Origin: Candidatus Nomurabacteria bacterium | GTDB lineage: Bacteria > Patescibacteriota > Minisyncoccia > Phycocordibacterales > UBA9973 | DNA length: 57,055 nucleotides | Direction of reading: 5' to 3' | NCBI GenBank assembly: GCA_943350445.1 | Contig: CALRAE010000006.1 | Location: 1-57,055, forward strand | Shown here: one piece after another, positions 1-57,055 of the stretch | How the letters are laid out: each line of letters starts with the position of its first letter | Numbering within the stretch: position 1 is the stretch's first letter | Position numbers and translations under genes: made by a program | Notes under the pieces: generated by a model | The model's database searches: none | The model's input: only the letters and a program-made list of their open reading frames with translations | What the model was told of the DNA's origin: nothing

Positions 1-3
1 TAG

Positions 4-12
4 TGGTATAAT
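4..12 (+). promoter_or_regulatory. Extended -10 promoter, leaderless type
   Basis: TGG followed by a perfect TATAAT ends 7 nt before the ATG at 20. Transcription would begin at or beside the start codon. This is the first example of an arrangement repeated through the window. Confidence 0.6.
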
Positions 13-19
13 TGTAGCA

Positions 20-313
20 ATGTCAATTCAAATTCCAAGCGCTTTTGAAAAAATATTCTCCGATCATCCACATAGAAGGGCTCGAGTCACTCTTTTGGTT
101 GTTTTTGTGCTTCTCATTGTTGTAGGGGCTCTAGCTTTTTTTCAGAACCGTAATATACCTACAAAGCTTGTAGATCCTCTACAGAAAGAGAAGGCTGAGG
201 CTCTAGTAGAATTACAACAAAGATTATTGACTTCTCCTCCAATATCGCAAGCTGAAAGAGATAAAGCCCTAGCAGATTTACAACAAAGATTAAAATCACA
301 AAACAAACAATAA
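20..313 (+). CDS. Small single-span membrane protein, unknown function
   Basis: A 97-residue protein with a basic cytoplasmic N-terminus, one hydrophobic segment at about residues 24-41, and a charged, probably helical tail. The tail contains two similar stretches, each with an LQQRL motif, separated by TSPPISQAERDKAL. No catalytic motif is visible and I do not recognise a named family. It is preceded by its own extended -10 box and is 49 nt upstream of a secreted Cys-rich protein, so the two may be cotranscribed. Small membrane proteins with a TM helix and a short helical tail are common in Patescibacteria genomes; that is context, not evidence of function. Confidence 0.6.
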   Translation: MSIQIPSAFEKIFSDHPHRRARVTLLVVFVLLIVVGALAFFQNRNIPTKLVDPLQKEKAEALVELQQRLLTSPPISQAERDKALADLQQRLKSQNKQ

Positions 314-362
314 AACAAACAATAATAAAATGTCCTCAAAAACAATCCAAAACTTTAAAATC

Positions 363-1589
363 ATGAAAATTTCTTTATTAAAAATAATATTCACATTAGC
401 TTTCTTCCTTTCACCCTTCGTCGCCTTCGCTGGGAGTCAGCACAATATGTCCGGTTATGCTTGGTCAGAAAATATAGGCTGGATTAGTTTCAATTGTACA
501 AATGAAAGCAATCAGAATGCATGTGCGACTTCCGATTATGGAGTAAATAAAAATGTAAACGGCACACTCACAGGCCGTGCTTGGTCAGAAAATATAGGCT
601 GGATACAGTTTGGAAATTTGACAGGTGTCCCAATGGTTTTAAGGTCAGATGGAGGAGGTACTGTGGCTCAAGATGCCAGGTTGGATGTAAATAATTTGAC
701 AGGCTGGGCGAGAGCGTGCGCGGGAATGAATGATTTGACAGCCCCACCAGAAAATCAGAGTGCTCCTAATAATACTTGCGCTGGTCGTTCTCGCACTGAC
801 GGCTGGGACGGTTGGATTTCTTTGTCTGGTTCAAACTATGGCGTGACAAAGTCAGGTAATAATTTAACGGGATATGCATGGGGTTCGGATGTGGTGGGTT
901 GGATAAATTTTAATGCTACTACGTCAGGAGGAGTAGTCATCGGTGGTAATACAATGTCCTACACCCTGAATGCTCCTAATTCATGTATTATCCCCGCAGG
1001 AGATAGTAAATGTGCTGTAACTCTTTCTTGGAGTGTAACTAACCCTGAACTTGTTGGCGGGTCTACTGTGACCAGTAATACTAACAATCTTGGAGTTGTT
1101 TCAGTTAACCAACCTATTGGAACAGGAGATTTAGGTAATATCTCTGTTGATATTCCATACATTATGGTTGGAGGCATACTCCAAGGTAGCCAAGGTAGAA
1201 CATTTACTCTTAAAAATAATTCTAAAAATCTTACTTCCACCACTGTTACCCCAAGTTGTGCCCCTAATGCTGGCTGGAATAATACTATAAATAAATGTGT
1301 AACAGGACTTGTTAATGGATATTACAGTGGATGGGGTGCTTGTAGTGTAACAGGAGCTTGTGGCCAAACAGGATTTCAAACTGGCATTTGTATTCCACCC
1401 CAAAATGGTGGATCAGCTTGCCCTCTTACGCCTCCAACACAGCCATGTAGTACTCAATCTTGTACTTCAGCTACTCCTGTTTGTGGTAATGGTATCTTTG
1501 AACCACCTTCCGAGCAGTGTGATGCTGGTACTGGTAGTGCTTCATGTACTACTCAATGCAAGAAAAAACCAATCATTATAGAAGGATAA
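363..1589 (+). CDS. Secreted Cys-rich surface protein with YAWSENIGWI repeats
   Basis: The start at 363 is chosen because MKISLLKIIFTLAFFLSPF...AFA is a typical signal peptide; an upstream in-frame ATG at 330 would only add MSSKTIQNFKI. The N-terminal half has three copies of a motif of the form GYAW/GRAW-SENIGWI-F (around residues 30, 75 and 175 of the mature protein, the last as GYAWGSDVVGWINF), which recurs in predicted extracellular proteins of Parcubacteria. The C-terminal third is rich in cysteine, with a thrombospondin-like WGACS...GACG stretch and CGNGIFEPPSEQCD, the signature of DUF4215/Myxococcus-type Cys-rich repeats. It probably sits on the cell surface, perhaps in adhesion. It lies just before the pilus genes and is closed by a strong terminator. 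The precise function is unknown. Confidence 0.7.
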   Translation: MKISLLKIIFTLAFFLSPFVAFAGSQHNMSGYAWSENIGWISFNCTNESNQNACATSDYGVNKNVNGTLTGRAWSENIGWIQFGNLTGVPMVLRSDGGGTVAQDARLDVNNLTGWARACAGMNDLTAPPENQSAPNNTCAGRSRTDGWDGWISLSGSNYGVTKSGNNLTGYAWGSDVVGWINFNATTSGGVVIGGNTMSYTLNAPNSCIIPAGDSKCAVTLSWSVTNPELVGGSTVTSNTNNLGVVSVNQPIGTGDLGNISVDIPYIMVGGILQGSQGRTFTLKNNSKNLTSTTVTPSCAPNAGWNNTINKCVTGLVNGYYSGWGACSVTGACGQTGFQTGICIPPQNGGSACPLTPPTQPCSTQSCTSATPVCGNGIFEPPSEQCDAGTGSASCTTQCKKKPIIIEG

Positions 1590-1620
1590 GTAAGGATACT
1601 TCTTGATATGATAACAATTA

Positions 1621-1652
1621 TCAAAAAATTCCCCAGATGGGGAATTTTTTGA
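1621..1652 (+). terminator. Intrinsic terminator with 14-bp stem
   Basis: A perfect inverted repeat TCAAAAAATTCCCC / GGGGAATTTTTTGA with loop AGAT, ending in six T. It follows the surface protein gene and directly abuts the pilB promoter. The A and T runs are symmetric, so it may work in both directions. Confidence 0.85.
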
Positions 1653-1658
1653 TATACT
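1650..1658 (+). promoter_or_regulatory. Extended -10 promoter of the pilus operon
   Basis: TGA-TATACT ends 8 nt before the pilB ATG. It overlaps the last bases of the preceding terminator, so the two units are insulated within about 40 bp. Confidence 0.6.
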
Positions 1659-1666
1659 ATTAGTGT

Positions 1667-3418
1667 ATGCAAATAGATGAAGAGCAACTAAAGAAATTTA
1701 TTTCCGAGTCTGGTCTTGTTTCTAAGACTGATTTTAATTCTGTAATCAAGTTAGCAGAGATTAAAAAACAAAAATTTGGCGATGCCTTACTTTCTGAAGG
1801 TAAAATATTAGAAACTGATCTAAAAAGGATGGAGGCTTTTGTGTTGGGGATACCTTTCATATCTCTAGTTAAAGAAAAGATTGATCTCTCTGTGCTCTCT
1901 CTCATTCCTGAGCCCATAGCTCGCAATGATAATATTGTAGCCTATAAAAAGACTGAAAAGGGATTGGAGGTAGCGATGTTGGACGTCGATGATTTGCCCG
2001 TCATCGATTTTATAAAGAAACGTTCTGGACTCAAGATATTGCCCAGGCTTACGGACACCATTTCCATCAAGGCTGTGCTAATGCAGTATCGAAAAAGTCT
2101 TCAGGCTGAATTTTCAAATATAATATCAAAAGATTCTGCGATACTCACTAGTAATTCCACTTCTAATACAGAAGAAAAGTCAGAATTAGAATTAAAGCAA
2201 ATGGCGGAAGATTTACCTGTGGTGAAAATAGTCGATTCGTTGATTACTCATGCGATTCTGCAAAACGCATCAGACATACACATCGAACCAGGAGAGAAGG
2301 ATCTGACTGTTCGTTATAGAATAGATGGGATATTGCACGATGCGATGACCTTAGATAAAAATGCTGGCGCGGGTATAACTGCACGTATAAAGGTGCTTTC
2401 TAACTTAAAATTGGATGAAAAGAGGTTGCCACAAGACGGCAGATTTAAAAAAGAACAAGATGGAGAAAAGATTTCTTTTCGTGTTTCTACTTTACCCACC
2501 TTTTTTGGAGAAAAGACGGTGATGAGAATTTTAAAAGAAAATACTCACGGATTTTCTTTGGAGTCTTTGGGTTTTCATGGTGAAGGTTTAGAAAGGATTC
2601 ATACTTCACTAACACAAAAGACGGGGATGGTGCTCGCGACAGGTCCTACTGGAAGTGGAAAGACCACAACTCTCTACACCATGCTCGATATCTTAAACAG
2701 GCCTGAGGTTAATATTTCTACCGTTGAGGATCCGATAGAGTATCAGATGCCGAGAGTTAACCAGACACAAGTGAAGCCCGAGATCGGCCTTACTTTTGCA
2801 AATGGCCTACGTTCACTTTTACGTCAGGACCCAGACATAATAATGGTGGGTGAGATACGTGATGGGGAGACGGCAGGCCTTGCTGTGAATGCCTCACTTA
2901 CTGGGCATTTGGTGCTTTCTACGATACATACCAACTCTGCTGCCGGTGCGGTACCTAGGTTGATAGATATGGGAGTTGAGCCCTTTTTGATAACTGCAAC
3001 TGTAAAAACGATTATTGCGCAAAGGTTGGTGCGCAGACTTACTTCCACCAAAGAAAAATATTTCTTATCACCAGAAGAAATAAAGAATTTGGCTCGAGTT
3101 GTTGATCTGGATCGTATGCTAGCTTTTTTAAAAGCTGAAAAACTTGTGGGTGCAAATGATACTTGGGAAAAAATTCCTTTCTATAAACCAGTTAAGAGTA
3201 ATGATTCAGAAGATGGATATTCGAATCGTGTCGGTATGCATGAAGTTTTGAAAGTTACACCCACCATAAAAGATATGATAATTTCTGGTAAATCCCAAGA
3301 TGACATAGAAGCACAGGCCAAGAAAGAGGGGATGATGACAATGTTGGAGGATGGGGTGTATCAAGCTGTTTTAGGTGTGACCACCTTAGAAGAAGTGTTC
3401 CGTGTGGTTTCCGAATAA
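1667..3418 (+). CDS. pilB: Type IV pilus assembly ATPase PilB (GspE/PilB family)
   Basis: Cytoplasmic hexameric ATPase that drives pilus extension. The N-terminal ~140 residues look like an MshEN/GspE_N domain (KFGDALLSEGKI, then IPFISL and YRKSL). The ATPase core has Walker A GPTGSGKTTT near residue 326, the Asp box IEDPIEYQ-like TVEDPIEYQM, and Walker B/His box RQDPDIIMVGEIRDGETA near 386, followed by GHLVLSTIHTNSA. Length 583 is normal. The tetracysteine zinc motif usual between the core and the C-terminus is missing; that stretch (about residues 455-520) has no cysteine. pilC starts 3 nt after the stop. No pilT or pilMNO genes occur in the window. Confidence 0.93.
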   Translation: MQIDEEQLKKFISESGLVSKTDFNSVIKLAEIKKQKFGDALLSEGKILETDLKRMEAFVLGIPFISLVKEKIDLSVLSLIPEPIARNDNIVAYKKTEKGLEVAMLDVDDLPVIDFIKKRSGLKILPRLTDTISIKAVLMQYRKSLQAEFSNIISKDSAILTSNSTSNTEEKSELELKQMAEDLPVVKIVDSLITHAILQNASDIHIEPGEKDLTVRYRIDGILHDAMTLDKNAGAGITARIKVLSNLKLDEKRLPQDGRFKKEQDGEKISFRVSTLPTFFGEKTVMRILKENTHGFSLESLGFHGEGLERIHTSLTQKTGMVLATGPTGSGKTTTLYTMLDILNRPEVNISTVEDPIEYQMPRVNQTQVKPEIGLTFANGLRSLLRQDPDIIMVGEIRDGETAGLAVNASLTGHLVLSTIHTNSAAGAVPRLIDMGVEPFLITATVKTIIAQRLVRRLTSTKEKYFLSPEEIKNLARVVDLDRMLAFLKAEKLVGANDTWEKIPFYKPVKSNDSEDGYSNRVGMHEVLKVTPTIKDMIISGKSQDDIEAQAKKEGMMTMLEDGVYQAVLGVTTLEEVFRVVSE

Positions 3419-3421
3419 ACT

Positions 3422-4639
3422 ATGCTTTTTTCATACAAGGCAAAATCAAAAGAAGGTGAAATAGTTGAGGGTGTGCTTTTCGGCTCAGATCGTTTTTCGG
3501 TTGCCCATGATTTGCGGAGTAACGGAAGTACCCCTTTATTGATTAGAGAAAAAAGTGATAGTTTTTTAGATAAAATGTCTGGGTTGACCAATATTTTTTC
3601 GAGGGTTAGTGTGAATGAACAGATTATTTTTACTAAAAATTTAAGTGGTATGTTAAAAGCTGGACTCTCTCTTTATCGAGCGTTGTCTGTTTTAAAGAAG
3701 CAGACAAAAAATAAAACCTTAAGTAATATCCTGGTGTCTTTAAGTGATGAAATAAATTCTGGGGGGGCGCTTTCTTCGGGTCTATTAAAATTTCCCAATA
3801 TTTTTTCGAAACTTTTTATTTCAATGATAAAGGCAGGAGAGGAATCGGGTAATTTAACCGGGGCACTTTCTGATATTGGAATAAACCTAGAGAAATCTCA
3901 TTCTTTAACTAAAAAAATACGTAGCGCCCTCATTTATCCAGGGGTGATATTGTCTGCGATGATTGTCATAAGTGTTCTGATGTTTGCTTTTGTGGTGCCT
4001 ACATTAGCTAGCACCTTTAAAGAGCTCGGGGTTGTACTGCCCACATCTACCCGCATTATTATTTTTCTTGGTAATTTTTTCTCACATAATTTAATACTTA
4101 CTTTTATTATTATAATAAGTATTGGAGTGAGTATTTTCTTTCTTTTCCGTAGCAAATTTATGGCTGAATACATTGACTATATTATTATTCGGATTCCAGT
4201 TATTGGTAATTTGGCAAAAGAACTAAATACTGCTCGTACTGCTCGCACCATATCTTCATTACTACTGGCAGGGGTTTCCATTACTCGTGCAGTAGAAATA
4301 ACTGAAGACATTGTTCAAAATGTTTATTACAAAAAGGTTTTAAATGATGCAAAGATTGCAGTCGAAAAAGGTTCTCCCTTTTCAGAAGTGTTTAAGAGGA
4401 ACAATAATCTTTATCCCATCATGATGTCAGAGATGATACAAGTGGGGGAAGAGACGGGCAAGCTATCAGACATGTTGCTTGAAATTGCCTTGTTTTATGA
4501 AGCAGAAATTGAAAATAAAACCAAAAATCTATCCACTATTATTGAGCCTGTGCTGATGATCGTCATTGGGTCGGGGGTCGGATTCTTTGCTATATCCATG
4601 ATTTCGCCACTTTATTCGATTATAGGAAGTATAAGTTAA
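3422..4639 (+). CDS. pilC: Type IV pilus inner-membrane platform protein PilC
   Basis: A 405-residue GspF/PilC-family protein that couples the PilB motor to pilin insertion. It has the N-terminal FSYKAKSKEGEIVEG signature, two GspF (T2SSF) repeats, and membrane segments at about residues 170-196, 221-243 and 372-400. The motif MIKAGEESGNL in the first repeat is echoed by MIQVGEETGKL in the second, as expected for the duplicated domain. The start lies 3 nt after the pilB stop with no visible ribosome binding site, implying translational coupling. A prepilin-like gene follows after 4 nt. Confidence 0.93.
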   Translation: MLFSYKAKSKEGEIVEGVLFGSDRFSVAHDLRSNGSTPLLIREKSDSFLDKMSGLTNIFSRVSVNEQIIFTKNLSGMLKAGLSLYRALSVLKKQTKNKTLSNILVSLSDEINSGGALSSGLLKFPNIFSKLFISMIKAGEESGNLTGALSDIGINLEKSHSLTKKIRSALIYPGVILSAMIVISVLMFAFVVPTLASTFKELGVVLPTSTRIIIFLGNFFSHNLILTFIIIISIGVSIFFLFRSKFMAEYIDYIIIRIPVIGNLAKELNTARTARTISSLLLAGVSITRAVEITEDIVQNVYYKKVLNDAKIAVEKGSPFSEVFKRNNNLYPIMMSEMIQVGEETGKLSDMLLEIALFYEAEIENKTKNLSTIIEPVLMIVIGSGVGFFAISMISPLYSIIGSIS

Positions 4640-4643
4640 ATCA

Positions 4644-5111
4644 ATGGCAAATTTATATAAAAAAGGTATGTCTTTAGTGGAATTATTGATTGTCTTCGCT
4701 GTGATGAGTATTATTTTTCTAATAGTTATGCCTCAATTTTCTAAGATTAGAGAAAGTGCAGTATTGAAAACTACAGTTGGTGACACTATGTCTGCTATTA
4801 ATAAAGCAAAGAATAACACCCTTTCTTCTCTTAACTCATCTGAATATGGGGTGCATTTTCAATCTGATAGAGTTATAATTTTTAAAGGCAAAATATTTTC
4901 TGTCGGAGCCCTCGGCAATGAGACAATAAATATAAACACACCTGCCACTATTTCCAATGTTACTTTGGGTGGGGTGAGTGGAACATCTGGGGATGTGTAT
5001 TTTAATCGTATTCTCGGTGTGCCGAGCACTACGGGTTCAATAACTATTTCAACGTCATCTTTTTCAAAAATTATTACTATATATCCGACCGGAGGGGTGA
5101 GTTCAAATTAA
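4644..5111 (+). CDS. Prepilin-like protein (GspH/PilE-like)
   Basis: A 155-residue prepilin. The type III signal reads NLYKKG/MSLVELLIVFAV: Gly at -1 of the prepilin peptidase site and Glu at +5, followed by a ~20-residue hydrophobic helix. The rest is a small beta-rich globular part (NTPATISNVTLGGVSG, GSITISTSS) resembling GspH-type minor pseudopilins. It is the third gene of the pilus operon, 4 nt after pilC. It could be the major or a minor pilin; the sequence alone does not decide. Confidence 0.85.
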   Translation: MANLYKKGMSLVELLIVFAVMSIIFLIVMPQFSKIRESAVLKTTVGDTMSAINKAKNNTLSSLNSSEYGVHFQSDRVIIFKGKIFSVGALGNETININTPATISNVTLGGVSGTSGDVYFNRILGVPSTTGSITISTSSFSKIITIYPTGGVSSN

Positions 5112-5117
5112 ACCAAA

Positions 5118-5597
5118 ATGAAATCTTCAAAAAATTCTGGTTTTATGGTGGTAGAGATATTAATAGCAGTATCTATTATTACCGTCTCTGTTTTGGCAAC
5201 GATGTTCGTTGCTCAAAAATCGATTCACGTCTCTCGTCAAGCTTTTCATTCAGCACAAGCAGCGTTCTTGCTTGAAGAGGGTGCAGAGGCAGTGCGTATT
5301 GTGCGGGATAATGCTTGGAGTAATGTTTCAGGTCTTGTTAATGGGACGACTTATTATCCTACTTTTTCTGCTGGGACGTGGACATTGTCTACCACCACCT
5401 CGAATATAGTGGGTATTTTTAATCGAAGTGTGACTGTGGATGGTGTAAATCGTGATAATACTACGAAAGACATCGTTAGTTCAGGAGGAGTATCTGACAC
5501 CGGTACAAGATTGGTTACAGTGACAGTCTCTTGGCAAGAAGGTAGTACGACTGTATCAAAGAGTTTGCAGTTTTATATTATGGATATTTTTTCATAA
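5118..5597 (+). CDS. Prepilin-like protein (PilV/GspI-like)
   Basis: A 159-residue prepilin with leader MKSSKNSG, cleavage expected after Gly8, then FMVVEILIAVSIITVS with Glu at +5. The conserved ALLLEEGAEAVR-like stretch (FLLEEGAEAVRIVRD at about 50-65) is typical of PilV/GspI-type minor pilins. The remainder is Ser/Thr-rich beta structure ending in TVSKSLQFYI. It starts 6 nt after the previous stop and is part of the pilus operon. Confidence 0.85.
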   Translation: MKSSKNSGFMVVEILIAVSIITVSVLATMFVAQKSIHVSRQAFHSAQAAFLLEEGAEAVRIVRDNAWSNVSGLVNGTTYYPTFSAGTWTLSTTTSNIVGIFNRSVTVDGVNRDNTTKDIVSSGGVSDTGTRLVTVTVSWQEGSTTVSKSLQFYIMDIFS

Positions 5598-5614
5598 ATT
5601 AAACAAAAAATCAG

Positions 5615-6112
5615 ATGAAAATAAAAAACACAAAAGAAGGTGGTTATACAATAATAGAATTACTTTTTTATATCTCTCTATTTATAGTTTCATCTATACT
5701 AGTAATTAATTCTATGGTGGTGATGTCTCGATCTTTTCGAGAGACCGCCTTACAAGTCGAGCTTTTACAAGGCGGGTCTATTATGGAACGTATGTCTAGA
5801 GAAATTAGGCAATCTTTAGCTATAAATACTATAACTGCTAGTAGTCTAAAGCTTAATACGAAAGATGGTTCTGGTGTTAGTAAAACAGTTGAATTTGTTC
5901 TTTCGGGGTCAAATGTGCGCTTACTAGATAATAATGTTTTTATCGGAAATTTAAATACACCGAATATGGTTGTTACTACGCTTTCTTTCACCCAGATTAA
6001 TTCTACCGTTTCTAAAGCTATAAAAATAGATCTTTCAGTACGGTCTGGAAATGATAATTTGAACCGCATTTTTAATTTTTACGACACGATCGTTTTGCGT
6101 GGGAGTTACTGA
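5615..6112 (+). CDS. Prepilin-like protein (PilW/GspJ-like)
   Basis: A 165-residue prepilin with leader MKIKNTKEGG, then YTIIELLFYISLFIVSS with Glu at +5. The stretch QGGSIMERMSREIRQS at about 52-66 is the usual PilW/GspJ-type region after the hydrophobic helix. It ends with ...NFYDTIVLRG, a common final beta strand. It begins 17 nt after the preceding gene and is followed 54 nt later by the PilX-like gene, completing a PilV-PilW-PilX-like minor pilin set. Confidence 0.85.
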   Translation: MKIKNTKEGGYTIIELLFYISLFIVSSILVINSMVVMSRSFRETALQVELLQGGSIMERMSREIRQSLAINTITASSLKLNTKDGSGVSKTVEFVLSGSNVRLLDNNVFIGNLNTPNMVVTTLSFTQINSTVSKAIKIDLSVRSGNDNLNRIFNFYDTIVLRGSY

Positions 6113-6166
6113 AGTTAAAAGTCGTGCTTTAATCGACGATTGCGCGACATGATTTCGTAAAATCAA

Positions 6167-8419
6167 ATGAAAAAAATATCAAAAAGAAAAATTAATAATC
6201 AGTCTGGAGCAGCGATGCTGGTCTCCGTTGTTTTTTTCCTTTTTATAAGCTTGGCTATAATTGCTGGTTTAGTCGGACCAACAGTGCGTGAATTTAAAAA
6301 TGCCAACTCTAATTTAAATTCAAAAAAATCATATTTTCTTGCTGAGTCTGGTGGTGAGGACGCGTTTTATAGGATTAAAAATAATATGGCTATAGGAAGT
6401 AGTGAAATCATTACCTTGGGTTCTAATTCATCTACAACTACTATAACCTCACCTTCAAGTAGTAGCAGGCAGATTGTTTCTCTTGGGGATTTGGGAGGCT
6501 TGCAACGTAAGACCAAGTTATCACTTCAAGTGGGTGCAGGTACCTCTTTTAATTATGGTGTGCAAGTAGGTAATGGTGGATTAATTCTTCAGAATAGTTC
6601 GTCGGTTGTGGGTAATGTATATTCAAATGGTCCAGTTGTTGGAACCGCTAGAATTTCTTCAAATCCAAATAATCCCCAATTTATTTCTTCAGTTAATATT
6701 GGTCCGACTGCTTACCGAGCTGTATTGGGAGGCTCGTATGTGTATGTGGTCAATGAGAGTACAGTGCAAACAGTCAATATCTCAAATCCCGCATCACCAT
6801 CTGTGGTTTCAACAGTGACTAACGGCGGTCAGCAAAAAGATATTACGCTAGGGAACGAATATATTTTTGTTACGGCGACCAACGATAATGTGGTGAGAGC
6901 TTTTAGTCTGAGTAATCCAGGCACACCGTCGTATGTAGGTAGTGTCGCGGTCACTGGAGCAAATCAGATCAAGGCCTACGGCTCGTATGTGTATGTGCTT
7001 TCGAATGTAGGTAGCCACACCCTAAAGACTATCAATGTTAGCAATCCTAGTGCGATGGCTGTGGTTTCTTCGGTAAATACTAGTAGTACTTTTCCTGTGG
7101 GGATGGCTATACAGGGGACATACCTCTATGTTATTAGTCAGGGAGGTCCATCAAAATTAGAAATATATAGCATAGCCAATCCCGCCAGTCCGACATTGGT
7201 GAGTGCTACCACAATAGGCGTAAATCCTATAACGATTGCTGTAGCGGGTTCGTATGCGTATATCGATGTGTATGCGTGCGGATGTATTCAAGTATTTAAT
7301 ATTTCAAATCCTACCGCGCCAGTTATTGTAGATAATACATCTGTGAATTCTTTGAATAATGGGTATAGTTTGTATGTTGCTGGCAGTTATTTGTATGCTG
7401 CGGTTAATTACGGTACCAATCACCAGTTTCAAATTTGGGATATCTCAAACCCAACGGCGATGGTAAATATACAAACAATAAATATCTCAGGAGGAGCACC
7501 GGTATTTGTCATGGGCGGTCAGGCGGGATATATCTACTTATTGACTCAAAACAATAATGCGAACAGTCCGCTCCGGATTTATCAGGTAACTGCTTCTAGG
7601 GGCAACACAGTCACTGGTGATGTGGTGTCGGCTGGTGCCACAGGATCAATTAATCAAATTCATGCTACTAATTCTCTCTATGCACGCACCATCTCTAATT
7701 CACTTGCCGACAAGGATGCATATTATAAAAACATATCAAATACAGCCATATTGGGTCTTTCATATCCAAATAGCTCTGATCAACCTACTATTAGTATGCC
7801 TATTTCAGATGATAAAATCACTCAGTGGGAGACAGATGCTGTTGCAGGGGGAATTATTAATTTTCCTTGTCCATACATTATATCTAGGTCATCATCAGTC
7901 ACTCTAGGACCAGTTAAAATCGATTGTGACCTTGAATTACGTAATAGTTCATCATTAACCCTTGCTGGGAATGTGTGGGTAAATGGTAGTGTAACTCTTA
8001 GAAACAGTGGTACTATTCAAGTGGATTCTAGTATTTCAGGGAAGACTGTTGGGCTTATTGCAGATGATCCCACTAATCGTACTACAAGTAGTAAAATTAA
8101 TATTTCTAATAGCACCAGCTTTGTTGGTTCTGGAACAAATTCATATGTTATGCTCATTTCGCAAAATAATAGTGCAGAGATGGGTGGGAGCGAGGTGGCA
8201 ATAGATTCCTCAAATAGTATGACTGGGAAAGTACTTTTGTATGCACCACATGGCGAGATTAGTATAAGCAATAGCGCTAGTATCAAGGAAGTGACTGGTT
8301 GGAAAATATTACTTCAAAATACTGCTCAAGTGATTTATGAGACTGGACTCGCAAACCTTCTATTTACTTCAGGTCCAGCTGGTGGGTATGTTTTTGATGG
8401 ATGGAGTGAATCAGAGTAA
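6167..8419 (+). CDS. PilX-like prepilin fused to a beta-propeller and repeat domain
   Basis: A 750-residue protein. Residues 1-65 resemble PilX: NNQSG/AAMLVSVVFFLFISLAIIAGL, then SYFLAESGGEDAFYRI. The Glu at +5 is absent, as is common in PilX/GspK proteins. From about residue 160 to 470 there are at least six repeats of the form G-S/T-Y-x-Y-V...-I-NPA-SP-x-VS (for example GSYVYVVNES, GSYVYVLSNV, GTYLYVISQG), the LVIVD-type beta-propeller pattern. The C-terminal ~170 residues form Ser/Asn-rich short repeats (NSSSLTLAG, NSGTIQVDSS, NSTSFVGSG), like a beta-helix. It probably sits at the pilus tip as an adhesin or capping subunit. A mid-protein cysteine pair (YACGCIQ) is notable. Confidence 0.75.
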   Translation: MKKISKRKINNQSGAAMLVSVVFFLFISLAIIAGLVGPTVREFKNANSNLNSKKSYFLAESGGEDAFYRIKNNMAIGSSEIITLGSNSSTTTITSPSSSSRQIVSLGDLGGLQRKTKLSLQVGAGTSFNYGVQVGNGGLILQNSSSVVGNVYSNGPVVGTARISSNPNNPQFISSVNIGPTAYRAVLGGSYVYVVNESTVQTVNISNPASPSVVSTVTNGGQQKDITLGNEYIFVTATNDNVVRAFSLSNPGTPSYVGSVAVTGANQIKAYGSYVYVLSNVGSHTLKTINVSNPSAMAVVSSVNTSSTFPVGMAIQGTYLYVISQGGPSKLEIYSIANPASPTLVSATTIGVNPITIAVAGSYAYIDVYACGCIQVFNISNPTAPVIVDNTSVNSLNNGYSLYVAGSYLYAAVNYGTNHQFQIWDISNPTAMVNIQTINISGGAPVFVMGGQAGYIYLLTQNNNANSPLRIYQVTASRGNTVTGDVVSAGATGSINQIHATNSLYARTISNSLADKDAYYKNISNTAILGLSYPNSSDQPTISMPISDDKITQWETDAVAGGIINFPCPYIISRSSSVTLGPVKIDCDLELRNSSSLTLAGNVWVNGSVTLRNSGTIQVDSSISGKTVGLIADDPTNRTTSSKINISNSTSFVGSGTNSYVMLISQNNSAEMGGSEVAIDSSNSMTGKVLLYAPHGEISISNSASIKEVTGWKILLQNTAQVIYETGLANLLFTSGPAGGYVFDGWSESE

Positions 8420-8444
8420 TTTTTTGGTTTTTAGGCTTTTTGAG

Positions 8445-8453
8445 TGGTATAAT
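8445..8453 (+). promoter_or_regulatory. Extended -10 promoter, leaderless type, for tpiA
   Basis: TGG-TATAAT ends 6 nt before the GTG at 8460. The spacing supports that GTG as the real start of tpiA and separates it from the pilus operon. Confidence 0.65.
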
Positions 8454-8459
8454 GCCGAA

Positions 8460-9230
8460 GTGGCAAAAGTAAAAAGAATCATTGTGGCAAATTGGAAAAT
8501 GAACCCTTCTTCTGTTAAAGAAGCCGGAAAGCTTTTTTCTGATGTAGTGAAAGCTATACCTTCTTTAAAAAATACAGAAGTTGTTATTTGTCCACCCTTT
8601 TTGTATTTAGAGCAACTAAGGAAAATTTCTAGAAAGATTATCTTGGGAGCACAGGATGTTTCTTCCGAGGAGTGTGGTGCTTTTACAGGAGATGTATCAG
8701 CGGAAATGCTTTTCAATATGGGTGCCAAATATGTAATCACTGGGCATTCTGAGAGGAGGGCGAGGGGGGAGGGTAATAGTGATGTTAATAAAAAGATAAA
8801 GTCTGCTCTTTCTGTTGGGCTGGTCCCGATTTTGTGTGTGGGGGAGAGTGCGCGTGATGAGAGTCATGGTTATTTTAATCTGGTAAAAACACAACTAGAA
8901 GAATGTCTTAATGGAATACAAAAAGCTTCAATTTCTAATATAATCATTGCTTACGAACCGGTCTGGGCTATTTCTAGCACTGTGAACCGTCAGGATGCTA
9001 TACCTGCTGATTGTAGAGAGATGGTTATATTCATTCGTAAAATTATCTCTGATAAGATCGGCGTACAGACAAAAATGCCTAAAATTCTTTATGGCGGATC
9101 TGTAAATGATAAGGATGTTGAAGGTTTTCTAAAAGATGGTGGAGTTGACGGAGTATTGGTGGGTCGTGCTAGCCTCGATGCAGAAAAATTTTCTAATATT
9201 ATAAAAGTATGCGAAGCATTAAACAAATAA
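8460..9230 (+). CDS. tpiA: Triosephosphate isomerase
   Basis: Interconverts dihydroxyacetone phosphate and glyceraldehyde 3-phosphate in glycolysis. Family landmarks are IIVANWKMNP (Asn and Lys of the substrate site), ITGHSERRA (catalytic His), IIAYEPVWAI (catalytic Glu) and LYGGSVND near the end, followed by GVLVGRASLD. A GTG start at 8460 gives 256 residues, the normal length. The frame stays open upstream to 8337 inside the previous gene, but that extension has no family similarity and the promoter lies between. Loop 6 after the catalytic Glu reads AISSTVNRQDAI rather than the usual AIGTGKTAT, a divergence worth noting. It overlaps pgk by 22 nt. Confidence 0.95.
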   Translation: MAKVKRIIVANWKMNPSSVKEAGKLFSDVVKAIPSLKNTEVVICPPFLYLEQLRKISRKIILGAQDVSSEECGAFTGDVSAEMLFNMGAKYVITGHSERRARGEGNSDVNKKIKSALSVGLVPILCVGESARDESHGYFNLVKTQLEECLNGIQKASISNIIIAYEPVWAISSTVNRQDAIPADCREMVIFIRKIISDKIGVQTKMPKILYGGSVNDKDVEGFLKDGGVDGVLVGRASLDAEKFSNIIKVCEALNK

Positions 9231-10273
9231 AAGATCTTAAGGGGAAGATTGTTATTGTGCGAGTAGATTTTAATGTGCCGATTAAAAATGGTGAAGTCGA
9301 AGACGATTTTAGAATTAGAGCTGCGTTACCTACCATTAATTTTTTACTTGAGGGAGGCGCTAAATTAATTTTAGTTACACATCTTGGTAAAGATGGTACA
9401 GAAAGCCTTGATCCGGTAATTAAATATTTTTTTGCTATTTCTAAAATAGCTAAGGATAAAGTTACTTTTTTTGAAAATATTAGAAAATTTCCAGGTGAAA
9501 TCAATAATGATCAAGCGTTTACGAAAGAGCTTTCTCTGAAAGGTGATATTTATGTTAATGATGCCTTCTCAGTTTCCCATAGAGAGCATGCCTCTGTTGT
9601 TTTGTTGCCTAAATTCTTGCCGTCTTATGCCGGATTTCAGCTTTCTCGCGAGGTAGAGAATCTGTCTCGCACTTTTCAGAGTCCAGCACATCCGTTTCTT
9701 TTTATTTTGGGTGGGGCAAAATTTTCTACTAAAATGCCTTTGATTCAGAAATATTTAGAATTAGCAGATTATGTTTTTATCGGCGGAGCCTTAGCTAATG
9801 ATTTCTTGAAAGCGCGGGGTTATGAGGTGGGTAAATCTCTTGTAGACGATACTAATTATGGAATCGAAAAGATATTAAATAATAAAAAGCTTATTCTGCC
9901 TGTAGATGTATTAGTGAAATCAGGAGATAAATTGGTAAACAAGAATGTTTCTAATGTAGGTAAAGATGAAATTATTTTAGATATTGGATCTAAATCAATC
10001 GAAAACCTAGGAGAAATCATAAAAAAATCCAAACTAATTCTTTGGAATGGTCCACTTGGTAAATACGAAGATGGAGGAGATCAATCTACTAGAAAAATAT
10101 TAAAATTGGTTGCGGATTCGAACACTGAAAGCATTATAGGTGGAGGAGATACAGTCGAACTTATTTCTGAAGAAAAAATGGAAGATAAGTTTTCCTTTGT
10201 CTCTACTGGTGGAGGTGCAACCTTAGATTTTCTAGCCAACGGCTCACTGCCCGGCATTAAAGCTCTCGAGTGA
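9209..10273 (+). CDS. pgk: Phosphoglycerate kinase
   Basis: Transfers phosphate from 1,3-bisphosphoglycerate to ADP. The motifs seen are VRVDFNVPI, the substrate Arg region DDFRIRAALPTI, LVTHLGK, FFENIRKFPGE, NDAFSVSHREHAS, LGGAKFSTKMPLI, WNGPLGKYE and the nucleotide loop GGGDTVELI, then STGGGATLDFL. Length 354 is about 40 residues shorter than most bacterial enzymes. The shortening lies in the N-terminal domain, between LGKDGTESLDPV and the FFENIR strand. The start lies inside the 3' end of tpiA, indicating translational coupling. The 3' end overlaps the convergent HIT gene by 17 nt. Confidence 0.95.
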   Translation: MRSIKQIKDLKGKIVIVRVDFNVPIKNGEVEDDFRIRAALPTINFLLEGGAKLILVTHLGKDGTESLDPVIKYFFAISKIAKDKVTFFENIRKFPGEINNDQAFTKELSLKGDIYVNDAFSVSHREHASVVLLPKFLPSYAGFQLSREVENLSRTFQSPAHPFLFILGGAKFSTKMPLIQKYLELADYVFIGGALANDFLKARGYEVGKSLVDDTNYGIEKILNNKKLILPVDVLVKSGDKLVNKNVSNVGKDEIILDIGSKSIENLGEIIKKSKLILWNGPLGKYEDGGDQSTRKILKLVADSNTESIIGGGDTVELISEEKMEDKFSFVSTGGGATLDFLANGSLPGIKALE

Positions 10274-10721
10274 TTTTTCTAGCTGTTTCGGCTAACTTCC
10301 CATCATCTGCTCTCTCATAATCATGAGATGAGATGTAGCCCTCGTACTTATCAAAGTACTTTTTTATACTAGAAGAGAGTGGTTTCCATTCTTTGTCTTC
10401 TGTTCCGTGCATGGGGAAAAGTTTTGCGTGTATATGGTCTACCCCAAAACCCTCAAAAATCATTCCTGTCCTCCCCACATCTTCTAGTCCAGCATCTAAA
10501 AGTTTTGCAACCTTTTTTGATGCGAGAACTAATTTTTCTAAAACATCGTCTGGCAGACTAAAAGCATAACTCGGATAATGTTGCTTGGTTATCACAACGC
10601 TGAATCCTTCAGTGTTGGGGAATATAGATAAAAATGCCAAATGTTCCTTGTCTTCCCATATTTTGTGACATGGAGCTTCTCCTTTTACTATTTTACAAAA
10701 AATACAATCTTTTTTTTTCAT
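10257..10721 (-). CDS. HIT-family nucleotide hydrolase
   Basis: A 154-residue histidine-triad protein. It begins with CIFCKIVKGEAPCHKI, where the two cysteines resemble the zinc-binding N-terminus of HINT-like proteins, and carries PNTEGFSVVITKQHYP. The active-site motif is GVDHIHAKLFPMHG. The middle, nucleophilic His of the usual H-x-H-x-H is present, but the third His is replaced by Lys. It probably hydrolyses AMP-linked or dinucleoside substrates. Its start codon is immediately next to the left arm of a long hairpin element that separates it from recJ. It overlaps pgk at the 3' end. Confidence 0.88.
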   Translation of the reverse strand: MKKKDCIFCKIVKGEAPCHKIWEDKEHLAFLSIFPNTEGFSVVITKQHYPSYAFSLPDDVLEKLVLASKKVAKLLDAGLEDVGRTGMIFEGFGVDHIHAKLFPMHGTEDKEWKPLSSSIKKYFDKYEGYISSHDYERADDGKLAETARKITREL

Positions 10722-10819
10722 AAAAAGTTCAATAAAATAAAAATTTTCTCAGGTCCTCAGTTCTCCGGGTCCCTCCCCCAGCCAGACCATTCAAAAACTT
10801 TATTTTATTAAACTTTTTA
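10721..10819 (+). repeat. Family A hairpin element, copy 1 (41-bp core at 10751-10791)
   Basis: The core at 10751-10791 starts AGGTCCTCAG and ends CCAGACCATT. It is enclosed by arms at 10721-10747 and 10793-10819 that are inverted repeats of each other, about 24 of 27 positions matching and AT-rich. The arm sequence does not occur at the other two copies. The core itself has nested symmetry: GGTC with GACC at the ends and CCGGG with a C-rich half inside. It lies between the divergent starts of the HIT gene and recJ, so it is not a transcription terminator for either. The recJ -10 box begins 8 nt after the right arm. Confidence 0.85.
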
Positions 10820-10826
10820 TATTATA

Positions 10827-10835
10827 TGCTAAAAT
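10827..10835 (+). promoter_or_regulatory. Extended -10 promoter, leaderless type, for recJ
   Basis: TGC-TAAAAT ends 7 nt before the ATG at 10843, immediately downstream of hairpin element copy 1. Confidence 0.6.
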
Positions 10836-10842
10836 TCAACTT

Positions 10843-12540
10843 ATGCAAAAGTATGGTGAACTACTGCGGACACTTCTAGAGAAGAGGGGTATTATCGATG
10901 AAGCTCAGGCTGAAATTTTCTTAAATCCAAATTATGAACGAGATTTCCACGATCCTTTTTTGATGCGGGATATGGAAAAAGCGTGTGTTCGTCTTTATGA
11001 AGCTGTAGAAAATAAAGAAAAGGTAGTTATCTATGCTGATTATGACTGCGATGGGATACCGGGGGCAGTTATATTCAACGACTTACTTAAATTAATAAAC
11101 TACAAGAACTACGAAATTTATATACCACAGAGGAATTCAGAGGGATATGGGTTGAACCTAGAAGCCATTAAAAAATTCGCCAGTGCAGGGGTGAAACTTT
11201 TGATAACCATAGACCTCGGTATCACTGCTGTAGTAGAAGTTGCTCAGGCAAAAGTGGATGGTATAGATGTGATAGTTACTGACCACCATATCCCTCCAGA
11301 AATCTTGCCTAGGGCTTATGCCATTTTAAATCCAAAAGTGGGCCAAGTTTCAAAGGACGGTACGTGGCATGATTCCGCAGAATCATATCCAGAAAAAATG
11401 TTGTGTGGAGCTGGAGTTGCATTTAAATTTGTACAAGGATTTTTGAAGAAATACGGTGAATATTTCAAGGTTAGAGATGGGGCAGAAAAATGGATGCTCG
11501 ACATGGCTGGACTAGCGACGCTTTCAGATATGGTTCCACTCACAGGGGAGAATAGGGCGATAGCATATTTTGGCATGAAGGTATTTAGAAAATCTCCGCG
11601 TCCTGGTTTACAAAAGCTCCTCGCAAAGATGAATATTGACCAGCGATATATTTCTGAAGATGATATTGGCTTTATGGTGACACCCAGATTAAATGCTGCT
11701 TCTCGTATGGATGACCCAATGCGGGCTTTTGAGCTTCTCGCTACTGAGGATGTCGTGGAGGGTGGGAGGCTCGCAGATCATCTTTCTAAAATTAATGATG
11801 AGAGGAAAAGCATCGTCACGGGTATTATGCGAGATGTGAATAAAAATTTCGAGAAGCGGGAGGTGACCAATGTGATTGTGATAGGCAATCCGACTTGGCG
11901 TGTGGGGGTGCTTGGTCTTGTGGCTGGAAAAATTTCTGATCAGTATAAAAAGCCCGTTTTCGTCTGGGGTAAGGATGAAAATGATTGCATCAAGGGTTCT
12001 TGTCGCAGTGATGGCTCAGTTTCAGTGGTGGAACTTATGACAGCAACCAGAGAATCTTTCATTGATTTCGGCGGGCACGAGCTCGCGGGTGGGTTTACGG
12101 TCCACGAAGAGAAAATTCATTTCTTAGAAGAAGCATTGTCTACAACTTTTGGTAAAATAAAAAGACTCCCTTCGGCTGGCTCAGGGCCGGCAAAACACGA
12201 CATGAAGTCTATTCTGGATGTAGTAAGTATGAAAAATTGGCGTGAAGTAGAAAAGCTTGGACCTTTTGGTTTTAGTAACCCGAAGCCGGTGTTCCTCTTT
12301 GAGGGGGCAAAAATAGAAAAAATAAAGAAATTTGGTAAAAATGGCTCTGGGGAACACTTAGAAATAGTTTTTTCTGATTCAAGCAGGGCGCAACCTAAGG
12401 CCGTATCTTTTTTCTCTAGTGTTGATTCTTTTAATAAACCTTTATCTGAAGGTCTCCCTGTAAATTTGCTTGCCACTTTTGACCTCTCTCGTTTCCGTGG
12501 TAGGGAAGAGCTCAGATTGCGGGTAGAAGATATTTTTTAA
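10843..12540 (+). CDS. recJ: Single-stranded-DNA exonuclease RecJ
   Basis: A DHH-superfamily 5'-3' ssDNA exonuclease of mismatch repair and recombination, 565 residues. Metal-binding motifs are YADYDCDG (motif I), LLITIDLGI, VTDHHIP (the DHH motif), and RLNAASRMDDP. The DHHA1 part has GSCRSDGSVSV and FGGHELAGGFTV, and a C-terminal OB-like domain follows. Between ILNPK and YPEKMLCGAG, where most RecJ proteins have only a few residues, there is a ~16-residue insert ending in HDSAES (residues 176-181), encoded by a palindromic element shared with recA. A second low-complexity insert, PSAGSGPAK near residue 443, is encoded by a GC-rich imperfect palindrome. Confidence 0.93.
   Translation: MQKYGELLRTLLEKRGIIDEAQAEIFLNPNYERDFHDPFLMRDMEKACVRLYEAVENKEKVVIYADYDCDGIPGAVIFNDLLKLINYKNYEIYIPQRNSEGYGLNLEAIKKFASAGVKLLITIDLGITAVVEVAQAKVDGIDVIVTDHHIPPEILPRAYAILNPKVGQVSKDGTWHDSAESYPEKMLCGAGVAFKFVQGFLKKYGEYFKVRDGAEKWMLDMAGLATLSDMVPLTGENRAIAYFGMKVFRKSPRPGLQKLLAKMNIDQRYISEDDIGFMVTPRLNAASRMDDPMRAFELLATEDVVEGGRLADHLSKINDERKSIVTGIMRDVNKNFEKREVTNVIVIGNPTWRVGVLGLVAGKISDQYKKPVFVWGKDENDCIKGSCRSDGSVSVVELMTATRESFIDFGGHELAGGFTVHEEKIHFLEEALSTTFGKIKRLPSAGSGPAKHDMKSILDVVSMKNWREVEKLGPFGFSNPKPVFLFEGAKIEKIKKFGKNGSGEHLEIVFSDSSRAQPKAVSFFSSVDSFNKPLSEGLPVNLLATFDLSRFRGREELRLRVEDIF
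11342..11386 (+). repeat. Protein-coding palindromic element inside recJ
   Basis: The inverted repeat ATGATTC-CGCA-GAATCAT lies at the 3' end of the element, preceded by a second stem pairing GCCAAG near 11342 with CGTGGC near 11363. The 20 bp at 11366-11385 are identical to the reverse complement of 45751-45770 inside recA, and weaker identity continues upstream through a shared AAAGGA block. Reading frame and orientation are the same in both genes, giving HDSAES. Confidence 0.8.
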
Positions 12541-12546
12541 GACTAA

Positions 12547-12555
12547 TGATAGAAT
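12547..12555 (+). promoter_or_regulatory. Extended -10 promoter, leaderless type, for rnhA
   Basis: TGA-TAGAAT ends 7 nt before the ATG at 12563, in the 22-nt gap after recJ. Confidence 0.5.
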
Positions 12556-12562
12556 AAAGCCC

Positions 12563-13057
12563 ATGTCAGACCAGAAAATAATTATTTATACAGATGGAGC
12601 AGCGAAGGGGAATCCGGGCAAGGCTGGCTGGGGGGCTGTCTTCTTGATGGGGGACAAGGTTTTTGAGATTGGTGGAGGTGTGGAACATGCTACGAATAAT
12701 CAAATGGAGCTTACAGCACCTATAGAAGCTTTAAAATATATTAAAAAAAACAACCTCTCCCAACCCTCTCCTGGCCAGGAGAGGGTGAAGGGTGAGGTGG
12801 AAATTGTTTCTGATTCTAAGTATGTAATCCTTGGTATAACAGAGTGGATTTTCAACTGGCAGAAAAATAATTGGAGAAATGCTGCCAAGAAGCCTGTCGT
12901 TAATCGCGAACTTTGGGAAGAACTGTACGCCCTTACTCAGGAGCTCAAACCCAAGTGGACCTATGTCAAAGGGCACAATGAAGACAAATACAATGACCGT
13001 GCAGACCTCATCGCTACCAGTTTTGCAGAAGGCGAGCCAGTGGAGCTTAAGAATTAA
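12563..13057 (+). CDS. rnhA: Ribonuclease HI
   Basis: Degrades the RNA strand of RNA-DNA hybrids. Catalytic residues are all recognisable: IYTDGAAKGNPG (first Asp), NNQMELTAPIEAL (Glu), IVSDSKYVILGI (second Asp) and YVKGHNEDKYNDRADLIA (His loop and last Asp). At 164 residues it is about 10-15 longer than Escherichia coli RNase HI. The surplus is the segment NLSQPSPGQERVKGE at about residues 64-79, between the helix containing IEALKYI and the strand VEIVSDSKYV. This segment is encoded by a palindromic repeat. It has its own short-spaced promoter. Confidence 0.93.
   Translation: MSDQKIIIYTDGAAKGNPGKAGWGAVFLMGDKVFEIGGGVEHATNNQMELTAPIEALKYIKKNNLSQPSPGQERVKGEVEIVSDSKYVILGITEWIFNWQKNNWRNAAKKPVVNRELWEELYALTQELKPKWTYVKGHNEDKYNDRADLIATSFAEGEPVELKN
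12754..12797 (+). repeat. Family C palindromic element inside rnhA
   Basis: A 44-bp segment running from CCTCTCCC to GGGTGAGG. Its centre, 12764-12785, is a perfect 22-nt palindrome built from CCCTCTCCTGG and its complement. It is inserted in frame in rnhA. The outer parts match the inverted form of the element between tatD and rpsF (42621-42677), although the central sequences differ. Confidence 0.75.
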
Positions 13058-13064
13058 ATAATTC

Positions 13065-13073
13065 TGATATAAT
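13065..13073 (+). promoter_or_regulatory. Extended -10 promoter, leaderless type, for comEC
   Basis: TGA-TATAAT ends 6 nt before the ATG at 13080. Confidence 0.65.
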
Positions 13074-13079
13074 TTATCA

Positions 13080-14552
13080 ATGCGGGATAGAATTTTCTAT
13101 TCAATTTGCTTTGGATTTATCTTTGGAGTATTTTTACGTTCTTTTGTTTTTGTGGATTCATTTAGAATGATACTTCTTGCCTTAATTTCTGTTTCGCTGT
13201 TTTTATTCTTTAACTTTGTCTCTAAAAATAAGTGGGGGATTATTTTGTCAGTTTTTGCCTTAACATGTTGTGTTGGGGTTTTCAGATTTCACACTGTTGA
13301 TGTTCCTTTAACTCAGATATTTGAATCAAAAGTAGGACAGGCGGTCTCCTTTGTTGGAGAAATTATTGATGAGCCGACTTTAAGCGAGAATAATCAACGA
13401 TTAGCTGTCGAAGTACAAAAAAATAAAATAAAAACTAAAATTTTAATCTCGACTGCTTTTGATCAGGATTATAAATACGGGGACGAGATAAATTTCATTG
13501 GGGAATTAGAAAAGCCAGAGAATTTTATTACAGATCAGGGTAAAGTGTTTGATTATATAAATTATTTACGCAAAGATGGCGTTCTGTACGTCATGAGTTA
13601 TCCGGAGATTGAGATTGTTTCTCGTGGAAATGGGAACTCCCTAAAGAGTTTTCTGTTTTCTATCAAAGAAAAATTCTTAGAGAAAATAAATCTTGCGGTG
13701 CAGAATCCTGAGTCGTTACTTTTGGGTGGCCTTATATTAGGAGAGAAGGCATCTTTTAGTCAAGAACTTCGGCAACAATTTATCGACACTGGTACGATAC
13801 ATATAGTTGCTTTGTCTGGATACAATGTGACCATCGTGGCCGAATGGTTCATGAAATTATTTGCGTTTTTACCCATGAATCTAGGTATAGGAATGGGTAT
13901 TTTCGCTATTTTGCTTTTTATTTTAATGACTGGCGCGAGCTCTACTGCTATACGGGCAGGTATCATGGCGACTTTAGTGCTCGTTGCTCGGGCGACGGGT
14001 AGGAATTATGATGTAGCGCGAGCGCTTATACTTGCTGGTGTATTTATGATTTTATTAAATCCTTTTGTGCTTGTGTTTGATGTGTCTTTCCAGCTTTCTT
14101 TTATTGCTACCGTGGCAGTTATATTCATCACTCCACGAATTGAGAAATATTTCATGTGGGTGTCTGAGCGTTTCGGTTTTCGAGATATCGTATCCGTAAC
14201 CTGCGCTGCATATTTATTTGTCCTACCTTTTATACTCTATAAAATGGGCAATCTTTCTCTTGTTGCGATACCAGCCAACATCCTCATTTTACCGCTTATT
14301 CCTTTTACGATGGTGCTTGGATTTATAACGGGCTTTGTCGGACTTATCTCACACATCCTCGCTGTGCCGTTTGGATTTATTTCATATTTATTTCTTCACT
14401 ACGAGCTCGGAGTCATAAATTTCTTCGCAAATCTACCCTTCGCGGCTTTTTCTTTCCCAGATTTTCCTCTAATTCTGACAATTCTCAGCTATATTTATTT
14501 TATTTATAGACTTTTTGGGAGGAATATAAAAAGTTTTATTGAACTTTCTTGA
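13080..14552 (+). CDS. comEC: ComEC/Rec2-family DNA-uptake channel, membrane part only
   Basis: A 490-residue polytopic membrane protein. The N-terminus has three hydrophobic segments followed by an OB-like DUF4131 region (about residues 80-190: AVSFVGEIIDEP, YGDEINFIGELEKP). The Competence domain starts with GGLILGEKASFSQELRQQF and IHIVALSGYNVTIV, followed by multiple helices and the TGASSTAIRAGIMA motif. It would transport single-stranded DNA across the membrane. The metallo-beta-lactamase domain that forms the C-terminus of many ComEC proteins is absent. A matching domain is encoded separately at 15245-16111, beyond an opposite-strand SOD gene. It overlaps the convergent SOD gene by 17 nt. 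Confidence 0.9.
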   Translation: MRDRIFYSICFGFIFGVFLRSFVFVDSFRMILLALISVSLFLFFNFVSKNKWGIILSVFALTCCVGVFRFHTVDVPLTQIFESKVGQAVSFVGEIIDEPTLSENNQRLAVEVQKNKIKTKILISTAFDQDYKYGDEINFIGELEKPENFITDQGKVFDYINYLRKDGVLYVMSYPEIEIVSRGNGNSLKSFLFSIKEKFLEKINLAVQNPESLLLGGLILGEKASFSQELRQQFIDTGTIHIVALSGYNVTIVAEWFMKLFAFLPMNLGIGMGIFAILLFILMTGASSTAIRAGIMATLVLVARATGRNYDVARALILAGVFMILLNPFVLVFDVSFQLSFIATVAVIFITPRIEKYFMWVSERFGFRDIVSVTCAAYLFVLPFILYKMGNLSLVAIPANILILPLIPFTMVLGFITGFVGLISHILAVPFGFISYLFLHYELGVINFFANLPFAAFSFPDFPLILTILSYIYFIYRLFGRNIKSFIELS

Positions 14553-15129
14553 AGTTTTCTTCAATTACTTCCCAGTTGAGGTTCTCAAAAAATGCTTCGA
14601 CGTATTTTTTCTTTTCAGACGTCGGGTAATCATAGACGAAAGCGTGTTCCCACATATCAATGCCCAGGATCCATTCTACTCCATTTAATTGACCCAAATG
14701 TTGTTCGTCGATCCAGATGTGCACAAATTGTTCTGTCTTTTTATCATAACCAAGCACTGCCCAGCCGATGCCTCGAGTCATAGTGATAGTTTTGAATCCA
14801 CCAAGCCAAGCTTCAAAAGAAGGTGACTGTTTTTCGATAGCAGCTTTTAGTTTTGAATCTTGGGGTAATAATCTCGCTCCGCCTTCTAAAGATTTGAAAT
14901 AATATTCATGATTTCGCATGCCATTAAACTCAAAGCTAAATCTTCTTTGTAGTTCTCCCATCACATAAGCATTTTTTTCCGTGTCAGATGCCATTTCTCC
15001 TATTTTTTCTATGATTAAATTAGTATTTTTGACATACCCCGCATAGAGTTTTAGGTGTTCCTCGATGTTTTTCACCGAGATTCCTTTTAAAGCTCCGATA
15101 TTAAATTTTAGTTCTTCAAATTTTTTCAT
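14536..15129 (-). CDS. Superoxide dismutase (Fe/Mn family)
   Basis: A 197-residue protein converting superoxide to peroxide and oxygen. It has the N-terminal helical hairpin with IEEHLKLYAGYVKNTN, the second helix RNHEYYF with a metal-ligand His, WAVLGYD, and the C-terminal GIDMWEHAFVYDYP, which supplies the Asp and His ligands. The first-helix His is displaced by one position relative to the HHxxHH pattern of typical enzymes, so that ligand should be checked in a model. Iron versus manganese preference cannot be read from the sequence. It converges on comEC and is divergent from the MBL gene across hairpin element copy 2. Confidence 0.9.
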   Translation of the reverse strand: MKKFEELKFNIGALKGISVKNIEEHLKLYAGYVKNTNLIIEKIGEMASDTEKNAYVMGELQRRFSFEFNGMRNHEYYFKSLEGGARLLPQDSKLKAAIEKQSPSFEAWLGGFKTITMTRGIGWAVLGYDKKTEQFVHIWIDEQHLGQLNGVEWILGIDMWEHAFVYDYPTSEKKKYVEAFFENLNWEVIEENFKKVQ

Positions 15130-15137
15130 GGAAATTT

Positions 15138-15215
15138 GCCGTACATAGCTTTTAGAATGGTCTGGCCGGGGGAGGGACCCGGAGAACCGAGGACCTTATA
15201 AAAGCTATGTACGGC
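15138..15215 (-). repeat. Family A hairpin element, copy 2 (core at 15156-15196)
   Basis: The 41-bp core, here on the minus strand, differs from copy 1 at two positions and from copy 3 at one. The arms at 15138-15154 and 15199-15215 are a perfect 17-bp inverted repeat (GCCGTACATAGCTTTTA and its complement) unrelated to the arms of the other copies. The element lies between the divergent starts of the SOD gene and the ComEC-type MBL gene. The MBL promoter begins 15 nt after the right arm. Confidence 0.88.
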
Positions 15216-15229
15216 TATATTTACTATTA

Positions 15230-15238
15230 TGCTAACAT
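15230..15238 (+). promoter_or_regulatory. Extended -10 promoter, leaderless type
   Basis: TGC-TAACAT ends 6 nt before the ATG at 15245. Confidence 0.55.
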
Positions 15239-15244
15239 TATAAC

Positions 15245-16111
15245 ATGTTTCAAAAGTCTAAAGTATACGGGCTTCTCTCTTTTACTTTCTTGCTTCTGGT
15301 CGCTGTCACATATCTTTTCTATCTAGATTTTCAAAATTCTAATCGAGGCCTTACGTTTGCCATGCTGGACGTCGGGCAAGGAGATGCGCTTTTTATAGAG
15401 TCACCGACGGGCACGCAGTTATTAGTAGATAGTGGACCACCGAGGAAGATATTGAGTCAGCTCGCTCGTGTGATGTCTCCATTTGATAGGCATATAGATG
15501 CGATTTTAATTACGAACCCTGATGCGGATCATGTCGGCGGATTTGAGGACGTTTTAAAAGTTTACCAAATAGATAGGGTTTTTGAACCGGGGACTTTCAA
15601 TGATTCTAAAACGTATCAAAATTTCGAATCAGAAATAAAAAACAAAAATATTCCTAATATTTTGGCGAAAAAGGGGATGAGGCTTGATATTGGAGGAGGA
15701 GTAGTGATTGATATTTTATTTCCAGATAGAGATGTTTCTTTGTGGTCATCAAATGATGGGTCCATTATCGCAAAACTTTCTTATGGTAAGACCTCTGTGA
15801 TGCTCACAGGGGATTCTACTTCTTTAACGGAGAAAATAGTTCTTGGGGGAAATTCTGCGAGCGTGCTAGAGAGTACTATTTTAAAAATTGGCCATCATGG
15901 GTCTAGAACTTCGACTTCTTATGACTTTGCAAAAGCAGTTACCCCTACTTACGCGCTTATTTCTAATGGTAAAGACAATAAATATGGTCATCCGCATAAA
16001 GATGTATTGAATACTCTAGCTCAATTTGGTGTGAAAGTATTACGCACAGATTTGCTTGGGACAATCATCTTTTCTTGTGATAAGATGGGTGCATGCGAGA
16101 CAAACAAGTAG
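15245..16111 (+). CDS. ComEC-type metallo-beta-lactamase, detached domain with membrane anchor
   Basis: A 288-residue protein with one N-terminal membrane segment (about residues 8-28) and a beta-lactamase-fold domain close to the C-terminal domain of ComEC. It has FAMLDVGQGDALFIESP, LLVDSGPP, ITNPDADHVGGFEDV, MLTGD, KIGHHGSRTSTS and ISNGKDNKYGHPHKDV. The metal-binding motif is N-P-D-A-D-H rather than H-x-H-x-D-H, as is usual for ComEC-type domains. It probably acts outside the membrane, trimming or degrading the non-transported DNA strand alongside the ComEC channel at 13080. Its 3' end overlaps glyA by 19 nt. Confidence 0.85.
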   Translation: MFQKSKVYGLLSFTFLLLVAVTYLFYLDFQNSNRGLTFAMLDVGQGDALFIESPTGTQLLVDSGPPRKILSQLARVMSPFDRHIDAILITNPDADHVGGFEDVLKVYQIDRVFEPGTFNDSKTYQNFESEIKNKNIPNILAKKGMRLDIGGGVVIDILFPDRDVSLWSSNDGSIIAKLSYGKTSVMLTGDSTSLTEKIVLGGNSASVLESTILKIGHHGSRTSTSYDFAKAVTPTYALISNGKDNKYGHPHKDVLNTLAQFGVKVLRTDLLGTIIFSCDKMGACETNK

Positions 16112-17337
16112 AGAAACTAATTAAAAGTGAGGAAAAAAGACAAAGAGAAGGATTGGAACTGATTCCTTCAGAGAACTATGTTTCTGAAGATGTGTTGAAA
16201 GCTAACGGCTCAGTGTTTACGAATAAATACTCAGAGGGCTATCCAGGAAGAAGATATTATGGTGGGCAGGAATTTACTGATGGTATTGAGCGTCTGGCTA
16301 TTGAACGTATATGTAAATTATTTAATTGTAAATTTGCCAATGTTCAACCACACTCTGGCGCTCCGGCAAACTTGGCTGTATATGCAGCGTTATTGAACCC
16401 AGGGGACACAGTGCTAGGAATGGATCTCTCACACGGGGGACACCTTACTCATGGGCATCCAATGACTCTACCAGCCAAGATCTATAAATTTGTGACGTAC
16501 AAAATGAAAAATCCAGACACTGGTGAGATAGATTATGAAGACATGCGCAGGGTCGCGCTTGAAACAAAGCCGAAGTTAATCATTGCTGGTTTTTCTGCCT
16601 ATCCTCGAACGCTTGATTATAAAAAATTCGTAGAAATTGCTAAAGAGGTGGGTGCTATCACCATGGCAGACATGGCGCACATTGCTGGACTTATTGCAGC
16701 TGGAGTGCTTCGCAATCCTTTCGATGATGGTTTCGATATAATTACTTCCACTACACACAAAACTCTTCGTGGTCCACGCGGGGGAATAATCCTAACTCGT
16801 GAAAGTGAAGAAATCGCAAAGAAAATAGACAAATCAATTTTTCCAGGTATTCAAGGTGGTCCACATATGCACACCATCGCTGCCAAGGCTGTAGCTTTCG
16901 GCGAAGCAATGACTCCGAAATATAAAAAATATGCAGCGCAAGTTCTAAAGAACGCGAAGGCGATGGCAGAAGTTTTAAAGCGAAATAATATTCGTATGAT
17001 TGGTGGGGGGACAGATAATCATTTGATATTGGCTGATGTCTTCGGTTCTTTAGGTGTTACAGGTAAAGAAGCACAGACGGTACTTGACGAAGTGGGGATG
17101 ACTCTCAATATGAACTCTATTGCGGGGGACACGAGGAAGCCTCTTGATCCATCTGGTATTAGATTTGGTACACCAGCTATTACTACCCGTGGATTTAAAG
17201 AGAAAGAGTGCAAGCAAGTTGCTGAGCTTATGATAAAAGTTCTCAAGAATACAGACGATCACAAAGTAAAAGAAGCAGTTCACAAAGAAATCAAAGCATT
17301 AGCAAAAAGATTTCCGATACCTAAGAAGTTTGTATAA
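16093..17337 (+). CDS. glyA: Serine hydroxymethyltransferase
   Basis: A PLP enzyme interconverting serine and glycine with folate one-carbon units, 414 residues. Conserved blocks are LELIPSENYVSEDV, TNKYSEGYPGRRYYGG, NVQPHSGAPANLAVY, LSHGGHLTHG, IIAGFSAYPR, MADMAHIAGLIAAG, the PLP-lysine motif TSTTHKTLRGPRGG, and FPGIQGGPHMHTIAAKAVAF. The start at 16093 lies within the end of the MBL gene and there is no separate promoter, so the two are probably cotranscribed. Confidence 0.96.
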   Translation: MRDKQVEKLIKSEEKRQREGLELIPSENYVSEDVLKANGSVFTNKYSEGYPGRRYYGGQEFTDGIERLAIERICKLFNCKFANVQPHSGAPANLAVYAALLNPGDTVLGMDLSHGGHLTHGHPMTLPAKIYKFVTYKMKNPDTGEIDYEDMRRVALETKPKLIIAGFSAYPRTLDYKKFVEIAKEVGAITMADMAHIAGLIAAGVLRNPFDDGFDIITSTTHKTLRGPRGGIILTRESEEIAKKIDKSIFPGIQGGPHMHTIAAKAVAFGEAMTPKYKKYAAQVLKNAKAMAEVLKRNNIRMIGGGTDNHLILADVFGSLGVTGKEAQTVLDEVGMTLNMNSIAGDTRKPLDPSGIRFGTPAITTRGFKEKECKQVAELMIKVLKNTDDHKVKEAVHKEIKALAKRFPIPKKFV

Positions 17338-17343
17338 ATTTAT

Positions 17344-18033
17344 ATGAAAAAAGTAATTGTCATTACAGGAGGGAATAGTGGACTCGGTAAAGCCACAGCA
17401 GAAATTCTTTCGAAGCATAACACTGTTGTAATTTTGGGAAGAAATACTAAATAAGTAGAGCAGGCTGCTGAGGAGCTTAAATGTGATGGCATTGTTTGCG
17501 ATGTTACTAATGAGAAACAAATTCAAAGTGCGATTTCTCACGTCATAAAAAAACATGAAAAGATTGATTGTTTTATAAATTGTGCGGGAGTCTGGATAAA
17601 GGGTCCGATAGAGCAAAATACTGTGGAAGAAATCAGAAATGTAATTTTAGTAAATACTCTTGGGACAATGTTGACCGTAAATGCCTTGGTTCCACAGCTG
17701 AAAAAGCAAAAATATGGGAGGATTATAAATGTAAGTTCGCAAGCGGGACTTCATGTAAAATCTGAGCGCTCTGTCTATAATGCTTCAAAATGGGCTGTAA
17801 CAGGTTTTACAAAATGTCTTCAATTAGAACTTGCTCCATTTAATATTAGTGTTTTAGGATTTTATCCAGGATTTTTCCACACGAATATTTTTCAAAAAGC
17901 TGGGGATAATAAAACAGACTTTAGTACGGCAATGCCTGTTGAAAAAACAGCTAAGGCACTTGCATATTTAGTCGATACAGATTCAGACTTAGTTGTGAAA
18001 GGTTTAGAAATACAATCCATAAATCAGTATTAA
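17344..18033 (+). pseudogene. SDR-family oxidoreductase interrupted by one in-frame TAA
   Basis: The frame from the ATG at 17344 reads KKVIVITGGNSGLGKATAEIL (Rossmann glycine motif) and runs to codon 37, which is TAA (17452-17454). It then continues with no shift: VEQAAEELKCDGIVCDVTN, INCAGVW, NVSSQAG and the catalytic YNASKWAVTGF, ending at 18033. Without the stop this would be a full-length ~229-residue short-chain dehydrogenase with all key motifs. The single nonsense change and otherwise intact sequence suggest a recent loss, a population variant or a sequencing error. A GTG or ATG restart downstream would lack the cofactor-binding loop. It lies 6 nt after glyA. Confidence 0.8.
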
Positions 18034-18034
18034 T

Positions 18035-18054
18035 TACTTTAGTTAACTAAAGTA
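18035..18054. terminator. Perfect 20-nt palindrome after the SDR gene
   Basis: TACTTTAGTT and its complement AACTAAAGTA adjoin without a loop, 1 nt after the TAA at 18033. It could fold as a weak terminator or be a dimer-protein site. There is no long T-run, so the terminator call is weak. Confidence 0.35.
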
Positions 18055-18119
18055 GCTTGAAATTATAAAATATATGGAATTGCAAGTTGGAGTAATAATT
18101 TTCAATTTCAGTCTTTTTC

Positions 18120-18128
18120 TGCTATATT
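18120..18128 (+). promoter_or_regulatory. Extended -10 promoter, leaderless type, for tmk
   Basis: TGC-TATATT ends 6 nt before the ATG at 18135. Confidence 0.55.
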
Positions 18129-18134
18129 TTCTAA

Positions 18135-18824
18135 ATGGTAAAGAAGGGAAAACTTATAGTAATAGATGGCACGGATGGGTCTGGTAAGGCTACACAGATA
18201 GACCTTTTGATTAAACATTTAAAGAAAGATGGGCATAAGGTGAAAGTGGTTGATTTTCCAGAATACTACTCGAATTTTTTTGGAAAATTTATCGGACACT
18301 GTCTCTCCGAACAATATTATAATTTCGTCAAAATTCATCCGAAGATCGCCTCAGTGCTTTTCGCGGCGGACCGCTTTGAGTCAGGAGATAAAATAAAGAA
18401 GTGGTTGCAGGCAGGCAACATTGTCGTTGCGAATAGGTACGCGAGCGCAAACCAGATTCATCAAGGCGGGAAAATAACCAATACCAAAAAAAGAGAAAGT
18501 TTCCTCACATGGCTCGCTGAGATGGAATATGGTGTTTTTAAAATTCCCACGCCGGATGCTGTTTTTTATTTGAGCGTACCGATCCCGATAGTTATGAAGT
18601 TGATCGCTGAAAGGAATAAAAAAAATACTCGTGCATATCTGGGCAAGAAAAAAGATGTGCATGAAAAAGATGTAAAACATATGGAAAATTCTAGAAAGAG
18701 TGCTCTTTGGCTTGCCAAAACTCAGAAGGGATGGATAAAGATAGAGTGTGTGAAAAATGGTGAGATGGAAATTCGTGAGAATATTCACGAAGAGATTTAC
18801 GAAAAGATTAAAAAAATCATTTAA
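18135..18824 (+). CDS. tmk: Thymidylate kinase
   Basis: Phosphorylates dTMP to dTDP. The P-loop is IDGTDGSGKATQI, with Ala where Ser or Thr usually follows the Lys. The DR motif is FAADRFES, and the substrate-binding stretch is VVANRYASANQIHQGGKI. A C-terminal lid-like segment is rich in Lys and Arg. Length 229 is slightly above the usual 205-215. It is followed after 1 nt by the dUTPase gene, an apt pairing because dUTPase supplies dUMP for dTMP synthesis. It has its own short-spaced promoter. Confidence 0.88.
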   Translation: MVKKGKLIVIDGTDGSGKATQIDLLIKHLKKDGHKVKVVDFPEYYSNFFGKFIGHCLSEQYYNFVKIHPKIASVLFAADRFESGDKIKKWLQAGNIVVANRYASANQIHQGGKITNTKKRESFLTWLAEMEYGVFKIPTPDAVFYLSVPIPIVMKLIAERNKKNTRAYLGKKKDVHEKDVKHMENSRKSALWLAKTQKGWIKIECVKNGEMEIRENIHEEIYEKIKKII

Positions 18825-18825
18825 T

Positions 18826-19266
18826 ATGATAGTAAAAGTAAAACGTATCGATAAGAGTTTACCCTTGCCACAGTATCAGACTAGTGGGGCAGTAGCTTTT
18901 GATTTGTATTCTCGGGTGGATGCAATGATTGCGCCTAAAACCTTGGAACGATTGCCGACAAACGTCATTATTGAAATACCAAAAGGGTATATGCTTGAGA
19001 TTAAAGACCGTTCCAGCACGCTTAAAAAGAAGGGTTTGTTGGTTACTACGGGTTATATAGACAATGATTATTGCGGGGATACAGATGAAATACTTCTCCA
19101 AGTTTATAATTTAAGTGATACTAGTGTTAAAATAGAAAAGGGGGAACGCCTCGGGCAGGGGGCTTTTGTGAAAATAGACCTTGCGGACTGGGAAGAAGTT
19201 GAAACTATGGGAGAGAAAAATCGTGGAGGTTTTGGAACCACTGGTAGTAAATCAAATGCAAGATAA
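18826..19266 (+). CDS. dut: dUTP diphosphatase (dUTPase family)
   Basis: Hydrolyses dUTP to dUMP. The five dUTPase motifs are visible: SGAVAFDLYSR (1), IKDRSSTLKKKGL (2), TGYIDNDYCGDTDEILLQVYN (3, residues spread over this region), KGERLGQG (4) and NRGGFGTTG (5). Motif 5 keeps the Arg-Gly-Gly-Phe-Gly signature of true dUTPases. The ATG at 18826 was chosen because it begins the conserved first strand (MIVKVKRI) and lies 1 nt after the tmk stop; the open upstream frame overlaps tmk. Length 146 is normal. It overlaps argS by 11 nt. Confidence 0.9.
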   Translation: MIVKVKRIDKSLPLPQYQTSGAVAFDLYSRVDAMIAPKTLERLPTNVIIEIPKGYMLEIKDRSSTLKKKGLLVTTGYIDNDYCGDTDEILLQVYNLSDTSVKIEKGERLGQGAFVKIDLADWEEVETMGEKNRGGFGTTGSKSNAR

Positions 19267-21040
19267 AATAAAAAATTTAATAAAAGAAGCGTTGAAAAAT
19301 CTTGGTATCGAAGATGTTAGTTTTGTTGTAGAGCATCCAGAAGATTTAAAAAATGGAGATTATTCTACTAACGTAGCGATGGCAGGTGCTAAAAAAATAA
19401 AGAGTAATCCAAAAGAATTAGCAGAGAAAATAAAAAAAGAGTTAGAAAATAAATTACCAAAAGAAATTGAAAAAATTACGGTTGCGGGTGCAGGTTTCAT
19501 TAATTTCTATCTCTCTAGAAAGTTTTTTGCGCAGAGTGTTGAGGAAATTTTAAATAAGGGGGAAAAAGTCGGTAAAAATGATGCTTTGGGCGGCAAGAAG
19601 ATAATGATCGAGTATACAGACCCGAATCCATTCAAGCCATTTCATATCGGGCATCTGATGACGAATGCGATAGGTGAATCAGTGGCGAGAATTTTAGAAC
19701 ACTCTGGTGCAGAGGTTTCCCGTGCGAATTATCAGGGAGATGTTGGCCTGCACGTAGCAAAGGCAATATTTGGTATGCACAAAAAGGGGATGCCACAGGA
19801 TATGTCTGCTTCCAATTCTGTTTTAGCTCAATACATAGGAGACTCCTATGTATTGGGTAGTGAAGAATATGAAAAGGACGTAGAGGCAAAACCCTCCTCC
19901 GCGCAAGGCTTCGGCGGGGCAAGGAAAGAAATTGATTCTTTGAACAAAAAACTTTATGACAAAAGTGATCCACAGGTAAATCAAGTCTATGATTGGGGTT
20001 TTAAGATTACGATGAATGCTTTTCAGGATTTATATGAGATGCTCGGCACTGAATTCGATTTCTATTTCTTAGAGAGTCAGATGGCGCCGATCGGGGAGAG
20101 GATTGTAAAAGATAATTTAGATAAATTGATTGACGCTCCGGATAGTAAAATGATTTTCGAAAAGTCTGATGGCGCTGTCGTTTTTAAGGCGGAAAAATAC
20201 AACAAAGAAGGTCAGCCAAAGCTTCACACGAGAGTTTTCATTACATCACAGGGCTTGCCGACGTATGAGACAAAGGAGCTTGGACTTACTGAAGAAAAAT
20301 TTAAAACAGAACCCAACTTAGACCTTTCTATTATTGTCACGGCCAACGAACAGGTGGACTATATGAGGGTAGTCGCAAAAGCTGTTTCCTTGATCTACCC
20401 AGAACATGAGAAGAAAATGAAGCATATTATTCATGGCATGATGCGCTTGACCGGTGGCAAGATGAGCTCTCGAAAGGGTAACGTGGTAACTGGAGAGTCG
20501 TTTTTGCGAGATACTATTGCGCTCATAGGGGAAAAAATGAAGGAACGTGAATGGGCGGAGGTGGAAAAAAATAAAGTGGCAGAGGCGGTGGGTGTAGCAG
20601 CGATAAAATATTCTATTCTTCGTTCTGCTTCTGGCGGTGACATTGTTTACAACGTAGAAGAATCGGTCTCAACAGAAGGGGATTCTGGTCCTTATTTACA
20701 ATATTCATACGCGCGCGCTAATTCAGTTTTAGAAAAAGCCCAAAAAGAAAATATCTTGCCTGATCCACACACTTTTTCTGTTGAAATTGCCGAAGTGGAG
20801 AAATTATTATACCGATTTCCTGAAATCGTGCTCCGTTCTAGTCATGAATACGAACCGCACTATATTGCCAATTATCTAATTGAAGTTGCTCGCGCTTTTA
20901 ATAGCTTTTATGGTAATAATTTGATCGTCAGCAAAGCAGACAAAGCTTCTTCATATAAAATAGCTCTGACCTATGCCTTTTCCTCCGTAATGAAAACAGG
21001 TTTGCATCTACTCGGTATCGTTGCACCAAAGAAAATGTAG
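19256..21040 (+). CDS. argS: Arginyl-tRNA synthetase
   Basis: A class I synthetase of 594 residues. It has the N-terminal Add-1 domain (to about residue 95), HIGH as PFHIGHLMTN, the KMSKS loop as GGKMSSRKGN, and a C-terminal DALR anticodon domain ending ALTYAFSSVMKTGLHLLGI. The start at 19256 begins MQDKIKNLIKEAL, the usual N-terminal helix, and overlaps dut. Around residue 219 there is an extra low-complexity stretch, PSSAQGFGGAR, between YEKDVEAK and KEIDSLNKKLYDK, encoded by GC-rich sequence with palindromic character. Just upstream, codons 192-200 form a perfect 13-bp-arm palindrome. Confidence 0.95.
   Translation: MQDKIKNLIKEALKNLGIEDVSFVVEHPEDLKNGDYSTNVAMAGAKKIKSNPKELAEKIKKELENKLPKEIEKITVAGAGFINFYLSRKFFAQSVEEILNKGEKVGKNDALGGKKIMIEYTDPNPFKPFHIGHLMTNAIGESVARILEHSGAEVSRANYQGDVGLHVAKAIFGMHKKGMPQDMSASNSVLAQYIGDSYVLGSEEYEKDVEAKPSSAQGFGGARKEIDSLNKKLYDKSDPQVNQVYDWGFKITMNAFQDLYEMLGTEFDFYFLESQMAPIGERIVKDNLDKLIDAPDSKMIFEKSDGAVVFKAEKYNKEGQPKLHTRVFITSQGLPTYETKELGLTEEKFKTEPNLDLSIIVTANEQVDYMRVVAKAVSLIYPEHEKKMKHIIHGMMRLTGGKMSSRKGNVVTGESFLRDTIALIGEKMKEREWAEVEKNKVAEAVGVAAIKYSILRSASGGDIVYNVEESVSTEGDSGPYLQYSYARANSVLEKAQKENILPDPHTFSVEIAEVEKLLYRFPEIVLRSSHEYEPHYIANYLIEVARAFNSFYGNNLIVSKADKASSYKIALTYAFSSVMKTGLHLLGIVAPKKM
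19829..19855. repeat. Perfect 27-nt palindrome inside argS
   Basis: Arms CAATACATAGGAG and CTCCTATGTATTG surround one A. The encoded residues QYIGDSYVL lie where ArgS proteins normally have a conserved-looking helix, so this may be selected codon choice or chance rather than an insertion. Confidence 0.6.
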
Positions 21041-21055
21041 TAGAATGTATTCTAC

Positions 21056-22681
21056 ATGACTCAAGATCAGGCTTTAAATATTTTAAAAACTGGTGCCAAT
21101 GTTTTTCTGACTGGCGAACCGGGAGCGGGCAAGACGCATACAATAAATAATTTTGTGAATTATTTGCGTGTCTCGGATATTGAACCGGCGATTACAGCTT
21201 CGACTGGTATTGCGGCGACGCATATCGGTGGGATGACGATTCATTCATGGAGTGGTATCGGTATACGCACAAGACTAGACAAATATGATTTAGATAAAAT
21301 TGCAAGTAGTGAATACATTAATAAGCGTGTCCTTCGTACACGAGTGCTCATTATAGATGAGATATCGATGCTTTCTACAAATATGCTCGACATGGTGGAC
21401 TTGGTTTGTCGGGAAATAAAACAAAGCAGTGAGCCGTTTGGTGGGATACAAGTTGTTTTGGTTGGAGATTTTTTTCAGTTGCCTCCGATTGTTAAGAGGG
21501 AAGAGCATCTCCAACAAGGCTCGCTTATCCCACAGGTCAGACCTGTGGGGAGTCATGTGGGAGTGGGCAATTTTGCTTATAGTGCGGGAGCTTGGGAGCG
21601 AGCTCGACCAATAGTGTGCTATCTGAATGAACAACACCGTCAAGATGACGCAGATTTCCTTTCGGTGTTGGGAGCAATACGCTCTGGTTCTGTAAAAGAG
21701 GAACATTTAAATCATATTAATGAGAGGCACATAGATATAGATGATACGCTCCCGAATGTTACAAAACTTTTTTCACACAATGTGGATGTGGATCGGGTAA
21801 ATAATTCTGAGCTAGCGAAATTAGAAGAGGAAGTAAAATCTTTTTCGATGACTGGAAGTGGTAATGATAAAGTGGTTGAGGTTCTCAAAAAGGGCTGTTT
21901 GTCGCCAGAGAATCTTGAGCTTAAAATCGGGGCGGTGGTGATGTGTACCAAAAATAATCAGAAGGAAAGATTTGTGAATGGCACATTGGGTGTGGTGACG
22001 GGTTATGAAGAATTTAGCGGATACCCGATTATCAAAACCAGAAATGGTCATAGTATCGTTGTTGCGCCGATGGATTGGAATGTGGAAGAAAATGGTAAAA
22101 TTAGAGCTCAAATAAGCCAGATTCCACTCCGTCTCGCATGGGCTATCACTGTGCACAAGAGTCAGGGGATGAGTATGGATGCGGCGGTGATGGATTTGTC
22201 GCAAGTGTTTGAATTTGGACAGGGTTACGTGGCGCTTTCACGTGTACGTAGACTCTCGGGGCTATATTTGCTAGGTATAAATGAGCACGCGCTCAAAGTG
22301 CATCCGGAAATTTTAAAAAAGGATGTTGATTTTAAAAAAAGTTCTGGAGATGCAGTGCAAGTTTTTGAAAAGTTGAATCAAAATGAGATTGAGAAAATGC
22401 ACAATGACTTTGTGTTGGCGTGTGGGGGGAAGGTGAGGAAACATGCAGAAAAAAAAGAGATAGAGGGCAAAGGGGGCGCGCCGAGTACGGCGCGCCCAAA
22501 ACCCTTTGCCGAAATACGTGAAAAGCATCCAAATGCCTATCGCTCGTGGGACAAAGGGCAAGACGAAGAATTGAGTAAATTATTTTCCTCTGGTGTTGCC
22601 ATTCCTGACCTAATGAAAAAATTTGGCAGAAAAAGAGGAGCGATCACGTCTAGACTTGAGAAACTTGGGTTGAAGAAATAG
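21056..22681 (+). CDS. Pif1-like DNA helicase (superfamily 1B)
   Basis: A 541-residue helicase. Motifs: Walker A LTGEPGAGKTHTINNF, motif Ia TASTGIAATHIGGMTIHSWSGIG, Walker B VLIIDEISMLS, motif III QVVLVGDFFQLPPI, EQHRQ, and the C-terminal ITVHKSQGMSMDAAVMDLS and GYVALSRVRRLSGLYL (motifs V and VI). It would resolve structured DNA such as G-quadruplexes or stalled forks. The last ~100 residues are an added region with a Lys/Arg-rich linker and a predicted HTH-like end (DLMKKFGRKRGAITSRLEKLGL). Two linkers are encoded by palindromic DNA (21529-21549 and 22466-22510). It lies 15 nt after argS. Confidence 0.9.
   Translation: MTQDQALNILKTGANVFLTGEPGAGKTHTINNFVNYLRVSDIEPAITASTGIAATHIGGMTIHSWSGIGIRTRLDKYDLDKIASSEYINKRVLRTRVLIIDEISMLSTNMLDMVDLVCREIKQSSEPFGGIQVVLVGDFFQLPPIVKREEHLQQGSLIPQVRPVGSHVGVGNFAYSAGAWERARPIVCYLNEQHRQDDADFLSVLGAIRSGSVKEEHLNHINERHIDIDDTLPNVTKLFSHNVDVDRVNNSELAKLEEEVKSFSMTGSGNDKVVEVLKKGCLSPENLELKIGAVVMCTKNNQKERFVNGTLGVVTGYEEFSGYPIIKTRNGHSIVVAPMDWNVEENGKIRAQISQIPLRLAWAITVHKSQGMSMDAAVMDLSQVFEFGQGYVALSRVRRLSGLYLLGINEHALKVHPEILKKDVDFKKSSGDAVQVFEKLNQNEIEKMHNDFVLACGGKVRKHAEKKEIEGKGGAPSTARPKPFAEIREKHPNAYRSWDKGQDEELSKLFSSGVAIPDLMKKFGRKRGAITSRLEKLGLKK
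21529..21549. repeat. Palindrome inside the Pif1-like helicase gene
   Basis: CCCACAGGT and ACCTGTGGG flank CAG. The encoded segment (IPQVRPVG) is part of a ~17-residue stretch between REEHLQ and FAYSAGAWE that is longer than in typical Pif1 proteins. Confidence 0.6.
22466..22510. repeat. Nested palindrome inside the helicase linker
   Basis: Outer arms GGCAAAGGG (22466-22474) and CCCTTTGCC (22502-22510) are perfect complements. Inside them GGCGCGCC (22475-22482) pairs with GGCGCGCC (22489-22496) around GAGTAC. It encodes the low-complexity linker GAPSTARPKPFA. The local GC content is far above the surrounding gene. Confidence 0.7.
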
Positions 22682-22698
22682 TTCTCCATATATTTTGT

Positions 22699-22733
22699 AA
22701 AAAACAAAACCACCCTCGAATATCGAGAGGTGG
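22699..22733 (-). terminator. Intrinsic terminator on the minus strand
   Basis: Read on the minus strand, CCACC-T-CTCGA-TAT-TCGAG-GGTGG is followed by TTTTGTTTTTT. There is no T-run in the plus direction, so it terminates a leftward transcript and not the helicase gene. Confidence 0.75.
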
Positions 22734-22886
22734 CTGTGAATATGATGATGAGTAAGAATCGTTCTTGCGGTTCGGAGTGTTCGACGAGGTTTGGACTCGC
22801 TTCTCTCATTTTGGTGCGACACGTAATAGCGTTTACCAAATGAATGCTTTTTTTAAGCTACGAACATTCGTTTTCTAACTAACTAC
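22700..22886 (-). ncRNA. Candidate small RNA of about 187 nt, unidentified
   Basis: The 289-nt space between the helicase gene and speD is best explained on the minus strand. It has an extended -10 box at 22893-22901, about 187 nt of sequence with local hairpins (GAATG with CATTC; CATTTGGT with ACCAAAATG), and a strong intrinsic terminator at 22699-22733. A 100-codon minus-strand frame crosses the terminator hairpin, so it is an unlikely protein. The length is in the range of 6S RNA, but I could not build the 6S secondary structure, and no tmRNA, SRP or RNase P signature is visible. Confidence 0.45.
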
Positions 22887-22892
22887 TTTTTG

Positions 22893-22901
22893 AGTATATC
22901 A
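22893..22901 (-). promoter_or_regulatory. Extended -10 promoter for the candidate small RNA
   Basis: On the minus strand the sequence reads TGA-TATACT. No start codon follows at the 6-7 nt spacing seen elsewhere, which fits a non-coding transcript. Confidence 0.5.
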
Positions 22902-22954
22902 TATAAGACAAATCCACGTGGGCATGTAAACTTTTGTTTTTTATTTGGGAAATA

Positions 22955-22963
22955 TGTTAAAAT
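22955..22963 (+). promoter_or_regulatory. Extended -10 promoter, leaderless type, for speD
   Basis: TGT-TAAAAT ends 7 nt before the ATG at 22971. This supports the 22971 start over an upstream in-frame start at 22890. Confidence 0.6.
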
Positions 22964-22970
22964 TGATTTT

Positions 22971-23378
22971 ATGCAGGATAATACGAAAACTGTGCAATTT
23001 GGTGAACATATAACGATTGATGGATATGGAGGAGACCCTAAAATTTTGGATAATAAGGCGATAGTTTCTTCGGTATTGTCTGATTTACCTAACAAACTTG
23101 GCATGAAGACCCTTTCTGAGCCTATGGTTATTTCTGCGCCTGATAATGAAATAAAAGATCCAGGGGGTTGGAGTGGGTTCGTAATTGTTGCTGAAAGCCA
23201 TATCGCAATTCACACCTTCCCTAAGCGTCGTTTTGTAAGCGCTGATGTTTACACATGTAGAAATGGGACAGATGTTGAAAAAATTGTTGCTTATTTTATC
23301 GAAACTTTTAAACTGTCTGATGTTGAAACTCACTTTATTAAACGTGGCACAAGGTATCCAGTAGAGAATCTGGTATAA
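22971..23378 (+). CDS. SpeD-family pyruvoyl-dependent decarboxylase
   Basis: A 135-residue homologue of prokaryotic S-adenosylmethionine decarboxylase. The self-cleavage motif is VAESHIAIH, in which Ser76 would become the pyruvoyl group, followed by SADVYTC. Differences from classical SpeD are visible: the HTWPE motif is HTFPK here, and the N-terminal YGC-like motif is YGG. SpeD homologues in genomes lacking spermidine synthase have been reported to act as arginine or ornithine decarboxylases. Here a DHS-like gene and an agmatinase-family gene follow and no speE is present, so an arginine decarboxylase role is plausible but unproven. Confidence 0.75.
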   Translation: MQDNTKTVQFGEHITIDGYGGDPKILDNKAIVSSVLSDLPNKLGMKTLSEPMVISAPDNEIKDPGGWSGFVIVAESHIAIHTFPKRRFVSADVYTCRNGTDVEKIVAYFIETFKLSDVETHFIKRGTRYPVENLV

Positions 23379-23431
23379 CAATATTACGTAGAAAAACTGC
23401 ATTAAAAGAATAATTTTTATAATAAAAACTC

Positions 23432-24451
23432 ATGAATACAAATCTTCCAACATTAGAATTCATTCTTAAAAATTACAAAAATTTCAATTCTCGTGCTACA
23501 AAAGATGCCCTTATTGCCTATTGGAGACATATAGAAAAGGGCGGTAAGATGTTTTGGACGGTAGCTGGGGCCATGTCTTCTGCCCAGCTTGGCATCACTC
23601 TTGCTCCCGCTATTAGAGAGGGTCTCATCCACGGTATGTCTGTAACGGGTGCGAACTTAGAAGAATCACTTTTCCGTCTCGTGGCACATGATAGTTATAA
23701 AAATTTTCCAGACTATAGATACTTTACTAAAGAAGATGATACAAATATTTTAAAAAACAGGATGCGCCGAGTTACAGACACAAGTATTCCTGAAGACGAG
23801 GCATTTCGAGCAGTCGAAAGTCTGATTTTACCAGTTTGGGAGAAAGCGACCAAGGAGAAAACGCGAAAGTTCTGGCATGAATATTTTTATGATTTAATTC
23901 AAGTCATTGATAAAAAGAAACACGAGGGTAAGGCTGAGGAATGTTGGCTTCTCGCGGCAGCCGAGAACAACATCCCAATGGTGGTACCTGGCTATGAAGA
24001 TTCTACTTTCGGTAATATCTTTGCTTCACATGTGAAGCTCGGTGATGCAAGTGCAAATATAGCTAAGAGTGGGATAGAATATATGGGTGTATTTTATGGG
24101 CAGTATCAAAAACTTTCAGAGGGAAAAGGAGTCGGCTTCTTCCAAATTGGAGGGGGGATAGCTGGGGATTTCCCGATATGCGTAGTGCCATCACTCAAAT
24201 ATGACATGAAGATAAAAACAAAACCCTGGGCATATTTTTGCCAAGTTTCAGATTCTACGACTTCATATGGTTCATATTCTGGTGCAACCCCAAACGAAAA
24301 AATAACTTGGGATAAATTGACTAAAGACACCCCAATGTTTATTGTAGAATCTGATGCTACTATCGTTGCTCCTCTTATACTCACCGCACTTCTGGAATGT
24401 AAGGCCCACCCAAAAGACGCGAATAAATTAATCGAAAAATACGCAACCTAA
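23432..24451 (+). CDS. Deoxyhypusine-synthase-like protein (possible homospermidine synthase)
   Basis: A 339-residue NAD-dependent aminobutyl-transferase fold. Blocks seen are FWTVAGAMSSAQLGITLAPAI, SVTGANLEES, IPMVVPGYEDSTFGNI, IGGGIAGDFPI, and the active-site stretch GATPNEKITWDKLT, in which Lys295 aligns with the catalytic Lys of deoxyhypusine synthase. Bacteria have no eIF5A; bacterial members of this family are known to make sym-homospermidine from putrescine. The gene is 53 nt downstream of speD and abuts the convergent agmatinase-family gene with no gap. I infer homospermidine synthase; modification of another protein cannot be excluded. Confidence 0.8.
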   Translation: MNTNLPTLEFILKNYKNFNSRATKDALIAYWRHIEKGGKMFWTVAGAMSSAQLGITLAPAIREGLIHGMSVTGANLEESLFRLVAHDSYKNFPDYRYFTKEDDTNILKNRMRRVTDTSIPEDEAFRAVESLILPVWEKATKEKTRKFWHEYFYDLIQVIDKKKHEGKAEECWLLAAAENNIPMVVPGYEDSTFGNIFASHVKLGDASANIAKSGIEYMGVFYGQYQKLSEGKGVGFFQIGGGIAGDFPICVVPSLKYDMKIKTKPWAYFCQVSDSTTSYGSYSGATPNEKITWDKLTKDTPMFIVESDATIVAPLILTALLECKAHPKDANKLIEKYAT

Positions 24452-25342
24452 TTATTTTAGTTTATCTCTGAAATTGTGCGCTATTATCGTATAAGTGAGT
24501 TGGGCAGCACCATATTCAGTGAGGACAGAATCTTGGATAGGGGCGACTTCTACAACATCCGCACCCACAAGCTCATGACCATCTATGGCGCGTTTTATAA
24601 GTTCTAAGCCATACCACCATTCTATACCCCCTTGAACAGCTGTGCCGGTACCAGGCATATGGCTCGGGTCAAAACCATCTACATCTATCGTGATATATAT
24701 GTACTTTGTCTTGATAGATTTCAAAATTTCATCTATATCGGGAACCGTATTGCCATTTCCCCATTCAAAAACTTTTATATTATTTTTCGGGTCACTAAAA
24801 TATTCGTATTCATTTTTATAATAAGTACGAATACCGACTTGGACAAGATTATAACCAAGTTCGTGCGCACGACGCATTACACAAGAATGTGCAAACCTTA
24901 TTGGTTTTAAGCTGTAGTCTTTATTATCATCACGTAAATCGCAATGTGCATCTATATCGAGGATGGTCACATCTTTTGGATTTACTTTTTTTGTAAGCGT
25001 TTGCAAAAGCCCAAGTGATACTGAATGTTCACCGCCAAGCAAAAATACAAATTTACCCTTGTCTAAAATTTTTTCACACTCCGAAGTAATTTTTCTAAGA
25101 GCTTTTTCGGGTGGAAGGGAGCTAATATTACCCAAGTTTTTTTGCCCAATTTTTATTTTTCTACAAGGTTCAGTTTTGTAATCACGATCAAAAAGCTCCA
25201 GTTTTGAATCAAGCATTTTTATAACTGCTCTAGGTCCATACTTTGCCCCCTTTCTGTTTGAAGTTGTTTTCTCATATCCCGCTAATAAAATAATTACATC
25301 AGCCTCGTCTGTTGTTTTTGCGTCAATAATTGAATCTATCAT
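24452..25342 (-). CDS. Ureohydrolase, probable agmatinase
   Basis: A 296-residue arginase/agmatinase-family enzyme. Manganese ligands are present: GGEHSVSLG (His), ILDIDAHCDLRDD (Asp-x-His-x-Asp) and ITIDVDGFDPSHMPGTGT (two Asp). The C-terminal VGADVVEVAPIQD resembles agmatinases more than arginases. It would release urea from agmatine to give putrescine. It converges with the DHS-like gene with zero spacing and has its own leaderless-type promoter on the minus strand. Arginase or guanidinobutyrase activity remains possible. Confidence 0.85.
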   Translation of the reverse strand: MIDSIIDAKTTDEADVIILLAGYEKTTSNRKGAKYGPRAVIKMLDSKLELFDRDYKTEPCRKIKIGQKNLGNISSLPPEKALRKITSECEKILDKGKFVFLLGGEHSVSLGLLQTLTKKVNPKDVTILDIDAHCDLRDDNKDYSLKPIRFAHSCVMRRAHELGYNLVQVGIRTYYKNEYEYFSDPKNNIKVFEWGNGNTVPDIDEILKSIKTKYIYITIDVDGFDPSHMPGTGTAVQGGIEWWYGLELIKRAIDGHELVGADVVEVAPIQDSVLTEYGAAQLTYTIIAHNFRDKLK

Positions 25343-25348
25343 TTTGGA

Positions 25349-25357
25349 AGTATATCA
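25349..25357 (-). promoter_or_regulatory. Extended -10 promoter, leaderless type, for the agmatinase-family gene
   Basis: On the minus strand TGA-TATACT ends 6 nt before the ATG at 25342. Confidence 0.6.
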
Positions 25358-25434
25358 AATAGCAAGAATAAAAACATCTTGAGTGTTATCATGCATGGTT
25401 AACTCGACAAGAACTAGATTGTATTGACTTTTTG

Positions 25435-25443
25435 TGTTACAAT
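25435..25443 (+). promoter_or_regulatory. Extended -10 promoter, leaderless type
   Basis: TGT-TACAAT ends 6 nt before the ATG of the 44-codon gene at 25450. Confidence 0.5.
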
Positions 25444-25449
25444 AGTGTT

Positions 25450-25584
25450 ATGGATAAGAAGTCAAAGATCCTGAAACTAATCTTTATTGTTGCCATACTT
25501 GTTTCTATCTTTTTCTCACATAAAAGGTCTTTCATTGATCGAAGTTTTGCAATTGTCGAAGAAGAAGCAGAGGAAACTCAATAA
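25450..25584 (+). CDS. Small membrane protein, 44 residues
   Basis: ATG at 25450 to TAA at 25582-25584. The protein has a basic start (MDKKSKILK), one hydrophobic segment (LIFIVAILVSIFF), then HKRSF and an acidic tail ending EEEAEETQ. It resembles the other single-span small proteins of the window in layout only. Support comes from a well-placed promoter and the 3-nt distance to the downstream permease gene. Function unknown. Confidence 0.55.
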   Translation: MDKKSKILKLIFIVAILVSIFFSHKRSFIDRSFAIVEEEAEETQ

Positions 25585-25587
25585 TTT

Positions 25588-26517
25588 ATGTCTCACTGGT
25601 TTCTCATAGCAATAATAGCACCTATACTTTGGAGTATAATAAATCATATAGATAAATTTATTCTTTCTAAGTATCAAGGTGGGCGAGGTGTGGGTGCATT
25701 ACTTATATTTTCTTCCCTTTCTTCTATTGTTGTTTTGCCTGTTATCGCCATTATTTATCGTTCAAAAATATTTAGTGTTTCTGTTACTGATTCTTTGATG
25801 CTGCTTCTGGTCGGGCTTTTAAGTGCAGCGGCTTTTTATTTTTATCTTAAGGCTATAGATAAAGAAGAAGCTTCAATTGTAATACCGATTTTTCAGCTGG
25901 ATCCCATTTTCGGTTATCTTCTAGGGTACTTTATTTTACAGGAACTTTTGAACGTAAACCAAATCATAGCATCAGTTTTAATTTTGGTAGGTATAATATC
26001 TCTTTCTGTAGAAAGCGATATTAATAAACATTTTCATTTTAAAAAAAGAGTTTTGATTTTAGTGGCTATCTCATCTTTTTTGTTTGCATTGAGCGGAGTT
26101 TTGTTTAAAAAGCTTGCTTTGGTAGACAGTTTTTGGATTTCAGTCTTCTGGCAGTATACAGGGCTCACTATTTTTGGAATCTTTGTTTTCATTTTTTATA
26201 AAAAATTCAGACATGATTTCAAAAACATGTTTACTGGACTCAGTTTTAATTTACTTTCTCTTAATATTCTTAGTGAAATTTTATATATGATTGGTGCTTT
26301 AGCGAATAATTTTGCTTTACTTATTGCCCCAGTATCTCTTGTATTTATTGTTAATAGTTATCAACCTATGTTTGTTTTTATTGTTGGAGTCTCTATTACC
26401 ATGTTTATTCCTAGATTAGTGAAAGAAAATATATCTCGTAAACATTTTTTACATAAACTTTCGTCAATTATTATTATACTAATAGGAAGTTATTTGTTAT
26501 ACTCATCTTCTAGTTAA
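25588..26517 (+). CDS. EamA/DMT-superfamily permease
   Basis: A 309-residue protein with about ten hydrophobic helices arranged as two five-helix EamA-like halves. The first half contains the AAAFYFYLKAIDKEEASIV region and the second VSLVFIVNSYQPMFVFIVG. Members export or import metabolites, amino sugars or nucleotide precursors; the substrate cannot be told. It follows a small membrane protein by 3 nt and is followed after 3 nt by a histidine kinase, so the three are likely one transcript. A permease next to a sensor kinase suggests, but does not show, a functional link. Confidence 0.75.
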   Translation: MSHWFLIAIIAPILWSIINHIDKFILSKYQGGRGVGALLIFSSLSSIVVLPVIAIIYRSKIFSVSVTDSLMLLLVGLLSAAAFYFYLKAIDKEEASIVIPIFQLDPIFGYLLGYFILQELLNVNQIIASVLILVGIISLSVESDINKHFHFKKRVLILVAISSFLFALSGVLFKKLALVDSFWISVFWQYTGLTIFGIFVFIFYKKFRHDFKNMFTGLSFNLLSLNILSEILYMIGALANNFALLIAPVSLVFIVNSYQPMFVFIVGVSITMFIPRLVKENISRKHFLHKLSSIIIILIGSYLLYSSSS

Positions 26518-26520
26518 TTT

Positions 26521-28164
26521 ATGGAACAATTTTGCCCTTGGGAATCAGCACAATATTTTGTTTATTCAAGTAATATACCTACGCTTTTTTTCTATTCACA
26601 TATTCCTGCTATGATAGCTGCCTTACTTGTTGGTTTTTTTGTTTTCCATAAAAGTGGTAAATCTAAAATAGGTACTTCTTTTTTGATAGTTAGTATCCTG
26701 TTCTCATTATGGAGTTTCTTTGATCTTATAATATGGGCAACCAACAGACCAGATGTTGTATTATTTTTCTGGTCTTTGCAGATATTATTCGAGCCACTTA
26801 TTTATTTGATGTGTTTTTATTTGGTTTATCTATTCGTTAAAAACAAAGATTTAACATTCATATGGAAATTCTTTGGAATACTTTTATATTCACCGGTGGT
26901 CTTATTCTTATCGACCGAATATAATTTAATAGGAGTAGATGTTAACTATTGTAATGCAATCGAAGGGTTTTTGGCTCAGTATTACACTTATATTGTTGAG
27001 TTGATATTCATATTATCTACAATATTTGTGACTATTTATGAATCTAGAAGAATTTCTAATTTATCAAGAAGAAAAGAAATAGCAATCTTTGGTTTAGGGG
27101 CTGTACTATTTTTAATAGCTTTTTCTTCTGGCAACATAATAGGGAGTTTTACAGAAAACTGGGTATTAGCACAGGCTGGTCTTTTTGGTATGCCCATATT
27201 TGTTGCTTTTTTTGCTTATATGATTGTTCGATTTCACACATTTAATATTAAATTACTTGGGGCTCAAGCACTTGTGTTTACACTTGGGTTTTTAGTTTTA
27301 GCTGTCTTATTTATAAGAAAAATCGAAAATGTCCGTATAGTTATTTTGTTTACTTTGGCTTTTATAACTATTTTGGGTTATAAGCTTATTCGTGGTGTTA
27401 AAAAAGAGGTACGACAAAAAGAAGAACTCGAGAAGTTGAATATTGATCTTCAAAATCTTATCAAACAAAGAGAGTCCTTGGTTCACCTCGTGACTCACAA
27501 GGTCAAGGGTTCTTTTACTCGTTCGAAATATATTTTTGCTGGAATTTTGGATGGTACCTTTGGCGACATAAATGAAGAAGTAAAGAGGAGGGCTGAGCAA
27601 GGACTAGAGTCTGATAATACAGGCATAGAAACCGTCGACTTGGTCTTGAATGCTGCCAATCTACAGAAAGGAACTATTAAATATGATATGAACGTAATTG
27701 ATTTCAAAGATTTAATTTTTAAAACTTTAGCTGAAAAAAAGGTTCAAGCAGAAGCTAAAGGACTTCAGATGAAAATTACTATAGAAGATGGTGCCTATAA
27801 TGTTCTAGGAGATCCTTTTTGGCTCAAGGATGCTGTTAATAACTTGATTGATAACGCTATCATATATACCAAGGCTGGAGAAGTAAACGTGGCGCTTCAT
27901 GATGGTGATGGCAAGGTGAAATTATCTGTTAAAGATTCGGGTATGGGCATAACCGAAGAAGATAAAAAGGTGTTATTCACCGAGGGTGGACGAGGCAAGG
28001 ATTCGGTCCGTGTGAATGTGGACAGTACTGGATATGGCCTTTACACTCTTAAATTGATCATAGAAGCACATAAAGGCAAAGTATGGGCGGAGTCAGAAGG
28101 TGAGGGGAAGGGTTCCACTTTCTTTATTGAGTTGGATGCATATACAGAAAAGAAGCTTTCATAA
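26521..28164 (+). CDS. Membrane sensor histidine kinase without adjacent response regulator
   Basis: A 547-residue protein. The N-terminal ~280 residues contain about eight hydrophobic helices, a 7TM-type sensor. A short coiled coil follows (KKEVRQKEELEKLNIDLQNL). In the dimerisation domain, LVHLVTHKVKGSF has a candidate phospho-acceptor His326. The ATPase domain has an N box at LKDAVNNLIDNAIIY, a G1 box at VKDSGMGI and a G2 box at STGYGLYTLKLIIEAHKG. The F-box region is short. No receiver-domain gene is nearby, so its partner must be elsewhere. It is probably cotranscribed with the upstream EamA permease. Confidence 0.88.
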   Translation: MEQFCPWESAQYFVYSSNIPTLFFYSHIPAMIAALLVGFFVFHKSGKSKIGTSFLIVSILFSLWSFFDLIIWATNRPDVVLFFWSLQILFEPLIYLMCFYLVYLFVKNKDLTFIWKFFGILLYSPVVLFLSTEYNLIGVDVNYCNAIEGFLAQYYTYIVELIFILSTIFVTIYESRRISNLSRRKEIAIFGLGAVLFLIAFSSGNIIGSFTENWVLAQAGLFGMPIFVAFFAYMIVRFHTFNIKLLGAQALVFTLGFLVLAVLFIRKIENVRIVILFTLAFITILGYKLIRGVKKEVRQKEELEKLNIDLQNLIKQRESLVHLVTHKVKGSFTRSKYIFAGILDGTFGDINEEVKRRAEQGLESDNTGIETVDLVLNAANLQKGTIKYDMNVIDFKDLIFKTLAEKKVQAEAKGLQMKITIEDGAYNVLGDPFWLKDAVNNLIDNAIIYTKAGEVNVALHDGDGKVKLSVKDSGMGITEEDKKVLFTEGGRGKDSVRVNVDSTGYGLYTLKLIIEAHKGKVWAESEGEGKGSTFFIELDAYTEKKLS

Positions 28165-28193
28165 AAAATGATTGTATAGTATTGTTATTCTTG

Positions 28194-31100
28194 ATGGAGG
28201 ATAATCAAAACACACAGACTAAGCCAAAATCAGACGCAGCGCTTCGCGAAGAAGCTATTTTAGAGTTTTGGAAAGAAAATAATATCTTTTCGAAGACTTT
28301 GAGTGCGACAGAGGGTAAAAAGGAGTATGTTTTTTACGAAGGTCCACCTACAGCGAATGGCAAACCAGGGATTCATCATTTAGAAGCACGTGCATTTAAG
28401 GATGCTATACCGAGGTATAAGACAATGTGTGGATTTCATGTCCGTCGAAAGGGTGGGTGGGACACTCATGGATTACCCGTAGAGCTTCAGGTGGAGAAGA
28501 AGCTGGGACTTAACTCTAAGAAGGCAATAGAAGAATACGGTATCGCAAAATTTAATAAAGAATGCAAAGAAAACGTGTGGGAGTATTTAGATGTGTGGAA
28601 TAAATTCACAAAGCGTATCGGTTTTTGGGTGGATCAAGAAAATCCTTATGTGACGTATCACAACAATTACATTGAATCTGTTTGGAATGTTGTTAAAAAA
28701 GTAAATGAACAGAAATTACTCTATAAAGATTATAAAGTCGTCCCATGGTGTCCACGCTGTGGAACTGTGCTGTCTTCACATGAGCTTGCGCAGGGGTATG
28801 AGGATGTAAAAGATCTTTCAGTTTATGTGAAGTTTAAGATTATAGGTTTCACAAAGGCGTATTTTTTAGCGTGGACCACGACTCCATGGACATTACCTGG
28901 GAATGTTGCTCTTGCTGTTGGTAAAGATATTGATTATGTGGAGATTAAGGTTGGTGAGGAGATTCTTGTGCTTGCAAAAGAACACCTCTCCGTTATTGCT
29001 GAACCATATGAAATTATTGCAGACCATAAGGGTAAAGACATGGTTGGTATGCAATATGAATCCCTTTTCCCATTTCTAACTAAAACTATTTCTGAAAATG
29101 AGAAATCAAAATTGGATAAAGCTTTCAAGGTATATGTAGCGGATTTTGTAAACACAGGAGATGGTACTGGTATCGTACATACGGCTGTAATGTACGGACA
29201 AGATGACTTTGTGCTTGGGACCAAAGTCGGCTTGCCCAAGCACCATCTTGTGAATCTTGAAGGCAAATTTATAAAAGGTACAGGATTCTTAGAGGGCCGA
29301 TTTGTAAAAGAGACAGATACAAACGGTAAGCCTACTCTAGCAGTAGATATTGTAGATGATCTAAAGAAAAGAAATTTATTCTTCAAACAAGAAAACTATA
29401 AGCATTCATATCCACATTGTTGGCGTTGCCATACTGCGCTTATATATTATGCACGAGATTCATGGTATATACGTATGTCTGACCCAAAGATTAAAAAACA
29501 ACTGATCAGTGAAAATAAAAAAATAAATTGGGAGCCAAAATATATACGTGATGGCCGTTTCGGTGAGTGGCTAAGAGAGATAAAGGATTGGGCGATTTCT
29601 CGTGAGAGGTATTGGGGTACACCACTACCAGTATGGAATTGTGATTCTTGTAAAAAGGTAGATGTTGTGGGAAGTATTGAAGATCTAAAAGATAAAACAA
29701 AAAAATCTGGTAATAAATACTTTGTGATGAGACATGGTGAATCTGAAAGTAATATAAAGAATAATATGCATGGAGTTGTGTCTTCTCGAGCCGAAACTGT
29801 GGATCATTTAACTTTAAAAGGTCAGGCCCAAGTAGGTAAGACAGCAAAATACTTGAAGGGTAAAAAGTTTGATTTGATCTTTGTTTCACCATTTATGCGC
29901 ACTCGAGAGACGTTAGATATCCTAAAAAAGAATCTAGGTTTTAAAGATGAGCAAATCATCTTTGATGAGAGGTTGGTAGAATTAAATGCTGGCGATTTTG
30001 AGGGAAAGCCTTGGGATGAGTATAGAGGCATGTTCAAAAATGAGAAAGACAGGTTTATGAGCCCTATTCATGGAGGGGAATCATTACTTGATGTGAAAAA
30101 AAGGATGGGGGATTTTATATATGAGCTAGAAGAAAAATATCAAGATAAAAAGATACTTATAATCTCACATGGTTCTCCACTTTGGATGTTCTTTTGCGTG
30201 CTAAATGGATTTAATGTTGATGAATCAATTGCTATGACTGGTGGAGTATTTAGACATGCTGAACAAGTGGAAAGAGATGCAGATGGTAAATTTAAACTTT
30301 TGGCCAATGCTGAGGTTAGAGATTTGGATTTTCTGTATATTCCCCATAACGAAAATTATGAATTAGATTTGCACAAGCCTTATATTGATAAGATAAAGCT
30401 TGTCTGCAAATGTGGTTTTCTTCTAGAACGAACCAAGGAGGTTATGGATGTATGGTTTGATTCTGGTGCTATGCCATTCGCTCAGGACCACTATCCTTTT
30501 GAGAATAAAAAATTGGTGGATAAAAAAGGCTATCCGGCGGACTTTATTTCAGAGGCTATCGATCAGACTCGTGGATGGTTCTATACTCTTCACGCTGTGG
30601 GAGTGCTTATGGGCCGAGGCAGAGCATACAAAAATGTTATTTGTCTTGGACACTTACTCGATGCTTCTGGTAAAAAGATGTCGAAGTCTCTAGGGAACGT
30701 TGTTGACCCTTGGGTTATGATGGAGAAATATGGGGTGGACACACTGCGTCTATGGATGTATTCAGTCAATCAACCTGGTGAATCGAAGAATTTTGACGAA
30801 AAAACAGTGATGCTTCTTCATCAGCAAGTATTCGGATTGCTCTATAATGTTCTTGCTTTTTATGAACTCTATAGAGACAAAAATTTAGAGACAGACAATC
30901 GTCCTAAATTAAAAAACATCTTGGATCAATGGATTTTAGCTAAACTAGACGAACTAATAAAATTATCTACAGAGAATCTTGATAATTATAAATTACTTGA
31001 ACCTACGAGGGCTATGCGTGATTTTATTGGAGACCTCTCTACTTGGTATTTGCGTCGTTCTCGTGAACGAATCAAAGAAGGGGATAAAGAGGCTAAGCAG

Positions 31101-31730
31101 ACCTTGTATTTTGTTTTGAAAACAGTGGCGAAAATCATGGCACCCTTGGCACCATTTACAACAGAGGATTTGTGGTTAAAATTGAGAAATAAAAAGGACT
31201 TTGAAAGTGTGCATTTGGCAGAATGGCCACAGGCAGGAAGGGTAAATGATAAAGTTATTGAGAAGATGAAAATGACTCGTGAGATTGTTTCTTTGGGTCT
31301 AAAAGAAAGACAGAAAGCTGGTTTACCCGTTCGACAGCCACTCTCTAAACTAGAAGTTAAAAAATTTGATCTAGAAAATGAGTACATCGAATTGATTAAA
31401 GATGAATTGAATGTAAAAGAGGTAAGACAAGATAAAAATCTTGAAGGGGATATGCAACTTGATAAAGTTATTACCCCAGAATTGAAAGCGGAAGGAGACT
31501 ATCGCGAACTTTCACGTGCTATTCAGGATATGAGAAAAGAAAAAGGCCTCACGCCGAGCGATGTGATTTCTCTTGTTTTTGAAACGAGCCAAAAAGGCAA
31601 AGAGTTGTTAGAAAAATTTGCTTCTGATATGAAAAAAACCGTTCTAGTATCAAAAATAGAATTTAAAGAAAACGATGGGCAAGAGGTAAAAGTGGGGGAT
31701 TTAGTTTTCAAAGTAAAAATTAATAAATAA
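28194..31730 (+). CDS. ileS: Isoleucyl-tRNA synthetase with an inserted histidine-phosphatase domain
   Basis: A class I synthetase of 1178 residues from the ATG at 28194; a TTG at 28182 is also in frame. Synthetase parts: TANGKPGIHHLEARAF (HIGH region), GWDTHGLPVE, zinc-type VPWCPRCG, the editing domain with WTTTPWTLPGN, FDSGAMPFAQDHYPF, and KMSKS as ASGKKMSKSLGN. Between GSIEDLKDK and DLHKPYID, in the catalytic domain, residues about 500-720 form a full phosphoglycerate-mutase-like phosphatase. It has VMRHGESESN (Arg513, His514), SPFMRTRETL, LVELNAGDFEG (acid) and ISHGSPLW (second His659). All catalytic residues of that domain are kept. The -10 box TATAGT at 28175-28180 leaves a very short leader. 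Confidence 0.95.
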   Translation: MEDNQNTQTKPKSDAALREEAILEFWKENNIFSKTLSATEGKKEYVFYEGPPTANGKPGIHHLEARAFKDAIPRYKTMCGFHVRRKGGWDTHGLPVELQVEKKLGLNSKKAIEEYGIAKFNKECKENVWEYLDVWNKFTKRIGFWVDQENPYVTYHNNYIESVWNVVKKVNEQKLLYKDYKVVPWCPRCGTVLSSHELAQGYEDVKDLSVYVKFKIIGFTKAYFLAWTTTPWTLPGNVALAVGKDIDYVEIKVGEEILVLAKEHLSVIAEPYEIIADHKGKDMVGMQYESLFPFLTKTISENEKSKLDKAFKVYVADFVNTGDGTGIVHTAVMYGQDDFVLGTKVGLPKHHLVNLEGKFIKGTGFLEGRFVKETDTNGKPTLAVDIVDDLKKRNLFFKQENYKHSYPHCWRCHTALIYYARDSWYIRMSDPKIKKQLISENKKINWEPKYIRDGRFGEWLREIKDWAISRERYWGTPLPVWNCDSCKKVDVVGSIEDLKDKTKKSGNKYFVMRHGESESNIKNNMHGVVSSRAETVDHLTLKGQAQVGKTAKYLKGKKFDLIFVSPFMRTRETLDILKKNLGFKDEQIIFDERLVELNAGDFEGKPWDEYRGMFKNEKDRFMSPIHGGESLLDVKKRMGDFIYELEEKYQDKKILIISHGSPLWMFFCVLNGFNVDESIAMTGGVFRHAEQVERDADGKFKLLANAEVRDLDFLYIPHNENYELDLHKPYIDKIKLVCKCGFLLERTKEVMDVWFDSGAMPFAQDHYPFENKKLVDKKGYPADFISEAIDQTRGWFYTLHAVGVLMGRGRAYKNVICLGHLLDASGKKMSKSLGNVVDPWVMMEKYGVDTLRLWMYSVNQPGESKNFDEKTVMLLHQQVFGLLYNVLAFYELYRDKNLETDNRPKLKNILDQWILAKLDELIKLSTENLDNYKLLEPTRAMRDFIGDLSTWYLRRSRERIKEGDKEAKQTLYFVLKTVAKIMAPLAPFTTEDLWLKLRNKKDFESVHLAEWPQAGRVNDKVIEKMKMTREIVSLGLKERQKAGLPVRQPLSKLEVKKFDLENEYIELIKDELNVKEVRQDKNLEGDMQLDKVITPELKAEGDYRELSRAIQDMRKEKGLTPSDVISLVFETSQKGKELLEKFASDMKKTVLVSKIEFKENDGQEVKVGDLVFKVKINK

Positions 31731-31731
31731 T

Positions 31732-32382
31732 ATGGTAAGAAAAATTTCTGAGATATATGCTGAGTATAAAATCATGCCAAACTTGCAGATGCATATGTAT
31801 CGTGTGGCTGCCGTGGCTTCCTTAATTTATGATAATTTCAATGAACCTCTTAATAAAGAAGAAATAATAACTGCTTGTCTACTCCATGATATGGGAAATA
31901 TTATTAAGTCTGACCTCAGTTTTCTACCTGAACTTTTAAAACCAGAAGGTTTAGAATATTGGCAAAAAGTGAAAGATGGGTTTATCGAAAAATATGGTAA
32001 TGATGACCACGAAGCTCATGTAAAAATACTAAAAGAGCTTGGGCTGTCTACTGAAATTATTGGGCTGGTAGACCAAGTTCGATTCTCTCTTTTGTGTGCA
32101 CAGCGAGACAAGGCTGATATAAATATAAAAATAACCCATTATGCTGATGGGAGAGTGGACCCATACGGTATTGTGTCTTATGAAGAACGAATGGAAGAAG
32201 CCAAGTCGCGATATAAAGATAGAGATAATTTATTTCCTCTTAAAAATCGAGAGAAACTAATAGAGTGTGGTAAAGATATGGAAAGACAAATTTTTGCAAA
32301 ATGTAAAATAAGACCAGAAGATATAAACAATGAAACAGTGGCTCCAATCATTTCAAGCTTGAGAAATTTTGTGATAAAATGA
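31732..32382 (+). CDS. HD-domain metal-dependent phosphohydrolase
   Basis: A 216-residue protein with a YfbR/HD-type arrangement: NLQMHMYRVAAVASLI (first His), EEIITACLLHDMGNI (HD pair) and a later Asp in HYADGRVDP. It probably hydrolyses a nucleotide or another phosphorylated small molecule. It starts 1 nt after ileS and is followed after 4 nt by an alpha/beta hydrolase. The substrate is unknown. Confidence 0.8.
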   Translation: MVRKISEIYAEYKIMPNLQMHMYRVAAVASLIYDNFNEPLNKEEIITACLLHDMGNIIKSDLSFLPELLKPEGLEYWQKVKDGFIEKYGNDDHEAHVKILKELGLSTEIIGLVDQVRFSLLCAQRDKADINIKITHYADGRVDPYGIVSYEERMEEAKSRYKDRDNLFPLKNREKLIECGKDMERQIFAKCKIRPEDINNETVAPIISSLRNFVIK

Positions 32383-32386
32383 AGGA

Positions 32387-32959
32387 ATGAAAAAAGTTCT
32401 CATTTTTCATGGATTCCAAGGGAAACCAAATGGTGGATGGAGGCCTTGGTTAATGCGCGAATTAGATAAAAAAGATGTATACGCATGCGCATTACCTATG
32501 CCTACTCCAGACAGATCGCAAAAAGATGAATGGATTAAAACTATTCGAGAAGCTGTTGGAATTCCAACAGAAGAAATATTTCTAGTTGGTCATTCTTTAG
32601 GGGTACCTGCAATTTTACGTTATCTGGAAACTTTGGATAAAAATGAAAAAATTGGTGGTGCTGTTCTTGTTTCTGGACCCTCCACTATTCTTAATGGAGA
32701 AAATAAAGAATCAAAGCTTAGAAAAATAGACAATTTTTTAGATACTCCATTTAACTTTGATTATATAAAACAAAAATCGAACAATTTTACTGTTATTCAT
32801 GGAGATAACGATAAAAAGGTTCCATTTAAACATGCGGAAATAATTTCGAAAAATCTTTCTTGTAATTTAGCTACTATTCCGAAAGGGGGACACCTGGGTG
32901 GTAGTGATAAATTTTACGAATTACCTCAACTTTTAGAATCTTTACAAAAAATGTTTTAA
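32387..32959 (+). CDS. RBBP9/YdeN-like serine hydrolase
   Basis: A 190-residue alpha/beta hydrolase. It begins KVLIFHGFQGKPNGGWRPWL and has the nucleophile elbow FLVGHSLGVPAIL (Ser), the acid strand FTVIHGDNDKKVPF (Asp) and the His of IPKGGHLGG. The small cap-less size matches RBBP9-like hydrolases. The substrate is unknown. It lies 4 nt after the HD gene and 12 nt before a beta-lactamase-fold gene, all in one run of small hydrolases. Confidence 0.85.
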   Translation: MKKVLIFHGFQGKPNGGWRPWLMRELDKKDVYACALPMPTPDRSQKDEWIKTIREAVGIPTEEIFLVGHSLGVPAILRYLETLDKNEKIGGAVLVSGPSTILNGENKESKLRKIDNFLDTPFNFDYIKQKSNNFTVIHGDNDKKVPFKHAEIISKNLSCNLATIPKGGHLGGSDKFYELPQLLESLQKMF

Positions 32960-32971
32960 TTTTAAAAAAAT

Positions 32972-33607
32972 ATGAAAATTAAGAAAATTGGACACTGCTG
33001 TTTAGTTTTAAATATCAATGGTGTGAAAATTATGACTGACCCGGGGTCCTTTTCTACTGAACAAAAGAGCGAAGTAGGTATAGATCTTGTTTTGTATACT
33101 CACGAGCACCAAGATCACTACCATCTAGATACACTGAAAGAAGTATTAAAAAATAATCCGAATGTAAAAATAATAACTAATACTTCTGTTGGTAAGTTGC
33201 TTACTGAAGCTGGAATCGAATTTAAAAAAGTTGAAGATGGAGATACTTTTGATTTTAACGGCATAAAAATAAAAGGTTTTGGTACTTTACATGCCGAAAT
33301 ATATGGTACATACGGTAGAGTCCAAAATACTGGCTATATGATAGATAATTTGTGTTTTTCTGGTGATGCTTTTGCAGATCCTAAATGTGAGGTGGACATA
33401 TTAGCCTTACCAATTACTGGGCCTTGGATGAAAATTAAAGATGTAATTGATTATGCAAAAATGTTAAAGCCCAGAAGTGTATTTCCAGTACATGATGCCC
33501 ATATTAAGGAATGGGCAGAATTTATTTACAGAGTTCCAGAAAATTTACTGAAAGAAAACAATATCGCATTCAAAAAACTAGAATTAGGTAAAGAGGAAAA
33601 TCTCTAA
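32972..33607 (+). CDS. Metallo-beta-lactamase-fold hydrolase (UlaG/UPF0173-like)
   Basis: A 211-residue protein. Motifs: MTDPGSF, LYTHEHQDHYHLDTL (H-x-H-x-D-H), GTLHAEIYG, LCFSGDAFADP and FPVHDAHIKEWAEF. The short size and the GHCCLVLNINGVKIMTDPG start are typical of the UPF0173/UlaG-like branch, which acts on small organic substrates. Its stop overlaps the recO start by one nucleotide (TAATG). Confidence 0.85.
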   Translation: MKIKKIGHCCLVLNINGVKIMTDPGSFSTEQKSEVGIDLVLYTHEHQDHYHLDTLKEVLKNNPNVKIITNTSVGKLLTEAGIEFKKVEDGDTFDFNGIKIKGFGTLHAEIYGTYGRVQNTGYMIDNLCFSGDAFADPKCEVDILALPITGPWMKIKDVIDYAKMLKPRSVFPVHDAHIKEWAEFIYRVPENLLKENNIAFKKLELGKEENL

Positions 33608-34188
33608 TGCATCACATTTATCATATAGAGGGAATAATACTGGGAAGTCGGAGTCATGGGGAATCGGGGAGGTATTATTATATTTTTACTCGGGATCTGG
33701 GGATGGTTTCTGCTTCGGCGCAGGGTGTGCGTAAGATGTCTTCCAAGCTTCGCTATGTGTTGCAGGACTTTGCTTATTTAAAAATTGACCTAGTTCAGGG
33801 CAAAAACATATTTAGGATTACCAATGCATCAAAAACAAATGTTTTGGAAAATATCACTAAGATGCCAGAGAATTTTAAGGTTTTCGTTAATATTGTGCGC
33901 TTACTCAAACGTTTACTCGCTGGTGTAGAACCAAATGAGAATTTGTTCAATGATATAGTGACTGGACTTTCTATTTTGGAAAAAATTGAAAGCAAAGAAG
34001 ATTTACTAAACATTGAAGCAATTATTGTTTTGCGTATATTGAATAATCTAGGGTATATAGGTGAAAATGAGATATTAGGGAAGCTAACAAAATCTCCATT
34101 TGAGGGCCATCTCGTATTTGAGGTGTCAAAAGATAGAAATAAAGTATTGCAACATATAAACAAAGCCCTCAAAGAGACACATTTGTGA
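33607..34188 (+). CDS. recO: DNA repair protein RecO
   Basis: A 193-residue protein with an N-terminal OB fold (HIEGIILGSRSHGESGRYYYIFTRDLGMVSASAQGVRKMSS, spread over residues 5-46), followed by a helical domain (VNIVRLLKRLLAG, LNNLGYIGENEIL). RecO loads RecA at SSB-coated gaps. It is shorter than E. coli RecO (242) and lacks an evident C-terminal zinc motif, as often seen in reduced genomes. The start shares one nucleotide with the stop of the preceding gene. Confidence 0.85.
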   Translation: MHHIYHIEGIILGSRSHGESGRYYYIFTRDLGMVSASAQGVRKMSSKLRYVLQDFAYLKIDLVQGKNIFRITNASKTNVLENITKMPENFKVFVNIVRLLKRLLAGVEPNENLFNDIVTGLSILEKIESKEDLLNIEAIIVLRILNNLGYIGENEILGKLTKSPFEGHLVFEVSKDRNKVLQHINKALKETHL

Positions 34189-34192
34189 AATA

Positions 34193-34201
34193 TGGTACAA
34201 T
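34193..34201 (+). promoter_or_regulatory. Extended -10 promoter, leaderless type
   Basis: TGG-TACAAT ends 6 nt before the ATG at 34208. Confidence 0.55.
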
Positions 34202-34207
34202 TCTAAG

Positions 34208-36157
34208 ATGTCGCAAGGTGATGGAAATAAATTAAACAGGATAGAAGAATTAAAAAGCAAGCTTTTTAGTAAAAATTATCAGACGAAAATAGAACATCGA
34301 GATAATTTCTCACACTTTCACAAGAAAGACATACCTGAAGTGTGGGAAAATGGTTCTAAGTCTATTAATGGTTCGATTGCTTCGGAAGACAAATTTTTTA
34401 TGCAGACATCTTTATTTAAGAATTTTTTTATTTTCTCTTCTATTTTTTTTGTTTTAACACTTGGTTATGCTTCCTATGTTTTTTTGGCTGGGGGCAATGT
34501 TGTATCTAACGAAAATATAGATATTTCTATATTAGGTAATAATTTTACAGCTGGTGGGGAAGAATTATCTTTTGTCGTTGGAATTACAAACAAGAACAGT
34601 TCTCCACTCGACTTGGTGGACTTAGTCATGGAATACCCGAAAGGTTCTGGGGTGGGTGCTTTAAATTCATCTCTCGGTATGGAGCGAACGCGTCAGTCTT
34701 TGGGCACTATTCCTGCAGGTGCAGTGCATAATGAAAATATAAAAATTGTGCTGTTTGGTGAACAGGGAAGTGTGAAGAATGTAAAGATCTCACTTGAGTA
34801 TCGGGTAGAAGGATCAAATGCCATCTTTGTAAAAGAGAAGCTGTATGATATCACTATTAGTTCCACCCCCCTTAATCTTTCTGTGGATGGTCCTTCAACT
34901 ATTAGTTCCAACCAAAGTCTGATCTTAAAGATAAAAGCAACTCTTAATGCTACCAAAAGAGCTTCAAAAATACTCCTAAAGTTGGATTATCCGGCGGGAT
35001 TTCAGTTTGAATCAGCGGTCCCAGCTCCATCTTTAGGTAATAATGTTTGGAATCTTGGGGATCTGGCTCCTGGGGCAGAACAGAGCATATCAGTTACTGG
35101 TAAAATACTTGATGTTGTTGATGGAGAGGAAAAAAGTTTCCATATTTCTAGTGGCTCACAGTCTGCGGGTGATAAATCAGTGATTGGCGTCGTATTTAAT
35201 TCAATAGGACATATTGTTACAATAAAAAAACCTTTTATCGAGACAAAAATTTTTGTAAATGGAGTTTCAGAAAAGGCGTATGCGACAGACACAAAGACTC
35301 CGATCCGTGGTGAGATAAGATGGATGAACAACCTAGATACGAAAGTAAATAATTTATCAATCCAAGCCAAAATATCTGGCAATGCAGTCAATCGCAAAAC
35401 TATAAATACTCAACAAGGTTTCTATGATTCTTCGAACGATATAATAACCTGGGATAGAAATTCTATAGACGCTTTTAAAGAGGTTAATCCAGGAGATTCT
35501 GGAACGGTGACCTTTTCTATGTCCACGATATCACTATTTTCTGCTATGGATGGGATAATTAACAATCCCTCCATTACCATCGATGTTTCCATTTCTGGTA
35601 AGCAGTCGGTTTCTGGTTATGCTACTACTGACTTAAGCAATCGTGGTTCTGCCACTATTCGTATACTTTCTGACGTCGGGTTTACAGCTAAGGCTCTCTA
35701 TTATTCTGGGTCTTTTGTGAATACGGGTCCCGTTCCTCCAAAAGCTGAAAAGAAGACTTCTTATACAGTGGTTTGGGCTATCTCTAATACCTCTAATAAT
35801 ATTTCAAAAGCGGTTGTACGTTCTTCTCTACCATCGTGGATAAATTTTGTTGGTCCGATGTCTCCAGCTGATTCAGATCTGGTTTATAATCCCTCTACCA
35901 GAGAAATAGTATGGAATGCGGGTAGTGTAGTGAAAGGAGCAGGTATTTCTACAGCTGAAAAGAGTGTCTCTTTTCAAATAACATTCACCCCTTCACTTTC
36001 TCAGGTTGGGACTACACCAGTCATCATCAATGATGCTGTTTTGACTGGGCATGATGATTTTGCTAATGTAGATGTCAGAGTAAGTAAAACATCCCTCCGT
36101 ACATCTTTAGATAAAGACCCTTTGTTTACTCCAAGTGGGGCCACTGTGATCGAATAG
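34208..36157 (+). CDS. Large membrane-anchored protein with Ig-like extracellular repeats
   Basis: A 649-residue protein with a ~70-residue charged cytoplasmic N-terminus (EELKSKLFSKNYQTKIEH), one membrane segment at about 76-96 (FFIFSSIFFVLTLGYASYVFL), and a long extracellular part. That part is made of beta-sandwich stretches resembling DUF11/CARDB-like modules, for example FVVGITNKNSSPLDLVDLVM, LSVDGPSTISSNQSLILK and YTVVWAISNTSNNISKAVV. No catalytic motif is seen. It is probably a structural or adhesive envelope protein. It has its own promoter. Confidence 0.6.
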   Translation: MSQGDGNKLNRIEELKSKLFSKNYQTKIEHRDNFSHFHKKDIPEVWENGSKSINGSIASEDKFFMQTSLFKNFFIFSSIFFVLTLGYASYVFLAGGNVVSNENIDISILGNNFTAGGEELSFVVGITNKNSSPLDLVDLVMEYPKGSGVGALNSSLGMERTRQSLGTIPAGAVHNENIKIVLFGEQGSVKNVKISLEYRVEGSNAIFVKEKLYDITISSTPLNLSVDGPSTISSNQSLILKIKATLNATKRASKILLKLDYPAGFQFESAVPAPSLGNNVWNLGDLAPGAEQSISVTGKILDVVDGEEKSFHISSGSQSAGDKSVIGVVFNSIGHIVTIKKPFIETKIFVNGVSEKAYATDTKTPIRGEIRWMNNLDTKVNNLSIQAKISGNAVNRKTINTQQGFYDSSNDIITWDRNSIDAFKEVNPGDSGTVTFSMSTISLFSAMDGIINNPSITIDVSISGKQSVSGYATTDLSNRGSATIRILSDVGFTAKALYYSGSFVNTGPVPPKAEKKTSYTVVWAISNTSNNISKAVVRSSLPSWINFVGPMSPADSDLVYNPSTREIVWNAGSVVKGAGISTAEKSVSFQITFTPSLSQVGTTPVIINDAVLTGHDDFANVDVRVSKTSLRTSLDKDPLFTPSGATVIE

Positions 36158-36192
36158 ATTATAAAGTTTATAGTATTAATTTTTAAAGTAAA

Positions 36193-37500
36193 ATGAAAAA
36201 TGAAACTAAAAAGGAGAATGATTTAATGGAAAAAATAGTTTCACTCTGCAAGAGGCGTGGATTTGTATTTCAGGGGTCAGAAATATATGGGGGATTGGGG
36301 GGTACTTTTGACTGGGGGCATTTCGGTTTGGCGTTAAAAAATAACATCAAGCAATCATGGTGGAAGAAATTCGTAGATTCTAGAAGGGATATGTATGGTG
36401 TCGACGCAGCCATCCTTATGCGCCAGGAAGTTTGGCAAGCATCTGGTCACGTCGCAGGCTTTGCTGATCCGATGGTGGAATGTGAAAAATGTAAAAAAAG
36501 ATTCCGTGCTGACCAGATTGAAGACAAAAAAAAGTGCGCTGACTGCGGTGGCAAACTAAGTGAAGCCAGACAATTTAACATGATGTTTCAGACCAAAGTC
36601 GGAGCCTCCGATGATTCAAGTGCTGTCTCGTATCTGCGTCCAGAAACAGCACAGGGTATGTTTGTTAATTTTAAAAATACGGTGGACGCTTTTCATCCAA
36701 AGTTGCCCTTTGGTATGGCTCAGATTGGTAAGGCTTTTAGAAATGAAATTACGCCTAGAGATTTTCTTTTTCGCCAGCGTGAATTTGAGCAAATGGAGAT
36801 AGAATATTTTGTTCGTCCGGCTGATTGGGAAAAGTATTTTGAATATTGGAAAGGGGAGATGCTTTCTTGGATGGAAGAGGTGGGACTTGATATGTCAAAA
36901 GTTCACGAGCTAGAAATAGCTAAAGAAGATAGGGCGCATTACTCCAGTCGCACAGTTGATTTCGAGTTCGATTATTCTTTTGGAAAGAAAGAGCTCTTTG
37001 GTTTGGCCTATCGTACTGATTTTGATTTGAAAAATCACGGACTAGAATATATAGACGAGGAAGAAAAGATAAAAATGATTCCACACGTTATCGAACCAAC
37101 CTTTGGTGTAGATCGAGCAGTTCTTGCTTTACTCCTTTCTGCATACACTGAGGATGAAAAGGGTGATGAACCTCGTTCTTACTTAAAATTCAAGCCTAAT
37201 ATTGCGCCGGTTATTTGCGCTGTTTCACCTTTACTTAAAAATAAACCAGAGTTGGTGGAATATGCAAACACTAAAGTTTTTGCTCCTCTAAAAGCAGAAT
37301 TTGGGCGTGTGGCTTGGGATGACAACGGAAACATCGGTAAGCGCTATCGCAGACAAGATGAAATAGGCACGCCTTGGTGTATTGTAGTGGACTTTGATAC
37401 TTTGAATGATGATACTGTGACTGTACGTGATCGTGATACAGGAGAACAAGCCAGAATAAAAGTAGTAGATTTACAAAATTATATAAAAGGTAAGATTTAA
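36193..37500 (+). CDS. glyS: Glycyl-tRNA synthetase, alpha2 class II type
   Basis: A 435-residue dimeric-type enzyme (the archaeal/eukaryotic-like form, not the alpha2beta2 form). It begins with GFVFQGSEIYGGLGGTFDWGHFG and has a zinc-ribbon insert (CEKCKKRF ... CADCGGKL). Later motifs are LRPETAQGMFVNFKN, FGMAQIGKAFRNEITPRDFLFRQREFEQME (motif 2, read in parts), IEPTFGVDRAVLAL (motif 3), and a C-terminal anticodon-binding domain starting APVICAVSPL. An in-frame ATG at 36226 would remove 11 charged residues; the longer form is kept. The NUDIX gene begins at the next base. Confidence 0.95.
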   Translation: MKNETKKENDLMEKIVSLCKRRGFVFQGSEIYGGLGGTFDWGHFGLALKNNIKQSWWKKFVDSRRDMYGVDAAILMRQEVWQASGHVAGFADPMVECEKCKKRFRADQIEDKKKCADCGGKLSEARQFNMMFQTKVGASDDSSAVSYLRPETAQGMFVNFKNTVDAFHPKLPFGMAQIGKAFRNEITPRDFLFRQREFEQMEIEYFVRPADWEKYFEYWKGEMLSWMEEVGLDMSKVHELEIAKEDRAHYSSRTVDFEFDYSFGKKELFGLAYRTDFDLKNHGLEYIDEEEKIKMIPHVIEPTFGVDRAVLALLLSAYTEDEKGDEPRSYLKFKPNIAPVICAVSPLLKNKPELVEYANTKVFAPLKAEFGRVAWDDNGNIGKRYRRQDEIGTPWCIVVDFDTLNDDTVTVRDRDTGEQARIKVVDLQNYIKGKI

Positions 37501-37941
37501 ATGCAAAAAGGAATTGATTATATTGCTGTTGGCGTCTCGTATTATTGTCACGATGGGAAGGGTAAATATTTAATGAATAAACGTGGAGTAAATTGTCGTG
37601 ATGAACATGGTTGTTGGGATTTTGGCGGTGGGGGAATTGATTTTGGTAACACTGTCGAACAAACTTTAAAAAATGAGGTTAAAGAAGAATATTGTGCAGA
37701 GAATATAGAGTATTCTTTTATTGGATTTAATGATAATTTACGTGAGCAAAATGGGAAAAAGGTTCATTGGATACAGTTGCATTACTTAGTCAAAGTAGAT
37801 CCAAAAGAAATTAAAAATGGTGAACCTCACAAGTTCGATGAGATTGGCTGGTTTGCTTTAAATAATTTACCAAAACCTCTGCACTCAATGACCCTTGCAG
37901 AATTAGCTATATATAAAGATAAATTACCATTTAATTTATAA
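37501..37941 (+). CDS. NUDIX hydrolase
   Basis: A 146-residue protein. The NUDIX box reads GGGIDFGNTVEQTLKNEVKEEY. The metal-binding E-V-K-E-E core is intact, but the usual Arg before it is Asn. A family-typical start (AVGVSYYCHDGKGKYLMNKRG) and the late DEIGWFALNNLPKPLH helix support an intact fold. The substrate is unknown, perhaps a nucleoside diphosphate derivative. It starts directly after the glyS stop codon. Confidence 0.85.
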   Translation: MQKGIDYIAVGVSYYCHDGKGKYLMNKRGVNCRDEHGCWDFGGGGIDFGNTVEQTLKNEVKEEYCAENIEYSFIGFNDNLREQNGKKVHWIQLHYLVKVDPKEIKNGEPHKFDEIGWFALNNLPKPLHSMTLAELAIYKDKLPFNL

Positions 37942-37945
37942 AAAC

Positions 37946-39223
37946 ATGAAATACTTTAAAAAAATTTTAAAGAATGGACTAAGGGTTATCACTGTGCCGA
38001 TGAAAGACAACCCGACGGCGACAGTTTTAGTCTTGGTGGAGACGGGCTCAAAATATGAGACAAAAGATGTAAATGGTATATCTCATTTTTTAGAGCATAT
38101 GTGCTTCAAGGGTACTACTAAAAGACCTAAAGCTGTTGATATATCAAAGGAACTAGATGCATTAGGGAGTCAGTATAATGCCTTTACTGCTCAAGAATAT
38201 ACTGGATACTATGCAAAGTCCGATGCCCGACATTTTAAGAAAATTTTCAATATTGTTTCCGATATATATTTAAATTCAACTTTTCCGGATGCAGAAATGC
38301 AAAAAGAGAAGGGTGTGATCATAGAAGAAATAAACATGTACGAAGATATGCCACAGAGACATGTGCAAGACTTGATGATGAAATTGCTCTATGGAGACCA
38401 GCCAGCAGGTTGGAATATCGCTGGAGAGAAGAAAAATATATTAAATATGAAGCGTGAGGATTTCGTGCAGTATCATAAAAAACATTATTTACCTGAGGCC
38501 ACTGTTTTAGTGGTTGCGGGTCAGGTGACGGAAAAAGAAGTGATGAGTGAGGTAAATAAAATTTTTAAAGATATAGAACATGGAGATAAGGGTGGAAAGC
38601 TGAAAGTTCAAGAAAAACAGACAAAACCAGAGATTCTGATAAATTTCAAGAAAACTGATCAGACACATTTTGTTTTAGGTGTTCGCACTTATGATTTATT
38701 TAGTAAAAAAAGCGTAATTTTGTCTGTGCTCGGTGGAGTACTAGGCGGAGGTATGAGTTCTCGACTTTTCGTAAAGCTTCGTGAGGAGATGGGTGTGGGG
38801 TACTATGTGCGTGCCTATAATGATTCTTATACTGACCATGGATTTTTCCAGATTTCCGCCGGCGTGGATAATAAAAGAATTGATGAAGTGTTACAGGCTG
38901 TACTCGAAGAGTGTAAAAAATTAAAAAATGTTTTAGTAAGTGAAGACGAATTAAATAAAGTAAAAGAATGTTTGATAGGTAATATGAAGTTATCTCTCGA
39001 ATCAAGTGACGACATTGCGAACTTTCATGGTGGGCAGGAGCTTTTAAAACGTGAAATTCGTGGAGCGGAAGAAAAAGCTAAAGAAATACGAAAAGTAACA
39101 GCACAACAAATACAGGAATTGGCGCAGGGTATTTTCAAAGACAACAAGCTTAATTTGGCAATTATTGGTCCATTTAAGCCCAAGAAGTCGGAAAGTCAGT
39201 TTTCAAAACTGCTAAAGTTCTAA
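37946..39223 (+). CDS. M16-family zinc peptidase
   Basis: A 425-residue pitrilysin/processing-peptidase-like protein. The inverted zinc motif H-x-x-E-H is in GISHFLEHMCFKGT, with the distal Glu in VIIEEINMYEDMP. The second half carries the non-catalytic M16C domain with GGGMSSRLFVKLREEMGVGYYVRAY. Bacterial two-domain members act as homodimers on small peptides or signal fragments. It follows the NUDIX gene by 4 nt. Confidence 0.9.
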   Translation: MKYFKKILKNGLRVITVPMKDNPTATVLVLVETGSKYETKDVNGISHFLEHMCFKGTTKRPKAVDISKELDALGSQYNAFTAQEYTGYYAKSDARHFKKIFNIVSDIYLNSTFPDAEMQKEKGVIIEEINMYEDMPQRHVQDLMMKLLYGDQPAGWNIAGEKKNILNMKREDFVQYHKKHYLPEATVLVVAGQVTEKEVMSEVNKIFKDIEHGDKGGKLKVQEKQTKPEILINFKKTDQTHFVLGVRTYDLFSKKSVILSVLGGVLGGGMSSRLFVKLREEMGVGYYVRAYNDSYTDHGFFQISAGVDNKRIDEVLQAVLEECKKLKNVLVSEDELNKVKECLIGNMKLSLESSDDIANFHGGQELLKREIRGAEEKAKEIRKVTAQQIQELAQGIFKDNKLNLAIIGPFKPKKSESQFSKLLKF

Positions 39224-39245
39224 TCTTTTTCTATACTAGTTTTTG

Positions 39246-39254
39246 TGGTATCAT
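39246..39254 (+). promoter_or_regulatory. Extended -10 promoter, leaderless type
   Basis: TGG-TATCAT ends 6 nt before the ATG at 39261, fixing that ATG over the GTG at 39243. Confidence 0.55.
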
Positions 39255-39260
39255 GTTTCT

Positions 39261-40334
39261 ATGTTTGAAAGACATCCTATTACTTCTATCTCTATAACCA
39301 CGGACACAATGGTTCGGGCCGTTCTTGTGGTTTTGGGTGTATTTTTACTTTGGTTTTTGCGAGATTTGGGGCTGATTGTCTTGTCTTCTATTGTCATAGC
39401 ATCTTTTGTGGAATCAGCAGTTACTTATTTTGCTAAAATACGAGTTGGCAGGGTTTTTGGGATTGTGATTTTGTATGTCGTGTCACTTCTTATACTTGCT
39501 GGAGTATTCTATCTTTTTGCTCCACTTTTGATAACTGAAATTTATAATTTTTCTAAATTTATTTCTGCTTACATACCAGGAGTTTCTTTTCTGCATTTTT
39601 TCCAAAATGAAGCTTTTTCTGGGGCTAAAGATATAGTCAATTCTCTTGGGGGCAACTTATCACTCACTACACTATTTTCAGTATCAAAAGCCTTTGTTTT
39701 AAATATTTCCGGCGGTTTCTTCCAAACCCTCTCTGCAACTTTTGGAAGTGTTTTGAATTTTATATTAATTGTCCTTATTTCCTTTTATCTTTCAATTCAA
39801 GAAAAAGGAATAGAAAATTTCCTTCGACTTATTTTCCCAATACAACATGAAGACTATGTGGTGGATCTATGGGATCGTTCTAGTCGCAAAATAGCTCTTT
39901 GGATGAAAGGACAAGCGATCTTGGGAATAGTCGTGGCAGTTCTCATTTATTTAATCTTATCGCTTTTGGATATTGAGTACTCACTTCTTTTGGCCATTAT
40001 TGCAGGAGTAATGTCGATGGTTCCTTATGGTATTTGGGTTGCTCTGGTTCCGGCTTTTACTTTTTCTTACCTTTCTGGAGGGCTCAAGAGCGCGCTAATG
40101 GTTACTGGTGCTTATTTAATTGTTCATCAATTTGAAGTCTTTCTTTTTACTCCGGTTATTATTAAAAAGATAGTGGGTCTTTCACCAATCGTTGTCATTC
40201 TTTCTGCTTTAGTGGGTTTTGAGTTGGGTGGGTTCTGGGGATTAGTTCTCGCGATTCCGGTTGCAGTAATTGTGATGGAATTTTTAAGTGACATTGAGAA
40301 GGATAAGACTTTAGCCCGAACTAGCAATAAATAA
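39261..40334 (+). CDS. AI-2E/PerM-family permease
   Basis: A 357-residue protein from the ATG at 39261, which agrees with the promoter spacing. It has about eight membrane segments in the family arrangement: two N-terminal helices (VLVVLGVFLLWFLRDLGLIVLSSIV), a soluble stretch, then the LILIVLISFYLS and GIVVAVLIYLILSLLDIEYSLLLAIIAGVMSMVPYGIW region (read in parts), ending GFELGGFWGLVLAIPVA. Family members export AI-2 or act as Na+/H+ antiporters; which applies is unknown. The last base of the stop codon is the first base of the metG start. Confidence 0.85.
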   Translation: MFERHPITSISITTDTMVRAVLVVLGVFLLWFLRDLGLIVLSSIVIASFVESAVTYFAKIRVGRVFGIVILYVVSLLILAGVFYLFAPLLITEIYNFSKFISAYIPGVSFLHFFQNEAFSGAKDIVNSLGGNLSLTTLFSVSKAFVLNISGGFFQTLSATFGSVLNFILIVLISFYLSIQEKGIENFLRLIFPIQHEDYVVDLWDRSSRKIALWMKGQAILGIVVAVLIYLILSLLDIEYSLLLAIIAGVMSMVPYGIWVALVPAFTFSYLSGGLKSALMVTGAYLIVHQFEVFLFTPVIIKKIVGLSPIVVILSALVGFELGGFWGLVLAIPVAVIVMEFLSDIEKDKTLARTSNK

Positions 40335-41770
40335 TGAAAAAAGAAAGTTTCTATATTACAACTACGATTCCATATGTAAACGCATATCCTCACATCGGTT
40401 TTGCACTCGAGCTTGTGCAGTCTGATGCTGTTGCTAGGTATCAACGCCTCATCGATAAAGATGTTTTTTTTAGCACGGGCACAGACGAACATGGTCAAAA
40501 AATCTGGGAAGCAAGTGAAAAAGAGGGCAAAAATGTGCAGGACTACGTAGACCATTATGCAGAGAAGTTTTTGGATCTAAAGAATATACTCAATATCTCA
40601 AATGATAATTTTATCCGAACCACAAACCCTTTACATGTGAAGGCGGCCCAGGAATTCTGGCGTTTATGTAGTGCAAAAGGGGATATTTATAAGAAGAAGT
40701 ACAAAGGAATTTATTGTGTGGGCTGTGAAAAGTTTATAACTGAAAAAGATCTTGTTGATGGCAAGTGTGTTTTGCACCCCACTAAAATACCTGAGATGGT
40801 GGAAGAAGAGAATTATTTTTTTAGACTGGGAAATTATAGGAAACAACTTCTTGAATATTTATCAAATGATAAATCCATAACTCCAGAATGGAGGAGGAAG
40901 GAAGCGATTGATTTTGTGCAAGATGGAATGGAAGATTTTTCCGTCTCTCGTAGTAAAGAGCGTTTCTCTTGGGGTGTGCCCATACCCGGAGATGAAGATC
41001 AGGTTATGTATGTTTGGTTTGACGCCTTTGTAAATTATATTTCCACTTTGGGCTGGCCAGACAAGAAAGATAATTTTGAAAAATTTTGGGTAAATGGGAA
41101 AAAAGTCCAAATGGCTGGTAAGGATATGGTAAAGTTTCAGTCGGTGATGTGGCAGGGGATGTTGATGTCAGCTAATTTACCTACGACTGACACTGTTGTC
41201 TATCATGGTTTCATCACCGGTGAGGGAGGCATCAAAATGTCTAAATCTATCGGGAATGTTATCAACCCCAGTGATATAGTAAAAGAATATGGCACGGACG
41301 CACTTCGGTATTTCCTTTTACGTGAGATATCTTCTTTTGAAGATAGTCCTTTTACCATGGAACGCTTTAAGGAAGCATATAATTCTGGGCTTGCAAATGG
41401 ATTGGGGAATCTAGCTTCAAGAATTTTAACCCTCTCAGAAAAATATTTAGAAAAATGTCCAGAAATTCCTGAGGAATCTGATTTTGGGGACTATTTTAGT
41501 TTTTTTGAAAAATTTGATGTTAAGCAAGCTATGGATTTCACCTGGAATGAAATTAAAGAGCTTGATTTGTTTATTCAAAAGACTGAACCATTTAAGGTTG
41601 TAAAGATAGATGAAAATAAGGGTAAGGTTTTAATTTCGGAGATGGTTTTGAGGTTATATCAAATTGCACGGATGCTCAATCCAGTATTGCCTAAGACTAA
41701 TGTTGCTCTTAAAAAATTAATTAGAGAAAATAAAAAGCCGACAGCCCCACTATTCCCCCGCAAAGACTAA
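40334..41770 (+). CDS. metG: Methionyl-tRNA synthetase
   Basis: A 478-residue class I enzyme. It has the N-terminal TTTIPYVNAYPHIGFALELV, where HIGH reads HIGF with Phe at the last position. Other landmarks are FSTGTDEHGQKI, a zinc-knuckle region beginning YCVGCEKFITE, YVWFDAFVNYI, KMSKS as IKMSKSIGNVI, and a C-terminal anticodon helix bundle. There is no C-terminal tRNA-binding EMAP domain, consistent with the short length. It overlaps the permease stop by one base and is followed after 2 nt by tatD. Confidence 0.95.
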   Translation: MKKESFYITTTIPYVNAYPHIGFALELVQSDAVARYQRLIDKDVFFSTGTDEHGQKIWEASEKEGKNVQDYVDHYAEKFLDLKNILNISNDNFIRTTNPLHVKAAQEFWRLCSAKGDIYKKKYKGIYCVGCEKFITEKDLVDGKCVLHPTKIPEMVEEENYFFRLGNYRKQLLEYLSNDKSITPEWRRKEAIDFVQDGMEDFSVSRSKERFSWGVPIPGDEDQVMYVWFDAFVNYISTLGWPDKKDNFEKFWVNGKKVQMAGKDMVKFQSVMWQGMLMSANLPTTDTVVYHGFITGEGGIKMSKSIGNVINPSDIVKEYGTDALRYFLLREISSFEDSPFTMERFKEAYNSGLANGLGNLASRILTLSEKYLEKCPEIPEESDFGDYFSFFEKFDVKQAMDFTWNEIKELDLFIQKTEPFKVVKIDENKGKVLISEMVLRLYQIARMLNPVLPKTNVALKKLIRENKKPTAPLFPRKD

Positions 41771-41772
41771 TT

Positions 41773-42615
41773 ATGACTCCAAAATACATAGACGTACACA
41801 GCCACGTGAATTTCAAGGCTTTTAATGAAGATCGAAATGAAGCTATAAAGCGCGCGTTAGATAATGAGACGTGGGTGATAAACGTGGGTACGCAGTTGGA
41901 TACATCTAAAAAGGCAGTCGAGATGGCTGATCAATACGAAGAGGGTGTCTACGCTATCATAGGGCTCCATCCGATACACACAGGTGCTTCTTATCATGAT
42001 GAAAAGGAACTCGGTGAGGGTGGAAAAGAATTTACTTCTCGTGGAGAAATTTTTGACAAGGAATCTTATAGAGAACTTTTGAAAAATAAAAAAGTCGTCG
42101 GGATAGGGGAGTGCGGGCTCGACTATTATCGGATGGATTCGGAATCAATTGAAAAACAAAGACACGCTTTTATCGAACAAATAGAGTTGGCTAATGAATT
42201 CAACAAACCGCTGATGTTGCATATACGTCATAGCGCAAATCATGTCGAACATAACGCGTACGATGATGCTCTCGAGCTCTTGAAACAATATTCAAAAGTG
42301 AAGGGGGATGTGCATTTTTTTGCTGGGACATGGGAAGAGGCGAAAGGGTTCTTGGATTTTGGGTTTACTCTGTCTTTCACTGGGGTCATCACATTTACGA
42401 GTGATTACGATGAAGTTATTAAGAAGACACCCCTAGATATGATCATGTCTGAGACGGATTCTCCTTATGTCACCCCCATCCCATATCGAGGTAAAAGAAA
42501 CGAGCCATCTTATGTCAGAGAAGTAGTTAAAAAGATTGCTAGTGTTAAAAACATGGGAGAAGCTGAAGTGGCTCTCGCTATCATCAATAATGCTAGGCGA
42601 GTCTTTGGGATATGA
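41773..42615 (+). CDS. tatD: TatD-family metal-dependent DNase
   Basis: A 280-residue TIM-barrel hydrolase. Metal ligands appear as YIDVHSHVNF (H-x-H), IGECGLDYYRMD (Glu), PLMLHIRHSA (His), VHFFAGTWEEA (in place of the usual FSG) and MSETDSPYVTPIP (Asp). It has 3'-5' exonuclease activity in characterised relatives. A ~20-residue expansion after the first strands (HDEKELGEGGKEFTSRG) is longer than usual. It follows metG closely, as in many bacteria. Confidence 0.92.
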   Translation: MTPKYIDVHSHVNFKAFNEDRNEAIKRALDNETWVINVGTQLDTSKKAVEMADQYEEGVYAIIGLHPIHTGASYHDEKELGEGGKEFTSRGEIFDKESYRELLKNKKVVGIGECGLDYYRMDSESIEKQRHAFIEQIELANEFNKPLMLHIRHSANHVEHNAYDDALELLKQYSKVKGDVHFFAGTWEEAKGFLDFGFTLSFTGVITFTSDYDEVIKKTPLDMIMSETDSPYVTPIPYRGKRNEPSYVREVVKKIASVKNMGEAEVALAIINNARRVFGI

Positions 42616-42620
42616 TCTTG

Positions 42621-42677
42621 CCTCACCCCTTCGCTCCTCTCCATAAGTTCACTTATGGAGAGGGGTTGGGGGAGAGG
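42621..42677 (-). repeat. Family C palindromic element between tatD and rpsF
   Basis: The central hairpin at 42636-42663 is perfect: CCTCTCCATAAG and its complement around TTCA. Flanking CCTCACCCC and GGGGGAGAGG extend it. In reverse complement, the order CCTCTCCC, AACCC, TCTCC ... GGAGAGG, GAAGGG, TGAGG matches the element inside rnhA, while the loop-proximal bases differ. It might also act as a terminator for tatD, but it lacks a T-run. Confidence 0.7.
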
Positions 42678-42708
42678 TGTACCCGTCCTTTACTTATTTA
42701 AGGGTTTT

Positions 42709-42717
42709 TGCTAGTAT
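42709..42717 (+). promoter_or_regulatory. Extended -10 promoter, leaderless type, for rpsF
   Basis: TGC-TAGTAT ends 7 nt before the ATG at 42725. Confidence 0.5.
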
Positions 42718-42724
42718 GAAACCT

Positions 42725-43237
42725 ATGCAGAAGACAGAAGTTGAAGTGGAAAACAGTATATTAAATGAAATATCAGGCGAAGGAAAGGGTAAAGTTTATG
42801 AACTTGGCTATCTTTTGGTGCCTTCAATCAAAGAGGAAGATGTTGTGGGTGTTTATGGAAATCTAAAAGAGCTTGTTTCTTCTTTTGGTGGAGAGGTTAT
42901 TTCTGACGAGATGCCAAAAATGACAAATCTAGCTTATTCTATGCTAAAGGTTGTTTCAAACGTTCGCAGTAAATTCAATACAGCATATTTTGGTTGGATA
43001 AAATTCACTATGGACTCACAAAAAGTAATAGAGTTAAAAAAGACTCTAGACTTAGATCCTAATGTTGTTAGATTTTTGATATTAAAGACTGTTAAAGAAA
43101 ACACTATCGCTGCAAAGAGATATGTCGGCAGAGATTCATACAAGAAGCCTTCAGCTAAAAAGACTGACGGTGAACATGCTTTACCTATAAATGAAGAGCA
43201 GATAGATAAAGAAATAGATGCTTTAGTTGTAGCTTAA
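42725..43237 (+). CDS. rpsF: Ribosomal protein bS6
   Basis: A 170-residue small-subunit protein. The core ferredoxin-like fold runs from KVYELGYLLVPSIKEEDV to VVRFLILKTVKEN, with YFGWIKFTMDSQKVIELKKTL between. It is longer than E. coli bS6 (~131), with an N-terminal acidic extension (KTEVEVENSILNEI) and a C-terminal tail (ALPINEEQIDKEIDALVVA). The 42725 ATG was chosen from the promoter spacing; ATG at 42716 overlaps the -10 box. It opens the classic rpsF-ssb-rpsR operon. Confidence 0.9.
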   Translation: MQKTEVEVENSILNEISGEGKGKVYELGYLLVPSIKEEDVVGVYGNLKELVSSFGGEVISDEMPKMTNLAYSMLKVVSNVRSKFNTAYFGWIKFTMDSQKVIELKKTLDLDPNVVRFLILKTVKENTIAAKRYVGRDSYKKPSAKKTDGEHALPINEEQIDKEIDALVVA

Positions 43238-43250
43238 ACTATATAAAATT

Positions 43251-43700
43251 ATGTTTTTAAACAAGGTAATATTAATAGGTAACCTAACTCGAGATCCTGA
43301 ACTCAAGAGTTTACCAACTGGAATGAAAGTTTGTTCATTTTCTATTGCCACAAATCGTGTTTGGAAAGACAAGAATGGCGCGCGACAGGAAGCTGCTGAT
43401 TATCACAATGTTGTAGTCTTCGGTAGACAAGCAGAGACAGTGGCACAGTATATGAAGAAAGGAAGCTCAATATTAGTCGAAGGCAGAATGCAGACGAGAA
43501 GTTGGGATGACAAGACAAGCGGGGAGAAGAAGTATCGCACTGAAGTTATCGCAGACAGAACTCAATTTGGTCCGAAGTCTGGAGGTTCTACTGGAGGAGG
43601 AGCACCGAGTGTTTCCAAGGAAGCAAGTGCAAAGAGTGGGGAAGTAGAAAGTATCGACTACCCAGAGGAAGACATTAATCCAGAAGACATACCTTTTTAA
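43251..43700 (+). CDS. ssb: Single-stranded DNA-binding protein
   Basis: A 149-residue OB-fold protein. It has NKVILIGNLTRDPELKSLPTG, FSIATNRVWKD, DYHNVVVFGRQAETVAQYMKKGSSILVEGRM (read in parts) and YRTEVIADRTQFG, then a Gly/Ser-rich linker and an acidic C-terminal tip EEDINPEDIPF that recruits partner proteins such as RecO. It sits between the genes for bS6 and bS18, the usual arrangement. Confidence 0.96.
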   Translation: MFLNKVILIGNLTRDPELKSLPTGMKVCSFSIATNRVWKDKNGARQEAADYHNVVVFGRQAETVAQYMKKGSSILVEGRMQTRSWDDKTSGEKKYRTEVIADRTQFGPKSGGSTGGGAPSVSKEASAKSGEVESIDYPEEDINPEDIPF

Positions 43701-43726
43701 TAAAGATTTAATAAATAATAAAAAAC

Positions 43727-43927
43727 ATGAGACAAGATTACTTTTCAGCTAATAATATAAAGTTCATCGACTACAAGGATATAGAGATCCTAAAGAAATT
43801 CATGAACCCAAACGGTAAGATCATGAGTCATAAGAAGACTGGTGTAACTTCAAAAAATCAACGCCAATTAACCTCTGCTATCAAGCACGCTCGATTCTTA
43901 GGCTTGCTTCCTTTCGTGGTTAAATAG
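43727..43927 (+). CDS. rpsR: Ribosomal protein bS18
   Basis: A 66-residue protein with IKFIDYKDIEILKKFMNPNGKIMSHKKTGVTSKNQRQLTSAIKHARFLGLLPF (read in parts), the conserved bS18 core. Its C-terminus is short, ending FVVK. It is the last gene of the rpsF operon and is directly followed by a long hairpin. Confidence 0.95.
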   Translation: MRQDYFSANNIKFIDYKDIEILKKFMNPNGKIMSHKKTGVTSKNQRQLTSAIKHARFLGLLPFVVK

Positions 43928-44044
43928 AAAAATCTCTAAGATATAACTTTTAGAGGGGTTTCGAGGCTGTCGAGCTGAGAACTTCAGGATTTTTTAAGCT
44001 TCAAAAAATCTGTACCGGAAAAAGTTGATATCTTGGAGATGTTT
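43928..44044. repeat. Long-armed hairpin between rpsR and efp
   Basis: Arms at 43928-43951 and 44019-44044 are near-perfect complements (about 20 of 24; AATCTCTAAGATAT-type sequence). The 67-nt interior has its own A/T-rich hairpin (GATTTTTT / AAAAAATC) and the sequence CTGTCGAGCTGAG. That sequence, in reverse complement, resembles the interior of the hairpin at 50453-50567. It lies between two convergent genes, so a bidirectional terminator role is possible. Confidence 0.7.
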
Positions 44045-44057
44045 AAACTCTTTCTTG

Positions 44058-44079
44058 CGCCGAATATAGCTATATTCGG
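44058..44079. terminator. Perfect 22-nt palindrome before the efp stop
   Basis: GCCGAATATAG and its complement CTATATTCGGC, 13 nt beyond the efp stop on the minus strand. It may terminate efp; no clear T-run follows. Confidence 0.45.
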
Positions 44080-44091
44080 CATCTTGCGTGT

Positions 44092-44673
44092 CTACACACG
44101 CTCGACATACTCTCCAGTTTCGGTATTTACAGAGATTACATCGCCTTCGGCAATAAACATCGGAGCATTTAATTCTGCACCATTTTCAAGCGTAATCACC
44201 TTGTTTCCACCTTTTGATGTGTCTCCACGGACTGCAGGAGGAGCTTCTTTGACCTTGAAGTTCATCTTTATAGGTAAAGAGAGTTTTATTATTTTTTCCT
44301 CATCGTCATCGTTGGTCCACACGAGGGCTGTGACATTACTATTTTGCTTTAAGAATTTTGCGGCATCTCCTACTAGGGCAACGTCTAATTTAAATCTTTT
44401 ACTTTTATCAGTTGGGTCACAGAACCAGTATTCACCTTTGTTTTCATACAAGAACATTATCTCTTTCTTCTCTATGTCCGCTTCATCAGCTGATTCTGAG
44501 ACGTGGAAAGTAGCAGCAATAGTCTTGCCAGCGATCAAGCTCTTCAACTTAACCTGATTTTGGGGCTTTCTTTGCTGAGTTCGGGCGACATGTGACTCGA
44601 TGACTTCACACGGCTCACCATCATATATGATGATTTTCTTCTCGCGAATTTCACTGTATTCAAGCTTTGACAT
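44092..44673 (-). CDS. efp: Elongation factor P
   Basis: A 193-residue three-domain factor that relieves ribosome stalling at polyproline. Domain I has IIIYDGEPCEVIESHVA and VKLKSLIAGKTI; the later domains have EYWFCDPTD, VTALVWTNDDDEEKIIKLSLP and the C-terminal NAPMFIAEGDVISVNTETGEYVERV (read in parts). The tip loop, residues 31-38, is RTQQRKPQ. The position of the modified Lys34 of E. coli is Gln34, followed by Arg35 and Lys36. It has its own minus-strand promoter and converges on rpsR. Confidence 0.95.
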   Translation of the reverse strand: MSKLEYSEIREKKIIIYDGEPCEVIESHVARTQQRKPQNQVKLKSLIAGKTIAATFHVSESADEADIEKKEIMFLYENKGEYWFCDPTDKSKRFKLDVALVGDAAKFLKQNSNVTALVWTNDDDEEKIIKLSLPIKMNFKVKEAPPAVRGDTSKGGNKVITLENGAELNAPMFIAEGDVISVNTETGEYVERV

Positions 44674-44679
44674 ATGGCT

Positions 44680-44688
44680 ATATTAGCA
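44680..44688 (-). promoter_or_regulatory. Extended -10 promoter, leaderless type, for efp
   Basis: On the minus strand TGC-TAATAT ends 6 nt before the ATG at 44673. Confidence 0.55.
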
Positions 44689-44821
44689 GAAAATGCATTA
44701 AATACAACCCCCTAGCCTAACTTTCGACCTCTCTCGAGAATACTGGAGAGGGTGGGGTAACGTTATAAAATAACCTTATAAATTAAAGATTTAAGATTTA
44801 AAGAAGTGAAATCAGCACGGA

Positions 44822-45586
44822 TTAATTTGTAGAACTACCTCGCTTTTTCATTCTCAATATAAACGAACTTATAGTGTCAGCCTTTATTACATTTCTTCCT
44901 TCGTAAAACTTTTCATTCACATCCTTCGCTATTTTTGTCGCGTCCACTTGTTTCTTCATAGTTAGATACTCTGGGTTATTTAAATCTAAGCTTCGGACAA
45001 AAGTTGTAACTTCTGTGGATAATGGAACAAACCCTTTGCTAATAACGCCTAGTTTGCTGACCTCTGACCTTTCTATGTCGGTTTGAGCGTGAATACCTTT
45101 TCCTGTTTGAAGCAAAATCATTCCTGTTCTTCCACTTATCCTTCTCTTTTCTTCTGGTGTTATTGCAAACATTCCGCGACCTTCGTCTCTCAGAAGTTTA
45201 CCCACTTTTTTACCCCAGTCTTTTTTATGTTCATGTCCAATAGCTTGTGCTACGTTTGGATTTTTTATTAAACCCGGATAAGAAGTAGTAAAATTCCCAG
45301 AATATCCTATTAAAGCATTTGACACAGCACTTTTGGCTGTTTCTGGATTAGCTATATCATACTTTTTTTGGATATTATATTTTTCTATTAATTTAGATCT
45401 AGATAGCCCATTTACATAATCTGTTATAATTTCTGGAAATTCTTACTGAATTTTTCTCCCAACCTCAGCACAGAATTTTATTGCAAATACTTGCCTTTGC
45501 GATAATTTACTTTCATTGGCAGTTTTTTTGACTTCAGAAGTACCAAGGGAGGGCTTATTGAATTGTGGTGCTTGTTCGGGATTCAT
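44822..45586 (-). pseudogene. Unknown gene interrupted by one in-frame TAA
   Basis: The ATG at 45586 opens a frame of 47 codons (MNPEQAPQFNKPSLGTSEV ... EVGRKIQ), then TAA at 45443-45445. The same frame continues without shift for about 206 codons (EFPEIITDYVNGLSRSKLIEKY ... ILRMKKRGSSTN). The reading on both sides is continuous in style: QRQVFAIKFCAEVGRKIQ-stop-EFPEIITDYVNG. Without the stop it would encode ~254 residues. A basic GRTGMILLQTGKGIHAQT stretch suggests nucleic-acid contact. I do not recognise a named family. A GTG inside the second part (45325) could restart a 167-residue product. It follows recA by 32 nt on the same strand. Confidence 0.65.
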
Positions 45587-45618
45587 TTTTAAGTATTGAA
45601 ATATCAAAAATTAGGTGA

Positions 45619-46704
45619 TTACACCTCTTCGGCAAATTTCTTTAGGATTTCTTTAAGTATCTGGTCAGCTATTTTCTTGTTTTCTTTGTCTTTCAAGAAT
45701 GTGCGAGTAGAGTCATAGCCGACACCTAGTTTTAGTTTTTCTACTTTGTCTGATTCTGCGGAATCATGCCGGGCATCTTCCTTTAAAGCCCGGCTAGGTG
45801 TGTGGAAGTATGAATTTCCAGTTTTTTCGATGATTTTGAATTTCTCTCCGAGCGCCATGATTTCCCCTTCCCTTGAGATGCCTTCATTGTAGATGATGTC
45901 GAACTCTGTTTGCTTAAACGGAGCAGCGACTTTGTTTTTCACTATTTTTACGCGAGTACGTGAGCCAACGATTTCTTCTCCTTTCTTTATCTGAGCAATC
46001 TTGCGAATGTCGAGACGGACAGAAGTGTAGAACTTGAGTGCCTTGCCTCCTGGGGTAGTCTCAGGGTTGCCGAACATTACACCTATTTGCATACGAATCT
46101 GGTTGATGAAGATGACGACTGTCTTTGACCTAGCGACGATGGCTGTGAGCTTGCGGAGGGCTTGGGACATGAGGCGAGCTTGCTTACCGACATGGTATGC
46201 ACCCATATCGCCCTCTATTTCATCTTTAGGTGTGAGTGCTGCTACAGAGTCGATGACGATGACGTCTATCTTGCCTGTGCGTACTAGAGACTCCACTATT
46301 TCTAGTGCTTGCTCACCGTTGTCTGGTTGAGAGATTAAAAGATTATTTATATTTACTCCGAGCTTCTTGGTATATTCCGGATCCATCGCGTGCTCAGCGT
46401 CTATGTACGCACAGACACCGCCAAGTCTTTGTGCTTCAGCCACTATGTGGAGGGAGAGGGTAGTCTTGCCGGAAGATTCAGGCCCAAATATTTCAATTAT
46501 TCTCCCACGTGGAATGCCGCCTACACCGAGAGCCATGTCGAGGCCGATAGATCCAGTAGGGATGACATTTACATCTACCCTTGGTGAATCACCAAATTTC
46601 ATAATCGAACCTTCACCGAATTTTGTCTGGATTGATTTCAGTGTGTCTTCTAGCACAGCCATACCCACAGTCTTGTCTTCCTTTTTTTCTTTTTTCTTTA
46701 ACAT
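45619..46704 (-). CDS. recA: Recombinase RecA
   Basis: A 361-residue strand-exchange ATPase. Walker A is GPESSGKTT (residues 74-82), Walker [11 protein letters not shown], and DNA-binding loops L1 and L2 lie around [23 protein letters not shown] and [26 protein letters not shown] (read in parts). In the C-terminal domain, residues about 303-320 ([17 protein letters not shown]) replace a normally short connection. They are encoded by the palindromic element also found in recJ. Family A hairpin copy 3 lies 11 nt upstream of the start. No clear extended -10 box was found for this gene. Confidence 0.96.
45751..45796 (-). repeat. Protein-coding palindromic element inside recA
   Basis: Two adjacent stems: GCCGGGC (45768-45774) with GCCCGGC (45788-45794), and GATTC (45752-45756 region) with GAATC. 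The 20 bp at 45751-45770 are the exact reverse complement of 11366-11385 in recJ. It encodes DARHDSAES. Confidence 0.8.
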
Positions 46705-46714
46705 AAAATTATTT

Positions 46715-46800
46715 ATTAGAAGGAAATTCTTTTATAAAGGTCCTCGGTTCTCCGGGTCCCTCTCCCGGCCAGACCATTTCTAAAAGCATTTCCTTCTAAT
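46715..46800 (+). repeat. Family A hairpin element, copy 3 (core at 46738-46778)
   Basis: The 41-bp core differs from copy 2 at one position and from copy 1 at three. Arms at 46715-46734 and 46781-46800 are complements at 19 of 20 positions (ATTAGAAGGAAAT...). They bear no relation to the arms at the other two copies. It lies between the end of the small membrane protein gene and the start of recA, both on the minus strand. Confidence 0.88.
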
Positions 46801-47145
46801 CTAGTAAATTAACTTATAATTTTTTTCATCTACATAACCAAACTTATCTTGTGCTCTTATTGTTATTATATTATATCCAGAAAGCAGTGCAATCGTCTCA
46901 TTGAAGTTGCCATCCTCATCTATTGATATTTCTCGGCCATTTAGGGTTAAATTCATCGCATTTTTCGCATTTCCAGTTATTTTCTGGATACTATCTGATA
47001 CTTTTGTTCCATCTACAATGTTTACATTTATTATTTTTACCCCAACAATCAAATTTTGAGAACCAAAAATCGCATAAGCAATTATAAGGATAAAGAAAAT
47101 AAAAATTGAACCTATCTGCACTATCTTTTTAGCGTCTGCTCTCAT
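46801..47145 (-). CDS. Single-span membrane protein with an Ig-like extracellular domain
   Basis: A 114-residue protein with one membrane helix at about 11-30 (GSIFIFFILIIAYAIFG) and a C-terminal ~75-residue beta domain: LTLNGREISIDEDGNFNETIALLSGYNIITIRAQDKFG, a pattern of cadherin-like or glucodextranase-B-like Ig modules. Its ATG overlaps the ftsK stop (ATGA-type overlap), so it is cotranslated with ftsK. A role in envelope or division is suggested by this pairing only. Confidence 0.65.
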   Translation of the reverse strand: MRADAKKIVQIGSIFIFFILIIAYAIFGSQNLIVGVKIINVNIVDGTKVSDSIQKITGNAKNAMNLTLNGREISIDEDGNFNETIALLSGYNIITIRAQDKFGYVDEKNYKLIY

Positions 47146-49382
47146 ATTACATTCTCTCCTCCTTCTGTGCGTTCGATTTTCTCAAGGACTTCTCTTGGCT
47201 TTGCGCCATCTCCTGGACCTATCACCCCTCGTTCCTCGAGTTTGTCCATCAAGCGTGCAGCTCGAGCATAACCAAGCTTCAGCTTTCTTTGTAGATAAGA
47301 CGTAGATGCACGTCCTGCTTCGATGACACAAGCACGGGCTTCTTCATACATCTCATCATCGTCTTCTACATCCTCCTCACTATCTAGAGTGCTTTCGAAT
47401 ATGCTTTTATCGGCGGAGATTGATTGAGCGGAGAGGGCAATTTCTTCCGAAACTTCATCTTTGTACGCATCTGCTAGGTATTTCACGACCTTCTTTACCT
47501 CTTCTTCTGATATGAATGCATTTTGTAGACGTTCTGGTTGAGCTTCACCTGAAGAATAGAGCATGTCTCCAGCACCCAAGAGCTTCTCAGCTCCACCTGC
47601 ATCGAGGATAGTGCGTGAGTCGATCTGGGAAGAGACTTTTAGGGCAAGACGAGCAGGTACATTGGCCTTGATTAAACCAGTGATGACGTTTACTTCAGGA
47701 CGTTGGGTTGAAAGTATCAAGTGTATACCCACAGCACGAGACATCTGAGCTAGACGTACGATAGCGGACTCGAGCTCTCTTGGATATGAACTCATGATGT
47801 CTGCTAACTCGTCTATGATGATGACAATATATGGCAGGCGATCAGCATTTACCTCTACCACACCTTCTTCATTTGTTTTTGGTTTACTTTTAACTTTACC
47901 AAAGATGTTGTTGTGGTAAGACTCTATGTCTCTTACAGATTCTGATTCAAGTATGTCGTAGCGTCGGTCCATTTCCTTTGCTGCCCATTTTAGGGCTAGG
48001 ATCGTTTTCTTTGCTTCTGTGATGACGGGGGTTAATAGGTGGGGGATGTTGTTGTAGAGGGTGAGTTCGACGCGTTTTGGGTCTATCAAGATGAATTTGA
48101 GGTCATCTGGGCCATTTCTATACAATAGAGAGGTGATAATGGAGTGGATGGTGACTGATTTTCCAGAACCAGTGGTGCCGGCGACCAAGGCATGAGGCAT
48201 TTTTGCAAGGTTGCCAAATACTGGCTTACCTCCAATACTACGACCGAGCGCAATAGTCAAAGGTTTCGGAGAATTTTGGAACTTTTCATCTCGAAGTAGG
48301 GTAGCAAGGCCCACCAAGGATTTTGATTTATTTGGGATCTCGACACCGACTAAAGATTTACCGGGGATTGGGGCTTCTATGCGGATAGGATGTGCAGCGA
48401 GGGCAAGGGCGAGGTCATTTTGTAGTCCTAATATTCTCGAAAGTTTCACACCTTCTGCTGGTTTTAATGCATATCTTGTTACCGTCGGTCCGACTGTTAT
48501 TTCATCCATTTCAACTTCAATGCCGAAGTTCAAGAGTGTCCTCTTGATAATATTTGCGTTTGCTTTGATGTCTCCAGTGTTTGGTTTGCCTTTATCTTCT
48601 TCCAGAAGGGTGAGTGGGGGAGGTACATAAGTCGAGATGAGTCCACCAGTCCTCTTCTTTATTGGCATCTCTTCTTCCGCTTCTTTCTCCGCATTTTTAT
48701 TTATACCGAGAGCTTTCTTTATTTTCTTACTAACACCTTCTTCTTTTGAAGGGGAGAGAGGGGTTTCTTCTTCAACATCTTCTGCCACTTCCTCCTCATT
48801 TTCTTCTGTATGTCCTTCTATTTCTTCTGTTACTTTTTTTCTAGTTATGAAATTCCAGAACCTTCGCAAGAGGGTAGCTATTTCTAGTTCTTCATTAGAT
48901 ATGACAAGGATTGAAATTATTAAAATTGCGCCGAGGAAAACAATACTTGCGTAAACATCAAACATTGAAACTAGTGGTGTAGAAAAAATTCTTCCCAATA
49001 ATCCTCCTGAATGGTTTAGAACTCCACTTATATCTTTACCTGAGGCGATGTCTATCAAGCCCAAGCCAGAGATCAAGAACATCGCACTACTAATAAAACT
49101 TCTCCAACCTATATCAGGAGTTCGTGACTTAACAAAAGAATATCCCAAAAGAATTAGTATTAAAGGTAGAAGTATATACCCCACACCGAGTAGGTAATAA
49201 AGTTTGTCGTAGATAAACTTACCTGCCACTCCAGTCATATTAAAATATGACATCAAAAAGAATATTGCCGCAACAAAAAAAACTACTGCCACTATTACAT
49301 TTTTAGTTTGAGTTTTGAGGCCCAGCTTACTATCTTGTAAAGACTCCCTGCCATCTTTCTTCCGGTTTCCATTTTTTGCCAT
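47142..49382 (-). CDS. ftsK: DNA translocase FtsK/SpoIIIE
   Basis: A 746-residue protein. Four N-terminal membrane helices (residues about 25-165) are followed by an acidic low-complexity linker (EGHTEENEEEVAEDVEEETP). The motor has the alpha domain starting GDIKANANIIKRTL and VEMDEITVGPTVTRY, Walker A VAGTTGSGKSV near residue 400, Walker B YIVIIIDELADI, LILSTQRPEVNVITG and GAGDMLYSSG. The gamma winged helix at the C-terminus (TSYLQRKLKLGYARAARLMDKL) would read DNA orientation signals. It pumps and sorts the chromosome at the division septum. Confidence 0.95.
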   Translation of the reverse strand: MAKNGNRKKDGRESLQDSKLGLKTQTKNVIVAVVFFVAAIFFLMSYFNMTGVAGKFIYDKLYYLLGVGYILLPLILILLGYSFVKSRTPDIGWRSFISSAMFLISGLGLIDIASGKDISGVLNHSGGLLGRIFSTPLVSMFDVYASIVFLGAILIISILVISNEELEIATLLRRFWNFITRKKVTEEIEGHTEENEEEVAEDVEEETPLSPSKEEGVSKKIKKALGINKNAEKEAEEEMPIKKRTGGLISTYVPPPLTLLEEDKGKPNTGDIKANANIIKRTLLNFGIEVEMDEITVGPTVTRYALKPAEGVKLSRILGLQNDLALALAAHPIRIEAPIPGKSLVGVEIPNKSKSLVGLATLLRDEKFQNSPKPLTIALGRSIGGKPVFGNLAKMPHALVAGTTGSGKSVTIHSIITSLLYRNGPDDLKFILIDPKRVELTLYNNIPHLLTPVITEAKKTILALKWAAKEMDRRYDILESESVRDIESYHNNIFGKVKSKPKTNEEGVVEVNADRLPYIVIIIDELADIMSSYPRELESAIVRLAQMSRAVGIHLILSTQRPEVNVITGLIKANVPARLALKVSSQIDSRTILDAGGAEKLLGAGDMLYSSGEAQPERLQNAFISEEEVKKVVKYLADAYKDEVSEEIALSAQSISADKSIFESTLDSEEDVEDDDEMYEEARACVIEAGRASTSYLQRKLKLGYARAARLMDKLEERGVIGPGDGAKPREVLEKIERTEGGENVI

Positions 49383-49388
49383 GAGAGT

Positions 49389-49397
49389 ATTTTAACA
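49389..49397 (-). promoter_or_regulatory. Extended -10 promoter, leaderless type, for ftsK
   Basis: On the minus strand TGT-TAAAAT ends 6 nt before the ATG at 49382. Confidence 0.6.
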
Positions 49398-49419
49398 TAT
49401 TTTTTTAAATAAAAAGTAA

Positions 49420-49596
49420 CAAGTAATTTTGATCATAAAATAACAAAGAATCAATTTTTAAAATGCAATCTGTCTAGCAAAGCTTTGGGAGCGTTCTGCT
49501 CGCCACTCAAGCAAATAATAATAGGATTACCTATTTTATTTTCTAAGCTTCTGCGCAAGGCATTTTAAAAAATATTCTTCGTTATTTTATTACTTG
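49420..49596. repeat. Long-armed hairpin between divergent ftsK and the regulator gene
   Basis: The right arm at 49560-49596 (37 nt) pairs with 49420-49426 plus 49436-49466, leaving a 9-nt bulge at 49427-49435. Roughly 33 of 37 positions are complementary, with blocks such as CAAGTAA, TAAAATAAC and TTTTAAAATGC. The 93-nt interior contains two AAGCTT sites. This accounts for most of the 245-nt gene-free stretch. It lies between two promoters, so it is not a terminator. Confidence 0.75.
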
Positions 49597-49606
49597 CTTT
49601 TCCACC

Positions 49607-49626
49607 TGTCCTATATATAATGGACA
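49607..49626 (+). promoter_or_regulatory. Promoter with overlapping inverted-repeat operator
   Basis: TATAAT at 49616-49621 ends 6 nt before the ATG at 49628. TGTCC (49607-49611) and GGACA (49622-49626) form an inverted repeat flanking the -10 box with a 10-nt centre, a natural repressor-site layout. The downstream gene encodes a putative DNA-binding protein, so autoregulation is possible. Confidence 0.45.
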
Positions 49627-49627
49627 T

Positions 49628-50452
49628 ATGTTACCTGCAGACAAATCTGAAAATAAAAATCTAAAAGACATGACAAATTATTCTAGTATGGTAATAAAGG
49701 ACATGAATGTGTCTATATCTTATAGCAAGACAGATAAGCTTATTACAGCTCTTTACATGGTAACGGACATAATAGACAAAGATGAACCGATTAGGAATAA
49801 ATTAAGGACATTGGGTACAGAAATCATATCAGACATACATTCTTTACCGGTAAATGCCTGCAGTAGAATTGACCAGATAGTGTCCTTTTTAGATCTATCT
49901 TCTGCCTTAAATATTATATCGGAAATGAACTGTCGTATTCTCCGCAAAGAGTTCGCTGAGTTAAATAAATCAATAAGAGAAAATAACTACAAAGTTGGGT
50001 CTACTCCTAGGGCGGTAAACCTATCTGAATTTTTTAGAACCGAAAGTGGGATATCAATAGAAAGGTATCCTAACCAATATGGTCTAAAGGACATGAGTAA
50101 ATCTATCGGACATATAAATGGAACGAGAATTGGTGTCCAAAAGGCCAGTACTCTTATGAGAGTCTTGTCCGATAAAACAAATCATCTGTCTGATACGAGT
50201 TACATTAAAAATACACAAAGTAACTTCGATCTTTTAAAGAAAGAAAGAAGGGATAAAATAAGTAATATAATAAAAACGAAAGGTGCCAATGTGGCGATAA
50301 AAGACATAATGCTTGAAATGAATTCTGGTGCCACTGGCGGAGTGTCCTGTAGCGAGAAAACTCTTCAGAGAGAACTCATGTCCATGACCAAAGATGGTGT
50401 CCTTGATAAGACAGGGGAGAAGCGCTGGAGTCGATATTCCATCAAAAATTAA
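49628..50452 (+). CDS. Putative winged-helix DNA-binding protein, unknown role
   Basis: A 274-residue protein. The N-terminal ~120 residues are helical (YSKTDKLITALYMVTDIIDKDEPIRNKL, LSSALNIISEMNCRILRKEF). A middle linker contains RTESGISIERY. The C-terminal ~65 residues look like a helix-turn-helix/winged helix: IKDIMLEMNSGATGGVSCSEKTLQRELMSMTKDGVLDKTGEKRWSRYSIK (read in parts), the LQREL helix being the likely recognition helix. I recognise this layout as recurrent in Parcubacteria but know no function. Six GGACAT sequences occur in or just before the gene. Confidence 0.6.
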   Translation: MLPADKSENKNLKDMTNYSSMVIKDMNVSISYSKTDKLITALYMVTDIIDKDEPIRNKLRTLGTEIISDIHSLPVNACSRIDQIVSFLDLSSALNIISEMNCRILRKEFAELNKSIRENNYKVGSTPRAVNLSEFFRTESGISIERYPNQYGLKDMSKSIGHINGTRIGVQKASTLMRVLSDKTNHLSDTSYIKNTQSNFDLLKKERRDKISNIIKTKGANVAIKDIMLEMNSGATGGVSCSEKTLQRELMSMTKDGVLDKTGEKRWSRYSIKN

Positions 50453-50567
50453 GCAAAAAGGGCAAAAGGCTCTTATCAAGACACGACATAAAAATCTGCT
50501 GATTTTTTTCTATGCTCGGCTCGATAGCTGGTCGCAAGTCTTATTAAGAGCCTTTTGCCCTTTTTGC
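50453..50567. repeat. Long-armed hairpin after the regulator gene
   Basis: Perfect 23-bp arms at 50453-50475 and 50545-50567 (GCAAAAAGGGCAAAAGGC...). The 69-nt interior has nested stems (AAGAC/GTCTT, CGAC/GTCG, AAAAATC/GATTTTT) and CTCGGCTCGATAGC. The latter resembles CTCAGCTCGACAGC in the hairpin at 43928-44044. It begins at the base after the stop codon and may also terminate transcription. Confidence 0.75.
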
Positions 50568-50631
50568 TTGCATTTTAACCCAAAATATGAGAGTATTAAT
50601 TCGTGGATTATACTCGTTAAATATGAGTTAT

Positions 50632-50700
50632 CTCGCACACTTACTTTTGAGATATTGATTACAATGCGCCAAAGGCGCTTCTCAAAAGTAAGTGTGCGAG
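50632..50700. repeat. Long-armed hairpin with GCGCC-AAA-GGCGC centre
   Basis: Perfect 21-bp arms at 50632-50652 and 50680-50700 (CTCGCACACTTACTTTTGAGA and complement, given here as one arm). The interior ends in a small GC hairpin at 50666-50678. It does not share the family A core. Confidence 0.75.
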
Positions 50701-50752
50701 TTATCCACATAATATATTGTTCTATTTTGGATCTATATATTATAATGTTCTT

Positions 50753-50863
50753 ATGTTTATGGAGCGCACATTTTTATGTGTTTTCTGTAGGCATAAAATT
50801 CTATTTATTTTCGCCCTATTATCGTTTGCGATTTCGTCGAAAAAATCTCAAATGATAATTTAG
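50753..50863 (+). CDS. Possible 36-residue small membrane protein
   Basis: ATG at 50753 to TAG at 50861-50863. The peptide begins MFMERTFLCVFCRHK and has a hydrophobic part (ILFIFALLSFAIS) and a basic end. TATAAT at 50741-50746 lies 6 nt before the ATG, the same spacing as confirmed genes in this window. No similarity is recognised, and the start codons overlap another frame, so this is tentative. Confidence 0.3.
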   Translation: MFMERTFLCVFCRHKILFIFALLSFAISSKKSQMII

Positions 50864-51057
50864 TGAAAATGAATTGGTAAGGTCATTGAAAATTAAATAA
50901 ACTAGTCTTTGTAAGATGATTAACCTTGTCTTGCGGGATTATCTTTGTTTCAGTTTTCAATTAAGTCAACATCTGTTCCTTGTTTATTTATCTGCTGCAT
51001 TATTATTGTTTTCAATTATTATTTATTAGCAGATAAAAAGATAAGGATAAGAAAAAA

Positions 51058-51094
51058 TACGCTTTTAGTTTTGTCGAAACTAATTAACGGCGTA
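51058..51094 (+). promoter_or_regulatory. Leader hairpin upstream of the surface protein
   Basis: TACGC (51058-51062) pairs with GCGTA (51090-51094), and inside it TTAGTTT pairs with AAACTAA around TGTCG. It ends 20 nt before the ATG at 51115. It could stabilise the mRNA or control ribosome access. Confidence 0.45.
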
Positions 51095-51114
51095 GAAAAA
51101 ATTAGAAAAAATTT

Positions 51115-54100
51115 ATGAGTAAATTATTAAAATCAAAATTTCTTCTTGGTGTCGTAGCGGTTGCAGTTATGTTCGTAGGAGTTGTTGCTGTTAGCAACAC
51201 TGCTTCTGCAGCTACATGTACAATCACTACTACATTGAGAGTCGGTTCAAAAGGCGATGAAGTTAAATGTCTTCAAGCCGCTGTCGGAGTATCACAAGAT
51301 GGTAGCTTCGGTCCAAAGACTAAGGTCGCTGTCGTAGCTTGGCAGAAGACTGTTAGCGGTCTAGTCGCTGACGGAATCTTCGGTGCTAAGTCACGCGTTG
51401 CTTGGATGGGTTCTCCTGTTACTCCTCCTGTTACTCCTCCTGTAGCAACTGGTCCTGTCACTGTAGCTCTTGCGACTGACAACCCAGCTTCTGGATCTTT
51501 CATAGCTCCAGCTTCTGGTGTTCAATTCGCAAAGTTCACATTTTCAGGTGCTGGCACTGTTACTTCAGTTAAGTTGATGAGAAAAGGTGTTTCATCAAGT
51601 TCAACTGTAAACAATGTCTACTTGTATGATGGTGCTACTCGTCTTACAGACGGAGCTTCAATCGGTTCAGACAACACAGTTACTTTCAACTCTGTCGGTG
51701 GAATTTTCACTGTAGCAGGTTCAAAGACTATAACTGTAGTTGCTGATACTCTTGTTGCTGATTACAGTCTTGCTCTTGCTCTTACTAGCTACACAGCTGG
51801 TGGCGTTGCAACTACTGTAAACGTAAGTGGAAACGAGATGTACGGTGCTTCAGCTACTTTGGCTACTGTGGCCCTAGCTGCATCTACTGGTTCAGGTGCT
51901 ACTGATGCTGGGCTAGACATTAGTGTTTGGCAAAGTACAGCTACTGTAGCTACTCGCGATGTAATTCTAAAATCTTTGGCATTACGTCAGATCGGCTCAA
52001 TAGTTTCTGCTGACATAAACAACTTCAAGCTTTATGTTGACGGAGTATGGGCTGCTACTGTAGCTAACTCGGATGCAAACGGTTATGTAACTTTTGCTCC
52101 AAGTGTAGTTCTAAAGACTGGTGCTCGAGTATTGAAAGTTACTGCTGATGTCCTAGGTGGTTCAGGAAGAACAGTTTCTATGTCTCTTCGTGGAACTTAT
52201 GATTTCATAGCAACTGATACTCAATACAATGCGAACGGTACAGCTACTGGAACATTCCCTAACACTGCTACCGCTTTCACAGTTAACTCTGGTACTTTGA
52301 CTGTTGTGAAGAAAAATGATTCACAATCATCAAACGTAACTATTGGTGCTTCAGATCAATCACTTGCTACCTACACATTTACTGCGTACGGTGAGGCAGT
52401 TAAAGTTGAGACACTTAGAGTTGGTATGATTACAACAGGTGGTACTGTTACAGACAATACGCTTCGAAATGTTCGTATCCTCGTAAACGGTGCTCAGGTT
52501 GGTAGTAACACTTCTGTTCCTGCTGCTGCATCATTTGCTGCTGCTTCAGGTACATCATTTACTACAAACTTCGTAGTTTACCCTGGAACTCCTGCGACTG
52601 TAGAAATTCGTTCAGATATCTTCGATAACGAAAGTACTGATGATATTACTGCTGGTACAACAACTGCTGTTCAAGCTGTGTTGGTCGGTGGTGCTGCTAC
52701 TAGTAACGGTGTTCCACAGGTTTCCCTTGGAACAATCAACGTTCCTACATCAGCGAACGTTCTTGGTAATAACTTGACTATCGCTTCAGGCTCAATGTCT
52801 ATAGCGACAACTACAAGTTATGTTAGTCGATCTGTTGCTGTCCCTGCTACTGCTTACAAGATTGGTTCATTCCAGCTTACTGGAAACTCAACTGAAGCAG
52901 TCAACTTAAACACAGTTTATGTTGGCTTCACAGCTGGAAGTACAGTTACAGAGGAAACTGATCTTTCTGATCTTTACTATGTTATGGGTGGTGTACAAAG
53001 TACTGTAAAGGGTACTGTAAGTTCAACCATTCTTAACGGAAATAGCTGGTCAATTAACAAGACTCTAGCGAAGAACGAAACTATCCAGGTTGATGTGTAT
53101 GCAACACTTGCTTCTACAGTAAGTACAAACGCAGTTATCGCTACATTGGCGGTTGCTGGTACTACTGTAAATTCAGGTATAACTACTTACGCTGATGCTT
53201 CTGGTATTACAACTTTGACTGCCGGAGTTACTGGTCAAACAATCACTGGTGCTACAGGTTCAGTAACTATCTCTAAAGATACTTCGAACACATTAAAGGC
53301 ATCAATCGTTGATGATAGTGGCACATTGAAGACTTTGACAGCAAAGATTGAGGCGTTAACTGATACATATACAGTTACAGACTTTACTGTTACCGTATCT
53401 AACGTTTCTGCTGTGTCAACAGTTACACTAAAAGATCGCACTACAGGTGCAGTTATCGGTGCTGCTAAGTCAGCTGCGACTTCACTCACTTGGAGTGGTC
53501 TTAACTACGTAGTTTCTGCTGGTAGTATTGTTAGAGTTGATGTTGAATTAGCATTGGCTCCAGTTGGAGTAGATGCAGGTACGACAGGTTCAGCTCTAAC
53601 TACATCTATTACAGCATTTACTGCTCGTAATGGAGCTGGTACATCTGCAACTGGTACTGGTACTGCTGTTGGTAACGCTGTGTATGTTTATAAAGCTATA
53701 CCTACATTGGCTACAGCTAATACACCTACAGGCAACGGTACACTTGGATCAGGAACACAGACCTTGTCTAAATTCTCAGTAAGTACAAATGGTACTGGAA
53801 CAATTGGATGGAATAGATTGATCTTCACAATCGCGAAGACTTCTGCTCCTACTCTCGCTTCATTTACTCTTTGGGATGTTACTAACGGTACTGCGGTTTC
53901 AGTTCCTGGAACAGCTACTATTGTAGACTCAGCAAATGATGCTACATGTTTAGCAACACTCCTAAGTTGTGCTGTAAGATTCGTTCCTACGGCTGAGCAG
54001 CAAGTTAGTAGTACTGCAATCTATGCCCTAAAGGCGACAGTTGCTGGAACACTTATCTCAACTGACTCTGTAACGACTACAATGACAAACCCAGGTGGTA

Positions 54101-54306
54101 CTCTAGGATTCGTTGCTTCTGCTGCATATGCGACCGTCGCTGCGACTGGTTCATTCTCTGCAACAAGTTATGCAACGTACCTAACATCTCCATCATTCGT
54201 ATGGTCTGATGTTTCAAAAGCTAGTCATGACACAACAACTACTGATTGGAGTAATGACTACTTAGTACCTGCGCTTCCACTTGACTCACAAGCTCTACAC
54301 GTCTAA
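51115..54306 (+). CDS. Major secreted surface protein with peptidoglycan-binding domain
   Basis: A 1063-residue protein. It has a signal peptide with cleavage after NTASA (about residue 32), then a PG_binding_1-like domain (LRVGSKGDEVKCLQAAVGV, DGSFGPKTKVAVVAWQ, GLVADGIFGAKSRVAW; read in parts). A Pro-rich hinge (PVTPPVTPPVATGP) follows, then ~900 residues of Ala/Thr/Ser/Val-rich beta repeats beginning DNPASGSFIAPASG. Synonymous codons are strikingly uniform (GCT, ACT, GTA), suggesting high expression. It fits an S-layer or main cell-wall protein. It has a structured leader and a strong terminator, and is the longest intact surface gene here. Confidence 0.75.
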   Translation: MSKLLKSKFLLGVVAVAVMFVGVVAVSNTASAATCTITTTLRVGSKGDEVKCLQAAVGVSQDGSFGPKTKVAVVAWQKTVSGLVADGIFGAKSRVAWMGSPVTPPVTPPVATGPVTVALATDNPASGSFIAPASGVQFAKFTFSGAGTVTSVKLMRKGVSSSSTVNNVYLYDGATRLTDGASIGSDNTVTFNSVGGIFTVAGSKTITVVADTLVADYSLALALTSYTAGGVATTVNVSGNEMYGASATLATVALAASTGSGATDAGLDISVWQSTATVATRDVILKSLALRQIGSIVSADINNFKLYVDGVWAATVANSDANGYVTFAPSVVLKTGARVLKVTADVLGGSGRTVSMSLRGTYDFIATDTQYNANGTATGTFPNTATAFTVNSGTLTVVKKNDSQSSNVTIGASDQSLATYTFTAYGEAVKVETLRVGMITTGGTVTDNTLRNVRILVNGAQVGSNTSVPAAASFAAASGTSFTTNFVVYPGTPATVEIRSDIFDNESTDDITAGTTTAVQAVLVGGAATSNGVPQVSLGTINVPTSANVLGNNLTIASGSMSIATTTSYVSRSVAVPATAYKIGSFQLTGNSTEAVNLNTVYVGFTAGSTVTEETDLSDLYYVMGGVQSTVKGTVSSTILNGNSWSINKTLAKNETIQVDVYATLASTVSTNAVIATLAVAGTTVNSGITTYADASGITTLTAGVTGQTITGATGSVTISKDTSNTLKASIVDDSGTLKTLTAKIEALTDTYTVTDFTVTVSNVSAVSTVTLKDRTTGAVIGAAKSAATSLTWSGLNYVVSAGSIVRVDVELALAPVGVDAGTTGSALTTSITAFTARNGAGTSATGTGTAVGNAVYVYKAIPTLATANTPTGNGTLGSGTQTLSKFSVSTNGTGTIGWNRLIFTIAKTSAPTLASFTLWDVTNGTAVSVPGTATIVDSANDATCLATLLSCAVRFVPTAEQQVSSTAIYALKATVAGTLISTDSVTTTMTNPGGTLGFVASAAYATVAATGSFSATSYATYLTSPSFVWSDVSKASHDTTTTDWSNDYLVPALPLDSQALHV

Positions 54307-54370
54307 TGAAATTGTGGTTCTAGTGTTAGTCTAAATAGCTTTTAGGTGGTCGAATACCTATAAGCCAAAC

Positions 54371-54402
54371 AAAAACCCCATCGCTCACGCGGTGGGGTTT
54401 TT
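54371..54402 (+). terminator. Intrinsic terminator of the surface protein gene
   Basis: AAAAACCCCATCGC and GCGGTGGGGTTTTT around TCAC form a 14-bp stem with a T-run. It is identical to the terminator at 54889-54920 except for two stem bases that keep pairing through G-U wobbles. Confidence 0.9.
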
Positions 54403-54422
54403 GCGTTTAGATGTGGATAGTA

Positions 54423-54460
54423 TATAATATATCTATTATTATAAGTTCCGTTTTACGGAA
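54423..54460 (+). promoter_or_regulatory. Promoter and leader hairpin for the 124-residue membrane protein
   Basis: TATAAT at 54423-54428 gives an expected leader of about 30 nt. This contains the stem TTCCG-TTTTA-CGGAA (54446-54460), 5 nt before the ATG at 54466. Confidence 0.45.
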
Positions 54461-54465
54461 AAAAC

Positions 54466-54840
54466 ATGAATATTATGTCAAATCTAAAGAATAGAGTAAC
54501 GTTGATCGTGGCTGTGCTTTTAGTTGTGGTGGGTCTTGGGTTGGTAATTAACAAGAAAAACATGGAGAGTCCTTATTCTGTGGTGTATCTAGCGACAGGG
54601 GAGGTGTATGTCGGGCAGTTATCCACACTTCCTGATTTTGAGCTTAAAAATGCTTACATCTTGCAGGTTACAAAGGATGCTACAGATCCAGCAAAGAACA
54701 ACTTCCAGATCACTCCTGTAAGTGATGCACTTTGGGCACCTGAGAGTCTACATCTTGTGAAGAAGAACATCGTTTTCTACGGTAGACTAGAAAAAACTAG
54801 TAAAATAGCTGAAACTATAGCAGCAAAGGCAGTAAAATAG
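54466..54840 (+). CDS. Small membrane-anchored protein, unknown function
   Basis: A 124-residue protein with an N-terminal membrane segment (about 12-27: LIVAVLLVVVGLGLVI) and an extracytoplasmic part. That part includes YSVVYLATGEVYVGQLSTLPDFELKNAYILQV and a C-terminal IVFYGRLEKTSKIAETIAA (read in parts). The VVYLATGEVYVGQL stretch resembles a small beta barrel. No family name is known to me. It is a single-gene unit between two near-identical terminators, placed between two large surface proteins, so a role in surface assembly is a reasonable guess. An alternative ATG at 54475 would remove three residues. Confidence 0.6.
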   Translation: MNIMSNLKNRVTLIVAVLLVVVGLGLVINKKNMESPYSVVYLATGEVYVGQLSTLPDFELKNAYILQVTKDATDPAKNNFQITPVSDALWAPESLHLVKKNIVFYGRLEKTSKIAETIAAKAVK

Positions 54841-54888
54841 CTTCTAAGGAATAGCTCATAGCTTCCTAGTGGATAGCTAACTAGTTTT

Positions 54889-54920
54889 AAAAACCCCGTC
54901 GCTCACGCGATGGGGTTTTT
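54889..54920 (+). terminator. Intrinsic terminator, near-copy of the one at 54371
   Basis: AAAAACCCCGTCGC, loop TCAC, GCGATGGGGTTTTT. It shares 30 of 32 bases with the upstream terminator and also the following GCG. Confidence 0.9.
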
Positions 54921-54972
54921 GCGTTAACTGTGGATAACTTTCGTGTTTTTTATAATGATTTATTTTTGAAAG

Positions 54973-54981
54973 TGGTATACT
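54973..54981 (+). promoter_or_regulatory. Extended -10 promoter with a true 5' leader
   Basis: TGG-TATACT lies 83 nt before the ATG at 55065, giving a leader of about 77 nt. The leader has an AAGAA/TTCTT hairpin near 55004. This contrasts with the 6-7 nt spacing at housekeeping genes. Confidence 0.5.
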
Positions 54982-55064
54982 AAAAATAATCTTTATTGTA
55001 ATAAGAATGTCGGTTCTTGTTGCAAGTTAAAAATTTAATATTTATTATAAATAATTAACTAATT

Positions 55065-57055
55065 ATGCAAACTTTTTATTCTCTTAGGAAAATTTTCTCA
55101 CCGGTCGCAATACTAATGGTATTCATTACCCTTGGTATTTTTTATTTTTATATCTACAATGCTTACGCTATTGTCACGACTACCATTACAGACAATACGC
55201 CACTTTTCGGCGGACAGTATTTGAAAGCTTCCAGTAATAATACTGCAATACTAAAGGTCCAATTTGGTTCTGATTCAGACACAGAAACTCTGACATCGAT
55301 CAATGTCACCTTCGCTTCTAGCGCTGGTTCACCTTCATGGACTGCTAGTTCTGCGACCTCTTCTGACCTTGCTGATTTGGCTACTACTGATGGCGGTATT
55401 CAGCTTTGGAAAGATGCCGGCGCTGGTGGATTTCAAGGACAGGGGACTGATACCCAAGTAACCTTAGCAGCTACTCCTCAATATGCAGCTAGTAATGTAT
55501 TTACCATCACTCCAGCCACTCCTCCGACCCTAGCCACAGATGAAGTTTATTTCGTTGTCCTAAAGAGTAAATCATCTCCGGTGAATGCCAATGCTTTTAC
55601 TGTTGCCATAGCAGCTGATGGAGACATTATTACTTCTGCTAGTAACCCTACCATCACTCCTGTCACTAGCCGAACAATTACGATAGACACCACAGCTCCG
55701 ACCTTAAATACTAGCGCTGGTGGAAGTACGCCTACTACTGGATCAACTGGGGTATCGATCAGTGGTTTTCCCCATATGGTTTTTTCAGAACAAATGGATC
55801 AAACGACCTTAAGTCCTTTTAATATTAATTTCACTAGTCCTGGCCCTGTTACTGTGAATGGCTCAATTCGTACTTTTCCAAATGGATTTGATTTCGTAGT
55901 ATCCAACCCTCCGACTTATACAGCAAGTACTAGTTTTGTGAAATTTAACACTGTTTCTGCTTCTTTCTTCCAAATTTTTGGAACTAGCCCAGTTTTCCCT
56001 CAAGGAAGTTATTTTGCGCCTGCGGTGGGGGATATAGTTATTAGTCAGAGAGAAACTTTCCCTCTAGAATTAGGTTTGGTAACAAATGCGACCTTAACTT
56101 CAGGAACTTTTGCTATTAATGGTTTTGCTGCCTTTAATCCACAGCAAATTACAAAAGTTGCGACTCCCGCGGCGACTGGTGTAGTCAGTGCTGCTACGTC
56201 AGTAACGACTGGAGATATTATCGTCGTCAATACTACAGCCAATCCAACTGCGCAGAAATATGATTGGCATATAGTGACGACTGGTGCAGCGATTAATAAT
56301 GCTTCGCTTCGTATAGACGGCTCCGGTGCAGCTCCAACATTTGTTTCTGGTTCTAGATTTAGCACCATTACCCCGAGCGGCACTGCTACTGACAACGGAG
56401 CGACGGCTGGGCAAGTTTTAGCCGTTTCGGTTGGCGACTTAGTTTTTGTAAAAATTGGCTCTAGCTATGGTTGGCATCAAGTTACTACTGCCGGAAATCT
56501 TTCATCCGATGCCACAGAAAATACTGCTTTTGTGGATGATGGTGTGGCTGATCCAGCAATTGTCGCAAGTAGCCAGATGAGCAGACTTGCATCAGCTGCG
56601 AATGGATTGGTTAGCGAATCTGCAACTCCTTTCTCTTTTGGAGATATTGTTTTTGCTAAAACTACAGCCAATGCTGCCAATAATGGTGCTTACAATTTCC
56701 ACATAGTTACAAATTTTGTATTGGGTGGTACGGTAGGTGCAAATTCTGCCAGTCTACGATTCGACAATGTCCCAGGAAATCTTACGACTTCCACAGCTTA
56801 CACTTTAACTATGACGACTGGGGTTAAAGATTCAGCGGGGAATCCTTTGGCTTCAAATAATGTTGTTACATTTACGACTGGGGTCACAGGTAGTTCAAAT
56901 ACCACTCCACCGGGAGTTCAATCTAGCCAGCCACAACCAGGATCCCAAACTCATCCTATCAATGCGCCCATTAAACTAACCTTTAGTGTAGATATGGCTT
57001 CAAGTGGCGGCGGGGATATCACTTCTGGTTCTAATATTGCTTTGACTACCGATAA
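55065..57055 (+). CDS. Large surface protein with Ig-like repeats, truncated by the window end
   Basis: Open from the ATG at 55065 to the last base, 663 codons without a stop. It has an N-terminal signal or anchor segment (SPVAILMVFITLGIFYFYIYNAYA), then beta-rich sequence. Big_5 (SbsA-type) Ig modules are recognisable: MVFSEQMDQTTLSPFNINF and YTLTMTTGVKDSAGNPLASNNVVTFTTG (read in parts). Two internal modules share GDIV/IIVVNTTAN ... Y-x-WH/FH-IVT ... ASLRxD, with a third weaker one containing YGWHQVTT. It is probably another cell-surface or S-layer component. The C-terminus and total size are unknown. Confidence 0.75.
   Translation, partial: MQTFYSLRKIFSPVAILMVFITLGIFYFYIYNAYAIVTTTITDNTPLFGGQYLKASSNNTAILKVQFGSDSDTETLTSINVTFASSAGSPSWTASSATSSDLADLATTDGGIQLWKDAGAGGFQGQGTDTQVTLAATPQYAASNVFTITPATPPTLATDEVYFVVLKSKSSPVNANAFTVAIAADGDIITSASNPTITPVTSRTITIDTTAPTLNTSAGGSTPTTGSTGVSISGFPHMVFSEQMDQTTLSPFNINFTSPGPVTVNGSIRTFPNGFDFVVSNPPTYTASTSFVKFNTVSASFFQIFGTSPVFPQGSYFAPAVGDIVISQRETFPLELGLVTNATLTSGTFAINGFAAFNPQQITKVATPAATGVVSAATSVTTGDIIVVNTTANPTAQKYDWHIVTTGAAINNASLRIDGSGAAPTFVSGSRFSTITPSGTATDNGATAGQVLAVSVGDLVFVKIGSSYGWHQVTTAGNLSSDATENTAFVDDGVADPAIVASSQMSRLASAANGLVSESATPFSFGDIVFAKTTANAANNGAYNFHIVTNFVLGGTVGANSASLRFDNVPGNLTTSTAYTLTMTTGVKDSAGNPLASNNVVTFTTGVTGSSNTTPPGVQSSQPQPGSQTHPINAPIKLTFSVDMASSGGGDITSGSNIALTTD

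Follow-up and report, generated by a model that had tools for sequence, protein, structure and literature searches.

What is a phosphatase doing within the catalytic body of a tRNA synthetase? The question is raised by a gene of a Candidatus Nomurabacteria bacterium in which a complete histidine phosphatase (HP) had been read, from the sequence alone, inside isoleucyl-tRNA synthetase (IleRS). We analysed this gene within the window, a 57,055-nucleotide stretch of contig CALRAE010000006.1, together with relatives across the phylum. The predicted architecture was borne out, and several features went beyond the first reading of the sequence: recurrence of the HP in ValRS, multiple copies, cassette exchange, a stand-alone form within an operon and fusion to an HD domain.

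A predicted phosphatase within the zinc knuckle of IleRS2

The host gene (Table 1) is an ileS of the IleRS2 type, exceeding the TIGR00392 equivalog cut-off of 621 bits in a profile search that also placed tRNA-synt_1, Anticodon_1 and DUF5915 around the inserted His_Phos_1 domain. Its Foldseek top match was the Priestia megaterium IleRS2 8c8v (TMt 0.83), and it shares its architecture, KMSKS motif and editing, anticodon and C-terminal domains with this enzyme and with IleRS2 of Thermus thermophilus (1ile), differing from both in the phosphatase lodged in the second zinc knuckle. No second IleRS-like sequence was found among the matches listed for its own genome. The KMSKS lysines were invariant across 70 full-length sequences. 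The class I signature follows the GxHH order found in 58 of the 150 patescibacterial IleRS cores, the window IleRS included, and thereby resembles that of hyper-resistant IleRS2, in which enzymes with GXHH are active and the motif confers mupirocin hyper-resistance (PMC10485003). One same-genus group of IleRS carries VxHT at this position.

Table 1. Features of the ileS locus, in window coordinates. Residues are counted from the TTG of the 1182-aa frame.
Feature	Position	Strand	Basis
Isoleucyl-tRNA synthetase gene ileS, IleRS2 type	28182..31730	+	TIGR00392 859 bits; 1182 aa from TTG
Class I signature, GIHH order instead of HxGH	28368..28379	+	Sequence
First half of split zinc knuckle, CDSC, aa 487-490	29640..29651	+	Sequence position
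Predicted branch-1 histidine phosphatase cassette, aa 507-728	29700..30365	+	PF00300 108.6 bits; model; structural neighbours
Arg517-His518 of RHG motif; H518 predicted nucleophile	29730..29735	+	R and H in 119/119 fused IleRS HPs
Catalytic Arg573 (SPFMR)	29898..29900	+	119/119 fused IleRS HPs
Catalytic acid Glu600	29979..29981	+	E or D in 118/119; Gly in L028
Second catalytic His663 (SHG)	30168..30170	+	119/119 fused IleRS HPs
Second half of split zinc knuckle, CKCG, aa 742-745	30405..30416	+	Sequence position
KMSKS motif, intact, aa 832-836	30675..30689	+	Sequence
HD-domain protein, 1 bp past ileS stop	31732..32382	+	PF01966

The inserted domain far exceeds the PF00300 gathering cut-off (aa 514-681, against 21.7 bits, E 4e-31) and is the only PF00300 domain in its own genome, which is 99.6% complete. 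It sits, as originally predicted, between the synthetase segments GSIEDLKDK (VVGSIEDLKDK, aa 495) and DLHKPYID (aa 729). The two cysteine pairs CDSC and CKCG flank it as well, so that the second zinc knuckle of the catalytic body is divided by the insert. Of the interval first assigned to it, 29650-30365, the end was retained and the start was moved, since base 29650 is out of frame and the HP begins at about 29700. The second catalytic histidine is likewise present, but the number given for it, His659, holds only when counting from the ATG at 28194, a likelier start for ileS than the TTG at 28182.

Structure prediction of the fusion, suggested at the outset as a check, was run with AlphaFold2 and returned a mean pLDDT of 90.5 and a pTM of 0.84; the HP modelled alone reached 93.1 and 0.90. 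Its phosphoglycerate-mutase-like fold is common to PspA (4ij5/4ij6), PhoE (1h2e) and CobC (6nru/6e4b), which aligned at Z 19-21 (top 20.9, to PspA) over ~183 residues with an rmsd of 2.2-2.5 and which share with the insert the catalytic R/H/R/E/H set and a size without the mutase-type insertion. In contrast to these enzymes, to which it is ~24% identical, the insert is housed in a tRNA synthetase and falls far under every equivalog cut-off, whether for CobC (TIGR03162, 76.3 bits against 162.9), PspA (NF045917, 65 against 350) or dPGM_arch (70 against 225). As no equivalog cut-off was passed, a substrate is not transferable from known families. Sequence and model agree in presenting the insert as a complete histidine phosphatase of branch 1.

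Distribution and conservation across Patescibacteria

The expectation that other Patescibacteria would carry the same insert was confirmed. Most of the 100 relatives compared have the HP within a single open IleRS frame. In a sample of 381 genomes from the phylum it was detected in at least 53 IleRS, one of which (G220) was assigned from frame length alone, and at least 7 ValRS; two further ValRS fusions were typed, bringing ValRS with HP to nine in all. A pattern scan of 84,980 species, which is the one source of evidence on occurrence outside Patescibacteria, recovered 323 relatives, with one of the patterns spanning the insert-synthetase junction. The best 80 of these 323 belonged to Nomura-, Vogel-, Wolfe-, Campbell-, Kaiser-, Yonath-, Zambryski- and Taylorbacteria, to other Patescibacteria or to unnamed bacteria. 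The HP was present in all 78 full-length named proteins. Among named relatives, the one nearest to the window is a Candidatus Nomurabacteria genome, at 72% in the insert. A contig titled Spirochaetia bacterium (L184, QYPD01000003.1) encodes a Wolfebacteria-like HP-IleRS and is probably misbinned or misnamed. The insert is not universal: the IleRS of G016, G033 and G080 lack it, as does that of G087, a 99% complete genome with zero PF00300 domains.

Two objections raised with the original prediction, an assembly error and catalytic degeneration in relatives, can be set aside. The fusion recurs in most of the 100 relatives and in the complete Parcubacteria chromosomes CP011215.1 and CP011209.1, which rules out an assembly error, and a degenerate phosphatase is ruled out by the catalytic set, which is kept as given in Table 1 across 119 fused IleRS HPs. 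Median column conservation over the same domains was 38%. The sole loss of the acid was an E to G change in L028. Across 70 full-length sequences that share 41-81% identity, the catalytic residues of the HP were as invariant as the synthetase motifs; the set was also intact in the 7 of 7 ValRS HPs examined, and it is retained in L083-L087, where the stretch from the catalytic acid to the second histidine is ~30 aa shorter. For close, unsaturated pairs with the same HP type, HP dN/dS was 0.032-0.127. The proposed survey of the insert thus found it widespread, with its catalytic residues kept and, as these comparisons indicate, under purifying selection. The HP columns with conservation of at least 95% resemble general branch-1 positions, so nothing in them indicates one common substrate.

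Hosts, sites and companion domains

Among the long synthetase frames typed, HP insertion was confined to IleRS and ValRS. Comparison of flanks distinguished about four sites. One is within the zinc knuckle; a second, also used in ValRS, immediately precedes the D-W-F-x-S-G motif; a third follows this motif, ahead of the next catalytic segment (L070, L096, L100); and a fourth separates the catalytic from the anticodon domain (L070, L074). Members of family f120 mostly have two HPs per IleRS, and L070 has three. Copies 1 and 2 of double-HP IleRS belong to different lineages in the HP tree, leaving tandem duplication unsupported as their origin, and the ValRS HPs are scattered over several places of the same tree.

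The HP also occurs as a separate gene. In L062 and L064 it overlaps or abuts argS upstream, identified by eye from its N-terminal sequence without a profile, and an insert-less ileS downstream. These separate HPs nest within the fused clade, so that the link to ileS has been retained even with a synthetase core of another lineage. Other stand-alone HPs are located far from ileS. Fusions with membrane proteins were seen as well, with an MFS transporter in L077 and with a UptA/DedA-like membrane domain in L076; L109, itself untyped, groups with L076 in the HP tree.

Other enzyme domains share these synthetases. The 1451-aa IleRS of L074 (4138-8490) has a GNAT acetyltransferase in addition to an HP, which here occupies a different site. 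The ValRS of L101 (2827-6657) and L099 (1695-5537) combine an HP with a Ser_hydrolase domain, that of L101 having an additional HAD phosphatase stretch. The gene just after ileS in the window encodes an HD protein that is not of the SpoT type and that is 50-62% identical to the C-terminal part of seven relatives (L013, L018, L020, L021, L025, L084 and L087), in which an HD domain fused to the IleRS C-terminus takes the place of the last synthetase part.

Foreign domains on synthetases were known before. CAAD, attached to cyanobacterial ValRS and other class I synthetases, leaves charging intact and acts as a membrane anchor; unlike this non-enzyme, the patescibacterial guest would be an enzyme, one that appears to be swapped between synthetases as a cassette. 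NCBIfam NF040702 (ileS_w_GNAT) likewise describes an IleRS with a foreign enzyme domain, there a GNAT rather than a phosphatase, the same type of guest that accompanies the HP in L074. The window IleRS scores 305.5 against the NF040702 cut-off of 1999 and has no GNAT domain. The domain architecture described here is probably already present in automatic domain databases; the open-access literature searched yielded no description of a phosphatase within IleRS or ValRS, nor of cassette exchange.

Gain, loss and exchange of the cassette

In a tree of 150 IleRS cores from which the HP had been removed, HP presence requires 17 changes, at least 15 of them being forced by well-supported branches; the insert-less IleRS of the same-genus genomes G016 and G033 fall within a clade of fused IleRS. 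By this reconstruction, the HP has been repeatedly gained and lost across the phylum.

The topology of the HP tree, built with FastTree from 206 columns and with many weak branches, conflicts with that of the core tree. The HPs of L083 and L087 form a group with the L084-L086 HPs, yet identity between the synthetase cores is just 42-48%. Mismatch runs in both directions, with 44% identity in the core and 67% in the HP for L085/L083, against 81% and 44% for L009/L015 and 78% and 45% for the window and L005. Identity shifts at the HP edges, beside the short conserved stretches TKKSGN...RHG and PHNxNYELDLH, and this shift, together with the mismatch between core and HP, is the pattern expected from cassette exchange by recombination. 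These alignments indicate that HP domains have been swapped as cassettes between distant IleRS. Repeated gain, loss, doubling and swapping in enzymes for isoleucine and valine suggest that the HP probably does real work.

Proposed function and alternative explanations

What the sequences themselves show is a histidine-phosphatase fold with its catalytic residues intact, purifying selection, a history of repeated gains, losses and cassette swaps, and a form within an operon. From this we infer, as a tentative preference with a reasonable chance of being right, that the insert is an active phosphomonoesterase independent of metals and resembling PspA, PhoE and CobC, borne as a swappable cassette by an IleRS2 that is itself fully functional, and serving a housekeeping or protective role. 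Catalysis would follow what is known of the family: R517, R573 and H663 would bind the phosphate, H518 would accept it as phosphohistidine with E600 as proton donor, and water would then free it. The substrate is most likely some small phosphorylated compound other than glycolytic phosphoglycerate, and it is probably not tRNA. The tether, or the shared operon where the genes are separate, would couple the amount and place of the HP to the branched-chain synthetase, and the HP might clear phosphorylated metabolites or analogues before they disturb IleRS or ValRS. This protective role is suggested by the cassette exchange, the mixed guest enzymes and the GxHH signature. We are aware of no natural inhibitor of IleRS and ValRS that is phosphorylated and that the HP would remove, which makes protection the weakest step, and the HP is dispensable, as the genomes with insert-less IleRS attest, which also counts against the preferred explanation. 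A bolder version, which we consider unlikely, would make patescibacterial branched-chain synthetases platforms for exchangeable enzyme cassettes (phosphatase, GNAT, HAD, hydrolase, HD), reshuffled by recombination at conserved edges in an arms race and shielding IleRS and ValRS from substrate- or nucleotide-like inhibitors of hosts or competitors.

One enzyme family has lodged repeatedly, in one to three copies and with its catalytic residues intact, in the catalytic body of two essential synthetases, so that essential genes of small-genome bacteria can serve as exchangeable enzyme carriers. A single purified protein and a point mutant of it would suffice to test whether charging and phosphate chemistry are linked.

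The main rival, somewhat unlikely in our estimation, is that the HP is an active passenger whose task is unrelated to IleRS, the tolerant surface loops and steady expression of large class Ia synthetases allowing unrelated small enzymes to lodge there in small genomes and to persist for metabolic tasks of their own. The range of unrelated enzymes found in or on IleRS or ValRS, the several HP sites and the stand-alone HPs far from ileS all fit such a passenger, and cassette exchange could reflect a change of substrate; against it, the HP outnumbers the other guests, and the separate HP of L062 and L064 remains beside ileS. Its occurrence in IleRS and ValRS alone among the synthetases typed tells against the passenger and also against a regulator, a distinctly unlikely reading in which the HP would hydrolyse a nucleotide reporting on charging, such as AMP or a (p)ppGpp-related alarmone, and so tie isoleucine charging to the stringent response. 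A RelA/SpoT synthetase was present in 13 of the 14 genomes checked, including the window's own (G000:C8:31406-31744, within a 493-aa frame; the full-length Rel of G330 has 724 aa), the IleRS of the seven relatives described ends in a fused HD phosphohydrolase, and at a single locus (L066:7042-7548) a SpoT-like HD hydrolase lies between a stand-alone HP gene and ileS. These points favour the alarmone link of the original prediction, but the exceptional genome, G361, keeps an HP beside ileS yet has no RelA/SpoT match, and the HD protein of the window is of another type. The original interpretation is partly supported as a whole: the complete histidine phosphatase, its catalytic residues kept under purifying selection and its wide occurrence in Patescibacteria hold, while regulated charging, hydrolysis of an analogue and a part in alarmone metabolism are not established.

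Removal of phosphate from the synthetase itself, as after the action of HipA-type kinases, or from tRNA is, we judge, very unlikely. Some branch-1 HPs act on phosphoproteins, HipA-type kinases phosphorylate other synthetases, and a tether would suit action on the synthetase; however, the HipA_C profile matched none of the 14 genomes, and the HPs are mildly acidic (net charge -4) on a basic synthetase core (+12), which leans slightly against tRNA binding and slightly towards a small substrate. It is highly improbable that the HP is an inactive spacer merely shaping the zinc hairpin: it does take the place of a zinc-knuckle loop, and conservation within the order extends to the linker at its junction, but the catalytic set stays invariant while other HP positions diverge, and HP dN/dS is low. 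Least credible of all, with next to no chance, is that the insert supplies a missing glycolytic phosphoglycerate mutase. Being the only PF00300 domain in a genome where neither iPGM nor the metalloenzyme-type PGM was found, it could appear to fill that gap; yet enolase was not found in this genome either, so the mutase step is not needed there and the reading is rejected for it, and the dPGM models score the insert far under their cut-offs. The failure of the mutase reading, the absence of HipA, the lack of RelA/SpoT in G361 and the acidic HP together led us to choose a small-molecule phosphomonoesterase. G016 and G051, which do have glycolytic genes, possess a separate PGM-pyruvate kinase fusion beside enolase, a further point against a mutase role for the insert. 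In same-genus genomes this fusion is a single frame of ~485 aa adjoining enolase (L245:1722-3179, L242:1965-3410).
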